This document shows positions 1 through 64,000 of a DNA stretch of 64,000 bases, one piece after another. The stretch is from Mitsuaria chitosanitabida ATCC BAA-476 = NBRC 102408 (GTDB lineage: Bacteria > Pseudomonadota > Gammaproteobacteria > Burkholderiales > Burkholderiaceae_C). The stretch's first letter is position 1. Every line of letters begins with the position of its first letter. The translations under genes were made by a program, and so were the position numbers. The notes beneath the pieces are model-generated. The model was not told where the DNA came from, made no database searches, and saw nothing but the letters and a program-made list of their open reading frames with translations. The DNA lies in the NCBI RefSeq assembly GCF_001598255.1, contig NZ_BCYP01000010.1:62001-126000 (forward strand), read 5' to 3'.

Positions 1-1
1 C

Positions 2-1162
2 AACGACGGCGACGCCGACCTCATCACCGAACTGCTGGCCGAGGCCGCGCCGTCGCCGCCGCGTCCGGTGGTGCGCGCCACCCGGCTGTCCGAGGCCGTG
101 GCCTTGCTGGAGCGCCACCGGGTGGCCGCCGTGCTCCTGGACCTGCACCTGCCCGACGCCGCCGGCATCGAATGCGTCAGCGCCGTGCGGGCCCAGGCGC
201 GGGACACGCCCATCGTGGTGCTCACCGGCATGGAGGACGATGCCCTGGCCTTGTCCTGCATGACCGCCGGCGCCCAGGACTACCTGTCCAAGCAGGATGT
301 GCGGCCGCGCACGCTGGTGCGCGCGATCGACTACGCCGAGGCGCGCACCCGCGAGGCCCGCGTGCGGATGCGGGCCCAGGCCCTGCGCCTGCGCAGCGCC
401 GAGCTCGAGCTGGAGAACAAGCGCATCCTCGAGGTCAGCCGCCACAAGGGCCGTCTGCTGGCCAACATGTCGCACGAGCTGCGCACCCCGTTGAACGCCG
501 TGATCGGGTTCTCGCAGTTGCTGGCCGACGGCGCGGCCGCGTTGCCGCCGGACCGCGTGCGCAACTACGCCGGCCACATCCTCTCGAGCGGGCGGCACCT
601 GCTGGGCCTGATCAACGATGTCCTGGACTTGGCCCGGCTGGAAGCCGGCGGGATGGAGCTGCATCCGGGCGAGACCAATGTCGCCGACGTGGCGAGAGAG
701 GTCCTCGACGTGGTCACCGGCAGCTTCGCCGACAAGCCGCTCGCGGTGGACCTGGAGATCGACGACCACCTGGGACTGGTCTGGACCGATGCGTTGCGTT
801 TGCGCCAGGTGCTCTACAACTACCTCTCGAACGCCTGGAAGTTCACGCCCGAGGGCGGTCACCTGACGGTACGCGCCGGACCCTGTGGCGATCACCGCTT
901 CCGCGTCGAGGTCGAGGACACCGGGCCGGGCATCGCCGAGGAGGACCTGGCGCGGCTGTTTACCGAGTTCACGCAGTTGCCGGGCGCCTCGCGTTCGCCC
1001 TATCCCGGGACGGGACTGGGGCTGGCCCTGACCAAGCGCATCGTGGAGGCCCAGGGCGGCCGCGTGGGCGCGCGCAGCGAGCTCGGGCGAGGCTCCACCT
1101 TCTTCGCGGAGCTGCCCGATCCCGAGGAGCATGGCCTGGCGGACCCGCCCCGTCCGTCCTGA
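2..1162 (+). CDS. Hybrid response regulator/sensor histidine kinase (5' end cut by window edge)
   Basis: Soluble signalling protein with an N-terminal receiver domain and a C-terminal kinase. The frame is open to the first base, and the visible start (NDGDADL) matches the acidic pocket of a receiver that normally begins a few residues earlier, so the true start lies outside the window. The phospho-acceptor is Asp at visible residue 47 (LLDLHLPD), followed by a receiver lysine in YLSKQD. A short helical linker leads to a HisKA box (MSHELRTPLNAV, His near residue 158) and an HATPase domain with EDTGPGIAEED and GTGLGLAL. No membrane segment is visible, so it probably takes phosphoryl input from another kinase. 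The gene is followed after 33 bp by a convergent gene. Confidence 0.9.
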   Translation, partial: NDGDADLITELLAEAAPSPPRPVVRATRLSEAVALLERHRVAAVLLDLHLPDAAGIECVSAVRAQARDTPIVVLTGMEDDALALSCMTAGAQDYLSKQDVRPRTLVRAIDYAEARTREARVRMRAQALRLRSAELELENKRILEVSRHKGRLLANMSHELRTPLNAVIGFSQLLADGAAALPPDRVRNYAGHILSSGRHLLGLINDVLDLARLEAGGMELHPGETNVADVAREVLDVVTGSFADKPLAVDLEIDDHLGLVWTDALRLRQVLYNYLSNAWKFTPEGGHLTVRAGPCGDHRFRVEVEDTGPGIAEEDLARLFTEFTQLPGASRSPYPGTGLGLALTKRIVEAQGGRVGARSELGRGSTFFAELPDPEEHGLADPPRPS

Positions 1163-1195
1163 GCGCGCGTCGGAGAACGCCGCGCCCCCGGCGCC

Positions 1196-1942
1196 TCAGC
1201 GCCCCATGAACGCGTCGGCGCGCAGGGTCACGACCAGCGTGTCGCGGTGACCGGGATGGGTCGGGTCGACGGGCTGGATGGGTGTGGTCTCGTGGATGAC
1301 GCGCTCGTCGTCGAGCAGCAGCAGCGTCCAGGGCTCCATCATCGTGAAGCGCTGGCCGCGCGGGCCGTCCGCCTCGAAGACGCGGGACTCGCCGCCCTTG
1401 ATGCCCTGACGGGCCAGCATGAACACCGCCACCAGGTCGACGCCGTCGCGGTGCGCGCCCTCGGGCGTGGGTCGGCCGATGCCGCCGGCCGTGTCGATGC
1501 GGAACTGATGCGCCTCGACGAACCAGGGGCGCGCGCCCTTGAGCCGGTCCGCGACCCCGGCCAGGCCCAGCAGCAGACGCGGCCAGATCGGCAGGTCGAC
1601 AGCGGCCGGCTCCATGGGCTCGAACCAGCGCTCGATGCCGCCGTGCAGGGCGTTGTAGTCCACCGGCTGCCAGTGCGCGCGGTGCGGCGCCAGGCGCACC
1701 GCCGGATCGGCCTGCGCGTCGACGACAAAGCTCGCGTGGCGGCGGAAGCGGTAGCGACCGCCGTCGCGCAGGTAGGCGTCGGGCGGCAGGTCGTTCCAGA
1801 AGGATTGCAGCGCGCGCAGGTCCGTGGCCTGGCAGTGCAGCCAATGCGTGAGGCTCTCCGGCGCGATGACCGTGTGGCCGAGGTCCTGCAGTTGCTGCTC
1901 GAACTGCGCGGCGCTGGAGTAGGGCGGCGGGAAGTGCTTCAT
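1196..1942 (-). CDS. 2OG-Fe dioxygenase family protein
   Basis: 248 aa. Member of the small 2-oxoglutarate/Fe(II) dioxygenase family (PF10014 type) that includes amino-acid hydroxylases. Visible family marks are the YRFRRHASF segment near residue 65, the iron-binding HxD in HRDGVDLVAVFML, the GGESRVF strand, and the distal His in ERVIHETTPI. I chose the ATG at 1942 (MKHFPPPYSS) over the one 13 codons upstream because the upstream stretch is Arg/Gly-rich and unlike the family. The substrate cannot be told from sequence; free amino acids are the known substrates of relatives. It is convergent with the kinase gene before it. Confidence 0.8.
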   Translation of the reverse strand: MKHFPPPYSSAAQFEQQLQDLGHTVIAPESLTHWLHCQATDLRALQSFWNDLPPDAYLRDGGRYRFRRHASFVVDAQADPAVRLAPHRAHWQPVDYNALHGGIERWFEPMEPAAVDLPIWPRLLLGLAGVADRLKGARPWFVEAHQFRIDTAGGIGRPTPEGAHRDGVDLVAVFMLARQGIKGGESRVFEADGPRGQRFTMMEPWTLLLLDDERVIHETTPIQPVDPTHPGHRDTLVVTLRADAFMGR

Positions 1943-2134
1943 GTCCCCAAGTATCGGACGGCCCCGCCTGCCCTGGCACATGTCACGCCCCCGACGCGGG
2001 ATTCGCGGTGCGGAAGGCGGATGACCGGCATCAACGAAACGTGAAGCCCCGAGCGACCGAGTGGGCCCCCAGCGGGAGGCCCCAGCTCACATCGACCCGA
2101 CGGTCGACATGAGCCTCGTCGCGGGCACGTCGGC

Positions 2135-3172
2135 TCAGGCGGCGTGCTTGTCGGCTTCGGAAGTGAACGCGTCCGCGTAGAACTCCTCCACCGGGAGGTG
2201 GCATCGCGCGACGAAGTCGCGCTGCGCGGACTCGACCATGATGGGCGCGCCGCAGGCGTAGATCTGGTGGCGCGACAGGTCCGGCAGGTCGGCCATCACG
2301 GCCTGGTGGACGAAGCCGGTGCGGCCGGTCCAGGCGTCCTCGGGCTTGGGCTCGGACAGCACCGGGACGTAGGTCAGCGTGGGCATCGCGGCCGCGGCCT
2401 GGACGGCCCAGTCGTGCAGGTACAGGTCGGCCTTGCCGCGCGCGCCCCAGTACAGCGTGACCGGGCGGGTGATGCCCTGGTCCTGGATGCGTTCGAGGAT
2501 GGCCTTGATCGGCGCGAAACCGGTGCCCGAGGCCAGCAGCACGATGGGCTTGTCGCTGTCCTCGCGCAGGAAGAAGCTGCCGAACGGGCCTTCCATGCGC
2601 AGGATGTCCTTCTCCTTGAGCGCGCCGAAGACGTGGTCGGTGAACTTGCCGCCGGGCATGTGGCGGATGTGCAGTTCGATCGCGGGCGGCGTGCCCAGGC
2701 GGCTGGGCGCGTTGGCCATCGAGTAGCTGCGGCGCGCGCCGTCGCGCAGGATGAACTCGACATACTGGCCGGCGCGGAACTGCAGGTTCTGGTTGGCCGG
2801 CAGCTGCAGCTTGACGACCGCGACGTCGGCGGCCGGCTTCTCCAGCGTCAGCACGCGGCTGGGCAGCTTCAGGACGGGGAACTCGCCGGCGCCGGGCACG
2901 GTGCGGGCCTCGACGGTGCAGTCGGTCTGCGGGCGGGCGCAGCAGGTGAGCACGAAGCCGGCGGCCTCCTCGTCCGCGGACAGCGCCTTGGGCTGATGCT
3001 CGCCATGGATCACCTGGCCTTCGACCAGCTTGCTCTTGCAGGAGCCGCAGGCGCCGTCCTTGCAGCCATACGGGAGGCCGATGCCCTGGCGGATGGCGGC
3101 GGCCAGCAGGGTCTCGTCGTCGTCGACGGTGTAGTTGCGGCCGGCGGGCAGGACGGTGACCTGGAAGCTCAT
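2135..3172 (-). CDS. Ferredoxin-type flavin reductase (CDP-6-deoxy-delta-3,4-glucoseen reductase-like)
   Basis: 345 aa NAD(P)H:acceptor reductase. An N-terminal plant-type 2Fe-2S ferredoxin domain has the cluster loop CKDGACGSCKSK near residues 38-49 and a fourth Cys at CCARP. An FAD-binding domain follows (RSYSMANAP), then an NAD-binding domain (GTGFAPIKAIL). This order matches AscD/RfbI, which pairs with a dehydrase for 3-deoxysugar synthesis, and also oxygenase reductases. Betaproteobacterial copies next to an SDR epimerase are usually named as the glucoseen reductase, but no dehydrase (E1) gene is adjacent, so the electron acceptor is uncertain. The ATG at 3172 opens the ferredoxin fold directly (MSFQVTVLP); the frame stays open upstream but that part is not protein-like. 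Confidence 0.85.
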   Translation of the reverse strand: MSFQVTVLPAGRNYTVDDDETLLAAAIRQGIGLPYGCKDGACGSCKSKLVEGQVIHGEHQPKALSADEEAAGFVLTCCARPQTDCTVEARTVPGAGEFPVLKLPSRVLTLEKPAADVAVVKLQLPANQNLQFRAGQYVEFILRDGARRSYSMANAPSRLGTPPAIELHIRHMPGGKFTDHVFGALKEKDILRMEGPFGSFFLREDSDKPIVLLASGTGFAPIKAILERIQDQGITRPVTLYWGARGKADLYLHDWAVQAAAAMPTLTYVPVLSEPKPEDAWTGRTGFVHQAVMADLPDLSRHQIYACGAPIMVESAQRDFVARCHLPVEEFYADAFTSEADKHAA

Positions 3173-3355
3173 GGTGCGGGATAGCGACGTGGAGGAGGGC
3201 GCGCGAGCACCCGGAAATGGGGCGAAGCGACACGGCCCGCGCGGTCCGGAAGACCAGGGCGCGAGCCGTACACTGGGCCGCCATTTTGCCTGAGCCCCAA
3301 TCCCTCGTCCGCCCGCGCGGCCTCTCGCCGCGCATCGACGACTTCTCCCTCGCCC

Positions 3356-4294
3356 ATGACCGGACCGAATCCCGCCCCGCCCCCGCCCGTACCGATGGAC
3401 ACCGCGCGCCGCGCCCGCCGCGAGCGCCTGCTGATCGTCGGCTGCGGCGACGTCGGCCTGCGGGTGCTGCGGCAGTTGGCGGGACGCTGGACGGTCCTCG
3501 CGCTGACCAGCAGCGCGGCACGCGTGCCCGCGCTGCGCGCGGCGGGCGCGGTGCCGCTGGTGGGGAGTCTGGACGATCCGGGGACGTTGCGGCGGCTGGC
3601 CGGTGTGGCCGACCGGGTGCTGCATCTGGCGCCGCCGGCCGCGCAGGGGCGCGACGATGCCCGCACCCGCCGGCTGCTGCAGGCGCTGTCGCGCGGCGCG
3701 GCGCCGCTGCATCTGGTCTACGCGAGCACCAGCGGCGTCTACGGCGACTGCGGTGGCGCGCGCATCGACGAGACGCGTCCGACGAATCCCGCCAACGATC
3801 GCGCCTGGCGGCGCGTCGATGCCGAGACGCAACTGCGCCGTTGGGGGCGGGAGACCGGCTGCCCGGTGACGATCCTGCGCGTGCCCGGCATCTACGCCTT
3901 CGACCGCGAGGGCGGTCATCCGCGCGAGCGTCTGGCCAAGGGGCTGCCGGTGCTGGCGCGCGCGGACGACGTCTACACGAATCACATCCAGGCCGACGAC
4001 CTGGCGCGGGCCTGCCGTCTCGCGCTGCTGCGCGGTCCCGCGGGCCGCGTGATCCACGCGAGCGACGACAGCGAGCTGTTGATGGGCGACTACTTCGAGC
4101 TGGCCGCGCGGCTGTGCGGCCTGCCGCCGCCGGCGCGCGTGGCGCGGGCGGACGCGGCGACGGTGTTCTCGCCGATGCAGATGAGCTTCATGAATGAATC
4201 GCGCCGGATGGACAACGGTCGCCTCAAGCGGGAGCTGCGACAGCGGCTGCGCTATCCGACGCCGGCCGACGGCCTGCTGGCGGTGGAGACCTGA
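3356..4294 (+). CDS. SDR family NAD(P)-dependent epimerase/dehydratase
   Basis: 312 aa, extended short-chain dehydrogenase of the YeeZ-like type. The Rossmann start LLIVGCGDVGLRVL is a variant of GxxGxxG. YASTSGVYGD supplies the usual Ser region, but the catalytic YxxxK is not clear, as in other YeeZ-like members, so the reaction is unknown. The N-terminal 13 residues are Pro-rich (MTGPNPAPPPP), and a second ATG at 3395 (MDTARRARR) sits just ahead of the Rossmann fold and is an equally plausible start. Divergent from the flavin reductase, with 183 bp between them. Confidence 0.8.
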   Translation: MTGPNPAPPPPVPMDTARRARRERLLIVGCGDVGLRVLRQLAGRWTVLALTSSAARVPALRAAGAVPLVGSLDDPGTLRRLAGVADRVLHLAPPAAQGRDDARTRRLLQALSRGAAPLHLVYASTSGVYGDCGGARIDETRPTNPANDRAWRRVDAETQLRRWGRETGCPVTILRVPGIYAFDREGGHPRERLAKGLPVLARADDVYTNHIQADDLARACRLALLRGPAGRVIHASDDSELLMGDYFELAARLCGLPPPARVARADAATVFSPMQMSFMNESRRMDNGRLKRELRQRLRYPTPADGLLAVET

Positions 4295-4300
4295 CCCCAG

Positions 4301-4337
4301 TCCCTTGATCGCTGAACGCTGATCGCTGATCGAGGGA
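4301..4337. terminator. Hairpin between convergent genes
   Basis: TCCCTTGATC (4301-4310) pairs with GATCGAGGGA (4328-4337), ten pairs with one G-U, around a 17-nt loop. The loop and right arm are built from imperfect copies of CGCTGA/GATCGCT. It lies just after the epimerase stop and faces the rhomboid gene. No T tract follows on either strand, so termination is inferred from position only. Confidence 0.4.
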
Positions 4338-4377
4338 CGGGTCATGTCGGCGAGGGCGGCGACCGGGCGCCGCCGAC

Positions 4378-4959
4378 TCAGCGCCGTGGGCTGCGCCAGT
4401 GGTTGATGATCAGCCAGGCGCCGAGCATGCCGCCCAGGTGGGCGAAGTGGGCGATGCCGCGACCGCCGGTGAAGCCCAGGATCAGTTCCAGTCCGCCGAA
4501 GATCGCGACGAAGTACTTCACCTTCATCGGGATGGGCGGGAACAGCGGCATGATCACGCGCTCGCCGAACTGCAGGCCGTAGGCCAGCAGCAGCCCGAAC
4601 AGCGCGCCGGAGGCGCCCACGGTGGTGGACATCGAGTTGGTGACCAGCGTGAACACCAGCTGCGCCGCGGCGCCCGTGAGCGCGCTGGCCAGCAGCAGCA
4701 CGCCGTAGCGCGTGCGGCCGAGCACGGTCTCCAGCTCCGCGCCGAACATCCACAGCCCCAGCATGTTGAAGAACAGGTGCAGGAAGTCGCCGTGCAGGAA
4801 GGCGTAGGTGATGGGCTGCCAGATCTCGAAACGGCCGCTGTTCAGCGGCCAGAGCCACATCGCGATGAAGAAGGGCTCGCCCGGCATCAGGAAGGTCAGG
4901 CAGAACAGGCCCACGCAGAACAGCATCAGGGCCTTGGTCACCGGAGGGATGAAGGGCAT
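4378..4959 (-). CDS. Rhomboid family intramembrane serine protease
   Basis: 193 aa integral membrane protein with about six hydrophobic segments. It carries the rhomboid signature: HLFFNMLGLW in the second segment, GASGALFG with the nucleophilic Ser, and the partner His in HFAHLGGMLGAW. It cleaves single-pass membrane substrates inside the lipid bilayer. The ATG at 4959 (MPFIPPVTK) starts right before the first membrane helix. The frame is open further upstream, but that part is basic, unlike the family, and runs toward the tRNA gene. Confidence 0.92.
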   Translation of the reverse strand: MPFIPPVTKALMLFCVGLFCLTFLMPGEPFFIAMWLWPLNSGRFEIWQPITYAFLHGDFLHLFFNMLGLWMFGAELETVLGRTRYGVLLLASALTGAAAQLVFTLVTNSMSTTVGASGALFGLLLAYGLQFGERVIMPLFPPIPMKVKYFVAIFGGLELILGFTGGRGIAHFAHLGGMLGAWLIINHWRSPRR

Positions 4960-5245
4960 GGGGAAGCGTCTTCGAATGGCGCCACCAGGGGCGCGTGGCT
5001 GAGGCGGGCGTCCCGTCGTCGGGGCCCGGGCGTTCGGGCGAGTGTATCCAAGCCTGATACAGGCAAGCACTGGCCCCCGATGGTCGCGCCGAGCGTCACC
5101 GAAGGAATGTCCGAAAGTGATCGCGGGGGTCGTCAGAGAGGGGGGCGCAGTGAGGCCGCGATCGCCGGAAACGCGGAACGGATCGCGGAACAGATGCGGA
5201 ACGTGGTGGTGCTGATGACGCGTGCGGGACACCTGCATTCAGAGG

Positions 5246-5330
5246 TGGTGCCCGGAGTCGGACTCGAACCGACACGCCTTGCGGCGGGGGATTTTGAGTC
5301 CCCTGCGTCTACCGATTTCGCCATCCGGGC
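5246..5330 (-). tRNA. tRNA-Leu (anticodon CAA)
   Basis: 85-nt class II tRNA with encoded CCA. The acceptor stem pairs GCCCGGA with TCCGGGC, followed by discriminator A and CCA (5246-5248 on the plus strand). The D-arm reads GCGAAATCGGTAGACGC, the usual leucine form. The anticodon stem GGGGA/TCCCC encloses loop CTCAAAA, giving anticodon CAA. The long variable arm and T-loop GGTTCGAGTCC are present. Stand-alone gene between rhomboid and cysM. Confidence 0.96.
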
Positions 5331-5479
5331 GTCATCAGCAACGCGGCCCCGGTCGGATGACGCTGGGGCCACTGCGCGGGCCTGCAACTGAAGCTTCGTC
5401 GTGGACAGAGCCAGAGGGGCCGCGAAAGAAAAGGCATTATGCCACCACGGCCACACGCCGACTGAGAGAATGCGCGGCT

Positions 5480-6409
5480 ATGAGTGAATCAAGCGCCTTC
5501 GATCCCAAGAGCTACCCGACCCTGGAAGACGTGATCGGCAACACGCCGCTGGTGCGACTGCAACGGGTGCTCGGGCCCGAGCTGGCCGCGCGCGGCAATG
5601 TGCTGCTGGCCAAGCTGGAGGGCAACAACCCCGCCGGCTCGGTGAAGGACCGTCCCGCCATCAGCATGATCAAGCGTGCCGAGGAGCGCGGCGAGATCAA
5701 GCCCGGCGACACGCTGATCGAGGCGACCTCGGGCAACACCGGCATCGCGCTGGCGATGGCCGCGGCGATCCGCGGATACCGCATGGTGCTGATCATGCCG
5801 GAGGACCTGTCGATCGAACGCGCCCAGACCATGAAGGCGTTCGGCGCCGAGCTCATCCTGACGCCGCGCTCGGGCGGCATGGAATACGCCCGCGACCTGG
5901 CCGAGCAGATGCAGCGCGACGGCAAGGGCCGGGTGCTGGACCAGTTCGCCAACAACGACAACCCGCGCATCCATTACGAGACCACCGGTCCCGAGATCTG
6001 GCGCGACACCGGCGGCCGCGTGACCCACTTCGTCAGCGCGATGGGCACGACCGGCACCATCACCGGCGTGTCGCGCTTCCTCAAGGAGAAGAACCCCGAG
6101 GTGCGCATCGTCGGCGCGCAGCCGGCCGAAGGCTCGCGCATCCCGGGCATCCGCAAGTGGCCGCAGGCCTATCTGCCGAAGATCTACCGCGCCGAGAACG
6201 TCGATGAGCTGGTGCTGGTCGGCCAGTCCGACGCCGAGGACATGGCCCGCCGCCTCGCCCGCGAGGAAGGCCTGTTCGGCGGCATCAGCGCCGCGGGCGC
6301 CTGCTGGGTCGCGCTGCAGATCGCGCGCCAGGTCAGCAACGCCACCATCGTCTTCGTCGTCTGCGACCGCGGCGACCGCTACCTGTCGACGGGCGTCTTC
6401 CCGGCCTGA
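5480..6409 (+). CDS. cysM: Cysteine synthase B
   Basis: 309 aa PLP enzyme that makes cysteine from O-acetylserine and sulfide or thiosulfate. The PLP lysine is in NPAGSVKDRPA, the substrate loop is EATSGNTGIAL, and the phosphate-binding glycines are in AMGTTGTITG. CysM rather than CysK is indicated by the short length, the PEDLSIER loop and the RGDRYLSTGVF C-terminus. The start at 5480 (MSESSAFDP) gives the expected family length. The 149 bp upstream, after the tRNA, must hold its promoter. Confidence 0.95.
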   Translation: MSESSAFDPKSYPTLEDVIGNTPLVRLQRVLGPELAARGNVLLAKLEGNNPAGSVKDRPAISMIKRAEERGEIKPGDTLIEATSGNTGIALAMAAAIRGYRMVLIMPEDLSIERAQTMKAFGAELILTPRSGGMEYARDLAEQMQRDGKGRVLDQFANNDNPRIHYETTGPEIWRDTGGRVTHFVSAMGTTGTITGVSRFLKEKNPEVRIVGAQPAEGSRIPGIRKWPQAYLPKIYRAENVDELVLVGQSDAEDMARRLAREEGLFGGISAAGACWVALQIARQVSNATIVFVVCDRGDRYLSTGVFPA

Positions 6410-6506
6410 GGCCGCGGACCCGCCCACGACGCCAGCGCCCGCCGCCTCGACCGCGCCACGCCCCTCACGGCCGCCCGTCCGGGGCCATCCACCACGAGCC
6501 GCCGCC

Positions 6507-7034
6507 ATGACCTTCCGCTTCTGCCCGCAATGCGCCTCGGAGCTTGCCTGGATCGAGCTGCCCGAGGACGGCGGCCCCAAGACCCGGCTGCGCTGCCCGA
6601 ACTGCGACTTCACGCACTGGAACAACCCGACGCCGGTGCTGGCCGCCATCGTCGAATGCGTGGATCGCGAGGGGCAGGTCTTGCTGGCGCGCAACGCGGC
6701 CTGGCCGATGCGCTTCTTCGGGCTGATCACCGGCTTCATGGAGGCGGGCGAGACACCGGAGGAGGGCATCCGGCGGGAGGTGCTGGAGGAGACCTCGCTG
6801 GAGGCGCTCGGGGCGACGCTGATCGGCGTCTACGACTTCCAGAAGAAGAACCAGGTCCTGATCGCGTACCACGTGCCGGCGCGCGGCGAGATCGCGCTCT
6901 CGCCCGAGCTGATCGAGTACACGCTGACGCCGCCGGAGCAGCTCGAATGCTGGCCCGCGGGCACCGGGCAGGCGTTGGCGCAATGGCTGCGCAACCGCGG
7001 CATCGAACCCCAGTGGATGCCGCCGCCGACCTGA
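6507..7034 (+). CDS. NUDIX hydrolase with N-terminal zinc ribbon
   Basis: 175 aa. A CPQC...CPNC zinc ribbon (residues 6-36) precedes a NUDIX domain. The NUDIX box is intact: GFMEAGE then REVLEETSL (residues about 79-101), matching Gx5Ex7REUxEExGU with S in place of the last G. The family hydrolyses nucleoside diphosphate derivatives; the layout is like that of NADH pyrophosphatase relatives but lacks the long N-terminal NudC domain. The ATG at 6507 starts right at the zinc ribbon. It lies 97 bp after cysM on the same strand. Confidence 0.88.
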   Translation: MTFRFCPQCASELAWIELPEDGGPKTRLRCPNCDFTHWNNPTPVLAAIVECVDREGQVLLARNAAWPMRFFGLITGFMEAGETPEEGIRREVLEETSLEALGATLIGVYDFQKKNQVLIAYHVPARGEIALSPELIEYTLTPPEQLECWPAGTGQALAQWLRNRGIEPQWMPPPT

Positions 7035-7141
7035 GCGGCGGCGCCTCCCGGACCGGGGCTCGCGACCTCTAGAATCCCGACTCACCGCCGCGCGCGGCCG
7101 TTCCCGCGAGGGGCTGCCCCGCGGCCAGCAAGGACGCTCTC

Positions 7142-7369
7142 ATGGACATTCACAAGGAACTCGACACCCGCGGCCTGAACTGCCCGCTGCCCATCCTCAA
7201 GGCCAAGAAGGCGCTGGCGGAGATGGAGAGCGGCCAGCTGCTGAAGGTGGTCGCCACGGATCCGGGCTCGACGCGCGACTTCCAGGCCTTCGCCCGCCAG
7301 ACCGGCAACGAGCTGGTCGAGCAGAGCGCCAGCGGTGACGAGTTCATCCACGTGCTCAAGCGCCGCTGA
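7142..7369 (+). CDS. TusA-family sulfurtransferase/sulfur-carrier protein
   Basis: 75 aa. Has the SirA/TusA mark: LDTRGLNCPLPILKAKKAL, where the CPxP cysteine carries persulfide sulfur. TusA proteins relay sulfur for tRNA thiolation or sulfur metabolism. The nearby cysM fits a sulfur theme but there is no operon evidence beyond shared strand. The full length equals the family core, so the start at 7142 is secure. Confidence 0.9.
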   Translation: MDIHKELDTRGLNCPLPILKAKKALAEMESGQLLKVVATDPGSTRDFQAFARQTGNELVEQSASGDEFIHVLKRR

Positions 7370-7434
7370 GACCCGGCGGCGGAAGCGCCGCGACGAACGC
7401 TTCGACACCGCCCGTGCGGTCCGTTGCAAATGCA

Positions 7435-7459
7435 GAAGGCCACGCATCGCGTGGCCTTC
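7435..7459. terminator. Bidirectional terminator between tusA-like gene and galU
   Basis: Perfect 11-bp stem: GAAGGCCACGC (7435-7445), loop ATC, GCGTGGCCTTC (7449-7459). Followed on plus by GTCGTTT and on minus by TGCATTTGC. It lies between two convergent genes and can serve both. Confidence 0.75.
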
Positions 7460-7502
7460 GTCGTTTCCGCCGCCCGATCGATCGGGCCGGTGGTCCTTGC
7501 CG

Positions 7503-8371
<869 letters not shown>

Positions 8372-8412
8372 TTACGTACACTCCCGCGAGTAGTTGCGTT
8401 GGGCATTGTTGC

Positions 8413-9432
8413 ATGGCAGCAATGCAAGAAAGTCAAACAATCCTCTCCAAATCCCTCATGTCAGTGCTCGTCCTGGAACCGCTGGAGGCCGACGTCCTGG
8501 ACTGGCTGGCCGAGCGCCATGCGGTCCAGGCGGTGCCCGAACTCGCGGCGGTTCCCTCGGCCCTGAAGGAACATGTTGCGCAGGCCCAGGCAATTTTCCT
8601 GCCCGCCTCGATCGCGCTCGATGGCGAGACGATTCGCCGGGCGCCGCGTCTGCGTGCGGTCGGTCGCATTGGCGCCGGAGCGGAGAACATCGACCTGGAC
8701 GCCTGCCGCGCCGCCAACATCGAGGTGGTGCGCGCGCCGACGGCCGCGGCCTCGGCCGAGGCGGAGTTCGTCATCGGCGCCTTGCTCGCGCTGCTGCGCC
8801 GGGTGCCGGTGCAGTCGGTGGACGGGTCCTGGGTCGGTCGCGAACTGGGCTGCGCCACCGTGGGCCTGGTCGGCCTGACGCCGGCGGCGCGCCAGCTGGC
8901 CACGCTGCTGCCGGTCTTCGGCGCGCGGGTCATCGGCTACGACCCCAGCCTGCATCACGCCGATCCGCTCTGGGCCCAGTGGGGCATCGAGCCCTACGGT
9001 CTGCGCGAGCTGATGCAGGCGGCCGACGCGGTCAGCGTGCAGCTGGCCTACTTCCCGCGCTATCGCGGTCTGATCGGGGAACGGGTCCTGGGCTTTTGCA
9101 AGCCGGCCCAGGTGATGGTGTCGACCTCGCACTCGGCGCTGTTCGACGAGCAGGCCCTGGCCGACGCCTTGCACGCCGGGCGGCTGCTGGCGGTCTGGAT
9201 GGACCTGATGGAGCCGGGCCTGATGGAAAACGGGCGCCCGCTGCATGGGGCGCCCGGTCTGCAGGTCACGCCGCGGGTGGCGACGACGACGCGCGAGTCA
9301 CGGATGCGGGCCGCGTGGAGCGTGGCACGCAGGATCTCGGAGGTCCTGTCCGTGCCCGCCGCGCAGCCCGACTTCAGGCCGACGCACCCAGGCGCGCTGC
9401 CTGATCTTTTAGCCGAACCAAAGTGGCGCTGA
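8413..9432 (+). CDS. D-2-hydroxyacid dehydrogenase homologue with altered active site
   Basis: 339 aa, fold of the D-isomer-specific 2-hydroxyacid dehydrogenases ([43 protein letters not shown]). The catalytic set is not canonical: the Arg of the usual TARGG motif is replaced in [11 protein letters not shown], and the usual TPH histidine is Arg in [10 protein letters not shown], although the EP glutamate in MDLMEPG is kept. The dinucleotide loop [13 protein letters not shown] lacks two of the three usual glycines. Starts at 8413 and 8458 ([10 protein letters not shown]) are both possible; the latter leaves more room for divergent promoters with galU. Its last 59 bp overlap the end of valS on the opposite strand. 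Confidence 0.8.
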
Positions 9433-12232
9433 AGTCGGCGATGCGCTGACGCTCCTGCGCCACCACGGCCTCCGGCGCGCGCGCCACGAAGCTCTCGTTG
9501 CCCAGCTTGGCCTCGGCCTTGGCGACCTCGCCCTCCAGGCGCGCGATCTCCTTGGCGATGCGGGCCTGCTCGGCGGCCACGTCGATCTCGACCTTCAGCG
9601 CCAGGCGCGCGGCGCCGTGCACCAGCACCGGCGACATGGCGCTCTGCGCGTTGAACGCGGCCTCGTCCTCGATCAGCTCCACGCTCTGCAGCTTGGCCAG
9701 CACCTTCAGCGCCGGCGCCGCTTCACGCAGGAAGCTCAGATCGCCGCCGGCCAGCAGCGGCACGCGGTCGGACGGGCTCAGGCCCATCTCGCCGCGCAGG
9801 CTGCGGCAGGTGCCCACCACCGCCTTGAGCTGCTCCACCCAGGCCACGGCCTGCGGGTCGATGCGCTCGGGTTGGGCGATGGGGTACTGCGCGCTCACCA
9901 GATAGTCGGTCGACTTGCGGCCCGCGATGGGCGCCACGGTCTGCCAGAGCTCTTCGGTGATGAAGGGCGCGATCGGGTGCAGCAGACGCAGGATGGTCTC
10001 CAGCACGCGGATCAGCGTGCGGCGCGTGGCGCGCTGCGCGGCCTCGTTGCCCTCGGCCTGCGCGGTCTGCAGCTGGACCTTGGCCAGCTCCAGATACCAG
10101 TCGCAGTACTCGTCCCACACGAAGGAATAGATCGCGTTGGCGACCTGGTCCAAGCGGTAGTCCGTGAAGCCTTGGGCCACGGCCTGCTCGACCTTCTGCA
10201 GCTCGCTGACGATCCAGCGGTCGGCCTGCGAGAACTGCAGGTAGCCGTGGGCCTTGCCGCCGGGCGCGCACTCTTCCTTGCTGTGCTCCATCAGGCCGCA
10301 GTCCTGGCCCTCGGTGTTCATCAGCACGAAGCGGGTCGCGTTCCAGAGCTTGTTGCAGAAGTTGCGGTAACCCTCGCAGCGCTTGCTGTCGAAGTTGACG
10401 CTGCGGCCCAGGGTCGCCATCGCGGCGAAGGTGAAGCGCAGCGCGTCGGCGCCGTAGCCGGGGATGCCCTCGGGGAATTCCTTCTCCGTGGCCTTGCGCA
10501 CCTTGGGCGCGGTCTCGGGTTTGCGCAGGCCCTGGGTGCGCTTGTCCAGCAGCGGGGCCAGCTCGATGCCGTCGATCAGGTCGACCGGGTCCAGCACGTT
10601 GCCCTCGGACTTGCTCATCTTCTTGCCCTGCGCATCCAGCACCAGGCCGTGGATGTACACATGCTTGAAGGGCACCTTGCCCGTGAAGTGCGTGGTCATC
10701 ATGATCATCCGGGCGACCCAGAAGAAGATGATGTCGTAGCCCGTCACCAGCACCGAGGACGGGAGGAACAGGTCCTGCTCCAGCGTCTTCTCCGGCCAGC
10801 CCAGGGTGGAGAAGGGGACCATCGCCGACGAGTACCAGGTGTCCAGCACGTCCTCGTCGCGGGTCAGCGGGCCGGTGTAACCAGCGGCCGCGGCCTTGGC
10901 CTGCGCCTCGGCCTCGTCATGGGCGACGAAGATCTCGCCGGTGCTGGCGTACCAGGCCGGGATCCGGTGGCCCCACCAGAGCTGGCGCGAGATGCACCAG
11001 TCCTGGATGTTGTTCATCCACTGGTTGTAGGTGTTGACCCAGTTCTCGGGCACGAACTTGACCTCGCCGCTGGCGACGACGTCGATGGCCTTCTGCGCGA
11101 TGGACTTGCCGTCGCGGCCCGGCTTGTTCGTGGCGATGAACCACTGGTCGGTCAGCATGGGCTCGATGACCTGGCCGGTGCGGGTGCAGCGCGGCACCAT
11201 CAGCTTGTGCTTCTTGATCTCGACCAGCAGGCCTTGTTCTTCCAGCGCGGCGACGATGCGCTTGCGCGCGACGAAGCGGTCCAGGCCGCGGTACTCGGCG
11301 GGGATCTCGTCCAGCGAGTCCACCACGGTCGCGTCCAGGCTGAAGATCGTGATCATCGGCAGCTGATGGCGCTGACCGACCTGGTAGTCGTTGGTGTCAT
11401 GCGCCGGCGTGACCTTGACGACGCCGGTGCCGAATTCCTTGTCCACGTACTCGTCGGCGATCACCGGCACCAGACGGCCAGTGATGGGCAGCTTCACCTG
11501 CTGGCCGATCAGGTGCTTGTAGCGCTCGTCCTCGGGGTGGACCATCACCGCCGTGTCGCCCAGCATCGTTTCAGGACGCGTGGTGGCGACGACCAGCGAC
11601 TCGTCGCCCTCGGCCATCGGATAGCGGATGTGCCACAGCGAGCCGTCCTCCTCCTCGCTCTCGACCTCCAGGTCGGAGACGGCGGACTTCAGGATCGGAT
11701 CCCAGCTCACCAGACGCTTGCCGCGGTAGATCAGGCCTTCCTCGTGCAGCTTGACGAAGGTGTCGGTGACCACCTTGGACAGCTTCTCGTCCATGGTGAA
11801 GTACTCGTGGTCCCAGGACACCGAGTCGCCCATGCGGCGCATCTGCTGCGTGATCGTGGAGCCGGACTGCTGCTTCCATTCCCAGACGCGGGCGACGAAA
11901 TTCTTGCGACCCAGGTCGTGACGGTTCTGGCCCTGGCCCTGCAACTGGCGCTCGACCACGATCTGCGTGGCGATGCCGGCGTGGTCCGTGCCCGGGACCC
12001 ACAGCGTGTTCTGGCCCAGCATGCGGTGGTAGCGGGTCAACGAGTCCATGATGGTCTGGTTGAACGCATGGCCCATGTGCAGCGTGCCGGTGACGTTCGG
12101 AGGGGGCAGCTGGATGCTGAAGGACGGCTTCGCCGGATCGAGCGTCGGCTTGTAGAGGCCCTTGGACTCCCACAGCGGGCCCCAATGGGCTTCCAGAGAA
12201 GAGGGTTCGAAGGACTTGGCGAGTTCGGTCAT
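9374..12232 (-). CDS. valS: Valyl-tRNA synthetase
   Basis: 952 aa cytoplasmic class I aminoacyl-tRNA synthetase. The HIGH motif is in [15 protein letters not shown] (about residues 43-57), an editing (CP1) domain follows ([25 protein letters not shown]), the KMSKS motif is [11 protein letters not shown], and an anticodon-binding domain and C-terminal coiled-coil arm ([21 protein letters not shown]) follow. The start at 12232 ([10 protein letters not shown]) gives the usual length; a GGAG lies just upstream on the coding strand. Essential gene, intact. Confidence 0.97.
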
Positions 12233-12625
12233 GGAGGAGCTCCGCCTCTCGGCGGTGTCATCTGGGCAAGGGACACAAGGTGAGCCGGCGATTGTAGAGG
12301 CGCCCCACCCGGACCCCGCGGGACGCGGCCGGAACATGCAGGGGACACCGGCAGGGGACAAGCAGGGGGAATCGGCGCGGTCCGGCGCCAGGCGCGGCGC
12401 GGGCGCACGATCGCGTGACGGCCCCTGTCGAAAGTGGGCCCCCTGACGCGTCGTGTCAGCAGGGACGCCGTTTCCCCCCGAAGAGGCATTCCGTCGGTCG
12501 GGGCGGTGGCGATACAAAACGAAAAGCAGCGATACCGCGGTGAGATGCCCCGGCGAGCGGGCATGGGAATCATGGCGACATGGATTCACCGCCCGGACAC
12601 CCGGGCTTTACCGAGGAACCGCACC
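12233..12625. other. Divergent intergenic region, valS / Spy-like gene
   Basis: 393 bp without a convincing gene. It must carry the valS promoter and the promoter for the 12626-15630 operon. The only structured element I see is the CTGACGCG palindrome at 12443-12459. Short open frames here lack start signals and protein-like composition. Confidence 0.5.
12443..12459. repeat. Palindrome CTGACGCG-T-CGTGTCAG, copy 1
   Basis: 8-bp arms around a single central T; one mismatch breaks perfect symmetry (CGTGTCAG instead of CGCGTCAG). The same 17-mer, perfect this time, and followed by the same CAG, recurs at 39502-39518. Both copies sit in intergenic DNA. Confidence 0.55.
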
Positions 12626-13330
12626 ATGCATTTGTTTCGACGCTGGAGTCACCCCCATGAACGTCACCACCATCACGTCGGCCACGATGGCCGCTTCGGT
12701 CCTTTCGGCCCTGTGTGTGACGCTGGCTTCCACGGCCCGCTGCCCGTCGACGGACCCTGGTTCCGCTTCGGCGGTTTCGGTGGCTTCCCGCATGGCTGGG
12801 GAGGCATCGGCGGCTTCGGACATCGCCACGGCCACCACGGTCGCCATGGTCACCACGGTGGTCATGGGCGGTCCGGCTTCCACCGGGGCCTGGGACCCGA
12901 TGCCCAAGGCCGCCGCGGTGAAAGGCTGCAAGCCCGGGCCAGTGCCCTTCTGGACCTGAGCGAGAGCCAGGAGCTGCGGCTCGAGCACGTGCTCGAGCTG
13001 CTGCGCGCCGCGCGGCGCGCGCTGAAGGCGCTGGCGCGCGGCCCCGAGGTGGCCCGTCTGATCGAGACGGACAACTTCCGCCGCGACGAGGCGCAGGAGC
13101 TCTTCGACGGCCAGATCGAGGCCTTGCGGGCGACCGGTCCGGCGCTGGTGGCCGCCTTCGGCGACTTCTTCGACGCGCTGGATTTCGACCAGCAGCAGAT
13201 GCTGCGATTCGCCCTGCGGCGCCTGCGTCGGCGCTCGGGTCGCGAGGATCAGGAGGAGCGCGACACCCGCGGCCCGCGCGGCGGCCGGCATCGGGACGAC
13301 CGCGACGAGCGCGACGGCGAGGCCTTCTGA
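12626..13330 (+). CDS. His/Gly-rich Spy/CpxP-like protein
   Basis: 234 aa. The N-terminal 85 residues are dominated by His, Gly, Phe and Arg (ERHHHHVGHDGRFGPFGP; GHRHGHHGRHGHHGGHGR), typical of metal binding. The C-terminal 120 residues are helical with two LTxxQ-like segments (LSESQELRLEHV; DFDQQQMLRF), as in Spy/CpxP chaperones and periplasmic metal sensors. Unlike those proteins it has no signal peptide: the start at 12626 (MHLFRRWSHP) leads straight into the His-rich part. A neighbouring frame does contain a hydrophobic stretch, but it stops early. The stop overlaps the next start (TGATG), so it is translationally coupled to the ferredoxin and two-component genes. Confidence 0.7.
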   Translation: MHLFRRWSHPHERHHHHVGHDGRFGPFGPVCDAGFHGPLPVDGPWFRFGGFGGFPHGWGGIGGFGHRHGHHGRHGHHGGHGRSGFHRGLGPDAQGRRGERLQARASALLDLSESQELRLEHVLELLRAARRALKALARGPEVARLIETDNFRRDEAQELFDGQIEALRATGPALVAAFGDFFDALDFDQQQMLRFALRRLRRRSGREDQEERDTRGPRGGRHRDDRDERDGEAF

Positions 13331-13653
13331 TGGACGCGCGCGAGTGCCGGCAGCCCCCGGGGCTGCTGCGGCCGGTCATCGACCGCAACCGCTGCGAGGG
13401 CAAGGGCGACTGCGTCGCGGTCTGCCCGCACGACGTCTTCCTGGTCGGCACGCTGCCGGCGAATCGCCGCCAGGAGCTGAGCCTCTTCGGCAAGCTGCGC
13501 GGCTACGCGCACGGCTGGCAGCAGGCCTTCACCCCCAATGCCGATGCCTGCCGGGCCTGCGGCCATTGCGTGAAGGCCTGCCCCGAGCGCGCGATCACGC
13601 TGGTCCGCACCCGCCACAATGGACGGCACGATGCATCGCTTGCTGCTGATTGA
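13330..13653 (+). CDS. Ferredoxin family protein, seven cluster cysteines
   Basis: 107 aa dicluster-type ferredoxin. The second motif is a full CRACGHCVKACP (Cys 74, 77, 80, 84). The first reads CEGKGDCVAVCP (Cys 22, 28, 32), with Lys25 where a 4Fe-4S site would have Cys, which fits a 3Fe-4S plus 4Fe-4S (7Fe) protein. About 40 residues separate the motifs. It starts within the stop of the Spy-like gene and overlaps the following regulator gene by 23 bp, so all are made together. Its likely role is electron transfer or redox/metal sensing for the adjacent two-component system (inference). Confidence 0.85.
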   Translation: MDARECRQPPGLLRPVIDRNRCEGKGDCVAVCPHDVFLVGTLPANRRQELSLFGKLRGYAHGWQQAFTPNADACRACGHCVKACPERAITLVRTRHNGRHDASLAAD

Positions 13654-14341
13654 CGACGACGAGGCGCTGGCCGCGCCGCTGGCGCACTACCTGGCGCGTT
13701 TCGACTTCGAGCTGAGCGCGGTGACGCGGCCCAGCGCCGCGTTCGCGCGCCTGGCCGAGGAGCGTTTCGACGCGCTCATCCTGGACGGCATGCTCCCCGA
13801 GATGGACGGCTTCGCCTTCTGCAAGCGGGTCCGGGGCGGCACGGACCCGTGGAAGGACATGCCCATCCTGATGCTGACCGCGCGCGGCGACCTGACCGAC
13901 CGCGTGGTCGGCCTGGAGCTGGGCGCGGACGACTACCTGGCCAAGCCCTTCGAGCCGCGTGAACTCGCGGCCCGGCTGCAGACCATCCTGCGCCGTGCGC
14001 GCCTGGCGCCCGCCGCGGCCGCGCCGGCCACGCTGCTGCGCTTCGAGGGCCTGGAGATCGACACCGCGCGCCGCCAGGTGTCCTCGGACGCCGGGGCGAT
14101 CGAGCTGACCAGCACCGAGTACGAGTTGCTGGTGATGCTGGCCCGGGAGCCGGGTCGGGTCTTCTCGCGCGACGAGATCCTGAACCGGATCCGCGGCCAG
14201 GACGCCGAGCTCTTCACCCGCGCCGTGGACATCCTGGTGAGCCGGATGCGCCGCAAGCTCGAGCCGCTGGAGGCGCTGAAGACGCTGCGCAACGCAGGCT
14301 ACTGCTTCGCGCTGCCGCCGCGCGGGGAGGGCGGGGCATGA
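13631..14341 (+). CDS. OmpR/PhoB-family response regulator
   Basis: 236 aa. Receiver domain with acidic pair IDDDE, phospho-acceptor Asp in LILDGMLPEMDG and Lys in DDYLAKPF, followed by a winged-helix DNA-binding domain (ELTSTEYELLVMLAREPGRVFSR; AVDILVSRMRRKLE). CpxR/RstA-like. The ATG at 13631 (MHRLLLIDDD) places the first strand as usual; ATG 13619 would add four residues. The start lies inside the ferredoxin gene and the stop overlaps the kinase start (ATGA). Confidence 0.92.
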   Translation: MHRLLLIDDDEALAAPLAHYLARFDFELSAVTRPSAAFARLAEERFDALILDGMLPEMDGFAFCKRVRGGTDPWKDMPILMLTARGDLTDRVVGLELGADDYLAKPFEPRELAARLQTILRRARLAPAAAAPATLLRFEGLEIDTARRQVSSDAGAIELTSTEYELLVMLAREPGRVFSRDEILNRIRGQDAELFTRAVDILVSRMRRKLEPLEALKTLRNAGYCFALPPRGEGGA

Positions 14342-15630
14342 GGGGGCCTCGCCATCCGTATGACCATTGGGGGCCCCGAGGTCCTCGCGGGCCGAGAGAT
14401 CCGCGCGACCCGCGCGGCCCTCACGGGGCGCAGGGGCCGGACCATCCGCCGTCGGACGACGATCCCCGCGGCCGCCGCGAGGCCCGCCATCGCGCCCACT
14501 ACGAGGAGCAACTGCGCCGCATGGAGGAGCTGGGTCATCTGCACGGGCTGAAGAAGCTCAAGCGGATGCGGCAGTTCCAGCGCTGGATGGCGATGGAGGC
14601 GGGCGCGATCCCGTTCCCGCGTCAGCGCGACTGGCGCTGGCACTGGCGCGCGCGGCACCGCTGGCATCAGCGCTGGCATCGCCATCACGCGCAGTTCCAG
14701 CATTCGCTGGGCGCGCGGCTGATCGCGATCTTCATCCTGCTGGCCTGCCTGAGCAGCGTGATCCTGTGGGGCGCGATGCAGCTGGACTACGGCCTGGTCT
14801 GGGCGGTGCCGCTGCTGCTGCTGGTGACAGGTCTTGCCTACGGCGGGATCCGGCACATGATCCGGCCGCTGCGGGCGCTGGCGGCGGGCGCCGAGGCTTT
14901 CGGGCGGGGCGACCTGAGCTATCGGGTGCTGGTCCATCACCGCGACGAGATCGGCGATCTCGCGCACCGCTTCAACCAGATGGCCGAGGACATCCAGGCG
15001 ATGCTGGACGGCAAGCGGGCGCTGTTGCTGGCCATCAGCCACGAGCTGCGCAGCCCGTTGACCCGGGCGCGGCTGCATGCCGAGCTGGTCGACGAGAGCC
15101 CCTCCAAGGCCTCGCTGCTCGACGAGCTGGGGCAGATGCGGGAGCTGATCTCCGCGCTGCTGGAGAGCGAGCGGCTCGGCAGCGGCCACCGTGCGCTGCA
15201 GGTGTCGGATTGCGATCTCGGCGCGCTGGCGCGGGAGCAGGACCAACCCGGCGTCGCGCTGCGCATCGACCGCGACCTGCCGGTGCTGAAGCTGGACCGG
15301 ATGCGCGTGCAGCTGCTGCTGCGCAACCTGGTGCACAACGCGCTGCGGCACAACGACGCGGCCGCGGGACCGGTGCTGGTCGCCGTCGAACGTGATGGCG
15401 ACGGCGCGCGCGTCACCGTCCGCGACCACGGTCCGGGGGTGCCGTCCGAGTCGCTCGCGCAGTTGGGCCAGCCGTTCTACCGGCCGGACGAGGCCCGCGC
15501 CCGCAGCGACGGCGGCGTGGGGCTGGGTCTGTCGCTGTGCCGGCTGGTGGCCGAGGCGCATGGCAGCCAGCTGCGGCTGCGCAACGCGTCCCCGGGGTTC
15601 GAGGCGTCGGTGCGTTTCGGCGCAGGGTGA
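14338..15630 (+). CDS. Sensor histidine kinase with Arg/His-rich cytoplasmic N-terminus
   Basis: 430 aa. Residues 1-125 form an unusual cytoplasmic region: collagen-like GPR repeats (about 12-33), a basic helix, then a Trp/His/Arg-rich stretch (WRWHWRARHRWHQRWHRHH, about 99-117). Two membrane helices at about 129-148 and 155-172 are separated by only a few residues, so there is no periplasmic sensor domain. HAMP, HisKA (AISHELRSPLTRA, His 235) and HATPase (NLVHNALRHND, DHGPGVP, GGVGLGLSL) follow. It pairs with the regulator it overlaps by 4 bp. The ligand is unknown; the His-rich part suggests metal (inference). Confidence 0.9.
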   Translation: MRGPRHPYDHWGPRGPRGPRDPRDPRGPHGAQGPDHPPSDDDPRGRREARHRAHYEEQLRRMEELGHLHGLKKLKRMRQFQRWMAMEAGAIPFPRQRDWRWHWRARHRWHQRWHRHHAQFQHSLGARLIAIFILLACLSSVILWGAMQLDYGLVWAVPLLLLVTGLAYGGIRHMIRPLRALAAGAEAFGRGDLSYRVLVHHRDEIGDLAHRFNQMAEDIQAMLDGKRALLLAISHELRSPLTRARLHAELVDESPSKASLLDELGQMRELISALLESERLGSGHRALQVSDCDLGALAREQDQPGVALRIDRDLPVLKLDRMRVQLLLRNLVHNALRHNDAAAGPVLVAVERDGDGARVTVRDHGPGVPSESLAQLGQPFYRPDEARARSDGGVGLGLSLCRLVAEAHGSQLRLRNASPGFEASVRFGAG

Positions 15631-15668
15631 CTCCCGGTGGCGCGGCGCGGACATGGCAGGATGCGCCG

Positions 15669-16109
15669 ATGCCCGCCAACTCCCCCGAGACCCTGCTGCG
15701 CGACCTGGCCCGGCTGCGCCGTGTCCGTGACCGTATCGATCGCGACTACGCCCAGCCGCTGGATGTCGACGCGCTGGCCGCCGGCATCGGCATGTCGGCC
15801 GGCCACCTGAGCCGCCAGTTCCGGCTGGCCTATGGCGAGTCGGTCTATTCGTATCTCATGACCCGCCGCATCGAGCGCGCCATGGCGCTGTTGCGCCGGG
15901 GCGACCTCAGCGTGACCGAGGTCTGCTTCGAGGTGGGCTGCTCGTCGCTGGGGACCTTCAGCACGCGGTTCTCCGAGCTGGTGGGCGTGTCGCCCAGCGT
16001 CTACCGGCGCGACTCGGCGGGGGAGGCCGAGGGCATCCCGTCCTGCGTCGCCAAGCAGGTGACGCGACCGATCAGGAATCGAGAAGCGCCGTCCGGCGGG
16101 GATGCCTAG
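15669..16109 (+). CDS. AraC-family transcriptional regulator (short)
   Basis: 146 aa, essentially only the double helix-turn-helix domain: LDVDALAAGIGMSAGHLSRQFR and DLSVTEVCFEVGCSSLGTFSTRFSELVGVSPSVYRR. There is no sensor domain, so it may act as a simple activator. ATG 15669 (MPANSPETLL) is the first start after the kinase stop. Paired with the VOC gene 80 bp downstream, an arrangement common in Burkholderiales, where it probably controls that gene. Confidence 0.88.
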   Translation: MPANSPETLLRDLARLRRVRDRIDRDYAQPLDVDALAAGIGMSAGHLSRQFRLAYGESVYSYLMTRRIERAMALLRRGDLSVTEVCFEVGCSSLGTFSTRFSELVGVSPSVYRRDSAGEAEGIPSCVAKQVTRPIRNREAPSGGDA

Positions 16110-16189
16110 ACTGCCTCCCATGGTTCGGAACCGGCGCGGCGACGGCCGCGCGATCACCCCCGCCAACCTCCATTCATCGGGAGACTGAC

Positions 16190-16600
16190 ATGAGCATCAC
16201 CATCCACTCGACCTTCCTGCCCCACACCGACGCGGAGACCTCGCTGGCCTTCTACCGCGACGTGCTGGACTTCGAGATCCGCAAGGACGTGGCCTTCGGC
16301 GGCAACCGCTGGATCACCATCGGACCGAAGGGCAAGCCCGACACCTCCATCGTGCTGTTCCCGCCGAACGCGACGCCCGGCGTCACCGACGACGAGAAGC
16401 GCACCATCGCCGAGATGATGGCCAAGGGCACCTACGCGATGCTGCTGCTGGGCTCGCAGGACCTGGACGCCACCTTCCAGCGCCTGCAGGCCGGCGACGC
16501 CGAGATCGTCCAGGAACCCACCGACCAGCCCTATGGCGTGCGCGACATGGGCGTGCGGGATCCGGCGGGGAACATGATCCGGATCCAGCAGCTGAAGTGA
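16190..16600 (+). CDS. VOC family protein (glyoxalase/bleomycin-resistance fold)
   Basis: 136 aa, single-domain member of the vicinal oxygen chelate superfamily: TSLAFYRDVLDFEI near the start, GSQDLDATFQRLQ in the middle and VRDMGVRDPAGNMIRIQQ at the end. The metal-ligand positions are only partly recognisable, and the function (resistance, lyase, dioxygenase or binding) cannot be assigned. A good ribosome-binding site (GGGAGA) precedes ATG 16190. Likely co-regulated with the AraC gene upstream. Confidence 0.85.
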   Translation: MSITIHSTFLPHTDAETSLAFYRDVLDFEIRKDVAFGGNRWITIGPKGKPDTSIVLFPPNATPGVTDDEKRTIAEMMAKGTYAMLLLGSQDLDATFQRLQAGDAEIVQEPTDQPYGVRDMGVRDPAGNMIRIQQLK

Positions 16601-16672
16601 CCGGGAGCTCGGCCAGGGCCGCGCGGCGGCCACCATGGCCGGGCGCTTGAACCGCGGCGAGGGCATCGCTCC

Positions 16673-16703
16673 GGTAAGACGGCGGTAAGTCGAGCGACTC
16701 GAC
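16673..16703 (+). promoter_or_regulatory. GGTAAG direct repeat and adjoining palindrome upstream of mipA-like gene
   Basis: GGTAAG at 16673-16678 and 16684-16689, 11 bp apart (one helical turn), the layout bound by PmrA/QseB-type OmpR regulators. It is followed directly by GTCGAG-CGA-CTCGAC (16689-16703). It lies 46 bp before ATG 16735 and probably serves autoregulation of the mipA-RR-HK operon. Confidence 0.55.
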
Positions 16704-16734
16704 CATCCGCCCGTCTTCACTTGGAGTCGCCTCG

Positions 16735-17667
16735 ATGGCCGCCTTTCTGTCCTCCGCCTCCCCGGCGTCGTCTCTCCCTTCGTCAGCGTCCTCGCCCGCG
16801 CCCGCGTCCGCGCCCCGATACGAGCCCTCCTTGCGCGCTCCGCGCTGGATTCCCAGCCTGCCAGGGGCCGCCGCGACCTTGCGCGTCGGCGCGCTGCTGG
16901 CGCTGACGGCGACGCTTGCCGTGCTCGCCCCCGGCGCCCACGCGCAGGTCTTCGGCGATCGCGACCCCGCCGCCGCCTCGTCGACGACGCTCGGCCTGGG
17001 CGTCGCCGGCGCCTTCCGCCAACGGCCATACGCGGGCGCCGACCGCAAGAACGACGTCGTGCCCGTGCTCTTCGTCGAGAGCCCCTGGTTCCGCCTCTCC
17101 GGTGGCGCCGCCGATCTCAAGCTGTGGCGTCACCAGTTCGCGCCTGGCAACAGCCTGGAGGCCAGCGCCCGCCTGAAGTACGAGCCCGAGGGCTACAAGG
17201 CGGGCGACTCGCCGGCACTGGCCGGCATGGACAAGCGCAAGGACGCGTTCCTGGGCGGCGGCGCGCTGGCTTGGCGCACGCCCTGGGTCGATGTCGGCGC
17301 CGAGTGGGTGGCCGACCTCGCCGGCGACAGCAAGGGCCAGAAGCTGAGCCTGCAGGTCGAGCACCGCTTCACGCTGGGCCCGTTGGGCGTCACGCCGCGC
17401 GCCAAGGCCCAGTGGCTGGACAGGAAGTACGTCGACTACTACTTCGGGGTCCGCGCGGCCGAGGTGCTGCCGGGGCGCGCGCTCTATCTCGGCGAGGCCG
17501 CCACCACCGCGGAAGCGGGCGTGCGCGTCGACTACGCGATCGGGCGCCGGCACTCGGTGTTCATCGATGCTAGCGTCACGCGTCTGCCGGACGAGATCCG
17601 GCAGAGCCCCATCGTCTCGCGCAAGGACAGCTCGCGCCTGGCGGTCGGCTACCTGTACCGCTTCTGA
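16735..17667 (+). CDS. MipA/OmpV family outer-membrane protein
   Basis: 310 aa as called. The mature part has the family pattern of short amphipathic strands (LFVESPWFRLSGGAADLKLW; GADVGAEWV-like strands) and ends in the aromatic YLYRF expected of an outer-membrane barrel. A signal peptide core (VGALLALTATLAVLAPGAHAQ) lies at residues 49-69, so the 45 Ser/Pro/Ala-rich residues before it are either an unusually long leader or a misplaced start; no better ATG exists in between. Followed after 70 bp by an OmpR-type regulator and kinase, a frequent MipA neighbourhood. Confidence 0.85.
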   Translation: MAAFLSSASPASSLPSSASSPAPASAPRYEPSLRAPRWIPSLPGAAATLRVGALLALTATLAVLAPGAHAQVFGDRDPAAASSTTLGLGVAGAFRQRPYAGADRKNDVVPVLFVESPWFRLSGGAADLKLWRHQFAPGNSLEASARLKYEPEGYKAGDSPALAGMDKRKDAFLGGGALAWRTPWVDVGAEWVADLAGDSKGQKLSLQVEHRFTLGPLGVTPRAKAQWLDRKYVDYYFGVRAAEVLPGRALYLGEAATTAEAGVRVDYAIGRRHSVFIDASVTRLPDEIRQSPIVSRKDSSRLAVGYLYRF

Positions 17668-17737
17668 CGCCGGGGCCTCTCGCGCTTCCGGCTTCCCGTT
17701 CCCCATCCCCTGTTCCCCGAGTCCCGTCGCCGTCCCC

Positions 17738-18421
17738 ATGAATCGAATCGCCCTGGTCGAGGACCATCTCCGGCTCGCCGAGCTGATCCGGCAGGCGCTG
17801 CAGACCGCCGGCATTCCCACGGACGTCTTCCACGCGATGGAGGCGGCCTGGGTCGCGCATCGCGAGCTCGGCTACGCGGCGCTCGTCATCGACCGGGGCT
17901 TGCCGGATGGCGACGGGCTGGCCCTGGTCAAGCGCTTGCGCGGCGCGGGGCAGGGGACGCCCTGCCTGATGCTCACCGCGCGCGACGCGCTGCATGACCG
18001 CGTCGAGGGGTTGGAGTCGGGCGCGGACGACTACCTCGTCAAGCCCTTCCCGATGGAGGAACTGGTGGCCCGCGTGCGCGCGCTGATGCGCCGCCCGGCG
18101 GCGGTGCGGTCCGAGCGCGCTGTCTTCGGCGACCTCGAGGTGGTGGCGGAGGAAGGGCTGCTTCGCTGCGGGGCGCAGTCCACCGCGCTCGCGCCGGCCG
18201 AGCTGCAGATCGCCGTCGCGCTGGTGCGACTGCAGGGGCGCATGGCCCGCCGCGGCGCGCTGGAGGCGGCTGCCTGGGGGCTGTCCGACGCCGTCACGCC
18301 GAACGCGCTGGACGTGGCGCTGCATCGGCTGCGCAAGAAGCTGGCCTCGGTGGGCTCGCGGCTGCGCATCGTCAATCACAGGAGTCTGGGCTATGGCCTA
18401 CAAGATCCGCTGGCCGAATAG
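17738..18421 (+). CDS. OmpR-family response regulator (PmrA/QseB-like)
   Basis: 227 aa. Receiver with acidic ED (LVEDHLRL), phospho-acceptor Asp in LVIDRGLPDGDG, Thr in LMLTARD and Lys in DDYLVKPF. C-terminal winged helix with LDVALHRLRKKL and a GYGL wing. The start at 17738 (MNRIALVEDH) is the canonical receiver start. Its last 29 bp overlap the kinase gene. The GGTAAG tandem repeat upstream of the mipA-like gene is its probable binding site. Confidence 0.92.
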   Translation: MNRIALVEDHLRLAELIRQALQTAGIPTDVFHAMEAAWVAHRELGYAALVIDRGLPDGDGLALVKRLRGAGQGTPCLMLTARDALHDRVEGLESGADDYLVKPFPMEELVARVRALMRRPAAVRSERAVFGDLEVVAEEGLLRCGAQSTALAPAELQIAVALVRLQGRMARRGALEAAAWGLSDAVTPNALDVALHRLRKKLASVGSRLRIVNHRSLGYGLQDPLAE

Positions 18422-19916
18422 CCTGCGCAACCGCGTGCTGGCGGTGCTCGCGGTCAGCATGGCGCTGAGCGCGCTGCTGGTGGGCGCGGCCGCGAGCCTG
18501 CTGTGGGATCCGTTCTCCCGCTGGGTGCTGCGCACGCAGATCGAGGACAACGGCGTCGCGCTGGTCGGGCTGCTGCGCTTCGACGCGCAAGGGCGTCCCA
18601 CCGGCTTCGACGCCCGCAAGATCGAACCGTGGGTGTTCGACAGCTTCCGGTCCGAGGTGATGCTGCGGGTCTCGGACGCGCAAGGGCAGGTCATCTTCTC
18701 GACCGATGGCCAGACGGGCCTGCTGACCCGCGACGGGGCGCGCTTCGAGCCCCGCCGGCAGGCCTTCAGCTTCGTGCGCGACGGCGTGGCGATGCATGGC
18801 ACGACCATCCCCTTCCAGCGCGACGGTCGTCAGCTGTATGGGCAGTTCGCCGTCACCGACCGGGTGGTGCTGCTGATGCGCACCTCGATCGGATTCGATG
18901 TGCTGCGGCAGGGGACGCTGGCGCTGGGCGGAACCTTCGTGCTGGTCTTCCTGGTGATCCTGCACCATGCGCTGTGGCGGGCGCTGAAGCCGGTGCGCCA
19001 GGCCTCCAGCGCGGCCCGGCGGATCGCGCCGCGCACGCTCGGCGAGCGCCTGTCCGTCGCCGACCAGCCGCGCGAGCTGCGCCCGCTGGTCGAGGCCTTC
19101 AACGCCGCGCTGGACCGCCTGCAGCGGGGCTTCCAGACGCAGCAGGACTTTCTCTCGAACGCCGCGCACGAGCTCAAGACGCCGCTGGCGCTGATCCGCG
19201 CGCAGGTCGAGCTGACCGAGCCGGGCATCTGGCGCGAGCAGGTGCTGGAGGACGTCGACCGCGTGGCTCGGCAGGTGCAGCAGCTCCTGCTGCTGGCCGA
19301 GGCCAGCGAGCCGCAGAACTACCGCATCGAGGCCATCGACCCCGGTCCCGCGGTGCGCGAGGTCTTCGACTTCATGGAGCGCGTGGCGACGCGGCGCGGC
19401 GTCACCTTGGGCTTGCGGCTGGACCCGGCGCTGTGCCTGTGGCGGGCCGACCGCGGCGCGCTGTTCACGCTGCTGAAGAACCTGGTCGAGAACGCGATCC
19501 AGCACAGCCCGCCGGGAGGCGTCGTCACGCTCGCGGCCGGGCCGGCGGGGTTCTCGGTGTCGGATCAGGGGCGGGGCGTGGACCCGCGGGACCTGCCGCG
19601 CATCTTCGAGCGCTTCTGGCGCGGCGCCGACCGGCGCGAGCAGGGCGCCGGGCTGGGGCTGGCGATCTGCACGGAGATCGCCGCGGCGCATGGCTGGCGC
19701 TTGAGCGCGCAGGGGCGGTCGCCGGGATTGGCGGTGAGATGCGGCATGACGGCCGAGGCCGAGGCGCCGGACGATCGCGACGACGAGGACAAGGACGAGG
19801 CCGGTGGCCCGCCGCCGTCACCGCGCGCGCCGATGCCGATGACCGAGCCCCCGTTCCTGTCGCGGCGCTCGAACCCGGCGGCCTACTCGCGCGCGATGCT
19901 GCGGGCGCTGTTCTGA
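18393..19916 (+). CDS. Sensor histidine kinase
   Basis: 507 aa inner-membrane kinase partnered with the preceding regulator. First membrane helix at about residues 14-36, a periplasmic domain of about 130 residues, second helix at about 172-192 (LALGGTFVLVFLVILHHALW), then HAMP-like linker, HisKA (NAAHELKTPLALI) and HATPase (NLVENAIQHSP, SDQGRGVDP, GAGLGLAI). The C-terminal 60 residues after the ATPase are acidic and Pro-rich and look dispensable. The last 34 bp overlap a gene on the opposite strand. Confidence 0.92.
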   Translation: MAYKIRWPNSLRNRVLAVLAVSMALSALLVGAAASLLWDPFSRWVLRTQIEDNGVALVGLLRFDAQGRPTGFDARKIEPWVFDSFRSEVMLRVSDAQGQVIFSTDGQTGLLTRDGARFEPRRQAFSFVRDGVAMHGTTIPFQRDGRQLYGQFAVTDRVVLLMRTSIGFDVLRQGTLALGGTFVLVFLVILHHALWRALKPVRQASSAARRIAPRTLGERLSVADQPRELRPLVEAFNAALDRLQRGFQTQQDFLSNAAHELKTPLALIRAQVELTEPGIWREQVLEDVDRVARQVQQLLLLAEASEPQNYRIEAIDPGPAVREVFDFMERVATRRGVTLGLRLDPALCLWRADRGALFTLLKNLVENAIQHSPPGGVVTLAAGPAGFSVSDQGRGVDPRDLPRIFERFWRGADRREQGAGLGLAICTEIAAAHGWRLSAQGRSPGLAVRCGMTAEAEAPDDRDDEDKDEAGGPPPSPRAPMPMTEPPFLSRRSNPAAYSRAMLRALF

Positions 19917-20368
19917 TCGTCGATCCCGCGCATCGGGAGACGCCCGGCGTCCGATGCCGAGGGCTGGGCGGCGATCGCCGCCTGGGCGCGGGCCAGGGCG
20001 CGCTGGCGCTCGAGGTCCTTGAGCTCCGGCGGGACCGTCAGCGTGGCCCCCCGCGGCGACGCGTAGAGGATCAGCGGATTCTCGCGAGCCGGGTCCGAGA
20101 CCTCGGCGACGCGTTGGCGGAGCCGTTCGCGCTCGGTGACCAGGGCCTGATATCGGCGGTAGGCCTCGGCACGGTCCTCGGCGGACACGTGGGGCGCGGT
20201 CAGGCGCTCATTCAGCCGCTGGACCTCGGCGTCGATCTCGACGATGCGCTCGCGCAGCGGCTGCACGGCGACGATCGCCGGCTGGAAGGCCGAGACCGTG
20301 CCCACCCCGAGCAACAGCATCAGCGGCAGCGCGAGGGCGGTGGCGTGGCGAGACAGGCGTCGGGTCAT
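19883..20368 (-). CDS. Exported coiled-coil protein of unknown function
   Basis: 161 aa from ATG 20368 (MTRRLSRHAT). A signal peptide is evident (ALALPLMLLLGVGTVSAF, residues 9-26). Residues 35-85 form a charged helix with heptad character (RERIVEIDAEVQRLNERL; RRYQALVTERERLRQRVAEV), then a short hydrophobic segment and a Gln/Ala-rich tail. I do not recognise the family. Probably periplasmic. The 3' end overlaps the kinase gene by 34 bp antisense. Confidence 0.65.
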   Translation of the reverse strand: MTRRLSRHATALALPLMLLLGVGTVSAFQPAIVAVQPLRERIVEIDAEVQRLNERLTAPHVSAEDRAEAYRRYQALVTERERLRQRVAEVSDPARENPLILYASPRGATLTVPPELKDLERQRALARAQAAIAAQPSASDAGRLPMRGIDDQNSARSIARE

Positions 20369-20494
20369 GTCGAGGACGTCGAGTGCGGATCGGCGCATCT
20401 TACGGGGCTCGCGGACTCGGAGAGGACTCGGAGCGGGCCCGGTGCGAGCTCGGCGCGAGCTCAGTGAGCACTCGGTGAGCGTCCCGGCGCGGGG

Positions 20495-21061
20495 TCAGGC
20501 CTTGACGGCCTTGGTCTTCTTCGGCGGATTGAGCGCGGCGGCGGCCCTGAAGAGCGCCTTCAGCGCCTGCTCGTTGATGGCCTCGCCTTCGCGGATGTCG
20601 ATCGCGCGGCGCGCGTTGCCTTCCAGGCTGGCGTTGAACAGCCCGGCCGGATCCTCGACCTTCGCGCCCTTGGGGAAGGTCAGCTTCACGGCCTGCTTGT
20701 AGACCTCGCCGGTGCAGAGATGGCCGTTGTGAGCCCACACGGGCACGGCCCACTTCCATTCCTCGACGACGTCGGGGAGGGCCTCGTGCATCAGCGCGCG
20801 GACCTTGGCCAGCACCTTCCCGCGCCAGTCGCCCAGTTCCTCGATGCGGGCATCGATCAGCGAGGACGCGGCATCGCCGGTCGGCGCCGGCGCGGCCTTG
20901 GCCGACGGTCGCGGTGTCGCCTTGGCCGCGGGCTTCGCGGGCGCCTTGGCCAGCGCTGTCGCGGCGGGCTTCGCGGTGGACGTCGTCGCTGTCTTGGCCG
21001 CTGTCTTGGTCACGGTCTTGGCGGCGCGCGGCGCGGGGGACTTGGCTGCTGGCATCGGCAT
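20495..21061 (-). CDS. DUF1801 domain protein with Lys/Ala/Pro-rich N-terminal tail
   Basis: 188 aa. Residues 1-62 are a low-complexity AAK/TAK/PAK tail like a histone H1-type domain. Residues 65-180 are a DUF1801 (YdhG-like) domain: LMHEALPDVVEEWKWAVPVW, VKLTFPKGAKVEDPAGLFNASLEGN, RRAIDIREGEAINEQALKAL. The function of DUF1801 is unknown. The basic tail suggests nucleic-acid or acidic-polymer contact (inference). Start choice: 21061 (MPMPAAK) or 21055, both just before the tail. A second Lys-rich patch (PPKKTKAVKA) ends the protein. Confidence 0.8.
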   Translation of the reverse strand: MPMPAAKSPAPRAAKTVTKTAAKTATTSTAKPAATALAKAPAKPAAKATPRPSAKAAPAPTGDAASSLIDARIEELGDWRGKVLAKVRALMHEALPDVVEEWKWAVPVWAHNGHLCTGEVYKQAVKLTFPKGAKVEDPAGLFNASLEGNARRAIDIREGEAINEQALKALFRAAAALNPPKKTKAVKA

Positions 21062-21118
21062 CGGATCGCGAAGTGGGCGAGCGCCGCATGTTGCCAGCAC
21101 CGCCCTCGGTGAGCCAGT

Positions 21119-21150
21119 CCGGCTTTCCCCGAGCGGTCGGGGAAAGCCGG
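21119..21150 (-). terminator. Long perfect hairpin after the VOC gene
   Basis: CCGGCTTTCCCCG (21119-21131) and CGGGGAAAGCCGG (21138-21150), a 13-bp perfect stem with a 6-nt loop, 8 bp beyond the stop of the minus-strand VOC gene. No T run follows, but stem strength and position fit a terminator. Confidence 0.6.
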
Positions 21151-21157
21151 CGCGTCA

Positions 21158-21634
21158 TCAGCCCTGCTGGCTCGCGAAGGTCGCCTTGTACGGCGCCTGC
21201 GCGTCCTCGCGGGTGTTGACTTCCAGCATCACGTCGCCGGGCAGCCAGCAGAAGAAGCGCGAGCCGCGCACGTGCTCGATCAGCGGGGTCTGCATCGGCA
21301 CCTGGTCCGCGACCATGGCCGCGTACAGCTGCTCGAGCTCGGCCCGCGTGGCCAGCTCGACGCCGATGTGGAAGTTGCCGGGCCAGGCGACGTCACGGTC
21401 GCGCGCGTCCTCGATGACGATGTCCCAGCCGTCCTTCTTCACCACGCAGCTGGTGCCGAAGGGCAGGGTCTTCGCGTCGAGGTAGTGCTCGAAGAAGGCG
21501 ACGGTGCCCGGCACGTCGTGCGTGGGCAGACTCATGTGGTTGAGCGTGGTGCGGGGGAAGCCGGAGGACGTGGTCGCGGACGCGCGGGCCAGGTCGGTGG
21601 ACGGGATCGCTTGAGCAGAGGGGTTCGTGGTCAT
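21158..21634 (-). CDS. VOC family protein
   Basis: 158 aa. Core fold visible from residue 30: TTLNHMSLPTHDVPGTVAFFEHYLDAK, then FHIGVELATRAELEQLYAAM and GDVMLEVNTRE. His at NHMSL, His at NFHIGVE and Glu in VMLEVNT are in the usual metal-ligand positions, so this copy may bind a divalent metal. Residues 1-28 are a Ser/Ala-rich extension; the ATG at 21634 was preferred to an upstream one at 21676. The substrate is unknown. Confidence 0.82.
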   Translation of the reverse strand: MTTNPSAQAIPSTDLARASATTSSGFPRTTLNHMSLPTHDVPGTVAFFEHYLDAKTLPFGTSCVVKKDGWDIVIEDARDRDVAWPGNFHIGVELATRAELEQLYAAMVADQVPMQTPLIEHVRGSRFFCWLPGDVMLEVNTREDAQAPYKATFASQQG

Positions 21635-22198
21635 GGTGAAGGTCGATGTCGGTCGCCGCGCGGCCTCGTGGGCCATCGCGCGGACGTGAGGGGATGAACC
21701 CCGACGCGACGGACGCGCGCGGACAGGCGGGCGCGATCCGGGTCGTCGGAGCGGGAATGCGAGGAAGTGGGGAGTCGTCGTCCCGGACGGGCGGGGCCCG
21801 TGGGGAGCCCGGCGTTCGCAGCCGGTTCGGGCGGGGTGCCCGGTGGGGGATCAGCATCGTCGAACCTCGCGCGCGAGCCGGCTGGCACGCACGAGGGCGA
21901 TCCAGATCGGCAGGTTGGCGCGTTGGTTGACGTTGAACGCTTACGGCATCCGGCGGGCGCGAGGGTCGATGACATCGACGTCGTGGGCTGCCGGAGCGGG
22001 CGCGATATTAGGGGCGAGTCCCCGCGCGGGTCAAGTGACGAATGGGATGGGCCCACGCGCCATGCGGCGATGTCGCGGCGCGGCCATCGTTGCCGCCATG
22101 AAAAAGGGCCGCCCTCGCGGACGGCCCTCGGGGCACGGTGTCGCGGCCGCCGCGCCGGCTCGAGCGACGCGGCGACGCGGGGCCGGCGGGTCCGACGA
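21635..22198. other. 564-bp intergenic region
   Basis: Between the VOC start and the TonB-receptor stop. I see a rho-independent terminator at its right end (22101-22128) and no convincing gene. Open frames here are antisense-type G/C artefacts without ribosome-binding sites. The part near 21640-21700 should hold the VOC promoter. Confidence 0.5.
22101..22128 (-). terminator. Rho-independent terminator of the TonB receptor gene
   Basis: On the minus strand AGGGCCG and CGGCCCT form a 7-bp stem with a 10-nt loop, ending in a T5 run (22101-22105 on plus is AAAAA). It lies 71 bp past the receptor stop. Confidence 0.8.
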
Positions 22199-24943
22199 TC
22201 AGAACTCGTAGGACGCGTTGACCGACAGGAAGCGGCCGTAGGCGTTGGCGACGCTGCCGGTCACGCCCACCTCCGTCTCGTTCGGATCCAGCGGCGGGCG
22301 GGAGTCGGCCAGGTTGCGCACGGTCGCGCTCAGGCGCATGCCCTTGAAGCCCTTGTAGCTGACCGAGAAGTCCAGCGTGCGCCAGGCCTTCATGCGGCAC
22401 AGGTCGGCGTAGCCGCCGCTGACCAGCGTCGAGTCGCAGCTCGCGCCCGCGTCGAAGCTCTGGAAGCCGCTCTGGTAGTTGCCCGTCAGCGTGGCGGACC
22501 ACGACGCGCGCGACCAGTTGATGCTGGCCGCCGCCTTGCTGCGCGGCACCTTGTAGTAGCCCAGCGTCTCCACGGTGGGCTGACCGGCCTCGGTCTGCTG
22601 CTTGCGCATCAGCATGCGGGTGCCGCGCAGGCCCAGCTTGACCATGCCGTACTCGCCCAGCGCGAGGCGTTGCGACAGGTCGTAGTCCACGCCGGAGGTG
22701 CGCGTCATCGCCAGGTTCAGGTAGGGGCGGCGGACCTGGAAGACCTGGCCCAGCGTGCCGTCGGTCGTGGGCAGGCGCAGCACCATGCCGGGGAACTCGG
22801 ACTCGCGGTTCAGGATCTCCTGCGCGCTCAGGCGGTCCACCTCGCCGCGGCGCTCGATGTACCAGCCGTCGACGATGATCTCCGACGACTTGGACGGCGC
22901 GAACAGCACGCCCAGCGTGTACGAGTCCGACTTCTCCGGCTTCAGGTCCGGGTTGGCCAGCGACACCGTCGACAGGCTCAGCGAGCAGTTGTTGTTGGTC
23001 GAGTCCACCACCGGGCACAGACGCGGATCGCGGTAGCCCGAGCTGAACGAGAACACCGAGGACTTGCTGATCTGCGACAGCGAGGGGGCGCGGAAGCCGT
23101 TGGCCCAGCTGCCGCGCAGCGCGATGGCGCTGGTGAGCTGGTACTTGGCGCCGACCTTGGCGGTCACCGCGTTGCCGAAGTCCGTGTAGTGCTCGGCGCG
23201 CAGGGCCGTCTGCGTCTCCAGACCCTTGATGAAGGGCGCCTGCACCTCGGCGTAGGCGGCGGCCACGTTGCGCGAGCCGCTGGCCTCGCCGATGCCGCGG
23301 CCGATGATGTCGCCGGCCGCGGTGCGCGGGTCGGCGCCGACCTCGAAGCTCTCATGGCGGAACTCGCCGCCCACGCCCAGCATCGCGGCGCCGCCGGCGA
23401 GCTGACCGATCTCGCGCGAACCGCGCAGGTCGGCCGAGCTGGTCTGCGCCTTGCCCCAGTCGTGCAGGTCGGGCGACATGAGGGCCAGGGTCTCGGCGCT
23501 GTTGACACCGCCGAAGACGTAGCTGCCGTTGTTGACCACCTGGTTCAGGCCGGACAGGCTCAGACGGCCGTGCAGGTCCTTGGTGTTGCGCTGGAAGTGG
23601 TGCAGCAGGCCGCCGTCGATGTCCCAGCCGTTCCACTCGGTGGAGCCGCTCACGACCATGCGCACGTTGTCCGCCTCGGTGCTGTAGCCGTAGGGGATGT
23701 CGGCGAAGCGGTAGCGCAGGCCCAGCACCGTGGGCTTGGTGTAGGTCGTCGTGCCGCCGCTGCTGTTGGGCAGCTTGACCGGGTTGCTGGCGCTGGCCAG
23801 GCGGGTCGGGTTCTGCGGGTGGTTGGCGGGCAGCGCCAGGCCCATGTACTGCACCGTGTTGCCTTGCGAGTCGCCCCAGGTGGTCAGCGATTCGGAGCGG
23901 CTGGTGGGCGAGTCGGTGTACTCGTTCTTCACCCGCGAGGCCATGATCTCCGCCGACAGCGTGGTCACCGCGTTCACGCGCAGCGCGCCGCGCGCGAAGA
24001 CCGAGCCGCGCTTCTGCTCGCCCACGTAGGAGGCGTACTGGTTGGAGTCCCACAGGCAGCGCGGCGTGCTCACCGTGGACGAGTAGGGCGCCTGCGTCGC
24101 GCAGTCGCTGGACAGCATGCCGCGGAAGCTGCCGCTCAGGCCGTTGTTGTAGGTGTAGAGGTTGCCCGGGTAGGACGAGGTGGAGCTGGGCACCAGGCGG
24201 TTGTAGAGCTTGGTGAGGATGTCGCTGCGGACCAGGTCGGGCGCCTCCTTGATGCCCACGCCGTCGCGCAGATAGACCTCGGCGCCGAGCATGACGTTGT
24301 AGCCGTCGTCGGCGATGTTGCCGAAGCCGACCATCCCGTTGACGGTCTGGTTCTTGAACAGGCCGTCGAAGCGCTGCTTGGCGTTGACCTCGATCAGGCG
24401 GCCCTGGTAGTCGTTGCGCAGGATCACGTTGACCACGCCGGCCAGCGCGTCGGAGCCGTACAGCGAGGACGCGCCGGACTTCAGGATCTCCACGCGCTCG
24501 ACCGCCGACATGGGGATCGAGTTGATGTTGAACACCGTCGACTGGCCGCTGTTGGGGTCGACCACGCCGGCCGGCGCGATGCGGCGGCCGTTGATCAGCA
24601 CCAGCGTCGCCGCCGAGCCCATGCCGCGCATCGAGATCGACGCGGTGCCCGCGGCGAAGCCGTTGCCCGAGCCCAGGTCGTCCAGGCCGCCGGCGCCGGT
24701 GGAGGGATCCATGCGCAGCAGCTCGTCCAGCGAGGTGGCGCCGGAGCGCAGGATGTCCTCGCGCTTGAGGATGGTCACCGGGGCGGGCGTCTCGGCGTCC
24801 AGCCGCTTGATCATGGTGCCGGTGACCTCGACCTTCTCGAGCTTGTGGTCGGGCGTGGCCGGGGTCGAGGGCGCGGTCTGCGCCGCGGCCGGCAGGGTGG
24901 CCGCCAGGCAGGCGAGGGCGACGAGGGAGAGACGGGTCTTCAT
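22199..24943 (-). CDS. TonB-dependent outer-membrane receptor
   Basis: 914 aa. Signal peptide at residues 1-22 (LVALACLAATLPAAAQ), TonB-box region KLEKVEVTGTMIKR, plug domain (PVTILKREDILRSGAT; SISMRGMGSAATLVLINGRR) and a long beta-barrel ending in NASYEF. The plug wording is that of the large receptors for carbohydrates or peptides rather than classic siderophore receptors. No adjacent transporter reveals the substrate; the class A acid phosphatase gene upstream on the same strand may be functionally linked. The ATG at 24943 is supported by a GGAGG-like site and the signal peptide. Confidence 0.92.
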   Translation of the reverse strand: MKTRLSLVALACLAATLPAAAQTAPSTPATPDHKLEKVEVTGTMIKRLDAETPAPVTILKREDILRSGATSLDELLRMDPSTGAGGLDDLGSGNGFAAGTASISMRGMGSAATLVLINGRRIAPAGVVDPNSGQSTVFNINSIPMSAVERVEILKSGASSLYGSDALAGVVNVILRNDYQGRLIEVNAKQRFDGLFKNQTVNGMVGFGNIADDGYNVMLGAEVYLRDGVGIKEAPDLVRSDILTKLYNRLVPSSTSSYPGNLYTYNNGLSGSFRGMLSSDCATQAPYSSTVSTPRCLWDSNQYASYVGEQKRGSVFARGALRVNAVTTLSAEIMASRVKNEYTDSPTSRSESLTTWGDSQGNTVQYMGLALPANHPQNPTRLASASNPVKLPNSSGGTTTYTKPTVLGLRYRFADIPYGYSTEADNVRMVVSGSTEWNGWDIDGGLLHHFQRNTKDLHGRLSLSGLNQVVNNGSYVFGGVNSAETLALMSPDLHDWGKAQTSSADLRGSREIGQLAGGAAMLGVGGEFRHESFEVGADPRTAAGDIIGRGIGEASGSRNVAAAYAEVQAPFIKGLETQTALRAEHYTDFGNAVTAKVGAKYQLTSAIALRGSWANGFRAPSLSQISKSSVFSFSSGYRDPRLCPVVDSTNNNCSLSLSTVSLANPDLKPEKSDSYTLGVLFAPSKSSEIIVDGWYIERRGEVDRLSAQEILNRESEFPGMVLRLPTTDGTLGQVFQVRRPYLNLAMTRTSGVDYDLSQRLALGEYGMVKLGLRGTRMLMRKQQTEAGQPTVETLGYYKVPRSKAAASINWSRASWSATLTGNYQSGFQSFDAGASCDSTLVSGGYADLCRMKAWRTLDFSVSYKGFKGMRLSATVRNLADSRPPLDPNETEVGVTGSVANAYGRFLSVNASYEF

Positions 24944-25145
24944 GGTGGGAGGCCTATCGGTGAGAGGAAGGAAAGGAACGGAGGGACCGGACGGCCACAG
25001 CGGAGCGCGGCGCCCCGGGGCGGGGCGTCGTGGGCAAGCTCGGCGGTGGGGAGGTTCAGACGCCCGGGATGGGCGAAGCCGGCCGGGCGGCACGGGGCCG
25101 CGTCGGCAAGGGCGAGGGGGACCGCGCGAGGCGGTCGGGATCAGC

Positions 25146-25931
25146 TCAGCGCGCGGCGGCCAGTTCGGCGCGGGCGCGCTGGAGGTCGCGCTGGAACTCG
25201 GGGTTCAGGTCCAGCTGGGACACCACGGCGGTCGCGAGCTGTCGACCCGCTTCCACGTCGCTGGGGAAGTGCATGCCGCAGATCAGGCGGCTCTCGGCGT
25301 AGTCGCGGGCCCGGGCCAGCAGGGCCGGGGCCTTGTCGGGCGCGACGCGAGCCAGCACCAGGGCGGTGGTCCAGCCGTAGGTCGAGTGGCCCGAAGGGTA
25401 GGAGGTGCGCTGCTGCGCGTCCGGATCGGGCTTGGACGTGCCGGTGCGGCCGCAGACGTGCTCCAGGGTCAGGCGTTGATAGGGGCGCAGCCGACGGTAG
25501 AGGGTCTTGGCCGCGAAGGCCGGCTGGCCGGCCTGCCGCACCGAACGGTTCAGCAGGTCGATCAGCGCCGGGAATCGGTCGCGGCGCAGCTCGACGCCCA
25601 GCACGGGCGCGAAGCGGTCGTAGAGGAACTCGCCGTCGGTCTCGGCCATGGCGCGGCGCTCGGCGTCGACCTGCTGGCGCGCCAGCACGGCGGCGACGTC
25701 GTCGCGGTCGGCCTGCGTGCCTTCCTCGGGCGGCGGCGGCAGCGTCGTCGCATGCAGCGGCGTGACGTCCACATAAGGCTTCACGTTCTTGTGGCTGACC
25801 GCGGGCGTCTCCCACTCGGGCGAGGCGGCACGCGCCACCTCGGCGCCGAGCGACAGCAGCGTCGCCAGCAGGAACAGCGCCTGGGCGCCACGCTTGGAAC
25901 GGGGGGAGGGTTCGTTCTGCATGGTTGGCAT
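25146..25931 (-). CDS. Class A non-specific acid phosphatase (PAP2 superfamily)
   Basis: 261 aa periplasmic enzyme. Signal peptide at residues 15-36 (AQALFLLATLLSLGAEVARA). The three PAP2 motifs are complete: K-x6-RP in KTLYRRLRPYQR, PSGH in SYPSGHSTYGW, and SRx5HxxxD in SRLICGMHFPSD. It hydrolyses phosphomonoesters at acid pH. A second ATG three codons in (25922) is equally good. It reads toward the TonB receptor gene, 202 bp away. The upstream gap is unusually A/T-rich (about 25938-25970), which fits a strong promoter. Confidence 0.9.
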   Translation of the reverse strand: MPTMQNEPSPRSKRGAQALFLLATLLSLGAEVARAASPEWETPAVSHKNVKPYVDVTPLHATTLPPPPEEGTQADRDDVAAVLARQQVDAERRAMAETDGEFLYDRFAPVLGVELRRDRFPALIDLLNRSVRQAGQPAFAAKTLYRRLRPYQRLTLEHVCGRTGTSKPDPDAQQRTSYPSGHSTYGWTTALVLARVAPDKAPALLARARDYAESRLICGMHFPSDVEAGRQLATAVVSQLDLNPEFQRDLQRARAELAAAR

Positions 25932-26082
25932 TGTCTGTTTGTGTAAAAAAATCGCAAATCAATACTTACCCGCATCGCGTCGCACAACGGATGAGGGACA
26001 GTGTGTCGGTCTGATGCATGATCCGGCCCGCCATTCGCACGGCAAGACCGCAGATCGCCTCGCGCCCGGGACCGAGACCACC

Positions 26083-26955
26083 ATGAGTGCCAACACACAA
26101 GAGCAATCCCTTCACATCGCCACGCTGCTGATGCGGCCGCTGATCCGGCTGCTGGTGCGCGAGGGCGTCGGCCTGGCCGAACTGGTCGAGCTGTCCAAGC
26201 GCGTCTACATCGAGCAGGCCGCGGCGCAACTCGAGGACGAGGGCCGGCGCATCACCGATGCGGCGCTGAGCACGCTGACCGGCGTGCATCGCAAGGACGT
26301 CAAGCGCATCGGCGCGGAGGCGCCGCTGGCGCAGACCGAGCGCCGTCGCAAGAGCCTGCTGGACGCGGTGATGTCGCTGTGGAGCGGCGATGCGCGCTTC
26401 ATCGACGAGCGCGGCGCGCCGCGCGCGCTGGAGCGCCGCAGCACCACGCGCGAGGCCGGGGCCGAGACCTTCGAGGACCTCATCGAGGAAGTCACCAAGG
26501 GCGTCCCGCCCAAGGCCCTGCTGGACGCGTGGCTGCAGCAGGGCGCGGTGGCCCTCGACGACGCGGGCCGCGTGCGCTGGGCCCAGCCCGAGCGCGCCGC
26601 CGGCGAGGAGCTGCAGAGTCTGACGCGCAGCGCGCGCATCGCGGCGGACCGCATGCAGGCGGCGTGGGAGAAGCAGTCGGGCGGCGAGGCCGGGCACTTC
26701 CTGTTCTCGGTGCGCGGCGAGGGGCTGCTGGACGACGACGTCGAGCGCCTGCACGCCCTGGTGCGGCGCTGGGGCCGGCGCTTCAGCGACCGGCTCAACC
26801 GCGAGGTGACGCTGGCCCAGGCGCGCGGCCGCAGGACCGGCGGGGCGCAGCGCTACAGCTTCGGCTTGCAGAGCTATGCGGAGCCGGTGCGGCTGGAGGC
26901 CTGGCAGCTCGACGAGACCGCCTCGCCGCGACAGGCCGTGGCGGCGCAGAACTGA
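26083..26955 (+). CDS. DUF6502 family protein
   Basis: 290 aa. The N-terminus (LLMRPLIRLLVREGVGLAELVELSKRVYIEQA) and the following HTH-like segment (ITDAALSTLTGVHRKDVKRI) match the proteobacterial DUF6502 family, which looks like a winged-helix DNA-binding protein. Residues 130-200 and the C-terminus are helical. The role is unknown. The ATG at 26083 (MSANTQEQ) follows an unused open region. It diverges from the phosphatase and is followed after 65 bp by the peptidase gene. Confidence 0.8.
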   Translation: MSANTQEQSLHIATLLMRPLIRLLVREGVGLAELVELSKRVYIEQAAAQLEDEGRRITDAALSTLTGVHRKDVKRIGAEAPLAQTERRRKSLLDAVMSLWSGDARFIDERGAPRALERRSTTREAGAETFEDLIEEVTKGVPPKALLDAWLQQGAVALDDAGRVRWAQPERAAGEELQSLTRSARIAADRMQAAWEKQSGGEAGHFLFSVRGEGLLDDDVERLHALVRRWGRRFSDRLNREVTLAQARGRRTGGAQRYSFGLQSYAEPVRLEAWQLDETASPRQAVAAQN

Positions 26956-27020
26956 GGCGGCCCGTGCCGCGCGGACGCGGCCGGGCCGGTGCGATGGACG
27001 ACGACTTCATTCCCAGAACG

Positions 27021-29168
27021 ATGAGCACTCGATCGACGATGAGCCGGCGCGGCTGGCTGCGACTGGCGGGCGGCACGCTGGCGGCACTGCAGCCGCTGTT
27101 CGGCGACGCCAGCCTGTGGGCCGCCCCTGCCCGCCTGGGCGAGAACATGACCGCCGACGGGGTGCCGCGCTTCGAGCACCACGCGCTGGGCGGCGAGCGG
27201 GAACTGCCGGCGTTGCGCTTCGCGGGCTGGCATCCGGTCAAGCCGGAGATGCTGGTGCTGATGCGGCGCGGCCCGAGCCAGCAGCTGCACCGCCTCGCGG
27301 GGCCAGGTCTTGCGCCGGAGCCGCTGACCGAGGGCCGCGATGGCGTCGGCAGCGCGAAGTGGGAGCCCACGGCCGGCTACCTCGTGTTCACGCGCGATCA
27401 GGGCGGCAACGAGGCGTGGCGGCTCTACCGGCTCGATGCCGGCGGCGATGCGCCCGTGGCGATCACGCCCGAGGGGGAGCGCGTCAGCGAGTACGCCTTC
27501 CTGCCGGCGGGCCAGGGGCTGGTCTATCTGCAGGAGCGCCTGGATCGGCGGCCGCGCCCGGGGACGCCGGTCGAGGATGACGGCGAGGACGGCGGCGAGG
27601 ACGAGCGTGTCGAGGCCCCGCGTGTCGCCGCATCCGGTGTCGAGTCCGCCCTGGCGGTCGACGACGGCATGAAGGACGTGGGCCAGGAGGGGGCGAAGGA
27701 TGCGGCGAGGGAGGTTGATGCCTCGAAGCTGCTGTCCACGAGTCCGGCGCTGGCCAACCTGTGGTGGGTCGATCCGGCCCGGCCCCAGGAGCGACGCCTG
27801 CTCGGCGCCACCGCCGGCCGCCTCACCGGACTGCGCGTCAGTCCGGCGGGGCGCGTCCTGGCGATGGTCACGCGCGACGGCCGCAGCCAGACGCTGGCCT
27901 TCGCGCTCGACGGCAGCGGCGCGCGGGCGCCCGGCGCCGCGGCACGCCTGGGCCTGGGGACGGGTGAACGGACCGAGGACATCCTCTGGCGCCGCAACGC
28001 GGCGGTGGGCGAATTCCGTCATCTGGTCCGCGACGACGTGGCCCATGGCCGCCATCGCAACGAGCTCACCGATGTCGGCGCTGATCTCGAGGGCCTGGCC
28101 GAGCCGCCCGCGGGCAGCGATCGTCCGCTGGCGCTCGTCTACAACGTGGCCGGGGTGTCCGCGCTGCGGCTGTATCGTCCGGGGACCTCGCCGGTCGAGA
28201 TCGCGCAAGACCTGGCCCCGGGTGTGATCCGCGGCGTCAGCTGGCACCCGACCCTGCCGCTGCTGGGCTTCGAGCAGGTCTCGGCGGAGAGCCCGAGCCG
28301 CCTCTACGTCCACGCGCTGGAAGAGGGCACGACGCGCCCCTGGAGCGCCGCGGGCGAGGGCGTGCCATTGCGGTCCGCGGTGCTGCGTTGGAAGAGCTTC
28401 GACGGGCTCGAGATCACCGGGCTGCACATCGCGCCACCGGCCCGCTTCACCGGGCCGCGCCCCGTCTACATCAGCCTGCACGGCGGTCCCTCGTCGCAGG
28501 CCCGCCCGGGCTACGTGGCCGGCGTGTTGCGCGCGCTGGTGGAGCAACTGGGCATGCACCTCGTGATGCCCAACGTGCGCGGCTCCGACGGCTTCGGGAA
28601 GACCTTCCTCAAGCTCGACAACGGCCGGCTGCGCGAGGATGCGGTGAAGGACGTGAGCGCGCTGCTGGACCTGGTCGCCACCCGCTCCGACATGGACGCG
28701 GCGCGGGTCGTGGTGGCGGGCGGCAGCTATGGCGGCTACCTCTCCCTCGCCGTGGCGACGCATGAGTCCCCGCGGCTGGCGGGCAGCATCTGCCGGGTGG
28801 GCATCGCCAACTTCGTCTCCTTCCTGGAGAACACCGAGAGCTACCGGCGCGACAACCGGCGCGCCGAGTACGGCGACGAACGGGATCCGGCGATGCGCGA
28901 GTTCCTGACCTCGATCTCGCCGCTCACGCATGCGGAGGCGGTGAGGAAACCGCTCATGGTCGTCCACGGCCGCAACGACCCGCGCGTGCCATTCGGCGAG
29001 GCGCAGGCCATGGTCGCCGCGGTCCGCGCGCAGGGCACGCCCGTGTGGTTCGTCAGCGCGAGCGACGAGGGGCACAGCTTCACGAAGGCCGACAACCGCG
29101 CCTACCTGAACCAGGCCAGCTTCGAGTTCGTGCGGCGCGTGATCGGCGGGATCAGCCTGGAGCGTTGA
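27021..29168 (+). CDS. S9 family serine peptidase (prolyl-oligopeptidase/acylaminoacyl-peptidase type), Tat-exported
   Basis: 715 aa. A twin-arginine signal (MSRRGWLRLAGGTLAAL, from residue 7) predicts export of the folded enzyme. Residues 40-450 form a beta-propeller. The alpha/beta-hydrolase domain has the nucleophile in GGSYGG (Ser near 568), Asp in HGRNDPRVP (near 652) and His in DEGHSFTK (near 683), plus the oxyanion segment SLHGGPSSQ. An acidic low-complexity insert (about residues 180-240) interrupts the propeller and looks species-specific. Starts at 26994 and 27039 are possible. Confidence 0.9.
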   Translation: MSTRSTMSRRGWLRLAGGTLAALQPLFGDASLWAAPARLGENMTADGVPRFEHHALGGERELPALRFAGWHPVKPEMLVLMRRGPSQQLHRLAGPGLAPEPLTEGRDGVGSAKWEPTAGYLVFTRDQGGNEAWRLYRLDAGGDAPVAITPEGERVSEYAFLPAGQGLVYLQERLDRRPRPGTPVEDDGEDGGEDERVEAPRVAASGVESALAVDDGMKDVGQEGAKDAAREVDASKLLSTSPALANLWWVDPARPQERRLLGATAGRLTGLRVSPAGRVLAMVTRDGRSQTLAFALDGSGARAPGAAARLGLGTGERTEDILWRRNAAVGEFRHLVRDDVAHGRHRNELTDVGADLEGLAEPPAGSDRPLALVYNVAGVSALRLYRPGTSPVEIAQDLAPGVIRGVSWHPTLPLLGFEQVSAESPSRLYVHALEEGTTRPWSAAGEGVPLRSAVLRWKSFDGLEITGLHIAPPARFTGPRPVYISLHGGPSSQARPGYVAGVLRALVEQLGMHLVMPNVRGSDGFGKTFLKLDNGRLREDAVKDVSALLDLVATRSDMDAARVVVAGGSYGGYLSLAVATHESPRLAGSICRVGIANFVSFLENTESYRRDNRRAEYGDERDPAMREFLTSISPLTHAEAVRKPLMVVHGRNDPRVPFGEAQAMVAAVRAQGTPVWFVSASDEGHSFTKADNRAYLNQASFEFVRRVIGGISLER

Positions 29169-29204
29169 TCGGGCCCCGCCCGCGAGGGGCGGGCGCCTCG
29201 ATGC

Positions 29205-29744
29205 TCAGGCCTTCGACTCGGCGAGGTAGTTGTTCTTGACCTTGACGTAGTGCTCGGCGGAGTAGCGCAGGAAGGCGAGCTCGTCGTCGTTGAGCGGGCG
29301 CACCTGCACGGCGGGCCGACCCATGTAGAGGTGGCCGCTCTTGAGCGTCTTGCCGGGCGAGACCAGGCTGCCGGCGCCGATCATGACGCGGTCCTCGATC
29401 ACCACGTCGTCCATCACGATGGAGCCCATGCCCACCAGGCACTCGTTGCCGATCCTGCAGCCATGCAGGATCACCGAGTGGCCGATGGTGACGTGGTCGC
29501 CGATGATCAGCGGCGAGCCGTCCGGCTTCTTCGGATGCTTGTGGGACACATGGCCCATCGTGAAGTCCTGGATGTTGCTCGCCGCGCCGATGACGATGCG
29601 GTTCACGTCGCCGCGCAGCACGGTGTTGCACCAGACCGAGCTGTCCGGGCCGAGGGTGACATCCCCGATCACCTGCGCGGACTCGTGGACGAAGACGCGG
29701 TCGGACAATGCGGGCCGGGTGGACAGGTAAGGAGACAGCGGCAT
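29205..29744 (-). CDS. Gamma carbonic anhydrase family protein
   Basis: 179 aa left-handed beta-helix protein of hexapeptide repeats. The metal ligands are in place: HVSHKH and IGHSVILHGC supply the three histidines of the gamma class; RGDVNRI and IGAASNIQD are typical. It may be a carbonic anhydrase or an inactive YrdA/PaaY-type relative. The ATG at 29744 (MPLSPYLSTRP) overlaps by two bases the start codon of the divergent gene at 29743. Confidence 0.9.
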   Translation of the reverse strand: MPLSPYLSTRPALSDRVFVHESAQVIGDVTLGPDSSVWCNTVLRGDVNRIVIGAASNIQDFTMGHVSHKHPKKPDGSPLIIGDHVTIGHSVILHGCRIGNECLVGMGSIVMDDVVIEDRVMIGAGSLVSPGKTLKSGHLYMGRPAVQVRPLNDDELAFLRYSAEHYVKVKNNYLAESKA

Positions 29745-30174
29745 GGCGGGCGAAGGTGGCAAACGGAAGAAGGCGACGATTGTCGCGGCACCCGCGCGGA
29801 CGCGGAAGACCTCGGCCGCGCCCAAGCCCGCGCCCCCGAGGGCGGCCCGGGCCCCGCGTCATCGGCATCACGTCTATGTCGTCGAGCTGTCCGACCGCGT
29901 CTGGAACGAGCCCCGCTTCCGCAAGGCCAATCCCGACTGGCGCCTGGGCATGCCCTTCGTCTACGTCGGCATGACGGGGCTCGATCCGGACCTGCGCTTC
30001 GACAAGCACAAGGCGGGGATCCAGGCCAATCGTTTCGTCTTCGACTACGGCCTGCGGCTGCTGCCCCAGCTCTACGAGGTCTACAACCCCATGCCCTACG
30101 AGGCCGCCAAGGACATGGAGGTGGAACTCGCCATCGGGCTGCGCGAGGCCGGCTACGGTGTGTGGCAGGCCTGA
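29743..30174 (+). CDS. GIY-YIG-like protein with basic N-terminus
   Basis: 143 aa. The first 45 residues are Lys/Arg/Ala/Pro-rich. The core HHVYVVELSD...FVYVGMTGLDPDLRFDKHKAG resembles the first half of a GIY-YIG nuclease fold (VYVV for GIY, VYVGMT for YIG, then Arg and His), but the later catalytic Glu is only tentatively the one in MEVELA. I call it GIY-YIG-like on this pattern only. The start ATG is shared head-to-head with the carbonic anhydrase start. Confidence 0.6.
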   Translation: MAGEGGKRKKATIVAAPARTRKTSAAPKPAPPRAARAPRHRHHVYVVELSDRVWNEPRFRKANPDWRLGMPFVYVGMTGLDPDLRFDKHKAGIQANRFVFDYGLRLLPQLYEVYNPMPYEAAKDMEVELAIGLREAGYGVWQA

Positions 30175-30249
30175 ATCTGTTTCGGTACAGACGCGGCGCA
30201 TGATGGGCGCCTTCTTCGTTCTCTCTGTCTTGGACCTGGAGCTGATCGC

Positions 30250-31233
30250 ATGACCGCCTTGCCGACCTACGACGACGTCGTCGCCGCCGCCCGCCGCATC
30301 GAGGGGCACGCCCACCGCACGCCGGTGCTCACGTCGCGCACGCTGGATGAGATGCTCGGCGCGCAGGTCTTCTTCAAGTGCGAGAACTTCCAGCGCATGG
30401 GCGCGTTCAAGTTCCGCGGCGCGTTCAACGCGCTGTCGCGCTTCACGCCGGAGCAGCGCGCCCGTGGCGTGGTCGCCTTCTCGTCGGGCAACCACGCGCA
30501 GGCGATCGCGCTGTCGGCGCGGATCCTGGGCATGTCGGCCGTGATCGTGATGCCCAAGGACGCGCCCGCCGCGAAGATCGCCGCGACGCGCGGCTACGGC
30601 GGCGAGGTGGTCCTCTTCGACCGCTACACCGAGGACCGCGAGCAGATCGGCCGTGAGCTCGCCGAGTCCCGCGGCCTGACGCTGATCCCGCCCTACGACC
30701 ATGCCGACGTGCTGTGCGGGCAGGGCACCGCGGCGAAGGAGCTGATCGAGGAGGTCGGCGCGCTGGACGCGATGTTCACGCCGCTGGGCGGCGGCGGACT
30801 GCTGTCCGGCGCGGCGCTGGCGACCCGCGCGCTGTCGCCGGCCGCGAAGATCTACGGCGTCGAGCCCGAGGCCGGCAACGACGGTCAGCAGTCCTTCCGC
30901 GGTGGGCGGCTGGTCCGCATCGACACGCCGCGGACCATCGCCGACGGCGTGCAGACCCAGCAGCTGGGCCACATCACCTTCGCGCTGATCCGGCAGCTGG
31001 TCGACGACGTGGTCACCGTGTCCGACGCGGAGCTGGTCGACTGCATGGGCTTCTTCGCGAGCCGGATGAAGATGCTGGTGGAGCCGACCGGCTGCCTGGG
31101 CCTGGCCGCCGTGAAACGCATGAAGGACCAGCTCCGGGGTCAGCGCATCGGCGTCGTCATCAGCGGCGGCAACGTGGACCTGGCGCGCTTCGGCGAGCTG
31201 ATCGGCGAGGCGGGAACTCAACGCGCCGCATAA
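30250..31233 (+). CDS. Threonine/serine dehydratase (PLP fold type II)
   Basis: 327 aa. The PLP lysine is in GAFKFRGAFNAL, the substrate loop is SSGNHAQAIA and the phosphate-binding glycines are PLGGGGLLSG. The length, without an ACT regulatory domain, fits the catabolic threonine dehydratase/serine racemase/threo-3-hydroxyaspartate ammonia-lyase group, not biosynthetic IlvA. Threonine deamination gives 2-oxobutyrate and then propionyl-CoA, which would fit the adjacent propionate genes (inference). Its last 16 bp overlap the convergent regulator gene. Confidence 0.88.
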   Translation: MTALPTYDDVVAAARRIEGHAHRTPVLTSRTLDEMLGAQVFFKCENFQRMGAFKFRGAFNALSRFTPEQRARGVVAFSSGNHAQAIALSARILGMSAVIVMPKDAPAAKIAATRGYGGEVVLFDRYTEDREQIGRELAESRGLTLIPPYDHADVLCGQGTAAKELIEEVGALDAMFTPLGGGGLLSGAALATRALSPAAKIYGVEPEAGNDGQQSFRGGRLVRIDTPRTIADGVQTQQLGHITFALIRQLVDDVVTVSDAELVDCMGFFASRMKMLVEPTGCLGLAAVKRMKDQLRGQRIGVVISGGNVDLARFGELIGEAGTQRAA

Positions 31234-32630
31234 GGCTCGGCCAACCGCTCGTTCTCGTCGATCCGCAGCCGCTTGCCCAGGGCCGGGAAGGCCCGCTGGG
31301 CGCAGCCCTGTCGATCGCACAGCTTGCACCCCGGCCCGATCGGCGTCGCGCCGTCCGGGTCGCCCAGATCCAGCCCCTTCGCATAGACCAGCTGCCCCGC
31401 GTGCCGCAGGTCGCAGCCCAGCGCCACCGAGAACTCCCGCGCCGGCGAGCCATAGCCGCCCGTCGGCCGGGTCTCGCAATGCGCGATCCACAGATAGCTG
31501 CGCCCGTCGGGCATGCGCGCCACCTGCGTGAGCACGCGGCCCGGCTGGCCGAAGGCCTCGTAGACGTTCCACAGCGGACAGGTGCCGCCGCCGCGTGAGA
31601 AGTGGAAGTCGGTCGCCGACTGCCGCTTGGAGATGTTGCCCGCGCGGTCCACGCGGACGAAGAAGAAGGGCACGCCGCGCGCCTCGCGCCGCTGCAGCGT
31701 CGACAGGCGGTGGCAGGCCGACTCGAAGCTCACCCCGAAGCGCTTGGCCAGCAGCGCGATGTCGTGCCGCAGCTCCTGCGCCGCGGCCAGGAAGATCCGG
31801 TACGGCAAGGTCAACGCGCCGGCGAAGTAGTTGCCCAGGCCGATGCGCGCCAACGCCGCCGCCTCCGCGCTGAAGGGGGCTGAAGCGATCAGCTCATCCA
31901 TCTCCGCGCCGCATTCCAGGTAGGCCAGTTGCGTCGCCATCTGGAAGGCGCGCTGCGCCGGCGACAGCGCGTCCGACAGGAGCAGCAGCCGCTGCGTCGG
32001 CTCGAAGCGCCGCGCCCGCTCGTCGCTCCAGAGCTGCACCTGGATGCCGTGGGTCTGGCGCAGATGCGCCTCCAGCTTCGTCACCAGGGCCTGCTGGGTC
32101 AGCGTCTGGTTCGATTCGCCCGCCAGCCGCCGCGCCAGCGCCTCGGCCGCGCGGTCCAGCACATCCATGTGGTTGTTCTGGCTGTAGAAGAAGTCCCGTA
32201 CCTCCTCGTGCGGTCCGGGGCCGGAGCCCAGCCCGTCCTCGCGCTCATCCCCGCCCAGGCTGATCACGCGCTGCTCCGCGCCGCGCGCGCGGCCATGCAG
32301 CCGCAGCATCAGCTGCGCCATCGCCGGCATCTGTTGCACCAGCGTGCGCAGCTCCGCCTCGGGCACGCCGCCGGGCACCGGGGTCTCCGCGACGATCTCC
32401 TGCAACTGCGCGTACAGCCGCGCCTCGTCGTCCTCGGAGAAGAACTGCAGGTCCACGCCCAGCGTCGACTGCATCCGCAGCAGCACGGCGACGCTCAGCG
32501 GCCGCTCGTTGTTCTCGAGCTGGTTCACGTAGCTGGGCGACAGCTTGAGCAACTGCGCGAGCGCGGCCTGGGTCAGGCCGCGCTGCTCGCGCAGGGTCTT
32601 GAGCTTCACCCCGAGGAAGGTCTTGCGCAT
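31218..32630 (-). CDS. Short-chain acyl-CoA regulator, XRE/DUF2083 (PrpR/ScfR family), copy 1
   Basis: 470 aa DNA-binding regulator. N-terminal XRE helix-turn-helix (LKTLREQRGLTQAALAQLL, then SPSYVNQLENNERPLS), a central ImmA/IrrE-like region with degenerate metal motif (ACHRLSTLQR) and a C-terminal DUF2083 with conserved cysteines (GTCPLWNVYEAF; GPGCKLCDRQGC). The mycobacterial PrpR of this family senses short-chain acyl-CoA and controls methylcitrate genes, and to my knowledge carries an Fe-S cluster in this C-terminal region. It diverges from the thioesterase-prpC-acnD-prpF operon, its probable target. The ATG at 32630 (MRKTFLGVKL) is the canonical family start. A paralogue lies at 43446-44990. 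Confidence 0.9.
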   Translation of the reverse strand: MRKTFLGVKLKTLREQRGLTQAALAQLLKLSPSYVNQLENNERPLSVAVLLRMQSTLGVDLQFFSEDDEARLYAQLQEIVAETPVPGGVPEAELRTLVQQMPAMAQLMLRLHGRARGAEQRVISLGGDEREDGLGSGPGPHEEVRDFFYSQNNHMDVLDRAAEALARRLAGESNQTLTQQALVTKLEAHLRQTHGIQVQLWSDERARRFEPTQRLLLLSDALSPAQRAFQMATQLAYLECGAEMDELIASAPFSAEAAALARIGLGNYFAGALTLPYRIFLAAAQELRHDIALLAKRFGVSFESACHRLSTLQRREARGVPFFFVRVDRAGNISKRQSATDFHFSRGGGTCPLWNVYEAFGQPGRVLTQVARMPDGRSYLWIAHCETRPTGGYGSPAREFSVALGCDLRHAGQLVYAKGLDLGDPDGATPIGPGCKLCDRQGCAQRAFPALGKRLRIDENERLAEPYAAR

Positions 32631-32665
32631 GGTGCGGGCGATTGTCGTCCAAACCGACGGCCGAC

Positions 32666-32757
32666 TTCGCAAACTTCGCAGATTTCACTGTTCGGCTTCG
32701 CACTTCATGGCCGTTTCAGCCATTGAGCGAAGCCGGCGAGGCTGCGAAGATTGCGAA
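32666..32757. promoter_or_regulatory. TTCGCA operator array between the PrpR/ScfR-like gene and the prp operon
   Basis: TTCGCA occurs at 32666-32671, 32675-32680 and 32697-32702, and inverted (TGCGAA) at 32743-32748 and 32752-32757. The outer pairs each have a 9-bp period (TTCGCA-N3-TTCGCA and TGCGAA-N3-TGCGAA) and face each other, forming a large inverted arrangement over 92 bp. It resembles the AACTTTGCAAA-type sites known for actinobacterial relatives. The last copy ends 2 bp before ATG 32760. Confidence 0.65.
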
Positions 32758-32759
32758 CC

Positions 32760-33269
32760 ATGCGCACCCCGCAAGCCTCGATCGCCGCGCTCGACTGGAC
32801 CCGGACCGTGGCGGCCTTGCCGCCCGGCGAGCTCCATCGCACCGAGCTGATCGTCCCGTCACTGGCCAACCATTACGGCACGCTGTTCGCGCCCGAAGGG
32901 CTGGCGATGCTGGGCCGCGTGGCCTACCTCACCGCCGCCCAGCACAGCGTGCAGCCGGTGGTGATGGCCTCCGCGGGCGAGATCGATTTCCTCGTGCCGG
33001 TTCCCGTGGGCGCGCTGCTGCACCTGCATGGCCGGGTCACGCGCGTCGGGGCCAGCTCGCTGACCGTGCAGGTGCACGCCGCCATCGACGAGGACGCCGG
33101 CACCGCCTTCCGCGAGGCGCTGCGCGGCAGCTTCGAGCTGGTGGCCGTCGACGGCGACGGCCGACCGGTGCGCCTGCGCACTCGCCAGAGCCGCGAAGGC
33201 GTCAGCGCCGCCGCCCGATCTGAATTACCGTACCGACCGCTCGGCGATCCGCCCGCGGTCGCCCCCTGA
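32760..33269 (+). CDS. Acyl-CoA thioesterase (hotdog fold, YciA/cytosolic type)
   Basis: 169 aa. The hotdog signature is [34 protein letters not shown], with Asn-His-Tyr-Gly at the active helix, then [25 protein letters not shown]. Hydrolyses acyl-CoA to free acid and CoA. It is the first gene after the operator array and lies 47 bp before prpC on the same strand, so it probably belongs to the propionate operon and relieves CoA trapping. ATG 32760 chosen; a TTG three codons upstream is also open. The ribosome-binding site is weak. Confidence 0.82.
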
Positions 33270-33316
33270 TTCCCCAGTTCCTGATCCACTTCCGACTTCA
33301 TCCAGGAGACAAGCCC

Positions 33317-34480
33317 ATGAGCGACAACGCCGCCACCACCGCCCCCGGCTTCAAGCCCAAGAAATCCGTCGCGCTGTCCGGCGTCGCGGCCGGCACGACC
33401 GCGCTGTGCACCGTCGGCCGCAGCGGCAACGACCTGCACTATCGCGGCTACGACATCCTGGATCTGGCCGGTCAGTGCGAGTTCGAGGAAATCGCCCATC
33501 TGCTGGTGCACGGCAAGCTGCCCAACGCCGCCGAACTGCGCGCCTACAAGAACAAGCTGAAGTCGCTGCGCGGCCTGCCCGCCGCCGTGATGGACGCGCT
33601 GGAGACGCTGCCCGCCGCCGCGCATCCGATGGACGTGATGCGCACCGGCGTCTCGGCGCTGGGCTGCTCGCTCCCGGAGAAGGACGACCACAACCTGCCC
33701 GGCGCGCGCGACATCGCCGACAAGCTGATGGCCTCGCTGGGCTCGATGCTGCTGTACTGGTACCACTACAGCCACAACGGCCGCAGCATCGAGGTCGAGA
33801 CCGACGACGACTCCATCGGCGCCCACTTCCTGCACCTGCTGCACGGCGAGCCGCCCAGCAAGAGCTGGGAACGCGCGATGCACACCTCGCTGATCCTCTA
33901 CGCGGAGCACGAGTTCAACGCCTCGACCTTCACCGCGCGCGTGATCGCGGGCACGGGCAGCGACATGCACTCGGCCATCGCCGGCGCGATCGGCGCGTTG
34001 CGCGGCCCCAAGCACGGCGGCGCCAACGAGGTCGCCTTCGAGGTGCAGAAGCGCTACGAGACCCCCGATGAAGCCGAGGCCGACATCCGCCGCCGCGTCG
34101 AGGCCAAGGAAGTCGTGATCGGCTTCGGCCATCCGGTCTACACCGTCAGCGATCCGCGCAACGAGGTCATCAAGAAGGTCGCGCACGAGCTGTCCAAGGA
34201 AGCCGGCACGACCAAGATGTACGACATCGCCGAGCGCCTGGAGCGCACGATGTGGGACGCCAAGAAGATGTTCCCCAACCTGGACTGGTTCAGCGCGGTG
34301 AGCTATCACATGATGGGCGTGCCGACGGCGATGTTTACGCCGCTGTTCGTGATCGCGCGCACCAGCGGCTGGGCCGCCCACGTGGTCGAGCAGCGTCAGG
34401 ACAACAAGATCATCCGCCCCAGCGCCGTGTACACCGGCCCCGAGGACCAGGTCTTCGTCCCCATCGCGCAGCGCAAGTAA
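33317..34480 (+). CDS. prpC: 2-methylcitrate synthase
   Basis: 387 aa citrate-synthase-fold enzyme condensing propionyl-CoA with oxaloacetate to 2-methylcitrate. Typical PrpC sequence throughout: [11 protein letters not shown] near residue 42, [47 protein letters not shown] with an active-site His, GFGHPVYT with the second His, and catalytic Asp region [16 protein letters not shown]. An AGGAGA precedes ATG 33317. Second gene of the methylcitrate operon. Confidence 0.96.
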
Positions 34481-34506
34481 ACGACGTTCGTCTCATGCCT
34501 TTGCTT

Positions 34507-34535
34507 GCCCGCGCGCCGTGACCGGTGCCGCGGGC
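34507..34535 (+). other. Intercistronic hairpin between prpC and acnD
   Basis: GCCCGCG (34507-34513) can pair with CGCGGGC (34529-34535) around a 15-nt loop, followed by TTGCGCTTT. A weak attenuator or mRNA-stability element is possible; no strong T tract. Confidence 0.3.
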
Positions 34536-34572
34536 TTGCGCTTTCAGAATCCAGCTTCGAGTCAGGCCAGCC

Positions 34573-37230
34573 ATGCCAGCCAACGCCACCTCCACGCCCA
34601 AGGACACCATCGTGTCCACCGCGTCGCTCAACCAGCCGTATCGCAAGCCGCTGCCGGGCACTTCGCTCGAGTGGTTCGACGCCCGCGAGGCCGTCGAGGC
34701 GCTGCGTCCCGGCGCCTGGGCGCGCCTGTCCTACACCGGCCGCGTGCACGCCGAGAACCTCGTGCGCCGCTGCGATCCGGCGATCCTCGATGAATGCCTG
34801 ACGCAGATCGCCGAAGGCCGCAGCGATCGCGACTTCCCGTGGTTCCCCGCGCGCGTCGTCTGCCACGACATCCTGGGCCAGACCGCGCTGGTGGACCTGG
34901 CCGGTCTGCGCGACGCGATCGCCGATCAGGGCGGTGATCCGGCGCAGGTGAATCCGGTCGTCCCGGTGCAGCTGATCGTCGACCACTCGCTGGCCGTCGA
35001 GTGCGGCGGCGACGATCCGCAGGCCTTCGACAAGAACCGCGCCATCGAGGACCGCCGCAACGAGGACCGCTTCCACTTCATCGAGTGGTGCCGCACCGCG
35101 TTCCGCAATGTCGACGTGATCCCGCCGGGGAACGGGATCATGCATCAGATCAATCTGGAGCGGATGTCCCCGGTCATCCACGTCGACCGCGGCGTGGCCT
35201 ATCCCGACACCTGCGTCGGCACCGACAGCCACACGCCGCATGTGGACGCGTTGGGCGTGATCGCCGTGGGCGTGGGCGGCCTGGAGGCGGAGAACGTCAT
35301 GCTGGGCCGCGCCTCGTGGATGCGCCTGCCCGACATCGTCGGCGTCGAGCTGACCGGCCGCCGCAAGCCCGGCATCACCGCCACCGACCTGGTGCTGGCG
35401 CTGACCGAGTTCCTGCGCAAGGAACGCGTGGTCGGCGCCTATCTGGAGTTCTACGGGGACGGCGTCTCCGGCCTGACGCTGGGCGACCGCGCGACCATCT
35501 CCAACATGGCGCCCGAGTACGGCGCCACCGCCGCGCTGTTCTCCATCGACGAGCAGACCCTGAGCTACCTGCGCCTGACCGGCCGCGAGGAGGCGCAGGT
35601 CCGGCTGGTCGAGACCTACGCGAAGGCGGCGGGCCTGTGGTCCGGCGCGGGCAACACGCTGGCCAAGGCCGAGTACCCGCGCGTGCTGCGCTTCGACCTG
35701 GGCACGGTCGAGCGCAACATGGCCGGCCCGTCGAATCCGCATCGCCGTCTGCCGACCTCGGCGCTGGCCGAGCGCGGCATCGCCGGCGCCTGGACCGACG
35801 AGCCGGGCAAGATGCCGGACGGCGCGGTGATCATCGCGGCCATCACCAGCTGCACCAACACCAGCAACCCGCGCAACGTGATCGCCGCCGGCCTGCTGGC
35901 CCGCAACGCCCGCCGCCTGGGCCTGGTGCGCAAGCCCTGGGTGAAGTCCTCGCTGGCGCCGGGCTCGCGCACGGTGACGCTGTATCTGGAGGAGGCCGGC
36001 CTGCTGGACGACCTGGAAGCGCTGGGCTTCGGCGTCGTTGCCTATGCCTGCACCTCGTGCAACGGCATGTCGGGCGCGCTGGATCCCAAGATTGAGCGCG
36101 AGATCGTCGACCGCGACCTGTACGCGACGGCGGTGCTCTCGGGCAATCGCAACTTCGACGGCCGCATCCATCCGCGCGCCAAGCAGGCCTTCCTGGCCTC
36201 GCCGCCGCTGGTGGTGGCCTATGCGCTGGCCGGCACCATCCGCTTCGACATCGAGCGCGATGTGCTGGGCGTGGTCGACGGCCGCGAGATCCGCCTGCAG
36301 GACCTGTGGCCGGAGGACGCCGAGATCGATGCGCTGGTGGCCAAGTGCGTGAAGCCGGAGCAGTTCCGCCGCGTCTACGAGCCGATGTTCGCGATCGCCC
36401 CGGCCGCCGCGGCCGCGACGACGCCGCTGTATGACTGGCGCGCGCAGTCCACCTACATCCGCCGTCCCCCGTACTGGGAAGGCGCGCTGGCGGGCGAACG
36501 CACCCTGCGAGGCATGCGCGCGCTGGCGGTGCTGCCGGACAACATCACCACCGACCACCTGTCTCCGTCCAACGCGATCATGCTGGACTCCGCCGCCGGC
36601 GAGTACCTTGCCAAGATGGGCCTGCCGGAGGAGGACTTCAACTCCTACGCGACCCACCGCGGCGACCACCTGACCGCGCAGCGCGCGACCTTCGCCAACC
36701 CGACGCTGAAGAACGAGATGGTCCGCGACGCCGACGGCGCCGTGATCGCCGGCTCGCTCGCGCGTCTGGAGCCCGAGGGTCAGGTCATGCGCATGTGGGA
36801 GGCCATCGAGACCTACATGGAGCGCCGCCAGCCGCTGATCATCGTGGCGGGCGCGGACTACGGGCAGGGCTCGTCGCGCGACTGGGCGGCCAAGGGCGTG
36901 CGCCTGGCCGGCGTCGAGGCCATCGCGGCCGAGGGCTTCGAGCGCATCCACCGCACCAACCTGATCGGCATGGGCGTGCTGCCGCTGGAGTTCCAGCCCG
37001 GCACGACGCGTCTGACGCTGGGGCTGGACGGCTCCGAGACCTACGACGTGGCGGGCGAGCTGTCGCCACGCGCGACGATGACGCTGATCGTGAACCGTCG
37101 CGACGGCGAGCGCGTCGAGGTGCCGGTGCGCTGCCGCCTGGACACGGCCGAGGAGGTCGCGATCTACCAGGCCGGCGGCGTGCTGCAACGCTTCGCGCAG
37201 GACTTCCTGGCCGCGGCCGAAGCCGCTTGA
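34573..37230 (+). CDS. acnD: Fe/S-dependent 2-methylisocitrate dehydratase
   Basis: 885 aa aconitase-family enzyme that dehydrates 2-methylcitrate, with PrpF, to 2-methyl-cis-aconitate/methylisocitrate. Cluster cysteines are in ITSCTNTSNP (near residue 422) and ACTSCNGMSG. Substrate and C-terminal swivel marks include GTDSHTPHVDALG, DNITTDHLSPSNAI and ADYGQGSSRDWAAKG. AcnD rather than AcnA is indicated by the following prpF gene. The ATG at 34573 (MPANATSTPK) was chosen over 34525, where the added residues are not family-like. Confidence 0.95.
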   Translation: MPANATSTPKDTIVSTASLNQPYRKPLPGTSLEWFDAREAVEALRPGAWARLSYTGRVHAENLVRRCDPAILDECLTQIAEGRSDRDFPWFPARVVCHDILGQTALVDLAGLRDAIADQGGDPAQVNPVVPVQLIVDHSLAVECGGDDPQAFDKNRAIEDRRNEDRFHFIEWCRTAFRNVDVIPPGNGIMHQINLERMSPVIHVDRGVAYPDTCVGTDSHTPHVDALGVIAVGVGGLEAENVMLGRASWMRLPDIVGVELTGRRKPGITATDLVLALTEFLRKERVVGAYLEFYGDGVSGLTLGDRATISNMAPEYGATAALFSIDEQTLSYLRLTGREEAQVRLVETYAKAAGLWSGAGNTLAKAEYPRVLRFDLGTVERNMAGPSNPHRRLPTSALAERGIAGAWTDEPGKMPDGAVIIAAITSCTNTSNPRNVIAAGLLARNARRLGLVRKPWVKSSLAPGSRTVTLYLEEAGLLDDLEALGFGVVAYACTSCNGMSGALDPKIEREIVDRDLYATAVLSGNRNFDGRIHPRAKQAFLASPPLVVAYALAGTIRFDIERDVLGVVDGREIRLQDLWPEDAEIDALVAKCVKPEQFRRVYEPMFAIAPAAAAATTPLYDWRAQSTYIRRPPYWEGALAGERTLRGMRALAVLPDNITTDHLSPSNAIMLDSAAGEYLAKMGLPEEDFNSYATHRGDHLTAQRATFANPTLKNEMVRDADGAVIAGSLARLEPEGQVMRMWEAIETYMERRQPLIIVAGADYGQGSSRDWAAKGVRLAGVEAIAAEGFERIHRTNLIGMGVLPLEFQPGTTRLTLGLDGSETYDVAGELSPRATMTLIVNRRDGERVEVPVRCRLDTAEEVAIYQAGGVLQRFAQDFLAAAEAA

Positions 37231-37284
37231 TCGGCTCGATCTGACCCGGACATCACCGAGATCCTCGACATCATCGAAACCACC

Positions 37285-38496
37285 ATGGCATTCCTTCCTC
37301 AAGTGAAAGTCCCCGCGGTGTACATGCGGGGCGGCACCAGCAAGGGCGTGTTCTTCCGTCTGGAAGACCTGCCCGAGGCCTGCCGCGTGCCCGGCGCGGC
37401 GCGTGACCGCCTGCTGATGCGGGTGATCGGCAGCCCCGATCCCTATGGCAAGCAGATCGACGGCATGGGCGGCGCGACCTCGAGCACCAGCAAGACGGTG
37501 ATCGTGTCGCGCAGCACGCGGCCAGACCACGACGTCGACTACCTGTTCGGCCAGGTCGCGATCGACACGGCGCTGGTGGACTGGTCCGGCAACTGCGGCA
37601 ACCTGTCCGCCGCGGTCGGTCCGTTCGCGATCCAGGGCGGGCTGATCGACGCGGCCACGCTGCCGCGCGACGGCATCGCCACGGTCCGCATCTGGCAGGC
37701 CAACATCGGCAAGACCATCATCGCGAAGGTCCCGATGCGCGACGGTCAGGTGCAGGAGAGCGGCGATTTCGAGCTCGACGGCGTCACCTTCCCGGCGGCG
37801 GAGGTCGAGCTGACCTTCGTCGATCCGGGCGATGACGACGGCGACGCGGGCGAGGGCGGCGGCGCGATGTTCCCGACCGGCAAGGTGGTCGACGAGCTGC
37901 ATCTGCCCGAGGAGCTGGTGGCCGGCGGCCGACTGCGCGCGACGCTGATCAACGCGGGCATCCCGGCGGTCTTCGTCGACGCGAAGGACCTGGGCTACAG
38001 CGGCACCGAGCTGCAGGACGCGATCAACGGCGACCCGGCGGCGCTCAAGCGCCTGGAGGCGATCCGCGCGCATGCGGCGCTGCACATGGGTCTGATCAAG
38101 ACGCTGGAAGAGGCGCGCGTGCGGCAGCACACGCCCAAGCTGGCCTTCGTCGCGCCGCCCGCGAGCTATCGCGCGTCCAGCGGCAAGACGGTGGAGGCCG
38201 GCGGCATCGACGTGCTGGTGCGGGCCATGTCCATGGGCAAGCTGCACCACGCGATGATGGGCACGGCGGCGGTGGCGATCGGCACCGCGGCGGCGATTCC
38301 CGGCACCCTGGTGTGCGAGGCCGCGGGCGGCAAGCCGCTGCCGGCGGTGCGCTTCGGTCACCCGTCGGGCACGCTGCGCGTGGGCGCCGAGGCGGTCGAG
38401 GAGGGCGGCCAATGGCGCGTCACCCGCGCGGTGATGAGCCGCAGCGCCCGCATCCTGATGGAGGGCTCGGTGCGCGTGCCCGCCGAGTCGCTCTGA
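37285..38496 (+). CDS. prpF: 2-Methylaconitate cis-trans isomerase
   Basis: 403 aa PrpF, a diaminopimelate-epimerase-fold isomerase that makes AcnD able to process 2-methylcitrate. Family landmarks: VPAVYMRGGTSKGVFF at the start, MGGATSSTSKTVIVS, DWSGNCGNLSAAVGPFAI with the catalytic Cys, and RFGHPSGTLRVGAE near the end. An acidic loop (GDDDGDAGEGG, near residue 190) is longer than usual. Third enzyme of the operon, 54 bp after acnD. Confidence 0.95.
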   Translation: MAFLPQVKVPAVYMRGGTSKGVFFRLEDLPEACRVPGAARDRLLMRVIGSPDPYGKQIDGMGGATSSTSKTVIVSRSTRPDHDVDYLFGQVAIDTALVDWSGNCGNLSAAVGPFAIQGGLIDAATLPRDGIATVRIWQANIGKTIIAKVPMRDGQVQESGDFELDGVTFPAAEVELTFVDPGDDDGDAGEGGGAMFPTGKVVDELHLPEELVAGGRLRATLINAGIPAVFVDAKDLGYSGTELQDAINGDPAALKRLEAIRAHAALHMGLIKTLEEARVRQHTPKLAFVAPPASYRASSGKTVEAGGIDVLVRAMSMGKLHHAMMGTAAVAIGTAAAIPGTLVCEAAGGKPLPAVRFGHPSGTLRVGAEAVEEGGQWRVTRAVMSRSARILMEGSVRVPAESL

Positions 38497-38600
38497 ATCC
38501 AGGGCCAAGTTCCGCATGACGACCCGGCCGGCGCCCGCGTTCATCGCGATGGCGCGCGGATCGGAATCCATCCATTGATTCATTCATCGAAGAGACAACC

Positions 38601-39464
38601 ATGACATCGACCCGCAAGACCCTGCGCAAGCTGGTGAACGAGCGCCGCGGCGTGCTGGTGCCGGGCGCGTTCAACGCGCTGTCGGCCAAGGTGATCGAGG
38701 ACCTCGGTTTCGAGGCGCTGTACGTGACCGGCGCCGGCGTGACCAACATGTGGTTCGGCCTGCCGGACCAGGGCTTCATGGGCCTGGCCGAGATCGCCGA
38801 CCACACCGCCCGCATCCGCGACGCGGTGGAGCTGCCGCTGATCGTCGACGCCGACACCGGCTTCGGCAACGCGCTGAACGTGCGGCACACGGTGCGGGTG
38901 CTCGAACGCGCCGGCGCCGACTGCATCCAGCTGGAGGACCAGGTCGCGCCCAAGCGCTGCGGCCACTTCAACGGCAAGGAGGTCATCTCGACCGAGGAAG
39001 CCGTCAGCAAGATCAAGGCGGCGGTGGATGCGCGACGTGATCCGGACTTCCTGATCATGGCCCGCACCGACGCCTGCGCCACGCTGGGCTTCGAGGCCGC
39101 CATCGAACGCGCGCAGCGGTTCGCCGAGGCGGGCGCGGACATCCTGTTCGTCGAGGCGGTGACCAAGCCGGACGAGATCCGCGCGCTGCCGCAGCGCCTG
39201 TCCACGCCGCAGCTGATGAACATGGTGATCGGCGGCAAGACCCCGATCACCGACGCCAGCGAGCTGCAGCAGATGGGCTACGGCGTGGTGCTGTACGCCA
39301 ACGCGGCGCTGCAGGGCGCGGTGGCCGGCATGCAGAAGGCACTGGGCGTGCTCAAGGCCAACAAGCGCATCGACGAGGATCCGGCCCTGGTCGTGCCCTT
39401 CGCCGAGCGCCAACGCCTGGTCGGCAAGCCGGAATGGGATGCGCTGGAGAAGAAGTACACCTGA
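38601..39464 (+). CDS. Isocitrate lyase/PEP mutase family lyase (methylisocitrate lyase position)
   Basis: 287 aa TIM-barrel enzyme. It has the superfamily Mg site DADTGFG and EDQVAPKRCGH with the Cys that acts as acid in C-C lyases. Its place as the last gene of the methylcitrate operon predicts cleavage of 2-methylisocitrate to pyruvate and succinate. The sequence, however, is not that of standard PrpB (no AINAYHALMA start or SLGLPDLG); VPGAFNALSAKVIEDLGFEALYVTGAGVTNMWFGLPD is closer to oxaloacetate decarboxylase/dimethylmalate lyase-type members. Methylisocitrate lyase activity is therefore inferred from context. It follows prpF by 104 bp. Confidence 0.85.
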   Translation: MTSTRKTLRKLVNERRGVLVPGAFNALSAKVIEDLGFEALYVTGAGVTNMWFGLPDQGFMGLAEIADHTARIRDAVELPLIVDADTGFGNALNVRHTVRVLERAGADCIQLEDQVAPKRCGHFNGKEVISTEEAVSKIKAAVDARRDPDFLIMARTDACATLGFEAAIERAQRFAEAGADILFVEAVTKPDEIRALPQRLSTPQLMNMVIGGKTPITDASELQQMGYGVVLYANAALQGAVAGMQKALGVLKANKRIDEDPALVVPFAERQRLVGKPEWDALEKKYT

Positions 39465-39501
39465 CGCCTTGCGTTCGAGGCCGCCCCGTGACGCCGGCCT
39501 C

Positions 39502-39518
39502 CTGACGCGTCGCGTCAG
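39502..39518. repeat. Palindrome CTGACGCG-T-CGCGTCAG, copy 2
   Basis: Perfect 8+1+8 inverted repeat 37 bp after the lyase stop, near-identical to 12443-12459 and with the same CAG following. Could be a terminator stem, a REP-type element or a protein-binding site. Confidence 0.55.
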
Positions 39519-39592
39519 CAGCGGCGAAGGCGGGCGGCCAGGAGGGCAGCCGCGGGCCGTCGCGAGTCGGGAGACTCGCTACAGTCGGTCGC

Positions 39593-40246
39593 ATGACCGA
39601 CAGCCCCCGCGCCTGGATCCGCCTGCCCTCCGGGGCCGCGCTCGACCTGATCAATCCTTCGCCCGACGCCTGGACCGACGAGGACCTGGCGCTGCGGCTC
39701 GCGCGCACCTATCGATGGGGCGGCGAATCCGTCTGGCCGTGGCCGCTGTCGGTGGCGCAGCACTCGCTGCTGGTGCTGGCGCTGCGGCGTCAATGGGCCG
39801 AGGACGCGGGAGAACCGCTGAACCGTGAAGCCGCGCTCGCCGAGTTGCTGCACGACGCCGAGGAGGGCTTCCTCGGATTCGACTGCATTTCGCCGCTGAA
39901 GCGTGTGCTGGGCGAGCCCTTCCGCGTCGTCGGCGACCGCCTGATGCAGGCGATCTGGACGCGCTACCGCTTGCCGGACTGGACGCCGGAGACGCATGCC
40001 CTGCACAAGCGCGCCGACAGCATCGCGGCGGCCTCGGAAGCCGTGCACTGCACCGGCTGGTCCGAGCGCGAGGTCCGCGAGGTGCTGGGCATCACGCATC
40101 CCGTGCTGGCGGAGGACCTGCTGCAGACGATCCATGGCGGCAAGCCCTGGGAGCCCTGGGCGTCGGATGTGGCGGCGGAACGGTTTCTGGCGGTGTTGAA
40201 TCAGCTGGCCGCCAATCGCTCTGATCAGTATCAACAGGGGGAGTGA
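39593..40246 (+). CDS. HD-domain phosphohydrolase (YfbR-like)
   Basis: 217 aa. HD superfamily pattern: SVAQHSLLVLALRRQ (His), ELLHDAEEGFLGFDCISPLKR (HD plus following Glu), and a late Asp in KRADSIAAASEAVH. The order LPSGAALDLINPSPDAW, RWGG, SVAQHS is that of small phosphohydrolases related to 5'-deoxynucleotidase YfbR. The substrate is probably a nucleotide (family knowledge) but is unproven. Stand-alone gene. Confidence 0.78.
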   Translation: MTDSPRAWIRLPSGAALDLINPSPDAWTDEDLALRLARTYRWGGESVWPWPLSVAQHSLLVLALRRQWAEDAGEPLNREAALAELLHDAEEGFLGFDCISPLKRVLGEPFRVVGDRLMQAIWTRYRLPDWTPETHALHKRADSIAAASEAVHCTGWSEREVREVLGITHPVLAEDLLQTIHGGKPWEPWASDVAAERFLAVLNQLAANRSDQYQQGE

Positions 40247-40360
40247 CCTCCCTGAATCACTTCCCCCATCAAGTCCACATTTCGGTGGAGAGACTGACGC
40301 CCGGATCGTGAGGAAACTGCAGCCTTTCAGGTCGATGGCCTGGTGACCAAGGAGCAGTTC

Positions 40361-40795
40361 ATGACGATGACGACGAGTGACGACGGGCAAGGCGTCGAGG
40401 GCCTTTCGAAGGCCCTGCAGTTTCCGAACGCGATCTTCGGCGCGATGGCCGACGAGGACCTGGAGGCGCGGTGCGAGGACGCTGCCTGGGACAAGGTGCC
40501 GGATGAGCTTCGTCGCGTGCTCGCGCACCACCACGCGTCGGCGGACTACGTGCTGTTGATCCTCAAGCGCGCCGCGCGGTTCGCCCGACGGCACTCCCTG
40601 CGCCTCGCGGGCCCACCTTGGCTGGACATCACCTGTGTGGACGATGTGGCGGCCGGCGCCATGTACGTCGTCCCGCTCGACATGAGTCCGAAGAAGTCGC
40701 TCGTCTGGGATGAGCGCTTTCTGACTCGACTCGCCGATCAGGACCTGCTCAAGGGATTCTTCATGGTGAGCTTCTGCGGGCGCTCCGAGGCCTGA
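40361..40795 (+). CDS. Hypothetical protein
   Basis: 144 aa, not recognised. ATG 40361 is well supported by AAGGAG six bases upstream. The protein is acidic at the N-terminus, has a helical middle (LRRVLAHHHASADYVLLILKRAARFARRH) and two short hydrophobic segments near the end (AAGAMYVVPLDM; LLKGFFMVSFCG), with no signal peptide. No neighbour suggests a role. Confidence 0.65.
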   Translation: MTMTTSDDGQGVEGLSKALQFPNAIFGAMADEDLEARCEDAAWDKVPDELRRVLAHHHASADYVLLILKRAARFARRHSLRLAGPPWLDITCVDDVAAGAMYVVPLDMSPKKSLVWDERFLTRLADQDLLKGFFMVSFCGRSEA

Positions 40796-40797
40796 AC

Positions 40798-40986
40798 GGG
40801 TTCATCCATCCCGACAAGGCTTGTCGGGCGGACGTCGCCAGTCGATCGCGACGGATAGGCGAGCACCTCGCGTTGCAGCGCACGCTTCGCGTGAAGGCGG
40901 ACTACAAGATCGACCTGAGCGTGACGACACGCATGCTAGAACGGCAGGTCGACTTGGCGAGACAGCTCTTCGCGGACTGCGCCGGC
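40798..40986 (+). pseudogene. Possible remnant of a HEPN/UPF0332-like protein
   Basis: One frame reads GFIHPDKACRADV...LRVKADYKIDLSV...LARQLFADC without a start codon. The KADY motif followed by a V-rich helix and a closing A-rich helix is reminiscent of the C-terminus of HEPN-type toxin or UPF0332 proteins. The rest of the gene is absent. It may be a fragment left by deletion. Weak call. Confidence 0.2.
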
Positions 40987-41038
40987 CGCTCGGGATGGGC
41001 CAGGCAACCTGGTCGATCCCGGCCCACGGGTGCGCCGC

Positions 41039-42997
41039 TCACAGCCCCTTCATGTCATACCGGATCCCGAACCACGCCTGGCGGCCGAGGCCCTGGTAGT
41101 CCCGGACCGGTTGCACGTCGCGATCGGCGACGTTGAGCATCTTGGCCTCCAGACGCCATTGCGGCAGGAACTTCCACGACGCGCGCAGGTCCAGCACCGC
41201 GTAGGCGCCCAGGTTTCCACCCACGTCCGGACGCGCGCCGACGTCCGTCAGCGTCGCGCCCACGCTCCACGTACCGGTGTCGTAATCGGCGGAAACGCTT
41301 TCCTGATGCGCCGCGCGGCGCAGCAGGCGCGTGCGCTTGAGCTCGTCCTGCGCATCCAGGAAGTCGACCGTGGCGTTCAGGCTCAGGTTGCCGACGCGGT
41401 GCGAACCGGTCAGCGTCGCGCCCGTCATCTTGGCGCGACCCACGTTGCCCGCGCAGCCGAAGTAGCCCTTCGGGCAGTCCGTGCCCATCGGATCGGGGTT
41501 GTAGGCGATCTGGTCCCGCACCTTGTTGCGATAGACGGTCGCCGAGGCGCTCGACGCGCCCGAGGTCCAGTTCAGCCCCAGTTCGATGCTGCGGCCACGT
41601 TCCGGACGGATGGTCGGGATGCCGTACTGCGGGAAGTACAGGTCGTTGAAGCTCGGCGCGCGGAAGGTCTTGCCCGCCAGCGCGCGCACCTTCAGCTCGC
41701 TCGTCAATGCATAGCTCGCGCCCAGGTTGCCGGTCGTGTTGCCGCCGTAGGCCGAGTTGTCGTCACGGCGCAGGCTGCCCTCCAGCGCGATCGGGCCGAA
41801 CTCGCCCGTGTAGCCGGCGATGTAGGCGTTGTTGGTCCGCTTGGGCGCCGACGGGAAGACGTCCGCCCGCACCTTCTCGCTCAGATGCTCGTAGGCCAGC
41901 ACGACCTGCTGACCCGCGCCGACGCGCAGCGCGTTCTGCCAGGTGACCTGGTCGCGGTCCGTCTTGTAGCGGCTCGGGAAGCCGCCGCCGCTGAGCGAGT
42001 CATCCGTGTTGCGCGCCACCTGCGCCGAGGTCGTCCAGATCGGCGACAGCGTGCCGCGGTAGTCGGCCGCGATCGAGCGGGTCTTCAGCCTGTTGCGGAA
42101 GTCGGGCGACGGATCGGCGTTGAAGTTGGCGTCGAAGTCCGCGCTGTCGTACTGCGCATTCAGGCGGCTCTGCGTGGCGCTCAGGCCGATGCGATGGCCC
42201 TCGGCCGGTGTGAAGCCCAGGCGGGCTGCCGCGGTCGTGCGGCCGAAGCCGTCGCGGTCCGGGTTGTAGTAGCCGTTGGCGTCATGGGGACGGATCGCCG
42301 AGACGCCCTCGCTGGTCTCGCGACCGACGCTGGCCGCGTAGTCGAAGCCCGCCTGCGCGCCGCTGACGCCGAAATCGGCCTGGCGCGAGTTGTTGCCCCC
42401 GACGGCCGCGTGGCCCGTGACGCTCAGCGGGCCCTGGCCCTTCTTCGTGAAGATCTGGATCACGCCGCCCACGGCGTCCGCGCCGTACAGGCCGGAGGCG
42501 GGACCGCGCAGCACCTCGATGTGATCGATCTGGGCCAGGCTCATGGCCTCGAAGGCGGTCTGGGCCAGCGTGGCCGAACCCACGCGCACGCCGTCCACCA
42601 GCACGATCGCGCCGCTGGCGTTGTTGCCGCGGATCAGGTAGCCGGCGCTCTGGCCCGGGCCGCCGTTGCGGGTGATCTGCAGGCCGGCGTAGCGGCGCAG
42701 GGCTTCCTCGACGGTGTCGGCGCCGCCGTCGCGCAGCGTCTCTGCGTCGATCAGGACGATGTCGGCGACGCTCTTGCTCAGCGGCTGCGCTTCGCGCGTG
42801 CCGGTGACGACGACGCGATCCAGCGGCGAGCTGCTCGATTGCGCCAGCGCGGCGACGGGCACGGCGCCGAGCGCGAGCAGGGCGGCGTGGGAGAGGGCGG
42901 TCAGGGCGCCGCGCGTGGCGAGGGCCGAGACGTGGGTGGACGGACGCGAGGACGGACGCGCGAGGGACGACGCGGCGCGGGACAGGATGGGCTGCAT
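41039..42997 (-). CDS. btuB: TonB-dependent vitamin B12 receptor (BtuB-like)
   Basis: 652 aa outer-membrane receptor. A long signal region ends about residue 52 (LLALGAVPVAALAQ), followed by TonB box DRVVVTGTR, plug (ADIVLIDAETLRDGGADTVEEALRRYAGLQI; IRGNNASGAIVLVDGVRVGSATL; HIEVLRGPASGLYGADAVGGVIQIFTKKG) and a barrel that ends in a PVRDYQGLGR loop. Similar to BtuB, and the assignment is secured by the cobalamin riboswitch directly upstream. The start at 42997 (MQPILSRAAS) is preferred; 43048 would lie closer to the riboswitch. No cobalamin-processing genes follow on this strand. Confidence 0.9.
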   Translation of the reverse strand: MQPILSRAASSLARPSSRPSTHVSALATRGALTALSHAALLALGAVPVAALAQSSSSPLDRVVVTGTREAQPLSKSVADIVLIDAETLRDGGADTVEEALRRYAGLQITRNGGPGQSAGYLIRGNNASGAIVLVDGVRVGSATLAQTAFEAMSLAQIDHIEVLRGPASGLYGADAVGGVIQIFTKKGQGPLSVTGHAAVGGNNSRQADFGVSGAQAGFDYAASVGRETSEGVSAIRPHDANGYYNPDRDGFGRTTAAARLGFTPAEGHRIGLSATQSRLNAQYDSADFDANFNADPSPDFRNRLKTRSIAADYRGTLSPIWTTSAQVARNTDDSLSGGGFPSRYKTDRDQVTWQNALRVGAGQQVVLAYEHLSEKVRADVFPSAPKRTNNAYIAGYTGEFGPIALEGSLRRDDNSAYGGNTTGNLGASYALTSELKVRALAGKTFRAPSFNDLYFPQYGIPTIRPERGRSIELGLNWTSGASSASATVYRNKVRDQIAYNPDPMGTDCPKGYFGCAGNVGRAKMTGATLTGSHRVGNLSLNATVDFLDAQDELKRTRLLRRAAHQESVSADYDTGTWSVGATLTDVGARPDVGGNLGAYAVLDLRASWKFLPQWRLEAKMLNVADRDVQPVRDYQGLGRQAWFGIRYDMKGL

Positions 42998-43098
42998 GGC
43001 GAAGAGGAACTGCGAGGGCTGCACTGGACCGCTTCCCCGCGGTCGCATGCGACATGGAGCACCGCGCGCCTGGGGCGCATGCGGCGGCTCCGCCTGTT

Positions 43099-43322
43099 GG
43101 CCGGTATCCGGGCTGTCGGAATCGAACCCGTGTCGCCTTCCCGGGCGGCGAGCCCAGTGGTCTCAGGACACGTGCCGCGCGCCGTCGAGGTCCGGATCGG
43201 ACGTCGTGCGCGCCTTCCGCTTACCGTTGCGGGGGCAGCTCAGGTTGGGGCCTCGGCCGCGATGGGCGCGGCCCTTCCTGATTCCCGTTGAACTGCGCCG
43301 GAGGATTCCGGCAGCGAGCACC
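43099..43322 (-). promoter_or_regulatory. Cobalamin (adenosylcobalamin) riboswitch
   Basis: On the minus strand: GGTGCTCGCTGCCGG at the 5' side, GGGAATCAGGA, the B12-box core AACCTGAGCTGCCCCCGCAA followed by CGGTAAGC, then CCTGAGACCACTGG, CGGGAAGGCG, and closing GATTCCGACAGCCCGGATACCGGCC. All conserved blocks are present in order. It ends about 100 bp before the btuB start, and B12 binding should repress expression. Confidence 0.95.
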
Positions 43323-43445
43323 AACGGGGCGGGATCTTAGCGAGCCCACTGATGCGTCCGCGCCACGCCGGGTGTGCTTGTCCCTCGCGCGATGCTCATG
43401 GGGACCGATGCGTCCGGCCGCGCGGAGGCGTCGGCCGCGCGGGGC

Positions 43446-44990
43446 TCAGGCGCCGCCGGTGAACCGGTACGACACCAGCGACTCCCGGTCGTTGTCCGCC
43501 ACCAGCCGCTTGCCGGCCGGCGGGAAGGCGCGCTGCACGCAATGCTCGCGCGGGCAGGTGCGACAGCCCGGGCCGATGGGCACGGCCGGGGCGCTCGCGT
43601 CCAGCGCGGTGCCGTCGGCGTAGACCAGGTCCCGCGCGTGCGCCACGTCGCAGCCCAGCCCGATCGCGAAGTGCTTCTTCTGCGCGTGATACCCGCCGCT
43701 GCCGTGCCGCTCGATGGTCCTCGCGATGCCGAAGAAGCGGCTGCCGTCGGGCATCTCCGCCACCTGCGTCAGGATGCGGCCCGGCTGCGCGAAGGCCTCG
43801 TGCACGTGCCACAGCGGACAGGCCCCGCCGTGCCGCGCGAAGTGGAAGGTCGTGGCGCTCTGCCGCTTGGAGATGTTGCCCGCCTGATCCACGCGGACGA
43901 AGTAGAACGGGACGCCGCGCGCGCCGGGGCGTTGCATCGTCGAGAGCCGATGGCAGACCGTCTCCACGCCGACGTGGAAGCGCTGCTGCAGCAGCTCCAG
44001 GTCGTAGCGGCAGCCGCGCGCCGCGGTCAGGAAGGCGCCGTAGGGCAGCAGCAGCGCGCCCGCGAAGTAGTGGGCCACGCCCTGACGCGCCAGCGCCCGC
44101 GTGGCGTCGTCCTGGAAGCCGGCATCGTGCAGGGCGGTGTCGATGGCGGCGGACTCCGCCAGCAACGCGTACTGCGTGGCGATCTGGAAGGCCTGCTGCG
44201 CGTCGGTCAGGTGACCGGGCAAGCGCAGCCGGCGGCGGCGCGCGTCGAAGTGGCGCAGCAGCGCGCCGTCGCCCTCGCTCGCGTCCAGGTCCACCGACAC
44301 GCCGCAGCGCCGCAGCATCAGCTCGCGCAGCGGCCCCGCGCGGTGCGTGGGGGAGAGCGACAGCTCCGCCGCCAGCCGCTCGGCCCGATGGTCCAGATCG
44401 TCGAGGTAGTTGTTGTGCCGGTTGAAGAAGTCCCGCACCGCCTCGTGCGGCAGCGGCTCCGCGCGCGAGGCCGCCAGCCATTCGTCCGGCGCCCCTTCCT
44501 CGCCGTAATAGCGGTCGACCAGCAGCGCATGTTCCTCCTGCAGGCGCAGGTGCCGCTGGTGCAGCGCCACGAAGGCCTCGGCCAGCTCGGGCGCCTGCTC
44601 GACCATCCGCGCCACCTGCGCCGGCGAGATCGCGCCGCCCACCACCGTCCGGTCGCGCAGCGCCGCGTCCAGCTCGGCGAGCAGGCGCTGGTCCTGCTCC
44701 TCGGAGAACTGCGCGATGTCGCCGCCGAAGACCTCGGCCAGTTTCAGCAGCACGCTGGCGGTGACGGGGCGCTGGTTGGTCTCGATCTGCGAGACATAGC
44801 TCAAGGACAGCCCCAGCCGCGCGGCGAGCTGGCTCTGGTTCCATTCCAGCTGCTCGCGCAGGCGCCGCACCCGCGCGCCGACGAAGAGCTTGCGCGAGCC
44901 GCCGGAGCCGCCGCCGCCCGATCCGCCGCCCGCCGCGCCGGTGCCGGGAGCCTCGCCGGGGAGGGCGGAGGCGCTTCTCGTGGACTTCAT
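43446..44990 (-). CDS. Short-chain acyl-CoA regulator, XRE/DUF2083 (PrpR/ScfR family), copy 2
   Basis: 514 aa paralogue of the 31218-32630 regulator with the same layout: XRE HTH ([36 protein letters not shown]), central region ([28 protein letters not shown]) and C-terminal cysteines ([24 protein letters not shown]). It differs by a 35-residue N-terminal extension rich in Gly/Ser before the HTH, from ATG 44990. Diverges from the mmsA valine operon, its probable target, with a TGCGAA-N4-TTCGCA palindrome in the gap. Confidence 0.9.
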
Positions 44991-45040
44991 GGTCGTCTTC
45001 CCGATGGATTTCACCGATTCCACACCCTTCACTGGATCCT

Positions 45041-45073
45041 TGCGAAGTGATTCGCAGGTTCGCCTTCTTGCAA
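45041..45073. promoter_or_regulatory. TGCGAA/TTCGCA palindrome between the second regulator and mmsA
   Basis: TGCGAA (45041-45046), GTGA, TTCGCA (45051-45056), then a near copy TTCGCC (45059-45064) and TTGCAA (45068-45073). Same hexamer as the array upstream of the prp operon. The stretch at 45127-45152 is A/T-rich and is the likely mmsA core promoter. Confidence 0.6.
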
Positions 45074-45168
45074 GGCTTTCAGAGAGGGCGACAGGGGCTT
45101 TCCTCTGGCGTCTTGTGAAAGGTGTGGATAAATTTCGTGTGAATTCTATAAACCCTTTGGAGACTTCC

Positions 45169-46677
45169 ATGACCCGCGACGACCTGCCCCGCATCCCGCT
45201 GCTGATCAACGGCGAATTCGTCCAGTCGCGCACCACCGAATGGCGCGACGTGATCAACCCGGCGACGCAGCAGGTGCTGGCCCGCGTGCCCATGGCCACG
45301 GCCGAGGAAGTCGAGGCCGCCATCGCCTCCGGCCGCGAGGCCTTCAAGACCTGGCGCAAGACCCCCATCGGTCAGCGCGCCCGCATCTTCCTGAAGTACC
45401 AGCAGCTGATCCGCGAGAACATGAAGTCGCTGGCCGCGACGCTGACCGCCGAGCAGGGCAAGACCCTGGCGGACGCCGAGGGCGACGTGTTCCGCGGGCT
45501 GGAGGTGGTGGAGCACGCCGCCAACATCGGCAGCCTGCAGATGGGCGAGCTGGCCCACAACGTGGCCGGTGGCGTCGACACCTATACCCTGCTGCAGCCG
45601 CTGGGCGTGTGCGCCGGCATCACCCCGTTCAACTTCCCCGCGATGATCCCGCTGTGGATGTTCCCGATGGCCATCGCCACCGGCAACACCTTCGTGCTCA
45701 AGCCCTCCGAGCAGGACCCGATGGTCACGATGCGCCTGGTGGAGCTGGCGCTCGAGGCCGGCATCCCCAAGGGCGTGCTCAACGTGGTGCACGGCGGCGA
45801 ATCCGTCGTCAACACGCTGTGCGACCACCCCGACATCAAGGCCGTGTCCTTCGTCGGCTCGACCCGCGTCGGCACGCTGGTGCACGACCGCGCGACCAAG
45901 GCCGGCAAGCGCGTGCAATGCATGATGGGCGCGAAGAACCACGCCATCGTGATGCCCGACGCGCACAAGGAGCAGACGCTCAACGCGTTGGCCGGCGCCT
46001 CGTTCGGCGCGGCCGGTCAGCGCTGCATGGCGGTGTCGGTGGCGGTGCTGGTGGGCGCGGCGCGCGACTGGCTGCCCGAGCTGGTCGAGAAGGCCCGCGG
46101 CCTGAAGATCGGCGCCGGCGACGCGGCCGGCACCGACGTCGGTCCGCTGATCTCCTGCGCCGCGCGCGACCGCGTCGAGCACCTGATCGCCCGCGGCATC
46201 GAGGACGGCGCCACGCTGTCGCTGGACGGCCGCAAGCCGTCGCTGGACGCCGCGCTCAAGGACGGCAACTTCGTCGGCCCGACGATCTTCAGCGGCGTGA
46301 AGCCCGGCATGACCATCTATGACCAGGAGATCTTCGGCCCGGTCCTGTGCGTCGCGGAAGCCGAGACCATGGACGAGGCGATCGCGATGATCAACGCCAA
46401 CCCCAACGGCAACGGCACGGCCATCTTCACGCAGTCGGGCGCCGCGGCGCGCCGCTTCGAGGAAGAGATCGACGTCGGCCAGGTGGGCATCAACGTGCCC
46501 ATCCCGGTGCCGGTCCCGCTGTTCTCCTTCACCGGCTCGCGCGCCAGCAAGCTGGGCGACCTGGGCCCCTACGGCAAGCAGGTGATCATGTTCTACACCC
46601 AGACCAAGACCGTCACCGCGCGCTGGTTCGACGACGCCTCGACCGGGGGCGTCAACACGACGATCAGCCTGAAGTGA
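45169..46677 (+). CDS. mmsA: CoA-acylating methylmalonate-semialdehyde dehydrogenase
   Basis: 502 aa aldehyde dehydrogenase that converts methylmalonate semialdehyde to propionyl-CoA, the last step of valine degradation. Family features: [39 protein letters not shown], catalytic Cys in GQRCMAVSV, and the MmsA-type [11 protein letters not shown] end. A GGAG seven bases upstream supports ATG 45169. First gene of the five-gene valine operon. Confidence 0.95.
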
Positions 46678-46684
46678 GGTCCCG

Positions 46685-47845
46685 ATGGACTTCGAACTGA
46701 ACGAACAGCAGCTGGCCTTCCAGCAGGCGGCGCGCGATTTCGCCCGCTCGGAGATGGCGCCGCACGCCGCGGAGTGGGACGCGCAGGCGATCTTCCCGCG
46801 CGAGGCGCTGCGCCATGCCGGCGAGCTGGGCTTCTGCGGCCTGTACGCCCCCGAAGCGGCGGGCGGTCTGGGCGTCCCGCGCCTGGACGCGACCATCGTG
46901 TTCGAGGAGCTGGCCGCGGCCTGCCCCTCGACGACCGCCTTCATCAGCATCCACAACATGGCGACGTGGATGGTGGCGACCTTCGGCACGCCGGAAGTCG
47001 TCGAGCGATGGGGCCCGGCGCTGTGCAGCGGCGAGAAGCTCGCCTCGTACTGCCTGACCGAGCCCGGCGCGGGCTCGGACGCGGCCTCGCTGCGCACCAG
47101 CGCGCGCAAGGACGGTGACGTCTACGTGATCGACGGCGGCAAGGCCTTCATCTCCGGCGCCGGCTCGACCGACGTGCTGGTGGTGATGGCCCGCACGGGC
47201 GGTCCGGGCGCGGACGGGATCTCCGCCTTCCTCGTCGAGGCCGACAGCCCCGGCATCCAGTACGGCCGCAAGGAAGACAAGATGGGCTGGAACAGCCAGC
47301 CCACGCGCGCCATCGCTTTCGACGGCGTGCGGGTCCCGGCCTCGCAGCTGCTGGGCGAGGAAGGGCAGGGCTTCCGCATCGCGATGCAGGGGTTGGACGG
47401 GGGGCGCATCAACATCGCCACCTGCTCGGTCGGCGCGGCGCAGGGCGCGCTCACCGCGGCGCAGCGCTACATGCACGAGCGCCGCCAGTTCGGTCGCCCG
47501 CTGGCCGACATGCAGGCGCTGCAGTTCAAGCTCGCCGACATGGCGACCGAGCTGGTGGCCGCGCGCCAGATGGTGCGGCTGGCCGCATCCAAGCTGGATG
47601 CGAAGTCGCCCGACGCGCAGGTCTATTGCGCGATGGCCAAGCGGCTGGCGACGGACCTGGGCTTCAACGTCTGCAACGAGGCGCTGCAGATCCATGGCGG
47701 TTACGGCTACATCCGCGAATACCCGCTGGAGCGCCTGCTGCGCGACGCGCGCGTGCACCAGATCCTGGAGGGCACGAACGAGATCATGCGGGTGATCGTC
47801 GCGCGCCGCATGCTGCAGGACCAGGCGCCCGAGACCATCCGCTGA
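46685..47845 (+). CDS. Isobutyryl-CoA dehydrogenase (acyl-CoA dehydrogenase family)
   Basis: 386 aa flavoprotein that oxidises isobutyryl-CoA to methacrylyl-CoA. FAD-binding and signature segments: CLTEPGAGSDAASLRT, KAFISGAGSTDV, QIHGGYGYIREYPLERLLRDARV, and catalytic Glu in QILEGTNEIMRVI. The GLYAPEAAGGLG and HNMATWM segments and the operon position identify the branched-chain isobutyryl type. Only 7 bp after mmsA, so co-translated. Confidence 0.92.
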   Translation: MDFELNEQQLAFQQAARDFARSEMAPHAAEWDAQAIFPREALRHAGELGFCGLYAPEAAGGLGVPRLDATIVFEELAAACPSTTAFISIHNMATWMVATFGTPEVVERWGPALCSGEKLASYCLTEPGAGSDAASLRTSARKDGDVYVIDGGKAFISGAGSTDVLVVMARTGGPGADGISAFLVEADSPGIQYGRKEDKMGWNSQPTRAIAFDGVRVPASQLLGEEGQGFRIAMQGLDGGRINIATCSVGAAQGALTAAQRYMHERRQFGRPLADMQALQFKLADMATELVAARQMVRLAASKLDAKSPDAQVYCAMAKRLATDLGFNVCNEALQIHGGYGYIREYPLERLLRDARVHQILEGTNEIMRVIVARRMLQDQAPETIR

Positions 47846-47975
47846 ACCCTTCCGCGAGCGCCCCGACGACGGGGCGCTTGCCCTTCATCGACGCGGCCCT
47901 CCACGCGACCTCGGCACGACACCGGCCGGAAGTCGCCCCGAGATCGACGCGGAGCCGCAGAGCAGAGAGAACCCC

Positions 47976-48791
47976 ATGACCGATTCGACCCCCACGACGA
48001 GCGCCACGCCGGACGGCTACGCCGGCCTGCGCGTGGAGAAGCGCGGCCACACCGCGATCGTCACGCTGACGAATCCGCCCGCCCACACCTGGACCGCCGA
48101 CAGCCTGAGCGCGCTGACCCGCCTGGTGGGCGATCTCGACGCCGATCGCGACATCTACGCGCTGGTGATCACCGGCGATGGCGAGAAGTTCTTCAGCGCC
48201 GGCGCCGATCTGAAGCTCTTCGCCGATGGCGACAAGGGCCGCGCGGCGACCATGGCCAAGCGTTTCGGCGAGGCCTTCGAGGCGCTGGCGGGCTTCCGCG
48301 GCGTGAGCATCGCGGCGATCAACGGCTACGCGATGGGCGGCGGGCTGGAATGCGCGCTCGCCTGCGACCTGCGCATCGCCGAGTCGCACGCCGTCATGGC
48401 GCTGCCCGAGGCCACCGTCGGTCTGCTGCCCTGCGCGGGCGGCACGCAGTGGCTGAGCTGGACCGTGGGCGAGAGCTGGGCCAAGCGCATGGTGCTGCTG
48501 GGCGAGCGCGTGGACGCGGAGACCGCGCTGCGCATCGGCCTGGCCGACGAGATCGCGGCCAAGGGCGAGTCGCTGGCCAAGGCGCTGCAATGGGCCGAGC
48601 GCGTGCAGGCGCAAAGCCCCACCAGCGTGGCCGCCTGCAAGCAACTGATCCAGGGCGCGCGCCACGCGGCGCCGTGGTCGCGGCTGCCGGCCGAGCGCGA
48701 GGCTTTCGTGGCCTTGTTCGACACCGAGGACCAGCGCGAAGGCGTGCAGGCCTTCCTGGGCAAGCGCAGCCCCCAGTGGCGCAATCGTTGA
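47976..48791 (+). CDS. Enoyl-CoA hydratase
   Basis: 271 aa crotonase-fold protein; in this operon it should hydrate methacrylyl-CoA to 3-hydroxyisobutyryl-CoA. The oxyanion-hole segments are FFSAGADLKLFAD and NGYAMGGGLECALACDLRI; catalytic Glu in MALPEATVGLLPCAGGTQ (the second crotonase Glu is less clear). The first 16 residues are a Thr/Ser-rich extension. 130 bp after the dehydrogenase gene. Confidence 0.9.
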   Translation: MTDSTPTTSATPDGYAGLRVEKRGHTAIVTLTNPPAHTWTADSLSALTRLVGDLDADRDIYALVITGDGEKFFSAGADLKLFADGDKGRAATMAKRFGEAFEALAGFRGVSIAAINGYAMGGGLECALACDLRIAESHAVMALPEATVGLLPCAGGTQWLSWTVGESWAKRMVLLGERVDAETALRIGLADEIAAKGESLAKALQWAERVQAQSPTSVAACKQLIQGARHAAPWSRLPAEREAFVALFDTEDQREGVQAFLGKRSPQWRNR

Positions 48792-48801
48792 GGACGACGG
48801 G

Positions 48802-49983
48802 ATGACGCAGTTGAAGGAAGCTTCCAGGAACGAAGCCAAGGTCGAGGGCCAGGACGTGGCCTCCGCGCCGGTGCTGTTCCGCACGCTGGTGACGGCGTCC
48901 GGCCACCGCTTCGGCCACGCGACGCTGAACGCGCCGGCCAGCCTGAACGCGCTGACGCTGGAGATGGTCGACCTGCTGTACGCGCAGTTGACCGCCTGGG
49001 CCGAGGATCCGACCGTCGTCGGCGTGGTGCTGGACGGCGCCGGCGAGAAGGCGCTGTGCGCCGGCGGCGACGTGGTCGGCCTGTACCGCGCGATGCGCGC
49101 GGCCGGCGCGGGCAAGGTGCCGCCCGAGGCCGCCGAGTTCTTCGAGCGCGAGTACCGCCTCGACTACCTGATCCACCGCTATCCCAAGCCCTTCCTGGTG
49201 TGGGGCCACGGCATCGTGATGGGCGGCGGCATCGGCCTGATGGCGGGCGCCTCGCACCGCGTCGTCACGCCGCGAAGCCGGCTCGCGATGCCCGAGATCA
49301 CGCTGGGTCTGTATCCCGACGTGGGCGGCAGCTGGTTCCTGTCGCGCCTGCCGGGGCGAACGGGTCTGTTCCTCGCGCTGACCGGCGCGCCGCTGAACGC
49401 CGCCGACGCGCTGTGGGCGGGCCTGGCCGATCGCGCCGCGCGCGCGGAGGACCATGGCGTGATGCTCGAGGCCATCGCCGCCGCGAAGTGGCACGGCGAG
49501 CACGCGGCCGACGCGGAGCAGCTCGACGACGTGCTGCGCGCGCTGCCGCAGGCGGAGCTCTCGCTCGCGCCCTCGCAGCTGGCGGCGCACCGCGAGCGCA
49601 TCGATGCGCTGATCGGTCCGCACGACAGCCTCGCGACGATCGCGCCGCGGCTGCGATCGCTGGCCTGCGAATCGGACACCTGGCTGGCCACGGCCGGCGC
49701 GGCGTTCCAGAAGGGGTCGCCGACCTCGGCGGTGCTGGCCATCGCGTTGCAGCGGCGTCTGCGCCAGGCCTCGCTGGCGGAGGTCTTCCGCCTCGAGTAC
49801 CAGGCCTCGGTGGGCTGCTGCGTGCATCCCGATTTCGCCGAGGGCGTGCGGGCGCTGCTGGTCGACAAGGACAAGAACCCGCGCTGGCAAGGCGGCGTGG
49901 TGGACGGTCACGGCGACGCGCATGTGGACCAGCTGCTCAAGCCGCGCTTCGAGGGCGAGCATCCGCTGGCGGATCTGCGCTGA
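48802..49983 (+). CDS. 3-Hydroxyisobutyryl-CoA hydrolase
   Basis: 393 aa crotonase-superfamily thioesterase (HIBCH type) releasing 3-hydroxyisobutyrate. Typical segments: ALCAGGDVVGLYRAMR, WGHGIVMGGGIGLMAGASHRVVTP, MPEITLGLYPDVGGSWFLSRLPG, and C-terminal FRLEYQASVGCCVHPDFAEGVRALLVDKD...PRW. The large size separates it from hydratases. It follows the hydratase gene by 10 bp. The N-terminal 20 residues are poorly conserved in type. Confidence 0.93.
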   Translation: MTQLKEASRNEAKVEGQDVASAPVLFRTLVTASGHRFGHATLNAPASLNALTLEMVDLLYAQLTAWAEDPTVVGVVLDGAGEKALCAGGDVVGLYRAMRAAGAGKVPPEAAEFFEREYRLDYLIHRYPKPFLVWGHGIVMGGGIGLMAGASHRVVTPRSRLAMPEITLGLYPDVGGSWFLSRLPGRTGLFLALTGAPLNAADALWAGLADRAARAEDHGVMLEAIAAAKWHGEHAADAEQLDDVLRALPQAELSLAPSQLAAHRERIDALIGPHDSLATIAPRLRSLACESDTWLATAGAAFQKGSPTSAVLAIALQRRLRQASLAEVFRLEYQASVGCCVHPDFAEGVRALLVDKDKNPRWQGGVVDGHGDAHVDQLLKPRFEGEHPLADLR

Positions 49984-50155
49984 GCGCGGCACCATCCCGC
50001 GGAACCCCCGCATCCACCGAGCATCGGCCGGCAGGTTCCGCCGGCCTTTCACGAGCATCCATCGGAACAGTCCGGCCCCGGCCGGGCGCCACGGCGGCGA
50101 AGGCCGTCATGACGGCCGCGAGGGCGGCGGATCGATCGACAACAAGGAGACCCGC

Positions 50156-51070
50156 ATGAGCAACACGAACCACACGGGCGGCGCGCGCGTCGCCTTCATC
50201 GGCCTGGGCCACATGGGCGGCCCGATGGCGGCCAACCTGGCGAAGCACGGCTACGCCGTCTCCGCCTTCGACCTGAGCGCGGACGCGCTGCGGAAGGCAC
50301 GCGAGGCCGGCGTGGCGGTCGCGCCGTCGGCGCTGGCGGCGGTGGAGGGCGCGTCGGTGGTGATCTCGATGCTGCCGGCCAGCCGGCACGTCGAGGGCCT
50401 GTACCTCGGCGACGGCGCGCTGATGGCGGCGATCCCGGCCGGCGCCCTGGTCATCGACTGCAGCACCATCGCCCCCGCCAGCGCGCAGCGCGTGGCCAAG
50501 GCGGCGGCCGATCGCGGCCTGGCGATGCTGGACGCGCCGGTGTCCGGCGGCGTGGCGGGCGCGGCGGCGGGCACGCTGACCTTCATCGTCGGCGGCGACG
50601 CCGCGGCGCTGGAACGCGCGCGTCCGGTGCTGCAGGCGATGGGGAAGAACATCTTCCACATGGGTGCGTCGGGCGCCGGTCAGGTGGCCAAGCTCTGCAA
50701 CAACATGGCGCTGGGCGTGATCATGGCCGTCACCGGCGAGGCGCTGGCGCTGGGCGTGGCGCACGGGCTGGATCCGCAGGCGCTGTCGGCCATGATGGCC
50801 GTCAGCACCGGCCGAAGCTGGGCGACCGAGGTCTGCAACCCCTGGCCCGGCGTGAAGCCGGAAGCCCCCGCGTCGCGGGGCTACAGCGGTGGCTTCGGCA
50901 ACGACCTGATGCTCAAGGACCTGGGGTTGGCCGTCGAGGCCGCGCTGGGCACCGGGGCCGCGGTCCCGCTGGGCGAGCTGGCGCGCAATCTCTACGCGCT
51001 CAACAGCCGCGCGGGCCGCGGCGGGCTGGACTTCTCCAGCGTGCAGCAGCTGCTGCTCAAGGCCGAGTGA
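50156..51070 (+). CDS. mmsB: 3-Hydroxyisobutyrate dehydrogenase
   Basis: 304 aa NAD-dependent dehydrogenase giving methylmalonate semialdehyde, the substrate of MmsA. Rossmann start FIGLGHMGGPMAANL, substrate-binding DAPVSGGVAGAAAGTLTFIVGG, catalytic Lys in GAGQVAKLCNNM, and GGFGNDLMLKDLGLA near the end. AAGGAG (50144-50149) six bases before ATG 50156. Closes the valine operon. A 16-bp palindrome, GGCCGTCATGACGGCC, sits 38 bp before the start. Confidence 0.95.
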   Translation: MSNTNHTGGARVAFIGLGHMGGPMAANLAKHGYAVSAFDLSADALRKAREAGVAVAPSALAAVEGASVVISMLPASRHVEGLYLGDGALMAAIPAGALVIDCSTIAPASAQRVAKAAADRGLAMLDAPVSGGVAGAAAGTLTFIVGGDAAALERARPVLQAMGKNIFHMGASGAGQVAKLCNNMALGVIMAVTGEALALGVAHGLDPQALSAMMAVSTGRSWATEVCNPWPGVKPEAPASRGYSGGFGNDLMLKDLGLAVEAALGTGAAVPLGELARNLYALNSRAGRGGLDFSSVQQLLLKAE

Positions 51071-51130
51071 AGACGGGCGGCTGACGCCGCTACGGCGACG
51101 GATCGACAAGCCGCACGGCGCGTCGATCCC

Positions 51131-51159
51131 GCGCGGGGCCCCGGACGGGGCCGCCGCGC
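51131..51159. terminator. Hairpin between mmsB and guaC
   Basis: GCGCGG-GGCCCCG pairs with CGGGGCC-G-CCGCGC (one bulged base), a very stable GC stem midway between the convergent mmsB and guaC genes. No T run, so termination is inferred from position. Confidence 0.5.
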
Positions 51160-51217
51160 AGGGCGGGCGCGCCTGAAGCCGTTCTCGGGAGAGAAGGCCC
51201 GGGGCGCGCCGCCGGGC

Positions 51218-52195
51218 TCACATGAACAGGTGTTCGCCGGCGTTCTCGCCGCCCAGGACCACGTAGTTCACCTTGCGCAGGTCGGCCAGCGCGCGGCCGC
51301 CGGCGTAGGAGATGGAGCTCTGCACGTCCTCTTCCATCTCGCGCAGCGTGTCGGCCAGGTGGCCCTTGACCGGCTCGAGGATGCGCTTGCCTTCGACGTG
51401 CTTGTACTCGCCCTTGTTGAAGTCGGACGCGGAGCCGTAGTACTCCTTGTAGCGCTTGCCGTCGACCTCGACGGTCTGGCCGGGCGACTCCTCGTGACCG
51501 GCGAACAGCGAGCCGATCATGACCATCGACGCGCCGAAGCGCACGCTCTTGGCGATGTCGCCGTGGTGGCGGATGCCGCCGTCGGCCACGATGGGCTTGG
51601 TGGCCACGCGCGCGCACCACTTCAGCGCCGACAGCTGCCAGCCGCCGGTGCCGAAACCGGTCTTCAGCCGCGTGATGCAGACCTTGCCCGGGCCGATGCC
51701 GACCTTGGTGGCGTCCGCGCCCCAGTTCTCGAGGTCGATCACGCCCTCGGGCGTGCCGACGTTGCCGGCGATGACGAAGGTGTCGGGCAGCTTGCGCTTG
51801 ATGTGGCCGATCATGCGCTGGACGGAGTCCGCGTGACCGTGGGCGATGTCGATGGTGATGTAGTCGGCGCCCAGGCCCTCGGCGGCGAGGCGGTCGATCA
51901 GGGCGTAGTCCGCGTCCTTCACGCCGGCGCTGAGCGAGACCATCAGGCCCTTGTCGCGCATCGTCCGGGCGAACTTGATCGCGTCCAGGTCGAAGCGGTG
52001 CATCACGTAGAAGTAACCGTTGGCGGCCAGCCATTCGGTGATGGACTCGTCCACCACCGTCTTCATGTTGGCCGGCACGACCGGCAGCTTGAAGCGCCGG
52101 GGGCCGAACTCGACGGAGGTGTCGCACTCGCCGCGGCTGTCCACGCGGCACTTGCGGGGCAGCAGCAGGATGTTGTCGTAGTCAAAGATTTCCAT
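51218..52195 (-). CDS. guaC: GMP reductase
   Basis: 325 aa TIM-barrel enzyme reducing GMP to IMP with NADPH. Family marks: [13 protein letters not shown] at the start, [28 protein letters not shown] with the catalytic Cys, [15 protein letters not shown] and [16 protein letters not shown]. The absence of CBS domains and the GPGKVC loop separate it from IMP dehydrogenase. The start at 52195 (MEIFDYDN) gives a full-length protein. The gene is preceded by an unusual leader with alternative hairpins. Confidence 0.95.
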
Positions 52196-52259
52196 GGTCC
52201 AAAGTCGCAATGTCGGGCTGCGTTGATGCAGTGCATGCCCTGGGCTGCGAGCGCTTGAC

Positions 52260-52304
52260 TTGGGACCCGGCCAAAAAAAACCGGGTCCCAAAATTTGGGC
52301 CCGG
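52260..52304 (-). promoter_or_regulatory. Terminator-like leader with alternative pairing upstream of guaC
   Basis: Read on the minus strand: segment 1 CCGGGCCCAAA (52304-52294), segment 2 TTTTGGGACCCGG (52293-52281), a T8 run (52280-52273), segment 3 CCGGGTCCCAA (52270-52260). Segments 1 and 2 form a stem with one bulged A directly before T8, a good intrinsic terminator. Segments 2 and 3 form an exclusive, perfect 11-bp alternative. It lies 65 bp before the guaC ATG with no minus-strand gene immediately upstream. Confidence 0.6.
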
Positions 52305-52441
52305 TGGCTCATTCTACGCATGACCACGGGAGCCCGTGCCGCGTTGCGGTGCAACATGCACGGATCGGGGGCTTTTGGACGCAGTTCGCTAAACTTGCGC
52401 CCCTTGGCCCCATCCCCGGGGCGCCACGCAAAGACAAGCAC

Positions 52442-53563
52442 ATGCACGACGTCGTCATCAGCGGTACCGGCCTTTATCAGCCTCCCCACGTCATCACCAA
52501 CGCCGAGCTGGTGGAGGCCTTCAACCGCTACGTGGACCTGCAGAACGCGCAGCACGCCGAGGCGATCGCCGCCGGCACGCGCGAGGCGCTGGTCCACTCC
52601 AACGTCGAGTTCATCGAGAAGGCCTCCGGCATCAAGCAGCGCTACGTGATCGAGAAGGACGGCGTGCTGGATCCGACCCGCATGTACCCGCGCTTCGAGG
52701 AACGCGCCGACGACCAGCTCTCGCTGATGGCCGAGATCGCCGTGGACGCCGCCCGTAAGGCGCTGGCCGCCGCCGGCAGGCAGCCCCAGGACGTGGACGC
52801 GGTGTTCTGCTCCGCGGCCAACATGCAGCGCGCCTACCCGGCGATGGCGGTCGAGATCCAGCAGGCGCTGGGCGCGGGCGGCTACGGCTTCGACATGAAC
52901 GTGGCCTGCTCGTCGGCCACCTTCGCGCTGGAGCAGGCCTACAACGCGGTGCGCTCGGGCGCCTCCAAGTGCGTGCTGATCGTGAATCCGGAGATCACCT
53001 CGGCCCACCTGGAGTGGAAGGACCGGGACTGCCACTTCATCTTCGGCGACGTGTGCACGGCCATCCTGGTCGAGCGCGCCGATCTGGCGACCGCGCCGGA
53101 GCAGTGGAGCATCCTGGGCACCAAGCTGGCGACCCAGTTCTCCAACAACATCCGCAACAACTTCGGCTTCATGAACAAGGCCGAGGACAGCGATCCGGAC
53201 GCGCGCGACAAGACCTTCCGCCAGGAAGGCCGCAAGGTGTTCAAGGAAGTGGTCCCCATCGCGGCCGCCCACATCGAGAACCACCTGGCGACGCTGCACA
53301 TCCAGCCGACGGACGTGAGCCGCTACTGGCTGCACCAGGCCAACCTGGGCATGAACCAGCTGGTCATCAAGAAGCTGGTCGGCGGCGAGGCCGGCGCGGA
53401 GATCGCGCCGCTGATCCTGGACACCTACGCCAACACGGCCTCGGCCGGCTCGGTGATCGCCTTCCACGAGCACCGCGGCAACCTGAAGTCGGGCGACCTG
53501 GGCGTCATCTGCTCCTTCGGCGCCGGGTACTCGGTGGGCAGCGTCATCGTCAAGAAGCGCTGA
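52442..53563 (+). CDS. Beta-ketoacyl-ACP synthase III (KAS III family)
   Basis: 373 aa thiolase-fold condensing enzyme. The Cys-His-Asn triad is present: [11 protein letters not shown] (Cys), [12 protein letters not shown] (His) and [13 protein letters not shown] (Asn). It is about 50 residues longer than classical FabH, with an insertion near residues 20-45 and another near 230-260, so it may be a FabH paralogue with different primer specificity rather than the main initiator. Start ATG 52442 ([10 protein letters not shown]). Divergent from guaC. Confidence 0.88.
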
Positions 53564-54578
53564 GCGACGGACGCGGCGCCGGGCGGATCGGGAGATCCGC
53601 GCCGGTGCCGACCGCGCCGGCCGCGCGGCTGGCGTAGCCGCCGGTGGCGAGACTCCAGGTCCGCAGCGTGACCGGCGACTCGCGCGTCGCCGAGGACCAT
53701 TCACCCGCGAGGCGGACCGCCAGGCGCTGACCGCGCTCGCCGAGCGCGTCGTTCCAGCGCGCCAGCGCCTCCAGGGTGCTCGGCCGCAGCCAGACGTCCC
53801 AGGGCTCCTCCTCGGCGTCGAGCGACTTGAAGGCTTGGTGCAGCGCCTCGGCGAGCGCCTCCAGCCGCCACAGCGCGGCCTGCGAGGGACAGCTCGCCCG
53901 GAAGCGCCGGATCAAATGGTTCTTCCCCGACTGCTGCCTCGCGTGCACGGTGAACAGGCGCTGGATCTGCTGGACGCCCAGCCGCACCGAGCGGCAGGGC
54001 AGCGGCGCGCACAGCGGCAGCAACGGCGCCGCCCGGGGACGATCGACGAAGGCGGGCCCCAGCATCAGCGCGGCCAGTCGCCGCCAGGCGTCCGGTCGCA
54101 GGCCGTGCGTCGCGTGCGGCGCTCCCGCCAGCGCGAGCACCTCGTCGAAGCCGCGGGTGCCTTTCGCGCGATTGGCCATGGCGCTCATCAGCGCGAGGTT
54201 GCCCGCCGCGTAGGCGCCGTCGTTGTTGAGCCGGTCCACCGACCAGTCGTCGGGACCTTGCGCGCCATGCGTCAGGCGGCGGCGCGTCACCGGGCAGACC
54301 TCGATGTCGAGCTCGCGCAGCAGGTCCGGGGTGACGTCGTCCGCCACCAGCCGGCCGCGGGCGAGGGCGCTCAGGCGCAGCTGCAGCCATTTGCGTTCGA
54401 AGCGGTCGGCGCCGCCACGGCCGGGGCGCCGATGCAGGGCCTCGTCGAAGCCCTCGAGCACGGCCGTCGGCCAGCCCGCGTCGCGCTCCCATCGGGTCAT
54501 CCGGCACAGGTCGTGGCCGAGCCGCCGCCCGGCCTCCAGCAGACCCGCGTCCTGCGGGCCGCCCATCGTGGAATTCAT
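53550..54578 (-). CDS. Hypothetical protein with HNH-like segment
   Basis: 342 aa, not recognised as a named family. Residues 93-140 read [13 protein letters not shown]...[29 protein letters not shown], the pattern of an HNH nuclease (DRxNNDxGY..GN, then N...KG), although the zinc cysteines are reduced to one. The C-terminal half is Ala/Leu/Arg-rich and helical. A GGGGAGA upstream supports ATG 54578. Its 3' end overlaps the KAS III gene by 14 bp. Confidence 0.65.
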
Positions 54579-54774
54579 CGCAATATCTCCCCGCGGACGG
54601 CCGGTGAGGGCGATCGCGCGCTGGGTCCGCCTCGACGACGCATGGGGCAGGGCCAGGCCTGCGGGCGTGCGGTCGGTGCGGAAGGGTCAGGTCATGCGGC
54701 CGTCTCGCACGCCTGCGGCGTCGAACGGATCGACGACCGCGGGGCGCGCGAGGACGGCCGGCCCAGGGGCGGAC

Positions 54775-55416
54775 TCAGACCCGGGGAGGACGCCTCAGGA
54801 GCGGAAGCGAGGCGTCGTCCCAGCGGTCGCTGGCGGCGGGCTGCCAACGGCCGTTGGCGCGCGGAGACGGCAGGCGGAGTGCCTGGACCGGTGGGGCGAT
54901 GGGCAGGCTCAGCGCGGCGAGCAGCGTCGAACCGTCGCTCGCGTGCGGATCCGCATCGACCACCACGCTGCCGTCGCGGGCGTCGTGGTGATGGCGCTCG
55001 GTGTCGCCGTGGAAATGGAGCGGGGAATGCGGCGGGACATGAGGCTGGACCTGGACCTGGACCTGGACCTGGACCTGGGCCGCCGCGACTCGGGTCGACG
55101 CGTGGGGGTGATCGTCGTCGTGGACCGGCGTGTCGAGCGTCCGGTGGACGTCGACCCGCGCGGCCTTCATCGGGGGCGTCGTCGTCCACGCACCGAGCAG
55201 CTGGCTCAGGCCCTCATGGACCATCGCCTTCCACGAGAACATCGCGAAGTGCAGGTGTCCATGCGGCGCGTCGTCGCGGTGGTGGTGCGTGGGGCCCTTG
55301 GCCGCGAGCAGCGCGCCCCCCGAGCCGTACACCAGCATCGCCACGGCAAGCAGCAGCGCCACGACCTGACGGACGTGGCGCGAGTGCAGGCTGGCGTGGA
55401 ACGGACCCGGGCGCAT
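54775..55416 (-). CDS. His-rich protein with VQ repeat, membrane-anchored or exported
   Basis: 213 aa from ATG 55416 (MRPGPFHASL). A hydrophobic segment (VVALLLAVAMLVYGSGGALLAA, about residues 17-38) serves as signal or anchor. His clusters follow: GPTHHHRDD, HGHLHFAMF, VHDDDHPHAS, HFHGDTERHHHDA, suggesting metal binding. A (VQ)5 tract in the middle is encoded by a hexanucleotide repeat. No known family recognised; codon use is like the neighbours. Confidence 0.55.
   Translation of the reverse strand: MRPGPFHASLHSRHVRQVVALLLAVAMLVYGSGGALLAAKGPTHHHRDDAPHGHLHFAMFSWKAMVHEGLSQLLGAWTTTPPMKAARVDVHRTLDTPVHDDDHPHASTRVAAAQVQVQVQVQVQPHVPPHSPLHFHGDTERHHHDARDGSVVVDADPHASDGSTLLAALSLPIAPPVQALRLPSPRANGRWQPAASDRWDDASLPLLRRPPRV
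55045..55080. repeat. Hexanucleotide tandem repeat CTGGAC x5
   Basis: CTGGAC repeated five times (55045-55074), then CTGGGC. It lies inside the His-rich gene, where each unit encodes Val-Gln on the minus strand, so copy changes lengthen the protein without breaking frame. Confidence 0.85.
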
Positions 55417-55571
55417 CGGGTCGCAGGTTGATCGTCTCCCGTGACACACCCGTGAAAGGACGGCGACAGCGCGCGTCTCGGAGCCTCGCCACCCCGATCA
55501 GCCCGGCCCCGCTGGACGCCATGGGCGCGGTCGAGCCGCGGTGGGTGTCCCGGCGCGCGGGCGTGGACGCG

Positions 55572-56600
55572 TCAGCGTCGCCCGCTGGCCTCGATGCGGA
55601 TGTCGTCGCCCTTGCAGGTCTCGCCGCCGCCGCGCTGCGGGGTGTCGCCCAGCAGCTCCTTGAGCGAGCCGCCCGCCTTGTAGTCCCGCGGCAGGCGCAC
55701 GCGGATCTCCGTCAGGTAGCGGCCCGAGCACAGCAGGGTCACGCTGTCGCGGTACTGGTCGCTGCCGGTGGCGTCCTTGAGCTTCTCGTAGAAGGCTTTG
55801 CGCGAGATCGTCCCGCCGATGTTGGCCCGGATGTACTGGCCCGGCGCGGACTCGTCGACCTGCTTGACCAGATCGACCGCGCGGCGGAAGTAGGCGTCGG
55901 CGTCCAGCGTCGTCTGGCAGGTGCCGTGCTTGGCCCATTCGTACTGGCCGAACTTGCTCTCGTACAGGAAGTTGGGCATCCACGGGCCGATGTAGGCCAC
56001 CGTCTCCTTGGACAGCTTCAGCGGCGCGCCGCCGCAGTTGCCGTAGCTGATGCCGCAGCTCTGGCGGTTGGGCCACAGACCGTGCAGGGTCAGGTGGGTC
56101 ACCGTCAGCTGGCCGGATTCCATGGCCTCGCACTCGGGCTTGCCGCGCTTGCCGCCGGGCGTCCACTCGCAGAAGCCCGGCTGCCAGGACATCGCCAGCA
56201 CGAAGCCGTCGTACTGGTCCGGCGTCTGGCAGACCGCGCGGCCCGACACCGGTGCCGGCATCGGCGCGCCCGGGGCGGTGCCGCCCGTGTTGCCGGCGGG
56301 CGAGGACGAGGTGCTCGCGCCGCTGCCGCAGTCGTTGGCGACCCAGCGTTCGGCGGGCTTGGCGCCGGGGACCTGGACGCGGGTCCAGCCGGCGTCGTGG
56401 GACTCGAGGATCGCGTAGCCCGTGCCCGGGGACAGCTTCACGTCACCGGGATTGGTGCTCTTGCGGAAGGACTGGAAGGCCTCGCAGGCGCGCGAGGCGG
56501 TGAAGGTGCCGCTGGCGGGACCGGCCCAGGCCGAGGGCAGGACGGCGAGCGCCAGCGAGGCGAGGGCGAGGCGGACCGGGAAGAGGGCGGAGAGGCGCAT
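55572..56600 (-). CDS. Ribonuclease T2 family protein
   Basis: 342 aa secreted endoribonuclease. Signal peptide at residues 1-26 (LALASLALAVLPSAWA). Residues 30-92 form an SH3-like N-terminal domain (ACEAFQSFRKSTNPGDVKL; GWTRVQVPG). After a Ser/Gly/Pro linker comes the T2 domain with both catalytic boxes: THLTLHGLWPN (His) and YEWAKHGTC (Glu, Lys, His). Cysteines are plentiful, as expected for a periplasmic or extracellular enzyme. Start 56600 (MRLSALFPVR). Confidence 0.93.
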   Translation of the reverse strand: MRLSALFPVRLALASLALAVLPSAWAGPASGTFTASRACEAFQSFRKSTNPGDVKLSPGTGYAILESHDAGWTRVQVPGAKPAERWVANDCGSGASTSSSPAGNTGGTAPGAPMPAPVSGRAVCQTPDQYDGFVLAMSWQPGFCEWTPGGKRGKPECEAMESGQLTVTHLTLHGLWPNRQSCGISYGNCGGAPLKLSKETVAYIGPWMPNFLYESKFGQYEWAKHGTCQTTLDADAYFRRAVDLVKQVDESAPGQYIRANIGGTISRKAFYEKLKDATGSDQYRDSVTLLCSGRYLTEIRVRLPRDYKAGGSLKELLGDTPQRGGGETCKGDDIRIEASGRR

Positions 56601-56770
56601 GGACACGAGGCGTGAGGCCGGCTGAAACGACAGCCGGCTTTGTACGTCATCTGGCCGGCCCGCGAAATGACTTCGGCCACCGAGGATCGGTGGCGAGGCC
56701 TCGGCGTCGGCGCTCCGAGCAGTTCGGCGCCGCTCCGTCGATCCGGTGGCCCGGGCGAGCGGCCCGCGCG

Positions 56771-57577
56771 TCAGAACCCGACGGACACGCCCAGCCCCAG
56801 CACCCAGTCGGCGGTCTGCTTCGTCAGGCCGCGATTGAGGGAGGCGTCGAGCTGCAGCCGCTTGTCGACCAGCCAGGTCACGCCGGTGCCGGCGGAGATG
56901 CTCCGGCCCCCATTGCGGTTGGAGGCCAGTTGGTCGCCGGCGATCTCCACATAGCCCTTCCAGCGGTCGTTGATGGGCCAGCCCAGCGAGGCGCCCAGAA
57001 TGCCGCCGATGAAGTGACCGCCGTCGTCGCGGCGGTCGCGGTACAGGCCGCCGATCAGGCCGGCGGACCAGTCGTGCGGCAAGTCCCATTCCGCCGTCAG
57101 GCGCAGCGAGGGGCGCACCCCGTTGCCGCGGAAGGCCGCGGAGCCGCTGTCCATGTCGACGTGCAGCAGCCACGCCAGGCCGGGCTTGCCGGTGTCGCCG
57201 TCGGCGTCCTGCACGTGCCACTTCACGCCCAGCGCCGTGTCGGCCCAGCCGCTTGCGGTCGAGGTGCCGTTCGCGTCGGTCGCGCGCAGGCGCTGGTAGC
57301 CGTCGGTCTCGACGCGGAACTCCCAGTCCTGCGCGAAGCCGAAGCGCAGCAGGGTCGGCGTCGACCACAGCCGGCTGCGCACGCCGTCGCTCTTGTCGCG
57401 CTGGTAGCCCAGGCCGGTCTCGATCAGCACCTTGCCCTTGCCGACGGTGCTGCTCGACTCGACGATGCCGGGCTGGTCCGGCTCGATCGCGTCGTCGGGC
57501 GCGTCCGCGGCCCAGACGGGCGCGGCGGCCAGGAGGAGGGCGCCGAGGGCGCCCGGGGTGGTCTGCTTCACTCGCAT
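56771..57577 (-). CDS. Outer-membrane transporter-family protein (phenol_MetA_deg type)
   Basis: 268 aa. Signal peptide at residues 1-23 (ALGALLLAAAPVWA), then IEPDQPGIVESSSTVGKGKVLIETGLGYQ, a typical opening of the PF13557 transporter-like barrels, alternating strands, and a C-terminal aromatic (VSVGF) for barrel insertion. The substrate is unknown. The gene begins one base after the stop of the PBP1A gene, so the two are likely cotranscribed; a GGAGG lies upstream of ATG 57577. Confidence 0.8.
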   Translation of the reverse strand: MRVKQTTPGALGALLLAAAPVWAADAPDDAIEPDQPGIVESSSTVGKGKVLIETGLGYQRDKSDGVRSRLWSTPTLLRFGFAQDWEFRVETDGYQRLRATDANGTSTASGWADTALGVKWHVQDADGDTGKPGLAWLLHVDMDSGSAAFRGNGVRPSLRLTAEWDLPHDWSAGLIGGLYRDRRDDGGHFIGGILGASLGWPINDRWKGYVEIAGDQLASNRNGGRSISAGTGVTWLVDKRLQLDASLNRGLTKQTADWVLGLGVSVGF

Positions 57578-57578
57578 C

Positions 57579-60101
57579 TCAGCCTCCCTTCTCTCCGGCC
57601 CACCAGGACGGGGCCACGCCCGAGGATGCCGGCTTGGGCGGCAAGGGCTGCAGCGCCCCCGCCGCACCAGGGGCCGGCGGCGTGCCCGCGCCCGGCGGCT
57701 GCAGCGCGCCCTCGGCGCCTGGGGGCGCCGAGGCGGCGTCCGACGCGCCCAGCGCGGGCGGCATCGGGCCGATGGTCTTGAGCCCGGCGTCCCCGGCGAA
57801 CTCGGTGTAGACCCAGTCCGGTCCGAACGGACCTTCCTGCTGGGTCACGCCCTCGCTCGGCGGCTGGATCTCCGACGGGGCGACGCCCTTGAGCGCCACC
57901 TGCATGTAGTCGATCCAGGCCGGCAGGGCCACGCCGCCGCCGGACTCGCCCTGACCCAGGCTGCGGGGCTGGTCGTAGCCGATCCAGACCACCGTGGCCA
58001 CGCGGCGCTGGAAGCCCGCGAACCAGGCGTCCACCGCGTCGTTGGTCGTGCCGGTCTTGCCGTACAGGTCGTAGCGCTTGAGCGCGGCGCTCGCGCGGTA
58101 GGCCGTGCCGCGCACCGCCACCTCGTGCAGCAGCGAGCCGGTCAGGTAGGCGTTGCGCTCGCTGATGGCGCGGCGGTCCTCGGTGAGCGTCTCGGGCTCG
58201 GCCTGGAACAGCACCTGGTTCTGCGCGTCGACGATCTTCGTGACCAGCAGCGGCTTGAGCAGGTAGCCCCCGTTGGCGAAGACCGAATACGCGCTGGCCA
58301 TCTGCAGCGGCGTCACCGAGCCCGAGCCCAGCGCCAGCGTCAGGTTGGACGGCTGCTTGTCCACGTCGATGCCGAACTTGCCGGCCCAGGACCGGCCGCG
58401 ATCCGGCGTGAACTGCTCCAGCAGCCGGATGGTGACCATGTTCTTGGACTTGGCCAGCGCCTGGCGCAGGGTCATCGGGCCGTCGTACTGGCCGTCCGAG
58501 TTGCGCGGCGCCCAGTCGCCCTGGACGAAGGGCGCGTCGTCCACCAGCGTGGCCGGGCTGGCGCCGTTCTCCATCGCCATCGAGTACAGGAAGGGCTTGA
58601 AGCTGGAGCCCGGCTGGCGCCAGGCCTGGGTCGCGTGGTTGAACTGGTTGCGATTGAAGTCGAAGCCGCCCACCAGCGCCAGGATGCGGCCGGTGTCGGG
58701 CTCGACCGAGACCAGCGCGCCCTCGGCCTCGGGCGATTGCGTCACCGCCCAGGCGCCCTTGGGGAAGTCCTTGGTCGGCGCGCCGCGCAGCACCCGGATG
58801 ATGGAGCCGCGCTGGATGCGCAGGTTGGGCTTGGCCTTCTCCGACAGCGCCGACTGCACCGAGCGCACGCCCTCGCCGCGGATCTCGATGTCGTCGCCGT
58901 CCTGCAGCGAGGCGTAGATGCGGTTGTTCGAGACCTGCGTCACCACGGCGGCGCGCAGATCGTCGTTGTCAGGGTGCTCGTTGAGCGCCTGGGAGATCGC
59001 CGCGTCCTGCTCGGCGGCGTCCATGCCCTCGGGCAGGTCGACGTCGGCCTCGGGGCCGCGCCAGGGGCGGCGGCGCTCGTAGTCCATCAGCGTGCGGCGC
59101 AGCGCCTTGTACGCGGCGATCTGGTCGTCCATCTTCAGCGTCGTGGTGACGCGCAGGCCGCGGCTGTAGGCCTCGTCGCCGTACTGGGCATGGATGACCT
59201 GGCGCACCATCTCGGCCGCGTACTGGCCGTACGGGAGCCGCTGGTCCTGCGCGGTGCGCAGCTTCTGGGGCTCGTCGCGGGCGTGGGTGGCCTGCTCGGG
59301 CGTGATCATCCCGACGTCCACCATGCGCTGCAGCACCACCGCCTGACGACGCTTGGCCGCCTTGAGGTTGCTGATCGGGTTGGCGCGGTAGGGGTTCTGC
59401 GGCAGGCCGGCCAGCATCGCGATCTCGCCGGTCGACAGGTCCTTGAGCGACTTGCCGTAGTAGGCCTGGGCGGCGGCCTCGAAGCCGTAGGCGCGCTGTC
59501 CCAGGTAGATCTGGTTCATGTAGATCTCCAGGATCTTGTCCTTGGAGAGCTGGCTCTCAATCTTGAAGGCCAGCAGGATCTCGACGAACTTGCGGGTGTA
59601 GAGCTTGCGCTTGGTCAGGTAGAGGTCGCGCGCCAGCTGCTGGGTGATCGTCGACGCGCCTTGGCTGCGCGACGAGGAGAACAGGTTGACCCAGAAGGCC
59701 CGCATCATCCCCGGGACGTAGATGCCCTGGTGGTCGTAGAAGTTGGTGTCCTCGACCGCCAGCAGCGCCTGCTGCATCTCCTTGGGGATCTTGTCGATGG
59801 GCAGGTAGCTGCGGCGCTCGGCGCCGAACTCGGCCAGCAGCTCGCCCTCGGCGGTGTAGACGCGCAGCGGCTGCTTGGGGTTGTAGTCCGTCAGCTGCGC
59901 CAGGTCGGGCAGGCCCGGCCAGATGATGGCGGCCGCGCCGCCGATGAGCAGCAGCAGCGCGAGCACGCCCGCGCCGGACCACACGGCGATGCGCTTCCAG
60001 GCCGGGAGCGTGCGCAGCGAGGCGCGCAGCGGCCCGGTGCGCCGCCACAGCGCAAGGAAGAAGGCTTTGACGGCGTGGGCGATTCGAAGAAGCAGCGGCA
60101 T
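57579..60101 (-). CDS. Penicillin-binding protein 1A
   Basis: 840 aa bifunctional peptidoglycan synthase. One membrane anchor at residues 44-64 (VWSGAGVLALLLLIGGAAAI). Glycosyltransferase domain with catalytic Glu in AVEDTNFYDHQG, then GASTITQQLARDLYL. An OB-like insert, then the transpeptidase domain with SxxK in QPGSSFKPF, SxN in AKSKNMVT and KTG in YGKTGTTND. The C-terminal 60 residues are Pro/Ala/Gly-rich. Start ATG 60101 (MPLLLRIAHAV) is preferred to 60179. Usually encoded next to pilus or shikimate genes, which are not seen here. Confidence 0.95.
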   Translation of the reverse strand: MPLLLRIAHAVKAFFLALWRRTGPLRASLRTLPAWKRIAVWSGAGVLALLLLIGGAAAIIWPGLPDLAQLTDYNPKQPLRVYTAEGELLAEFGAERRSYLPIDKIPKEMQQALLAVEDTNFYDHQGIYVPGMMRAFWVNLFSSSRSQGASTITQQLARDLYLTKRKLYTRKFVEILLAFKIESQLSKDKILEIYMNQIYLGQRAYGFEAAAQAYYGKSLKDLSTGEIAMLAGLPQNPYRANPISNLKAAKRRQAVVLQRMVDVGMITPEQATHARDEPQKLRTAQDQRLPYGQYAAEMVRQVIHAQYGDEAYSRGLRVTTTLKMDDQIAAYKALRRTLMDYERRRPWRGPEADVDLPEGMDAAEQDAAISQALNEHPDNDDLRAAVVTQVSNNRIYASLQDGDDIEIRGEGVRSVQSALSEKAKPNLRIQRGSIIRVLRGAPTKDFPKGAWAVTQSPEAEGALVSVEPDTGRILALVGGFDFNRNQFNHATQAWRQPGSSFKPFLYSMAMENGASPATLVDDAPFVQGDWAPRNSDGQYDGPMTLRQALAKSKNMVTIRLLEQFTPDRGRSWAGKFGIDVDKQPSNLTLALGSGSVTPLQMASAYSVFANGGYLLKPLLVTKIVDAQNQVLFQAEPETLTEDRRAISERNAYLTGSLLHEVAVRGTAYRASAALKRYDLYGKTGTTNDAVDAWFAGFQRRVATVVWIGYDQPRSLGQGESGGGVALPAWIDYMQVALKGVAPSEIQPPSEGVTQQEGPFGPDWVYTEFAGDAGLKTIGPMPPALGASDAASAPPGAEGALQPPGAGTPPAPGAAGALQPLPPKPASSGVAPSWWAGEKGG

Positions 60102-60268
60102 CAGGGGCGCACGAGTCCAGGTCGGCGGATTATCGTCAGTCCCCGCGAGCCGTCCTGGCCGGACGTCATGTCGCAACAATCCCTACACGGAAGACACACG
60201 GTGGCGGTACCGGGGTGGGGCGGCAGGGCAGGCGGCACGCCCGGGTCCGGCGACCAACCGGGGCGGGC

Positions 60269-61150
60269 TCAGCCGACGCGCAGGTTCAGGGTGGTGAAGA
60301 CCAGGGCGTTCAGGGCGACATGCAGGCCGATGGCGACCTCGATGCGGCGGGTCAGCGCGTAGGCCAGGCCATAGCCCAGGCCGGCCAGCGTGGCCAGGCC
60401 GACATAGGCGATCCCGCCCGCCGCGTGCGCCGCGCCGAACAGCAACGCCGCCACCAGCACCGGCAGCCAGCCGCGCGCGGTGCGCAGGTCGGTGCCGAGG
60501 CGCCGCGCCAGCAGGCCCTGGACGACGCCGCGGAAGGCGGCTTCCTCGGCGACGCAGGTGAGGAAGAGGTTGGCCGTCAGGAACAGGCCCGCGTTGTCGG
60601 GCCAGCGCAGCGTGGGCTGACCGATGCCCGACGCCACCGCCAGCAACCAGGGGACCGCCAGCGTGGCCACGATCACCGCCGGCAGGGCCCAGGGCGGCGT
60701 GCCGGTCCGCTGCGCCAGGCGCGACAGGGCCGTCGCGCTGGCCACGCGGACGCGGCGCTGCTGCGTGGCCATGACGGCCAGCATCAGCAGGCCGGCCACG
60801 CCCTTGTCGAAGTTCAGGTACTTGAGCGTCGGCGCCCGCTGGTCGGAGGCGGACACCAGGTAGGTCGGATTCAGGAAGCCCGGCAGCAGGTGCAGGGACA
60901 GCGCCAGCCCGAGGACCAGCATCAGCAGCATCAGGGCCAGTTCCCGGCGCGGCCGGCCGGCGGCCGCGATCGTCATCCAGGCCAGGGCGGCCAGGGCGCC
61001 GATCGGCGCCAGCGCGGCGATCCCGAGCTGCCCGTTCACCTGACCGGCGGTCACGGCCATGATCAGGGTGGCCAGCCAGGGCCAGGGCGCCGTCACGGGC
61101 AGCAGGGTCATCGCGATCGACAGGCACAGGAGCAGGTGGCTGAGCGGCAT
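60269..61150 (-). CDS. CPBP family intramembrane metalloprotease
   Basis: 293 aa polytopic membrane protein with about eight hydrophobic segments. The Abi/CPBP motifs are present in the C-terminal part: EEAAFRGVVQG (Glu-Glu...Arg), FGAAHAAGG (His) and HVALNAL (His...Asn). In bacteria the family is linked to bacteriocin self-immunity or membrane proteolysis, but the role here is unknown. Divergent from the exonuclease gene, 112 bp apart. Confidence 0.88.
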   Translation of the reverse strand: MPLSHLLLCLSIAMTLLPVTAPWPWLATLIMAVTAGQVNGQLGIAALAPIGALAALAWMTIAAAGRPRRELALMLLMLVLGLALSLHLLPGFLNPTYLVSASDQRAPTLKYLNFDKGVAGLLMLAVMATQQRRVRVASATALSRLAQRTGTPPWALPAVIVATLAVPWLLAVASGIGQPTLRWPDNAGLFLTANLFLTCVAEEAAFRGVVQGLLARRLGTDLRTARGWLPVLVAALLFGAAHAAGGIAYVGLATLAGLGYGLAYALTRRIEVAIGLHVALNALVFTTLNLRVG

Positions 61151-61262
61151 CGGCGGTCGGAGGTCGTTGCGGGGGGGGCGCCCCCGCGGCGCCGTGGGCG
61201 ACGGGGCGAGGGCGCCGGAGTATCACCGAGCGCGCGGCCCCGGTGAGGTATCGTGCCGGCCC

Positions 61263-62723
61263 ATGCATGAGATGACTTTCTACTGGCACGACTACGAGAC
61301 CTTCGGACGCGTGCCGCGCCGCGACCGTCCGGCCCAGTTCGCCGGCATCCGCACCGACGCGGACCTGAACGAGATCGGCGATCCGCTGATGGTGTACTGC
61401 CAGCCCGCCACCGACGCGCTGCCCGATCCCGAGTCCTGCCTGCTGACCGGCATCCTGCCCCAGACCTGCGCCGAGCAGGGCCTGCCCGAGCACCGCTTCG
61501 CCGCCGCCATCCACGAGGAGCTGGCGCGCCCCGGCACCGTGGGCCTGGGCTACAACACCATCCGCTTCGACGACGAGGTCACGCGCTTCCTGTTCTGGCG
61601 CAACCTCATCGACCCCTATGCCCGCGAGTGGCAGAACGACTGCGGCCGCTGGGACCTGCTGGACGTGGTGCGCTGCGCCTACGCGCTGCGGCCCGAGGGC
61701 ATCCAGTGGCCCAGGCACGAGGACGGCCGGCCGTCCTTCAAGCTGGAGCATCTGACGGCCGCCAACGGCCTGGCCCACGAGGCGGCGCACGATGCGCTGT
61801 CCGACGTCCGCGCCACCATCGCGCTGGCCCGCCTGATCAAGCAGCAGCAACCGCGCCTGTGGGACTTCTGCCTGAAGCTGCGCAAGAAGGACGCGGTGTG
61901 GGCCGAGATCGGCGCGCATCGGCCCTTCCTGCACATCTCCGGCATGTACGGGCCGGATCGGGGCTGCATCGCGCTGGTGTGGCCGCTGGCGCAGCATCCG
62001 ACCAACAAGAACGAGCTGATCGTCTGGGACCTGTCCGCCGATCCGTCCGAGCTGCTGGGCCTGGACGCCGAGACCATCCGCCTGCGGATGTACACGAAGC
62101 AGGACGAGTTGCCCGAGGGCGTGACCCGGCTGCCGATCAAGACCATCCATGTCAACAAGTCGCCGATCGTGATCTCGGCGCTGAAGATCCTGTCGCCGGA
62201 GATGGCCGGCCGCTGGGGCCTGGACATCGCCGCCGGTCTGGCGAACGCCGAGATCCTGGCCGCGCGCGGCGGCGAGCTGACGCGGCTGTGGCCGCAGGTG
62301 TTCCAGCGGCCGGGCGGCGGCGCGGCCGCGGTCGACGTGGACGAGGACCTGTACGGCGGCTTCGTCGGCAACGAGGACCGGCGCACGCTGGAGCGCTTGC
62401 GCGGGCTGTCGGGCGAGGCGCTCGCGGGTCGCGTCGCGCAGGGCAAGGCGGTCTTCGACGACGGCCGGCTGGACGAGATCCTGTTCCGCTACCGCGCCCG
62501 CAACTTCGCCGAATGGCTGAACGAGGGCGAGCGGGAGCGCTGGGAGCGCCATTGCGCGGAGCGCCTGCACCTGGGGCAGGGCGGGGCGCAGACGCTGGAG
62601 GCCTTCTTCGAGCGCATCGACACGCTCGGCCAGGCGGCCGAGGAGTCGGACGACGAGCGCGCCCAGGAGATCCTGTCCGCCCTGTACGAGTGGGCGGAGC
62701 AGATCGCGCCGCCGCCGCCCTGA
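61263..62723 (+). CDS. sbcB: Exodeoxyribonuclease I
   Basis: 486 aa single-strand 3'-5' exonuclease, DnaQ-like. Exo I is YWHDYETFG (Asp, Glu), Exo II GYNTIRFDDEVTR, Exo III AAHDALSDVRATI. The SH3-like region and C-terminal helical domain (NFAEWLNEGERERWERHC) complete the ExoI architecture. Works in mismatch repair and recombination control. Start 61263 (MHEMTFYWHD). Confidence 0.95.
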   Translation: MHEMTFYWHDYETFGRVPRRDRPAQFAGIRTDADLNEIGDPLMVYCQPATDALPDPESCLLTGILPQTCAEQGLPEHRFAAAIHEELARPGTVGLGYNTIRFDDEVTRFLFWRNLIDPYAREWQNDCGRWDLLDVVRCAYALRPEGIQWPRHEDGRPSFKLEHLTAANGLAHEAAHDALSDVRATIALARLIKQQQPRLWDFCLKLRKKDAVWAEIGAHRPFLHISGMYGPDRGCIALVWPLAQHPTNKNELIVWDLSADPSELLGLDAETIRLRMYTKQDELPEGVTRLPIKTIHVNKSPIVISALKILSPEMAGRWGLDIAAGLANAEILAARGGELTRLWPQVFQRPGGGAAAVDVDEDLYGGFVGNEDRRTLERLRGLSGEALAGRVAQGKAVFDDGRLDEILFRYRARNFAEWLNEGERERWERHCAERLHLGQGGAQTLEAFFERIDTLGQAAEESDDERAQEILSALYEWAEQIAPPPP

Positions 62724-62903
62724 GGCCGTCACCGGTCTGACGGTCCGGCCCCGGCCCGGACGCCCTCGCGCCGAGGTGGCGGTCGAGCCTTCGGTCGTCG
62801 GCGAGAGGCGGGGCCGCCGTCCCCGGCCCCGGAACGAGGTCCTCTCCGGGGTTCCCAGCGCCCGCCAAAACGGGTACACCTGCGGCATTCCCCAGGAGAC
62901 GAC

Positions 62904-63833
62904 ATGCAATCCCAACACGACGCCGCCGATCCCATCGCCGCCCGCATGCGGGCGCTGCTGGTGCGTGCGCCGCTGGCGGTGGCCTTCGTGGCCGCCGGCC
63001 GCTTCGAGGTGGTCAGCGAGCAGTTCAACCATCTCTTCGGCCACGGCGACGACACCGACCTGACCGGTCAGGACCAACGCGGCGTGGTGGTCTCCGAATC
63101 CGCCCAGCAGGCCTTGCAGGCCCGCGTCGGCGCGGCCTTCGCCGCCGGCCGGCCGCTGGACGAGGAAATCGAGTTCGTGCGCCGGGACGGCTCCCGCTTC
63201 TGGGGGCGGCTGCAGGCCACCCCCGTGCACTGGGAGCATCCAGCGGGCGAGGCGATGTGGGTCGTCGACGACGTCACCGCCGCCCGCACGCAGCGCATGC
63301 AGCCGACCTGGTCGGCCAAGCACGACGAGGTGACCGAGCTCTCCAACCGGCGCGAGATCGAGCGTCGCCTGGCCGAGCACGTCGGCAGCCGGCGGCATGA
63401 GCCGGTGTCGGTGCTCTTCGTCGACATCGATCGCTTCAGCGACATCGTCCAGGGCATGGGCGGGGAGGTCGCCGAGCACTTCCTGTACGGCCTGGGCCAG
63501 ATGCTGGTGACCAAGGTGCGGGCGTCCGACACGGTGGCGCGGCTGGAGAACGACCATTTCGTCGTCCTGCTGCCGGACTGCGACCAGCACTACGCCCAGA
63601 TCGTGGCCGAGAAGATGCGCGGCGCCATCGCCGCCTACCGGCTGCGCTGGGGCCTGCACCGCGCTCGGGTGAAGGCCAGTCTGGGTGTGGTCCAGCTGCA
63701 GCCCTCGCTGGATACGGTGGATGCGGTGCTCGGGGCTGGTCAGCTCGCCTGCACTGAAGCCAAGGCCGCTGGCGGCGACAGCGTCCGGGTGTTCGTGTCC
63801 AGCGGCAGCTATGAGGAGCTGGCGGGCGCCTGA
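62904..63833 (+). CDS. PAS-GGDEF protein with degenerate GGDEF site
   Basis: 309 aa, no membrane segment. A PAS-like domain at residues 15-130 (RFEVVSEQFNHLFGH; EFVRRDGSRFWGRLQATPVHWE) precedes a GGDEF domain: HDEVTELSNRREIERRL, VLFVDIDRFSDIV, then RLENDHFVVLLP where the catalytic GGDEF should be. Both glycines and the Glu are lost (ENDHF), so it should not make c-di-GMP; it may bind nucleotide or act as a scaffold. ATG 62904 with AGGAGA upstream. Confidence 0.88.
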   Translation: MQSQHDAADPIAARMRALLVRAPLAVAFVAAGRFEVVSEQFNHLFGHGDDTDLTGQDQRGVVVSESAQQALQARVGAAFAAGRPLDEEIEFVRRDGSRFWGRLQATPVHWEHPAGEAMWVVDDVTAARTQRMQPTWSAKHDEVTELSNRREIERRLAEHVGSRRHEPVSVLFVDIDRFSDIVQGMGGEVAEHFLYGLGQMLVTKVRASDTVARLENDHFVVLLPDCDQHYAQIVAEKMRGAIAAYRLRWGLHRARVKASLGVVQLQPSLDTVDAVLGAGQLACTEAKAAGGDSVRVFVSSGSYEELAGA

Positions 63834-63841
63834 ACCCGAAG

Positions 63842-63880
63842 ACCCTCACCCCAGCCCTCTCCCGCAAGCGGGCGAGGGGG
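63842..63880. repeat. REP-like palindromic intergenic element
   Basis: ACCCTCACCCCAGCCCTCTC followed by CCGCAAGCGGGCGAGGGGG. The stem CCCTCTCCCGC / GCGGGCGAGGG with an A-A centre is a repeat seen throughout beta- and gammaproteobacterial genomes; here it follows the GGDEF gene and may act as a terminator. Confidence 0.6.
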
Positions 63881-63944
63881 CCATGCAGGGCCGGGCGATT
63901 CGGGGTGGCGGGGGGCCTGAGAACGACGCTCGGTGCCGGATACT

Positions 63945-64000
63945 CCCTTTCCCTTTCCCTTTCCCTTTCCCTTTCCCTCTCCCTCTCCCTCTCCCTCTCC
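63945..64000. repeat. Hexanucleotide repeat array at window edge
   Basis: Five copies of CCCTTT (63945-63974) followed by four of CCCTCT (63975-63998) and CC, running off the window. The shift from one unit to a one-base variant suggests slippage expansion. Location is intergenic as far as can be seen. Confidence 0.9.

Follow-up and report, generated by a model that had tools for sequence, protein, structure and literature searches.

A Cpx-like operon of Burkholderiaceae with a sensing face that may have been relocated into the cytoplasm

Four overlapping genes in a window of Mitsuaria chitosanitabida DNA (the whole stretch analysed, 64,000 nucleotides) encode an LTXXQ (Spy/CpxP-type) protein, a ferredoxin, an OmpR-type response regulator and a sensor kinase. 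The explanation that we favour, at a probability of around 0.6 and on the evidence of sequence comparison, is a Cpx-like adaptor/two-component feedback module in which the sensing face would now lie in the cytoplasm instead of the periplasm. Four features are read directly from the sequences: the architecture of the operon, the joint change in adaptor and kinase, an operator common to both types of operon and one clear operator site in the window's genome.

Gene order and two types of operon

All four genes lie on the forward strand. The LTXXQ gene (12626–13330) encodes 234 amino acids, with a His-rich N-terminus at about residues 1–95 and a helical core at about 93–214; the ferredoxin gene (13330–13653) encodes 107 amino acids; the regulator gene (13631–14341, with a possible earlier start at 13619) encodes a receiver and a winged helix (Pfam domains Response_reg and Trans_reg_C); and the kinase gene (14338–15630) encodes a HAMP-HisKA-HATPase protein of 430 amino acids. 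The overlaps reported in the initial annotation are present, amounting to 1 bp between the Spy-like and ferredoxin genes (13330), 23 bp between ferredoxin and regulator with the regulator ATG at 13631 (35 bp with the ATG at 13619) and 4 bp between regulator and kinase (14338–14341). The 23-bp overlap is plausible because the regulators of two relatives (L040 and L054) align from about the second ATG. Upstream, on the same strand, lies the operator (12506–12549), which consists of CGATAC-type direct repeats at 12510, 12520 and 12530 and a weaker TGAGA at 12541, spaced 10–11 bp apart. An AraC-type gene downstream (15670–16109) was rejected as a member of the operon, as neighbour comparison gave short partial matches only.

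Conservation of the gene order, checked across relatives, extends past the genus: it was found in 16/16 genomes of Roseateles/Mitsuaria, and also in Pelomonas, Aquabacterium and MAGs. The listed genomes each hold a single copy, according to a search that scored 9 candidates in each. The first comparison covered 19 loci besides that of the window, and 17 of them show the four-gene arrangement; in the two exceptions (L042 and L043) the ferredoxin gene is present and the other three genes are absent from the stretch examined. The order Spy–regulator–kinase constitutes a Cpx-like operon that is widespread in Burkholderiaceae (40/40 family loci of the first set).

Among 112 loci, the kinase was readable in 107 and the regulator in 107. 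When signal peptides and helices were assigned by a simple hydropathy rule, the 107 kinase loci fell into 80 that combine a signal-peptide Spy protein with a periplasmic-domain kinase (envelope type) and 27, forming one clade, that lack both (inward type). The signal peptide was found by rule in 78 envelope-type loci and by eye in L128 and L181, and was absent from 27/27 inward-type loci; the gap between the kinase helices is 99–163 residues in the 78 envelope-type kinases measured and 2–10 residues in the 26 inward-type kinases measured. A regulator/kinase tree, built by a quick method from 36 inward rows and 29 of the 80 envelope rows, requires one change between the types. The sister of the inward clade (L150/L162) is of envelope type and lies beside valS, the gene that 26 of the 27 inward-type loci adjoin. 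As far as these sequences indicate, signal peptide and periplasmic domain are missing together throughout the clade, which sets it apart from an ancestor type that faced the envelope. Because the two losses amount essentially to a single event in evolution, the correlation has little independent replication.

Ferredoxin

The protein previously described as a seven-Cys ferredoxin does have seven Cys at core ligand positions (22, 28, 32, 74, 77, 80 and 84), with an extra C6 that brings the total to eight. Lys25 occupies the place of the second Cys of cluster I, so that one cluster-I Cys counts as absent by the spacing that we take to be canonical for 7Fe ferredoxins. Across 54 rows C22, C28, C32, C74, C77 and C80 are invariant, and C84 and K25 occur in at least 90%. 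This pattern of ligands, one Cys short in cluster I, is shared with 7Fe ferredoxins ([3Fe-4S][4Fe-4S]; PDB 1xer and 2vkr) and suggests a protein of this type with the corresponding predicted clusters. Over 68 aligned residues the ferredoxin superimposes on 1xer and 2vkr at 1.8–1.9 Å (Z 8.4 and 8.3), but the Z values of PsaC-type 2[4Fe-4S] proteins are as high or higher (up to 10.1).

The initial annotation treated the ferredoxin as an integral part of a four-gene module. A fixed unit of four genes is ruled out: the ferredoxin is missing from 8/27 inward-type loci and is therefore an added part of the operon, not a core one. Its presence or absence changes at least four times on the tree. It could be unconnected with signalling, an electron carrier that is carried along in the operon or works for a different enzyme, as these gaps and changes would allow and as would fit the 58 of the best 80 ferredoxin relatives that are without Spy–regulator–kinase in the stretch examined. 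This sub-claim, which is compatible with our explanation for the other three genes, is a serious possibility, if short of an even chance. Against it, beside Spy–kinase systems the gene is confined to the inward type (19/27 loci versus 0/80 of envelope type), where it takes the same slot before the regulator, mostly overlapping it, and is under strong purifying selection. In the ferredoxin tree, moreover, 16 of the 17 copies tested from such operons group together with support; L238 stands apart, yet a single clade is not rejected (p-AU 0.235; 54/81 sequences). The neighbours of solo ferredoxin genes at 18 loci, read as ORFs by eye, revealed no common partner.

Kinase, operator and Spy-like protein

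The kinase was correctly described as having no periplasmic domain and a His/Trp/Arg-rich cytoplasmic N-terminus. After this N-terminus, hydropathy places two membrane helices within residues 128–171 (14719–14850, forward strand), with peaks at about 128–146 and 153–171 and a loop of about 6 residues. Immediately before them, residues 96–127 (14623–14718, forward strand) carry the juxtamembrane His/Trp/Arg motif (HRWHQRWHRHHA.F.HSLGARL), a candidate cytoplasmic input region. The pattern R[WM]H[QE]RWH, picked from the same data, occurs in 26/27 inward-type and 0/80 envelope-type kinases. The synonymous fraction of single-base codon differences is 0.75 in residues 96–127 and 0.76 in the kinase domain; a segment so constrained within the 127-residue cytoplasmic N-terminus suggests an input there. 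NCBIfam models for Cpx proteins scored far below their cut-offs, CpxR at 150.7 bits on the regulator (cut-off 341) and the CpxA models at 106.9 and 122.2 on the kinase (cut-offs 486 and 800).

An iterated matrix, fitted on the very sequences that it scored, found these repeats ahead of the Spy gene in 110/112 loci of both types, and the two misses (L054 and L123, in which the stretch was wrongly cut) also show it. The OmpR-type regulator encoded in the operon probably binds at this operator. Within the window's genome no other sequence fits the three-repeat pattern with 3 or fewer mismatches, and a relaxed pattern gave 16 sites versus 14 for a reversed control; 25 family genomes yielded 29 matches, of which 21 coincide with the operon when coordinates are compared, versus 22 control matches. 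As the operator alone rises above background in the window's genome, the regulatory loop appears mainly to control itself. The idea that the operator is, as a rule, common to Fe-S or metal genes elsewhere was rejected, the relaxed pattern being near control level, although more degenerate sites may exist.

With the operon as the only clear target of the regulator, its proteins may be the whole output. The kinase would then sense the membrane itself, as the very short loop between its two helices could permit, and the LTXXQ protein and ferredoxin would act as a cytoplasmic metal buffer or chaperone (consistent with the His-rich tail) and a redox protein, with no feedback. We regard this alternative as rather unlikely: the constraint on residues 96–127, equal to that of the kinase domain, suggests input from the cytoplasmic N-terminus, and the signal peptide was lost together with the periplasmic domain, which would not be required of a protein that serves purely as output.

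The Spy-like identity proposed for the first protein is a putative one that draws on its relatives and predicted fold, not on family matches of its own. The window protein matched no Pfam family (E up to 10) and no NCBIfam family showing a Spy-like nature, and a PF07813 profile search of its own genome did not find it at E 1. By contrast, 10/10 relatives scanned pass the PF07813 cut-off of 24.3 bits (inward-type L092 at 37.8, nine of envelope type at 29–49.5). The best ten Foldseek rows for the predicted fold are Spy/CpxP entries, among them 6bie, presumably Spy, at probabilities of 0.91–1.00 and E-values of 0.022–0.12, none of which passes 0.001. In VIA-align the Spy model matched CpxP over 109/112 residues (Z 7.8, rmsd 4.0) at rank 47, below unrelated helical proteins. 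The His-rich N-terminus is borne out by a median of 17 His before the core in inward-type loci versus 3 in the others, leaving out 3/27 and 19/85 loci, respectively, in which the start was not placeable by rule. Hydropathy detected no hydrophobic segment before the Spy core, in-frame upstream extension included, and 27/27 inward-type loci agree with the proposed lack of a signal peptide; the protein is predicted to be cytoplasmic.

Either alternative based on the +1 frame, namely export through a start at ATG 12657 followed by a frameshift or a separate small protein, is very improbable. In favour, the +1 frame is stop-free over codons 10–40 in the window and 14 other genus members, variability there is 0.253/0.239/0.207 (positions 1/2/3) versus 0.195/0.153/0.381 in the core, so that the third-position excess is gone, and synonymous differences are more frequent in the +1 frame (436/997) than in frame 0 (279/882; pair counts non-independent). 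Against, no Lys/Arg stands ahead of the hydrophobic part in the +1 peptide of the window, His/Gly codons read in +1 yield Thr/Ala/Val/Ile by themselves, the short His-rich N-termini of inward-type L040 and L205–L209 lead straight into the core, the frame of L208 opens three codons before the start, and an exported LTXXQ protein would meet no periplasmic kinase part. Apparent conservation of the +1 frame over codons 10–40 slightly weakens the case for a missing signal peptide.

Proposed mechanism and comparison with known systems

Under the favoured explanation, a Cpx-like module turned towards the cytoplasm, the ancestral type would have had a secreted CpxP/Spy-like LTXXQ protein facing a kinase whose sensor domain is periplasmic. 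In the inward clade the LTXXQ protein would have lost its signal peptide and acquired the His-rich tail, and the kinase would have lost its periplasmic domain and come to bear an enlarged His/Trp/Arg juxtamembrane segment, with the regulator's operator unchanged through the switch. CpxP restrains CpxA, according to PMC4160245 and PMC12802237; here, we infer, the cytoplasmic LTXXQ protein would sit on the juxtamembrane segment or HAMP region and restrain the kinase, and a stress (metal or damaged protein) that occupied this protein or its tail would release it. The regulator would then induce its own operon, yielding chiefly more LTXXQ protein and closing the loop. The ferredoxin, a later addition in one lineage, may add a redox or Fe-S input, tuning the loop by redox or cluster state. 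Because many Cpx signals in E. coli need no CpxP (PMC11078701), the adaptor-centred mechanism may be wrong; according to the same paper, the way in which a CpxP-type accessory protein communicates with its kinase is still under debate. In a bolder version, which we consider doubtful, the Cpx alarm turned internal in one step, the 7Fe-type ferredoxin, added afterwards, gates it, the kinase motif HRWHQRWH receives information on metal and Fe-S/redox state jointly from the cytoplasmic His-rich LTXXQ protein and the labile cluster of the ferredoxin, and the response of the regulator consists almost entirely in renewed synthesis of the sensor set.

The joint disappearance of adaptor export and the outside domain of the kinase, with the operator the same, would amount to a natural evolutionary experiment on adaptor–kinase communication. 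Such a series yields a prediction of the regions through which adaptor and kinase make contact, and both are testable in soluble cytoplasmic form. It would imply that a sensor can switch the compartment it watches yet keep its output wiring. Should second LTXXQ genes without signal peptides occur in other Cpx-like operons, cytoplasmic LTXXQ partners would be a wider, unrecognised class. If the ferredoxin gates the kinase, a Cpx-type system would have acquired an Fe-S input, of which we found no case among the open-licence PMC matches listed, as far as their available text goes.

Without the ferredoxin, the combination can be recognised as a variant of the Cpx (CpxP–CpxR–CpxA) kind. Within the same matches and text, we found neither a CpxP/Spy-type adaptor in the cytoplasm, nor a Cpx-type kinase lacking the periplasmic domain, nor a ferredoxin in a Cpx-type operon; PMC5192318 concerns a different operon and is not relevant. 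Like Cpx of E. coli and Pseudomonas aeruginosa (CpxP–CpxR–CpxA/CpxS), the window system encodes together an LTXXQ adaptor, an OmpR-type regulator and a HAMP-HisKA kinase, with a direct-repeat site, here a predicted binding site, before the adaptor gene; cpxP is preceded by a site of this kind (PMC12802237). It differs in an adaptor without a signal peptide, a kinase without a periplasmic sensor domain and an inserted ferredoxin gene; its repeats are CGAWAC rather than GTAAA, and it apparently has a single target operon versus 37 predicted units in P. aeruginosa (GTAAA box and number of units from PMC12802237). The envelope-type operon of Burkholderiaceae (80 loci) shares gene order, operator and kinase core, and in L150/L162 the position beside valS, but has a signal-peptide Spy protein, a periplasmic kinase domain and no ferredoxin. 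Periplasmic Spy/CpxP chaperones (PF07813) resemble the window protein in predicted helical core, with relatives of the latter above the Pfam cut-off, whereas the window protein itself is predicted to be cytoplasmic, has a long His-rich tail and falls below Pfam detection. Finally, the kinase is like intramembrane-sensing histidine kinases in its two membrane helices and very short loop, and has in addition a constrained cytoplasmic N-terminal segment.

Topology of the operon and its relatives

Four co-directional, overlapping genes (window 12626–15630, forward strand) encode a His-rich, Spy-like protein of 234 amino acids, a ferredoxin of 107 amino acids, an OmpR-type regulator and a HAMP–HisKA–HATPase kinase of 430 amino acids. 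We recovered the ORFs, order and overlaps of the initial annotation (1, 23 and 4 bp; the second is 35 bp with the other regulator start). The genome is 5.8 Mb in length, and its near named relatives are Roseateles and Mitsuaria. Further downstream, window 16735–19916 holds a putative outer-membrane protein, presumably MipA/OmpV-like, followed by a further OmpR-type regulator and by a sensor kinase that has a periplasmic region.

Neither Pfam (E values up to 10) nor NCBIfam (E values up to 1) gave a match for the 234-amino-acid protein. With its predicted core (around residues 101–205; pLDDT block means of 79–98), the ten best Foldseek rows were Spy and CpxP entries (E = 0.022–0.12), and a second structure aligner superposed 109 of 112 residues on CpxP at Z = 7.8, generic helical pairs ranking above CpxP. 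A profile of the protein (A1) found matches in 100 of 299 genomes of the family, spread over 53 of 141 genera, and, in a class sample outside the family, in 15 further genomes, the best-matching ORFs of which have a hydrophobic N terminus as judged by eye.

We assembled 112 loci: 94 from the A1 search, the window, those of genomes G030 and G075, and 15 genus members. The regulator is visible in 107 and the kinase likewise in 107; a contig end cutting the stretch, or a miss by the detection rule, accounts for the five absent kinases and for some of the absent regulators. Loci with a kinase split cleanly into two types by signal peptide and helix spacing. In the envelope type (n = 80), Spy carries a signal peptide (called by a hydropathy rule in 78 and by eye in L128 and L181), frequently with a lipobox-like end, and 99–163 residues separate the two membrane helices of the kinase (78 measured; L153 and L161 show a single hydrophobic peak only). 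In the inward type (n = 27, six genus groups), none of the 27 Spy proteins has a signal peptide and the helices are 2–10 residues apart (26 measured; L041 by eye). The LTXXQ cut-off was passed by all ten relatives scanned, nine envelope-type and the inward-type L092.

The claim that Spy lacks a signal peptide and the kinase a periplasmic domain thus holds clade-wide, across the 27 inward loci. Of the proposed four-gene module, the overlapping operon and predicted inward topology stand; the ferredoxin as a fixed part does not, being present in 19 of the 27 inward-type loci, versus 0 of 80 envelope-type loci.

The window's own genome also encodes a separate canonical LTXXQ protein with a signal peptide (L273, G000:C27:102571-102837), with a regulator next downstream on contig 27 and then a probable kinase. 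Seven of the 112 family loci (L099, L103, L104, L114, L120, L138 and L168) have, after the exported protein and between Spy and regulator, a second LTXXQ-like protein without a signal peptide, in the slot that ferredoxin occupies in the window operon; similar second ORFs occur in four class-level loci (L280/L292, L286, L287 and L290). LTXXQ partners with a predicted cytoplasmic location may be a wider phenomenon.

Gene order and direction of change

Ferredoxin is present in all 16 genomes of the genus. The search of 120 family genomes matched 24 of them at E = 0.001, five of these strongly (E below 1e-22, own genome included): G030 and G075 carry all four genes, and G045 and G083 ferredoxin alone. 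The other matches were weak and mostly within long ORFs of other proteins. In a first comparison of 19 loci besides the window, drawn from the genus and family ferredoxin searches, 17 keep the order Spy-like, ferredoxin, regulator, kinase, and 16 of these adjoin valS. In named genomes, all four genes occur at 22 of the best 80 ferredoxin loci (80 of 243 stretches), from Roseateles, Mitsuaria, Pelomonas, Aquabacterium, and Burkholderiales or Rubrivivax MAGs; at the remaining 58 of these 80, ferredoxin lacks the other three genes within the examined stretch. Conservation of gene order, suggested as a check in the initial annotation, therefore extends past the genus to Pelomonas, Aquabacterium and MAGs.

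valS lies in the stretch of 26 of 27 inward-type loci, compared with 2 of 80 envelope-type loci (L150 and L162). The Aquabacterium-type L199, L200 and L204 are inward-type with ferredoxin, valS being absent from the stretch. On a quick-method tree of the regulator and kinase core, membrane part excluded (36 inward rows and 29 of the 80 envelope rows), one change suffices for the envelope/inward label, a single branch (SH-aLRT 91) sets all inward rows apart, and L150/L162 are their sister (support 100) within the envelope rows. Because a single change suffices and this sister pair also adjoins valS, the most economical story would be a switch from envelope-facing to inward-facing at the valS locus. 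Ferredoxin presence requires 4 changes on the same tree. The ferredoxin tree places 16 of 17 operon copies in one clade (95/85) and L238 outside it, and a single clade including L238 was not rejected (p-AU = 0.235); early, single recruitment with losses afterwards would fit these trees, short of proof.

Operator and candidate inputs

In both types, the repeat element CGAaAc-AAAACGAAAc-AcagCGAtAC-CGCg.cGAgA lies 5′ of the Spy gene (window 12506–12549); its spacing of 10–11 bp matches expectation for an OmpR/PhoB-type regulator. A matrix that was itself fitted to these loci detects it in 110 of the 112, and the two remaining loci show it too. The three-repeat pattern with up to 3 mismatches has one site in the own genome (control, 0), and the two-repeat pattern with up to 1 mismatch has 17 sites in 16 genus genomes, 16 of them at the operon (control, 0); with looser patterns, sites were no commoner than in the control. 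That strict-pattern sites are nearly all at the operon, with looser ones at control level, argues that the operon itself is the regulator's target, a closed loop at the sensitivity of these searches. A conserved inverted repeat, GCCCGG...CCGGGC (window 12591–12606), sits between operator and Spy-like start codon. The operator lies around 200–300 bp before the Spy core in most envelope-type loci and around 670–680 bp before it in L121, L133, L139 and L165, which may have an extra gene in between.

The stretch before the Spy core has a median of 17 His residues in inward-type loci (24 placed) and of 3 in the remaining loci (66 placed). The motif R[WM]H[QE]RWH just N-terminal of the first helix occurs in 26 of 27 inward kinases and 0 of 80 envelope kinases, and residues 96–127 equal the kinase domain in constraint (synonymous fractions of 0.75 and 0.76); ferredoxin is similar (0.76). 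In at least 90% of 54 ferredoxin rows, Lys replaces the second Cys of cluster I, a cysteine absent in the same pattern from 7Fe ferredoxins; structural neighbours include both these and PsaC. As three-Cys cluster sites can often gain or lose iron, this site would suit redox or iron input. A solo ferredoxin of the same family in Nevskia has, shortly 5′ of it, a regulator-like ORF (L210 3744–4403) that resembles the PadR type and has a His-rich N terminus.

Codons 10–40 of the Spy-like gene lack the third-position freedom found elsewhere in it (genus variability at positions 1/2/3 of 0.253/0.239/0.207, versus 0.195/0.153/0.381 in the core), and synonymous differences there are commoner in frame +1 than in frame 0. 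These codons fall within window 12626–12745, and the +1 frame is conserved as open over them (MNVTTITSATMAASVLSALCVTLASTARC in the window; +1-frame ORF 12657–12959, forward strand). Possible causes are a constraint at the RNA or regulatory level and a small ORF that is dual-coded; a chance effect of composition is also among the possibilities. The hydrophobic look of the +1 peptide comes largely from His/Gly codons, which give Thr/Ala/Val/Ile when shifted. A hidden signal peptide in this frame is unlikely, since the stretch is absent from inward-type relatives beyond the genus.

Relation to the Cpx system

CpxP binds and restrains CpxA (PMC4160245, PMC12802237). By analogy, the LTXXQ protein, predicted to be cytoplasmic, would restrain the kinase from inside, a ligand would titrate it away, and the operon would then induce its own expression. 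Many Cpx signals need no CpxP (PMC11078701), which cautions against over-reading such adaptor restraint. The Cpx system has an exported adaptor and a periplasmic sensor domain, whereas the window operon has neither by prediction and falls short of the model cut-offs; by these defining features it is a Cpx-like module and not a Cpx member. Judged from sequence, it is best called a new inward-facing variant in which ferredoxin is optional.
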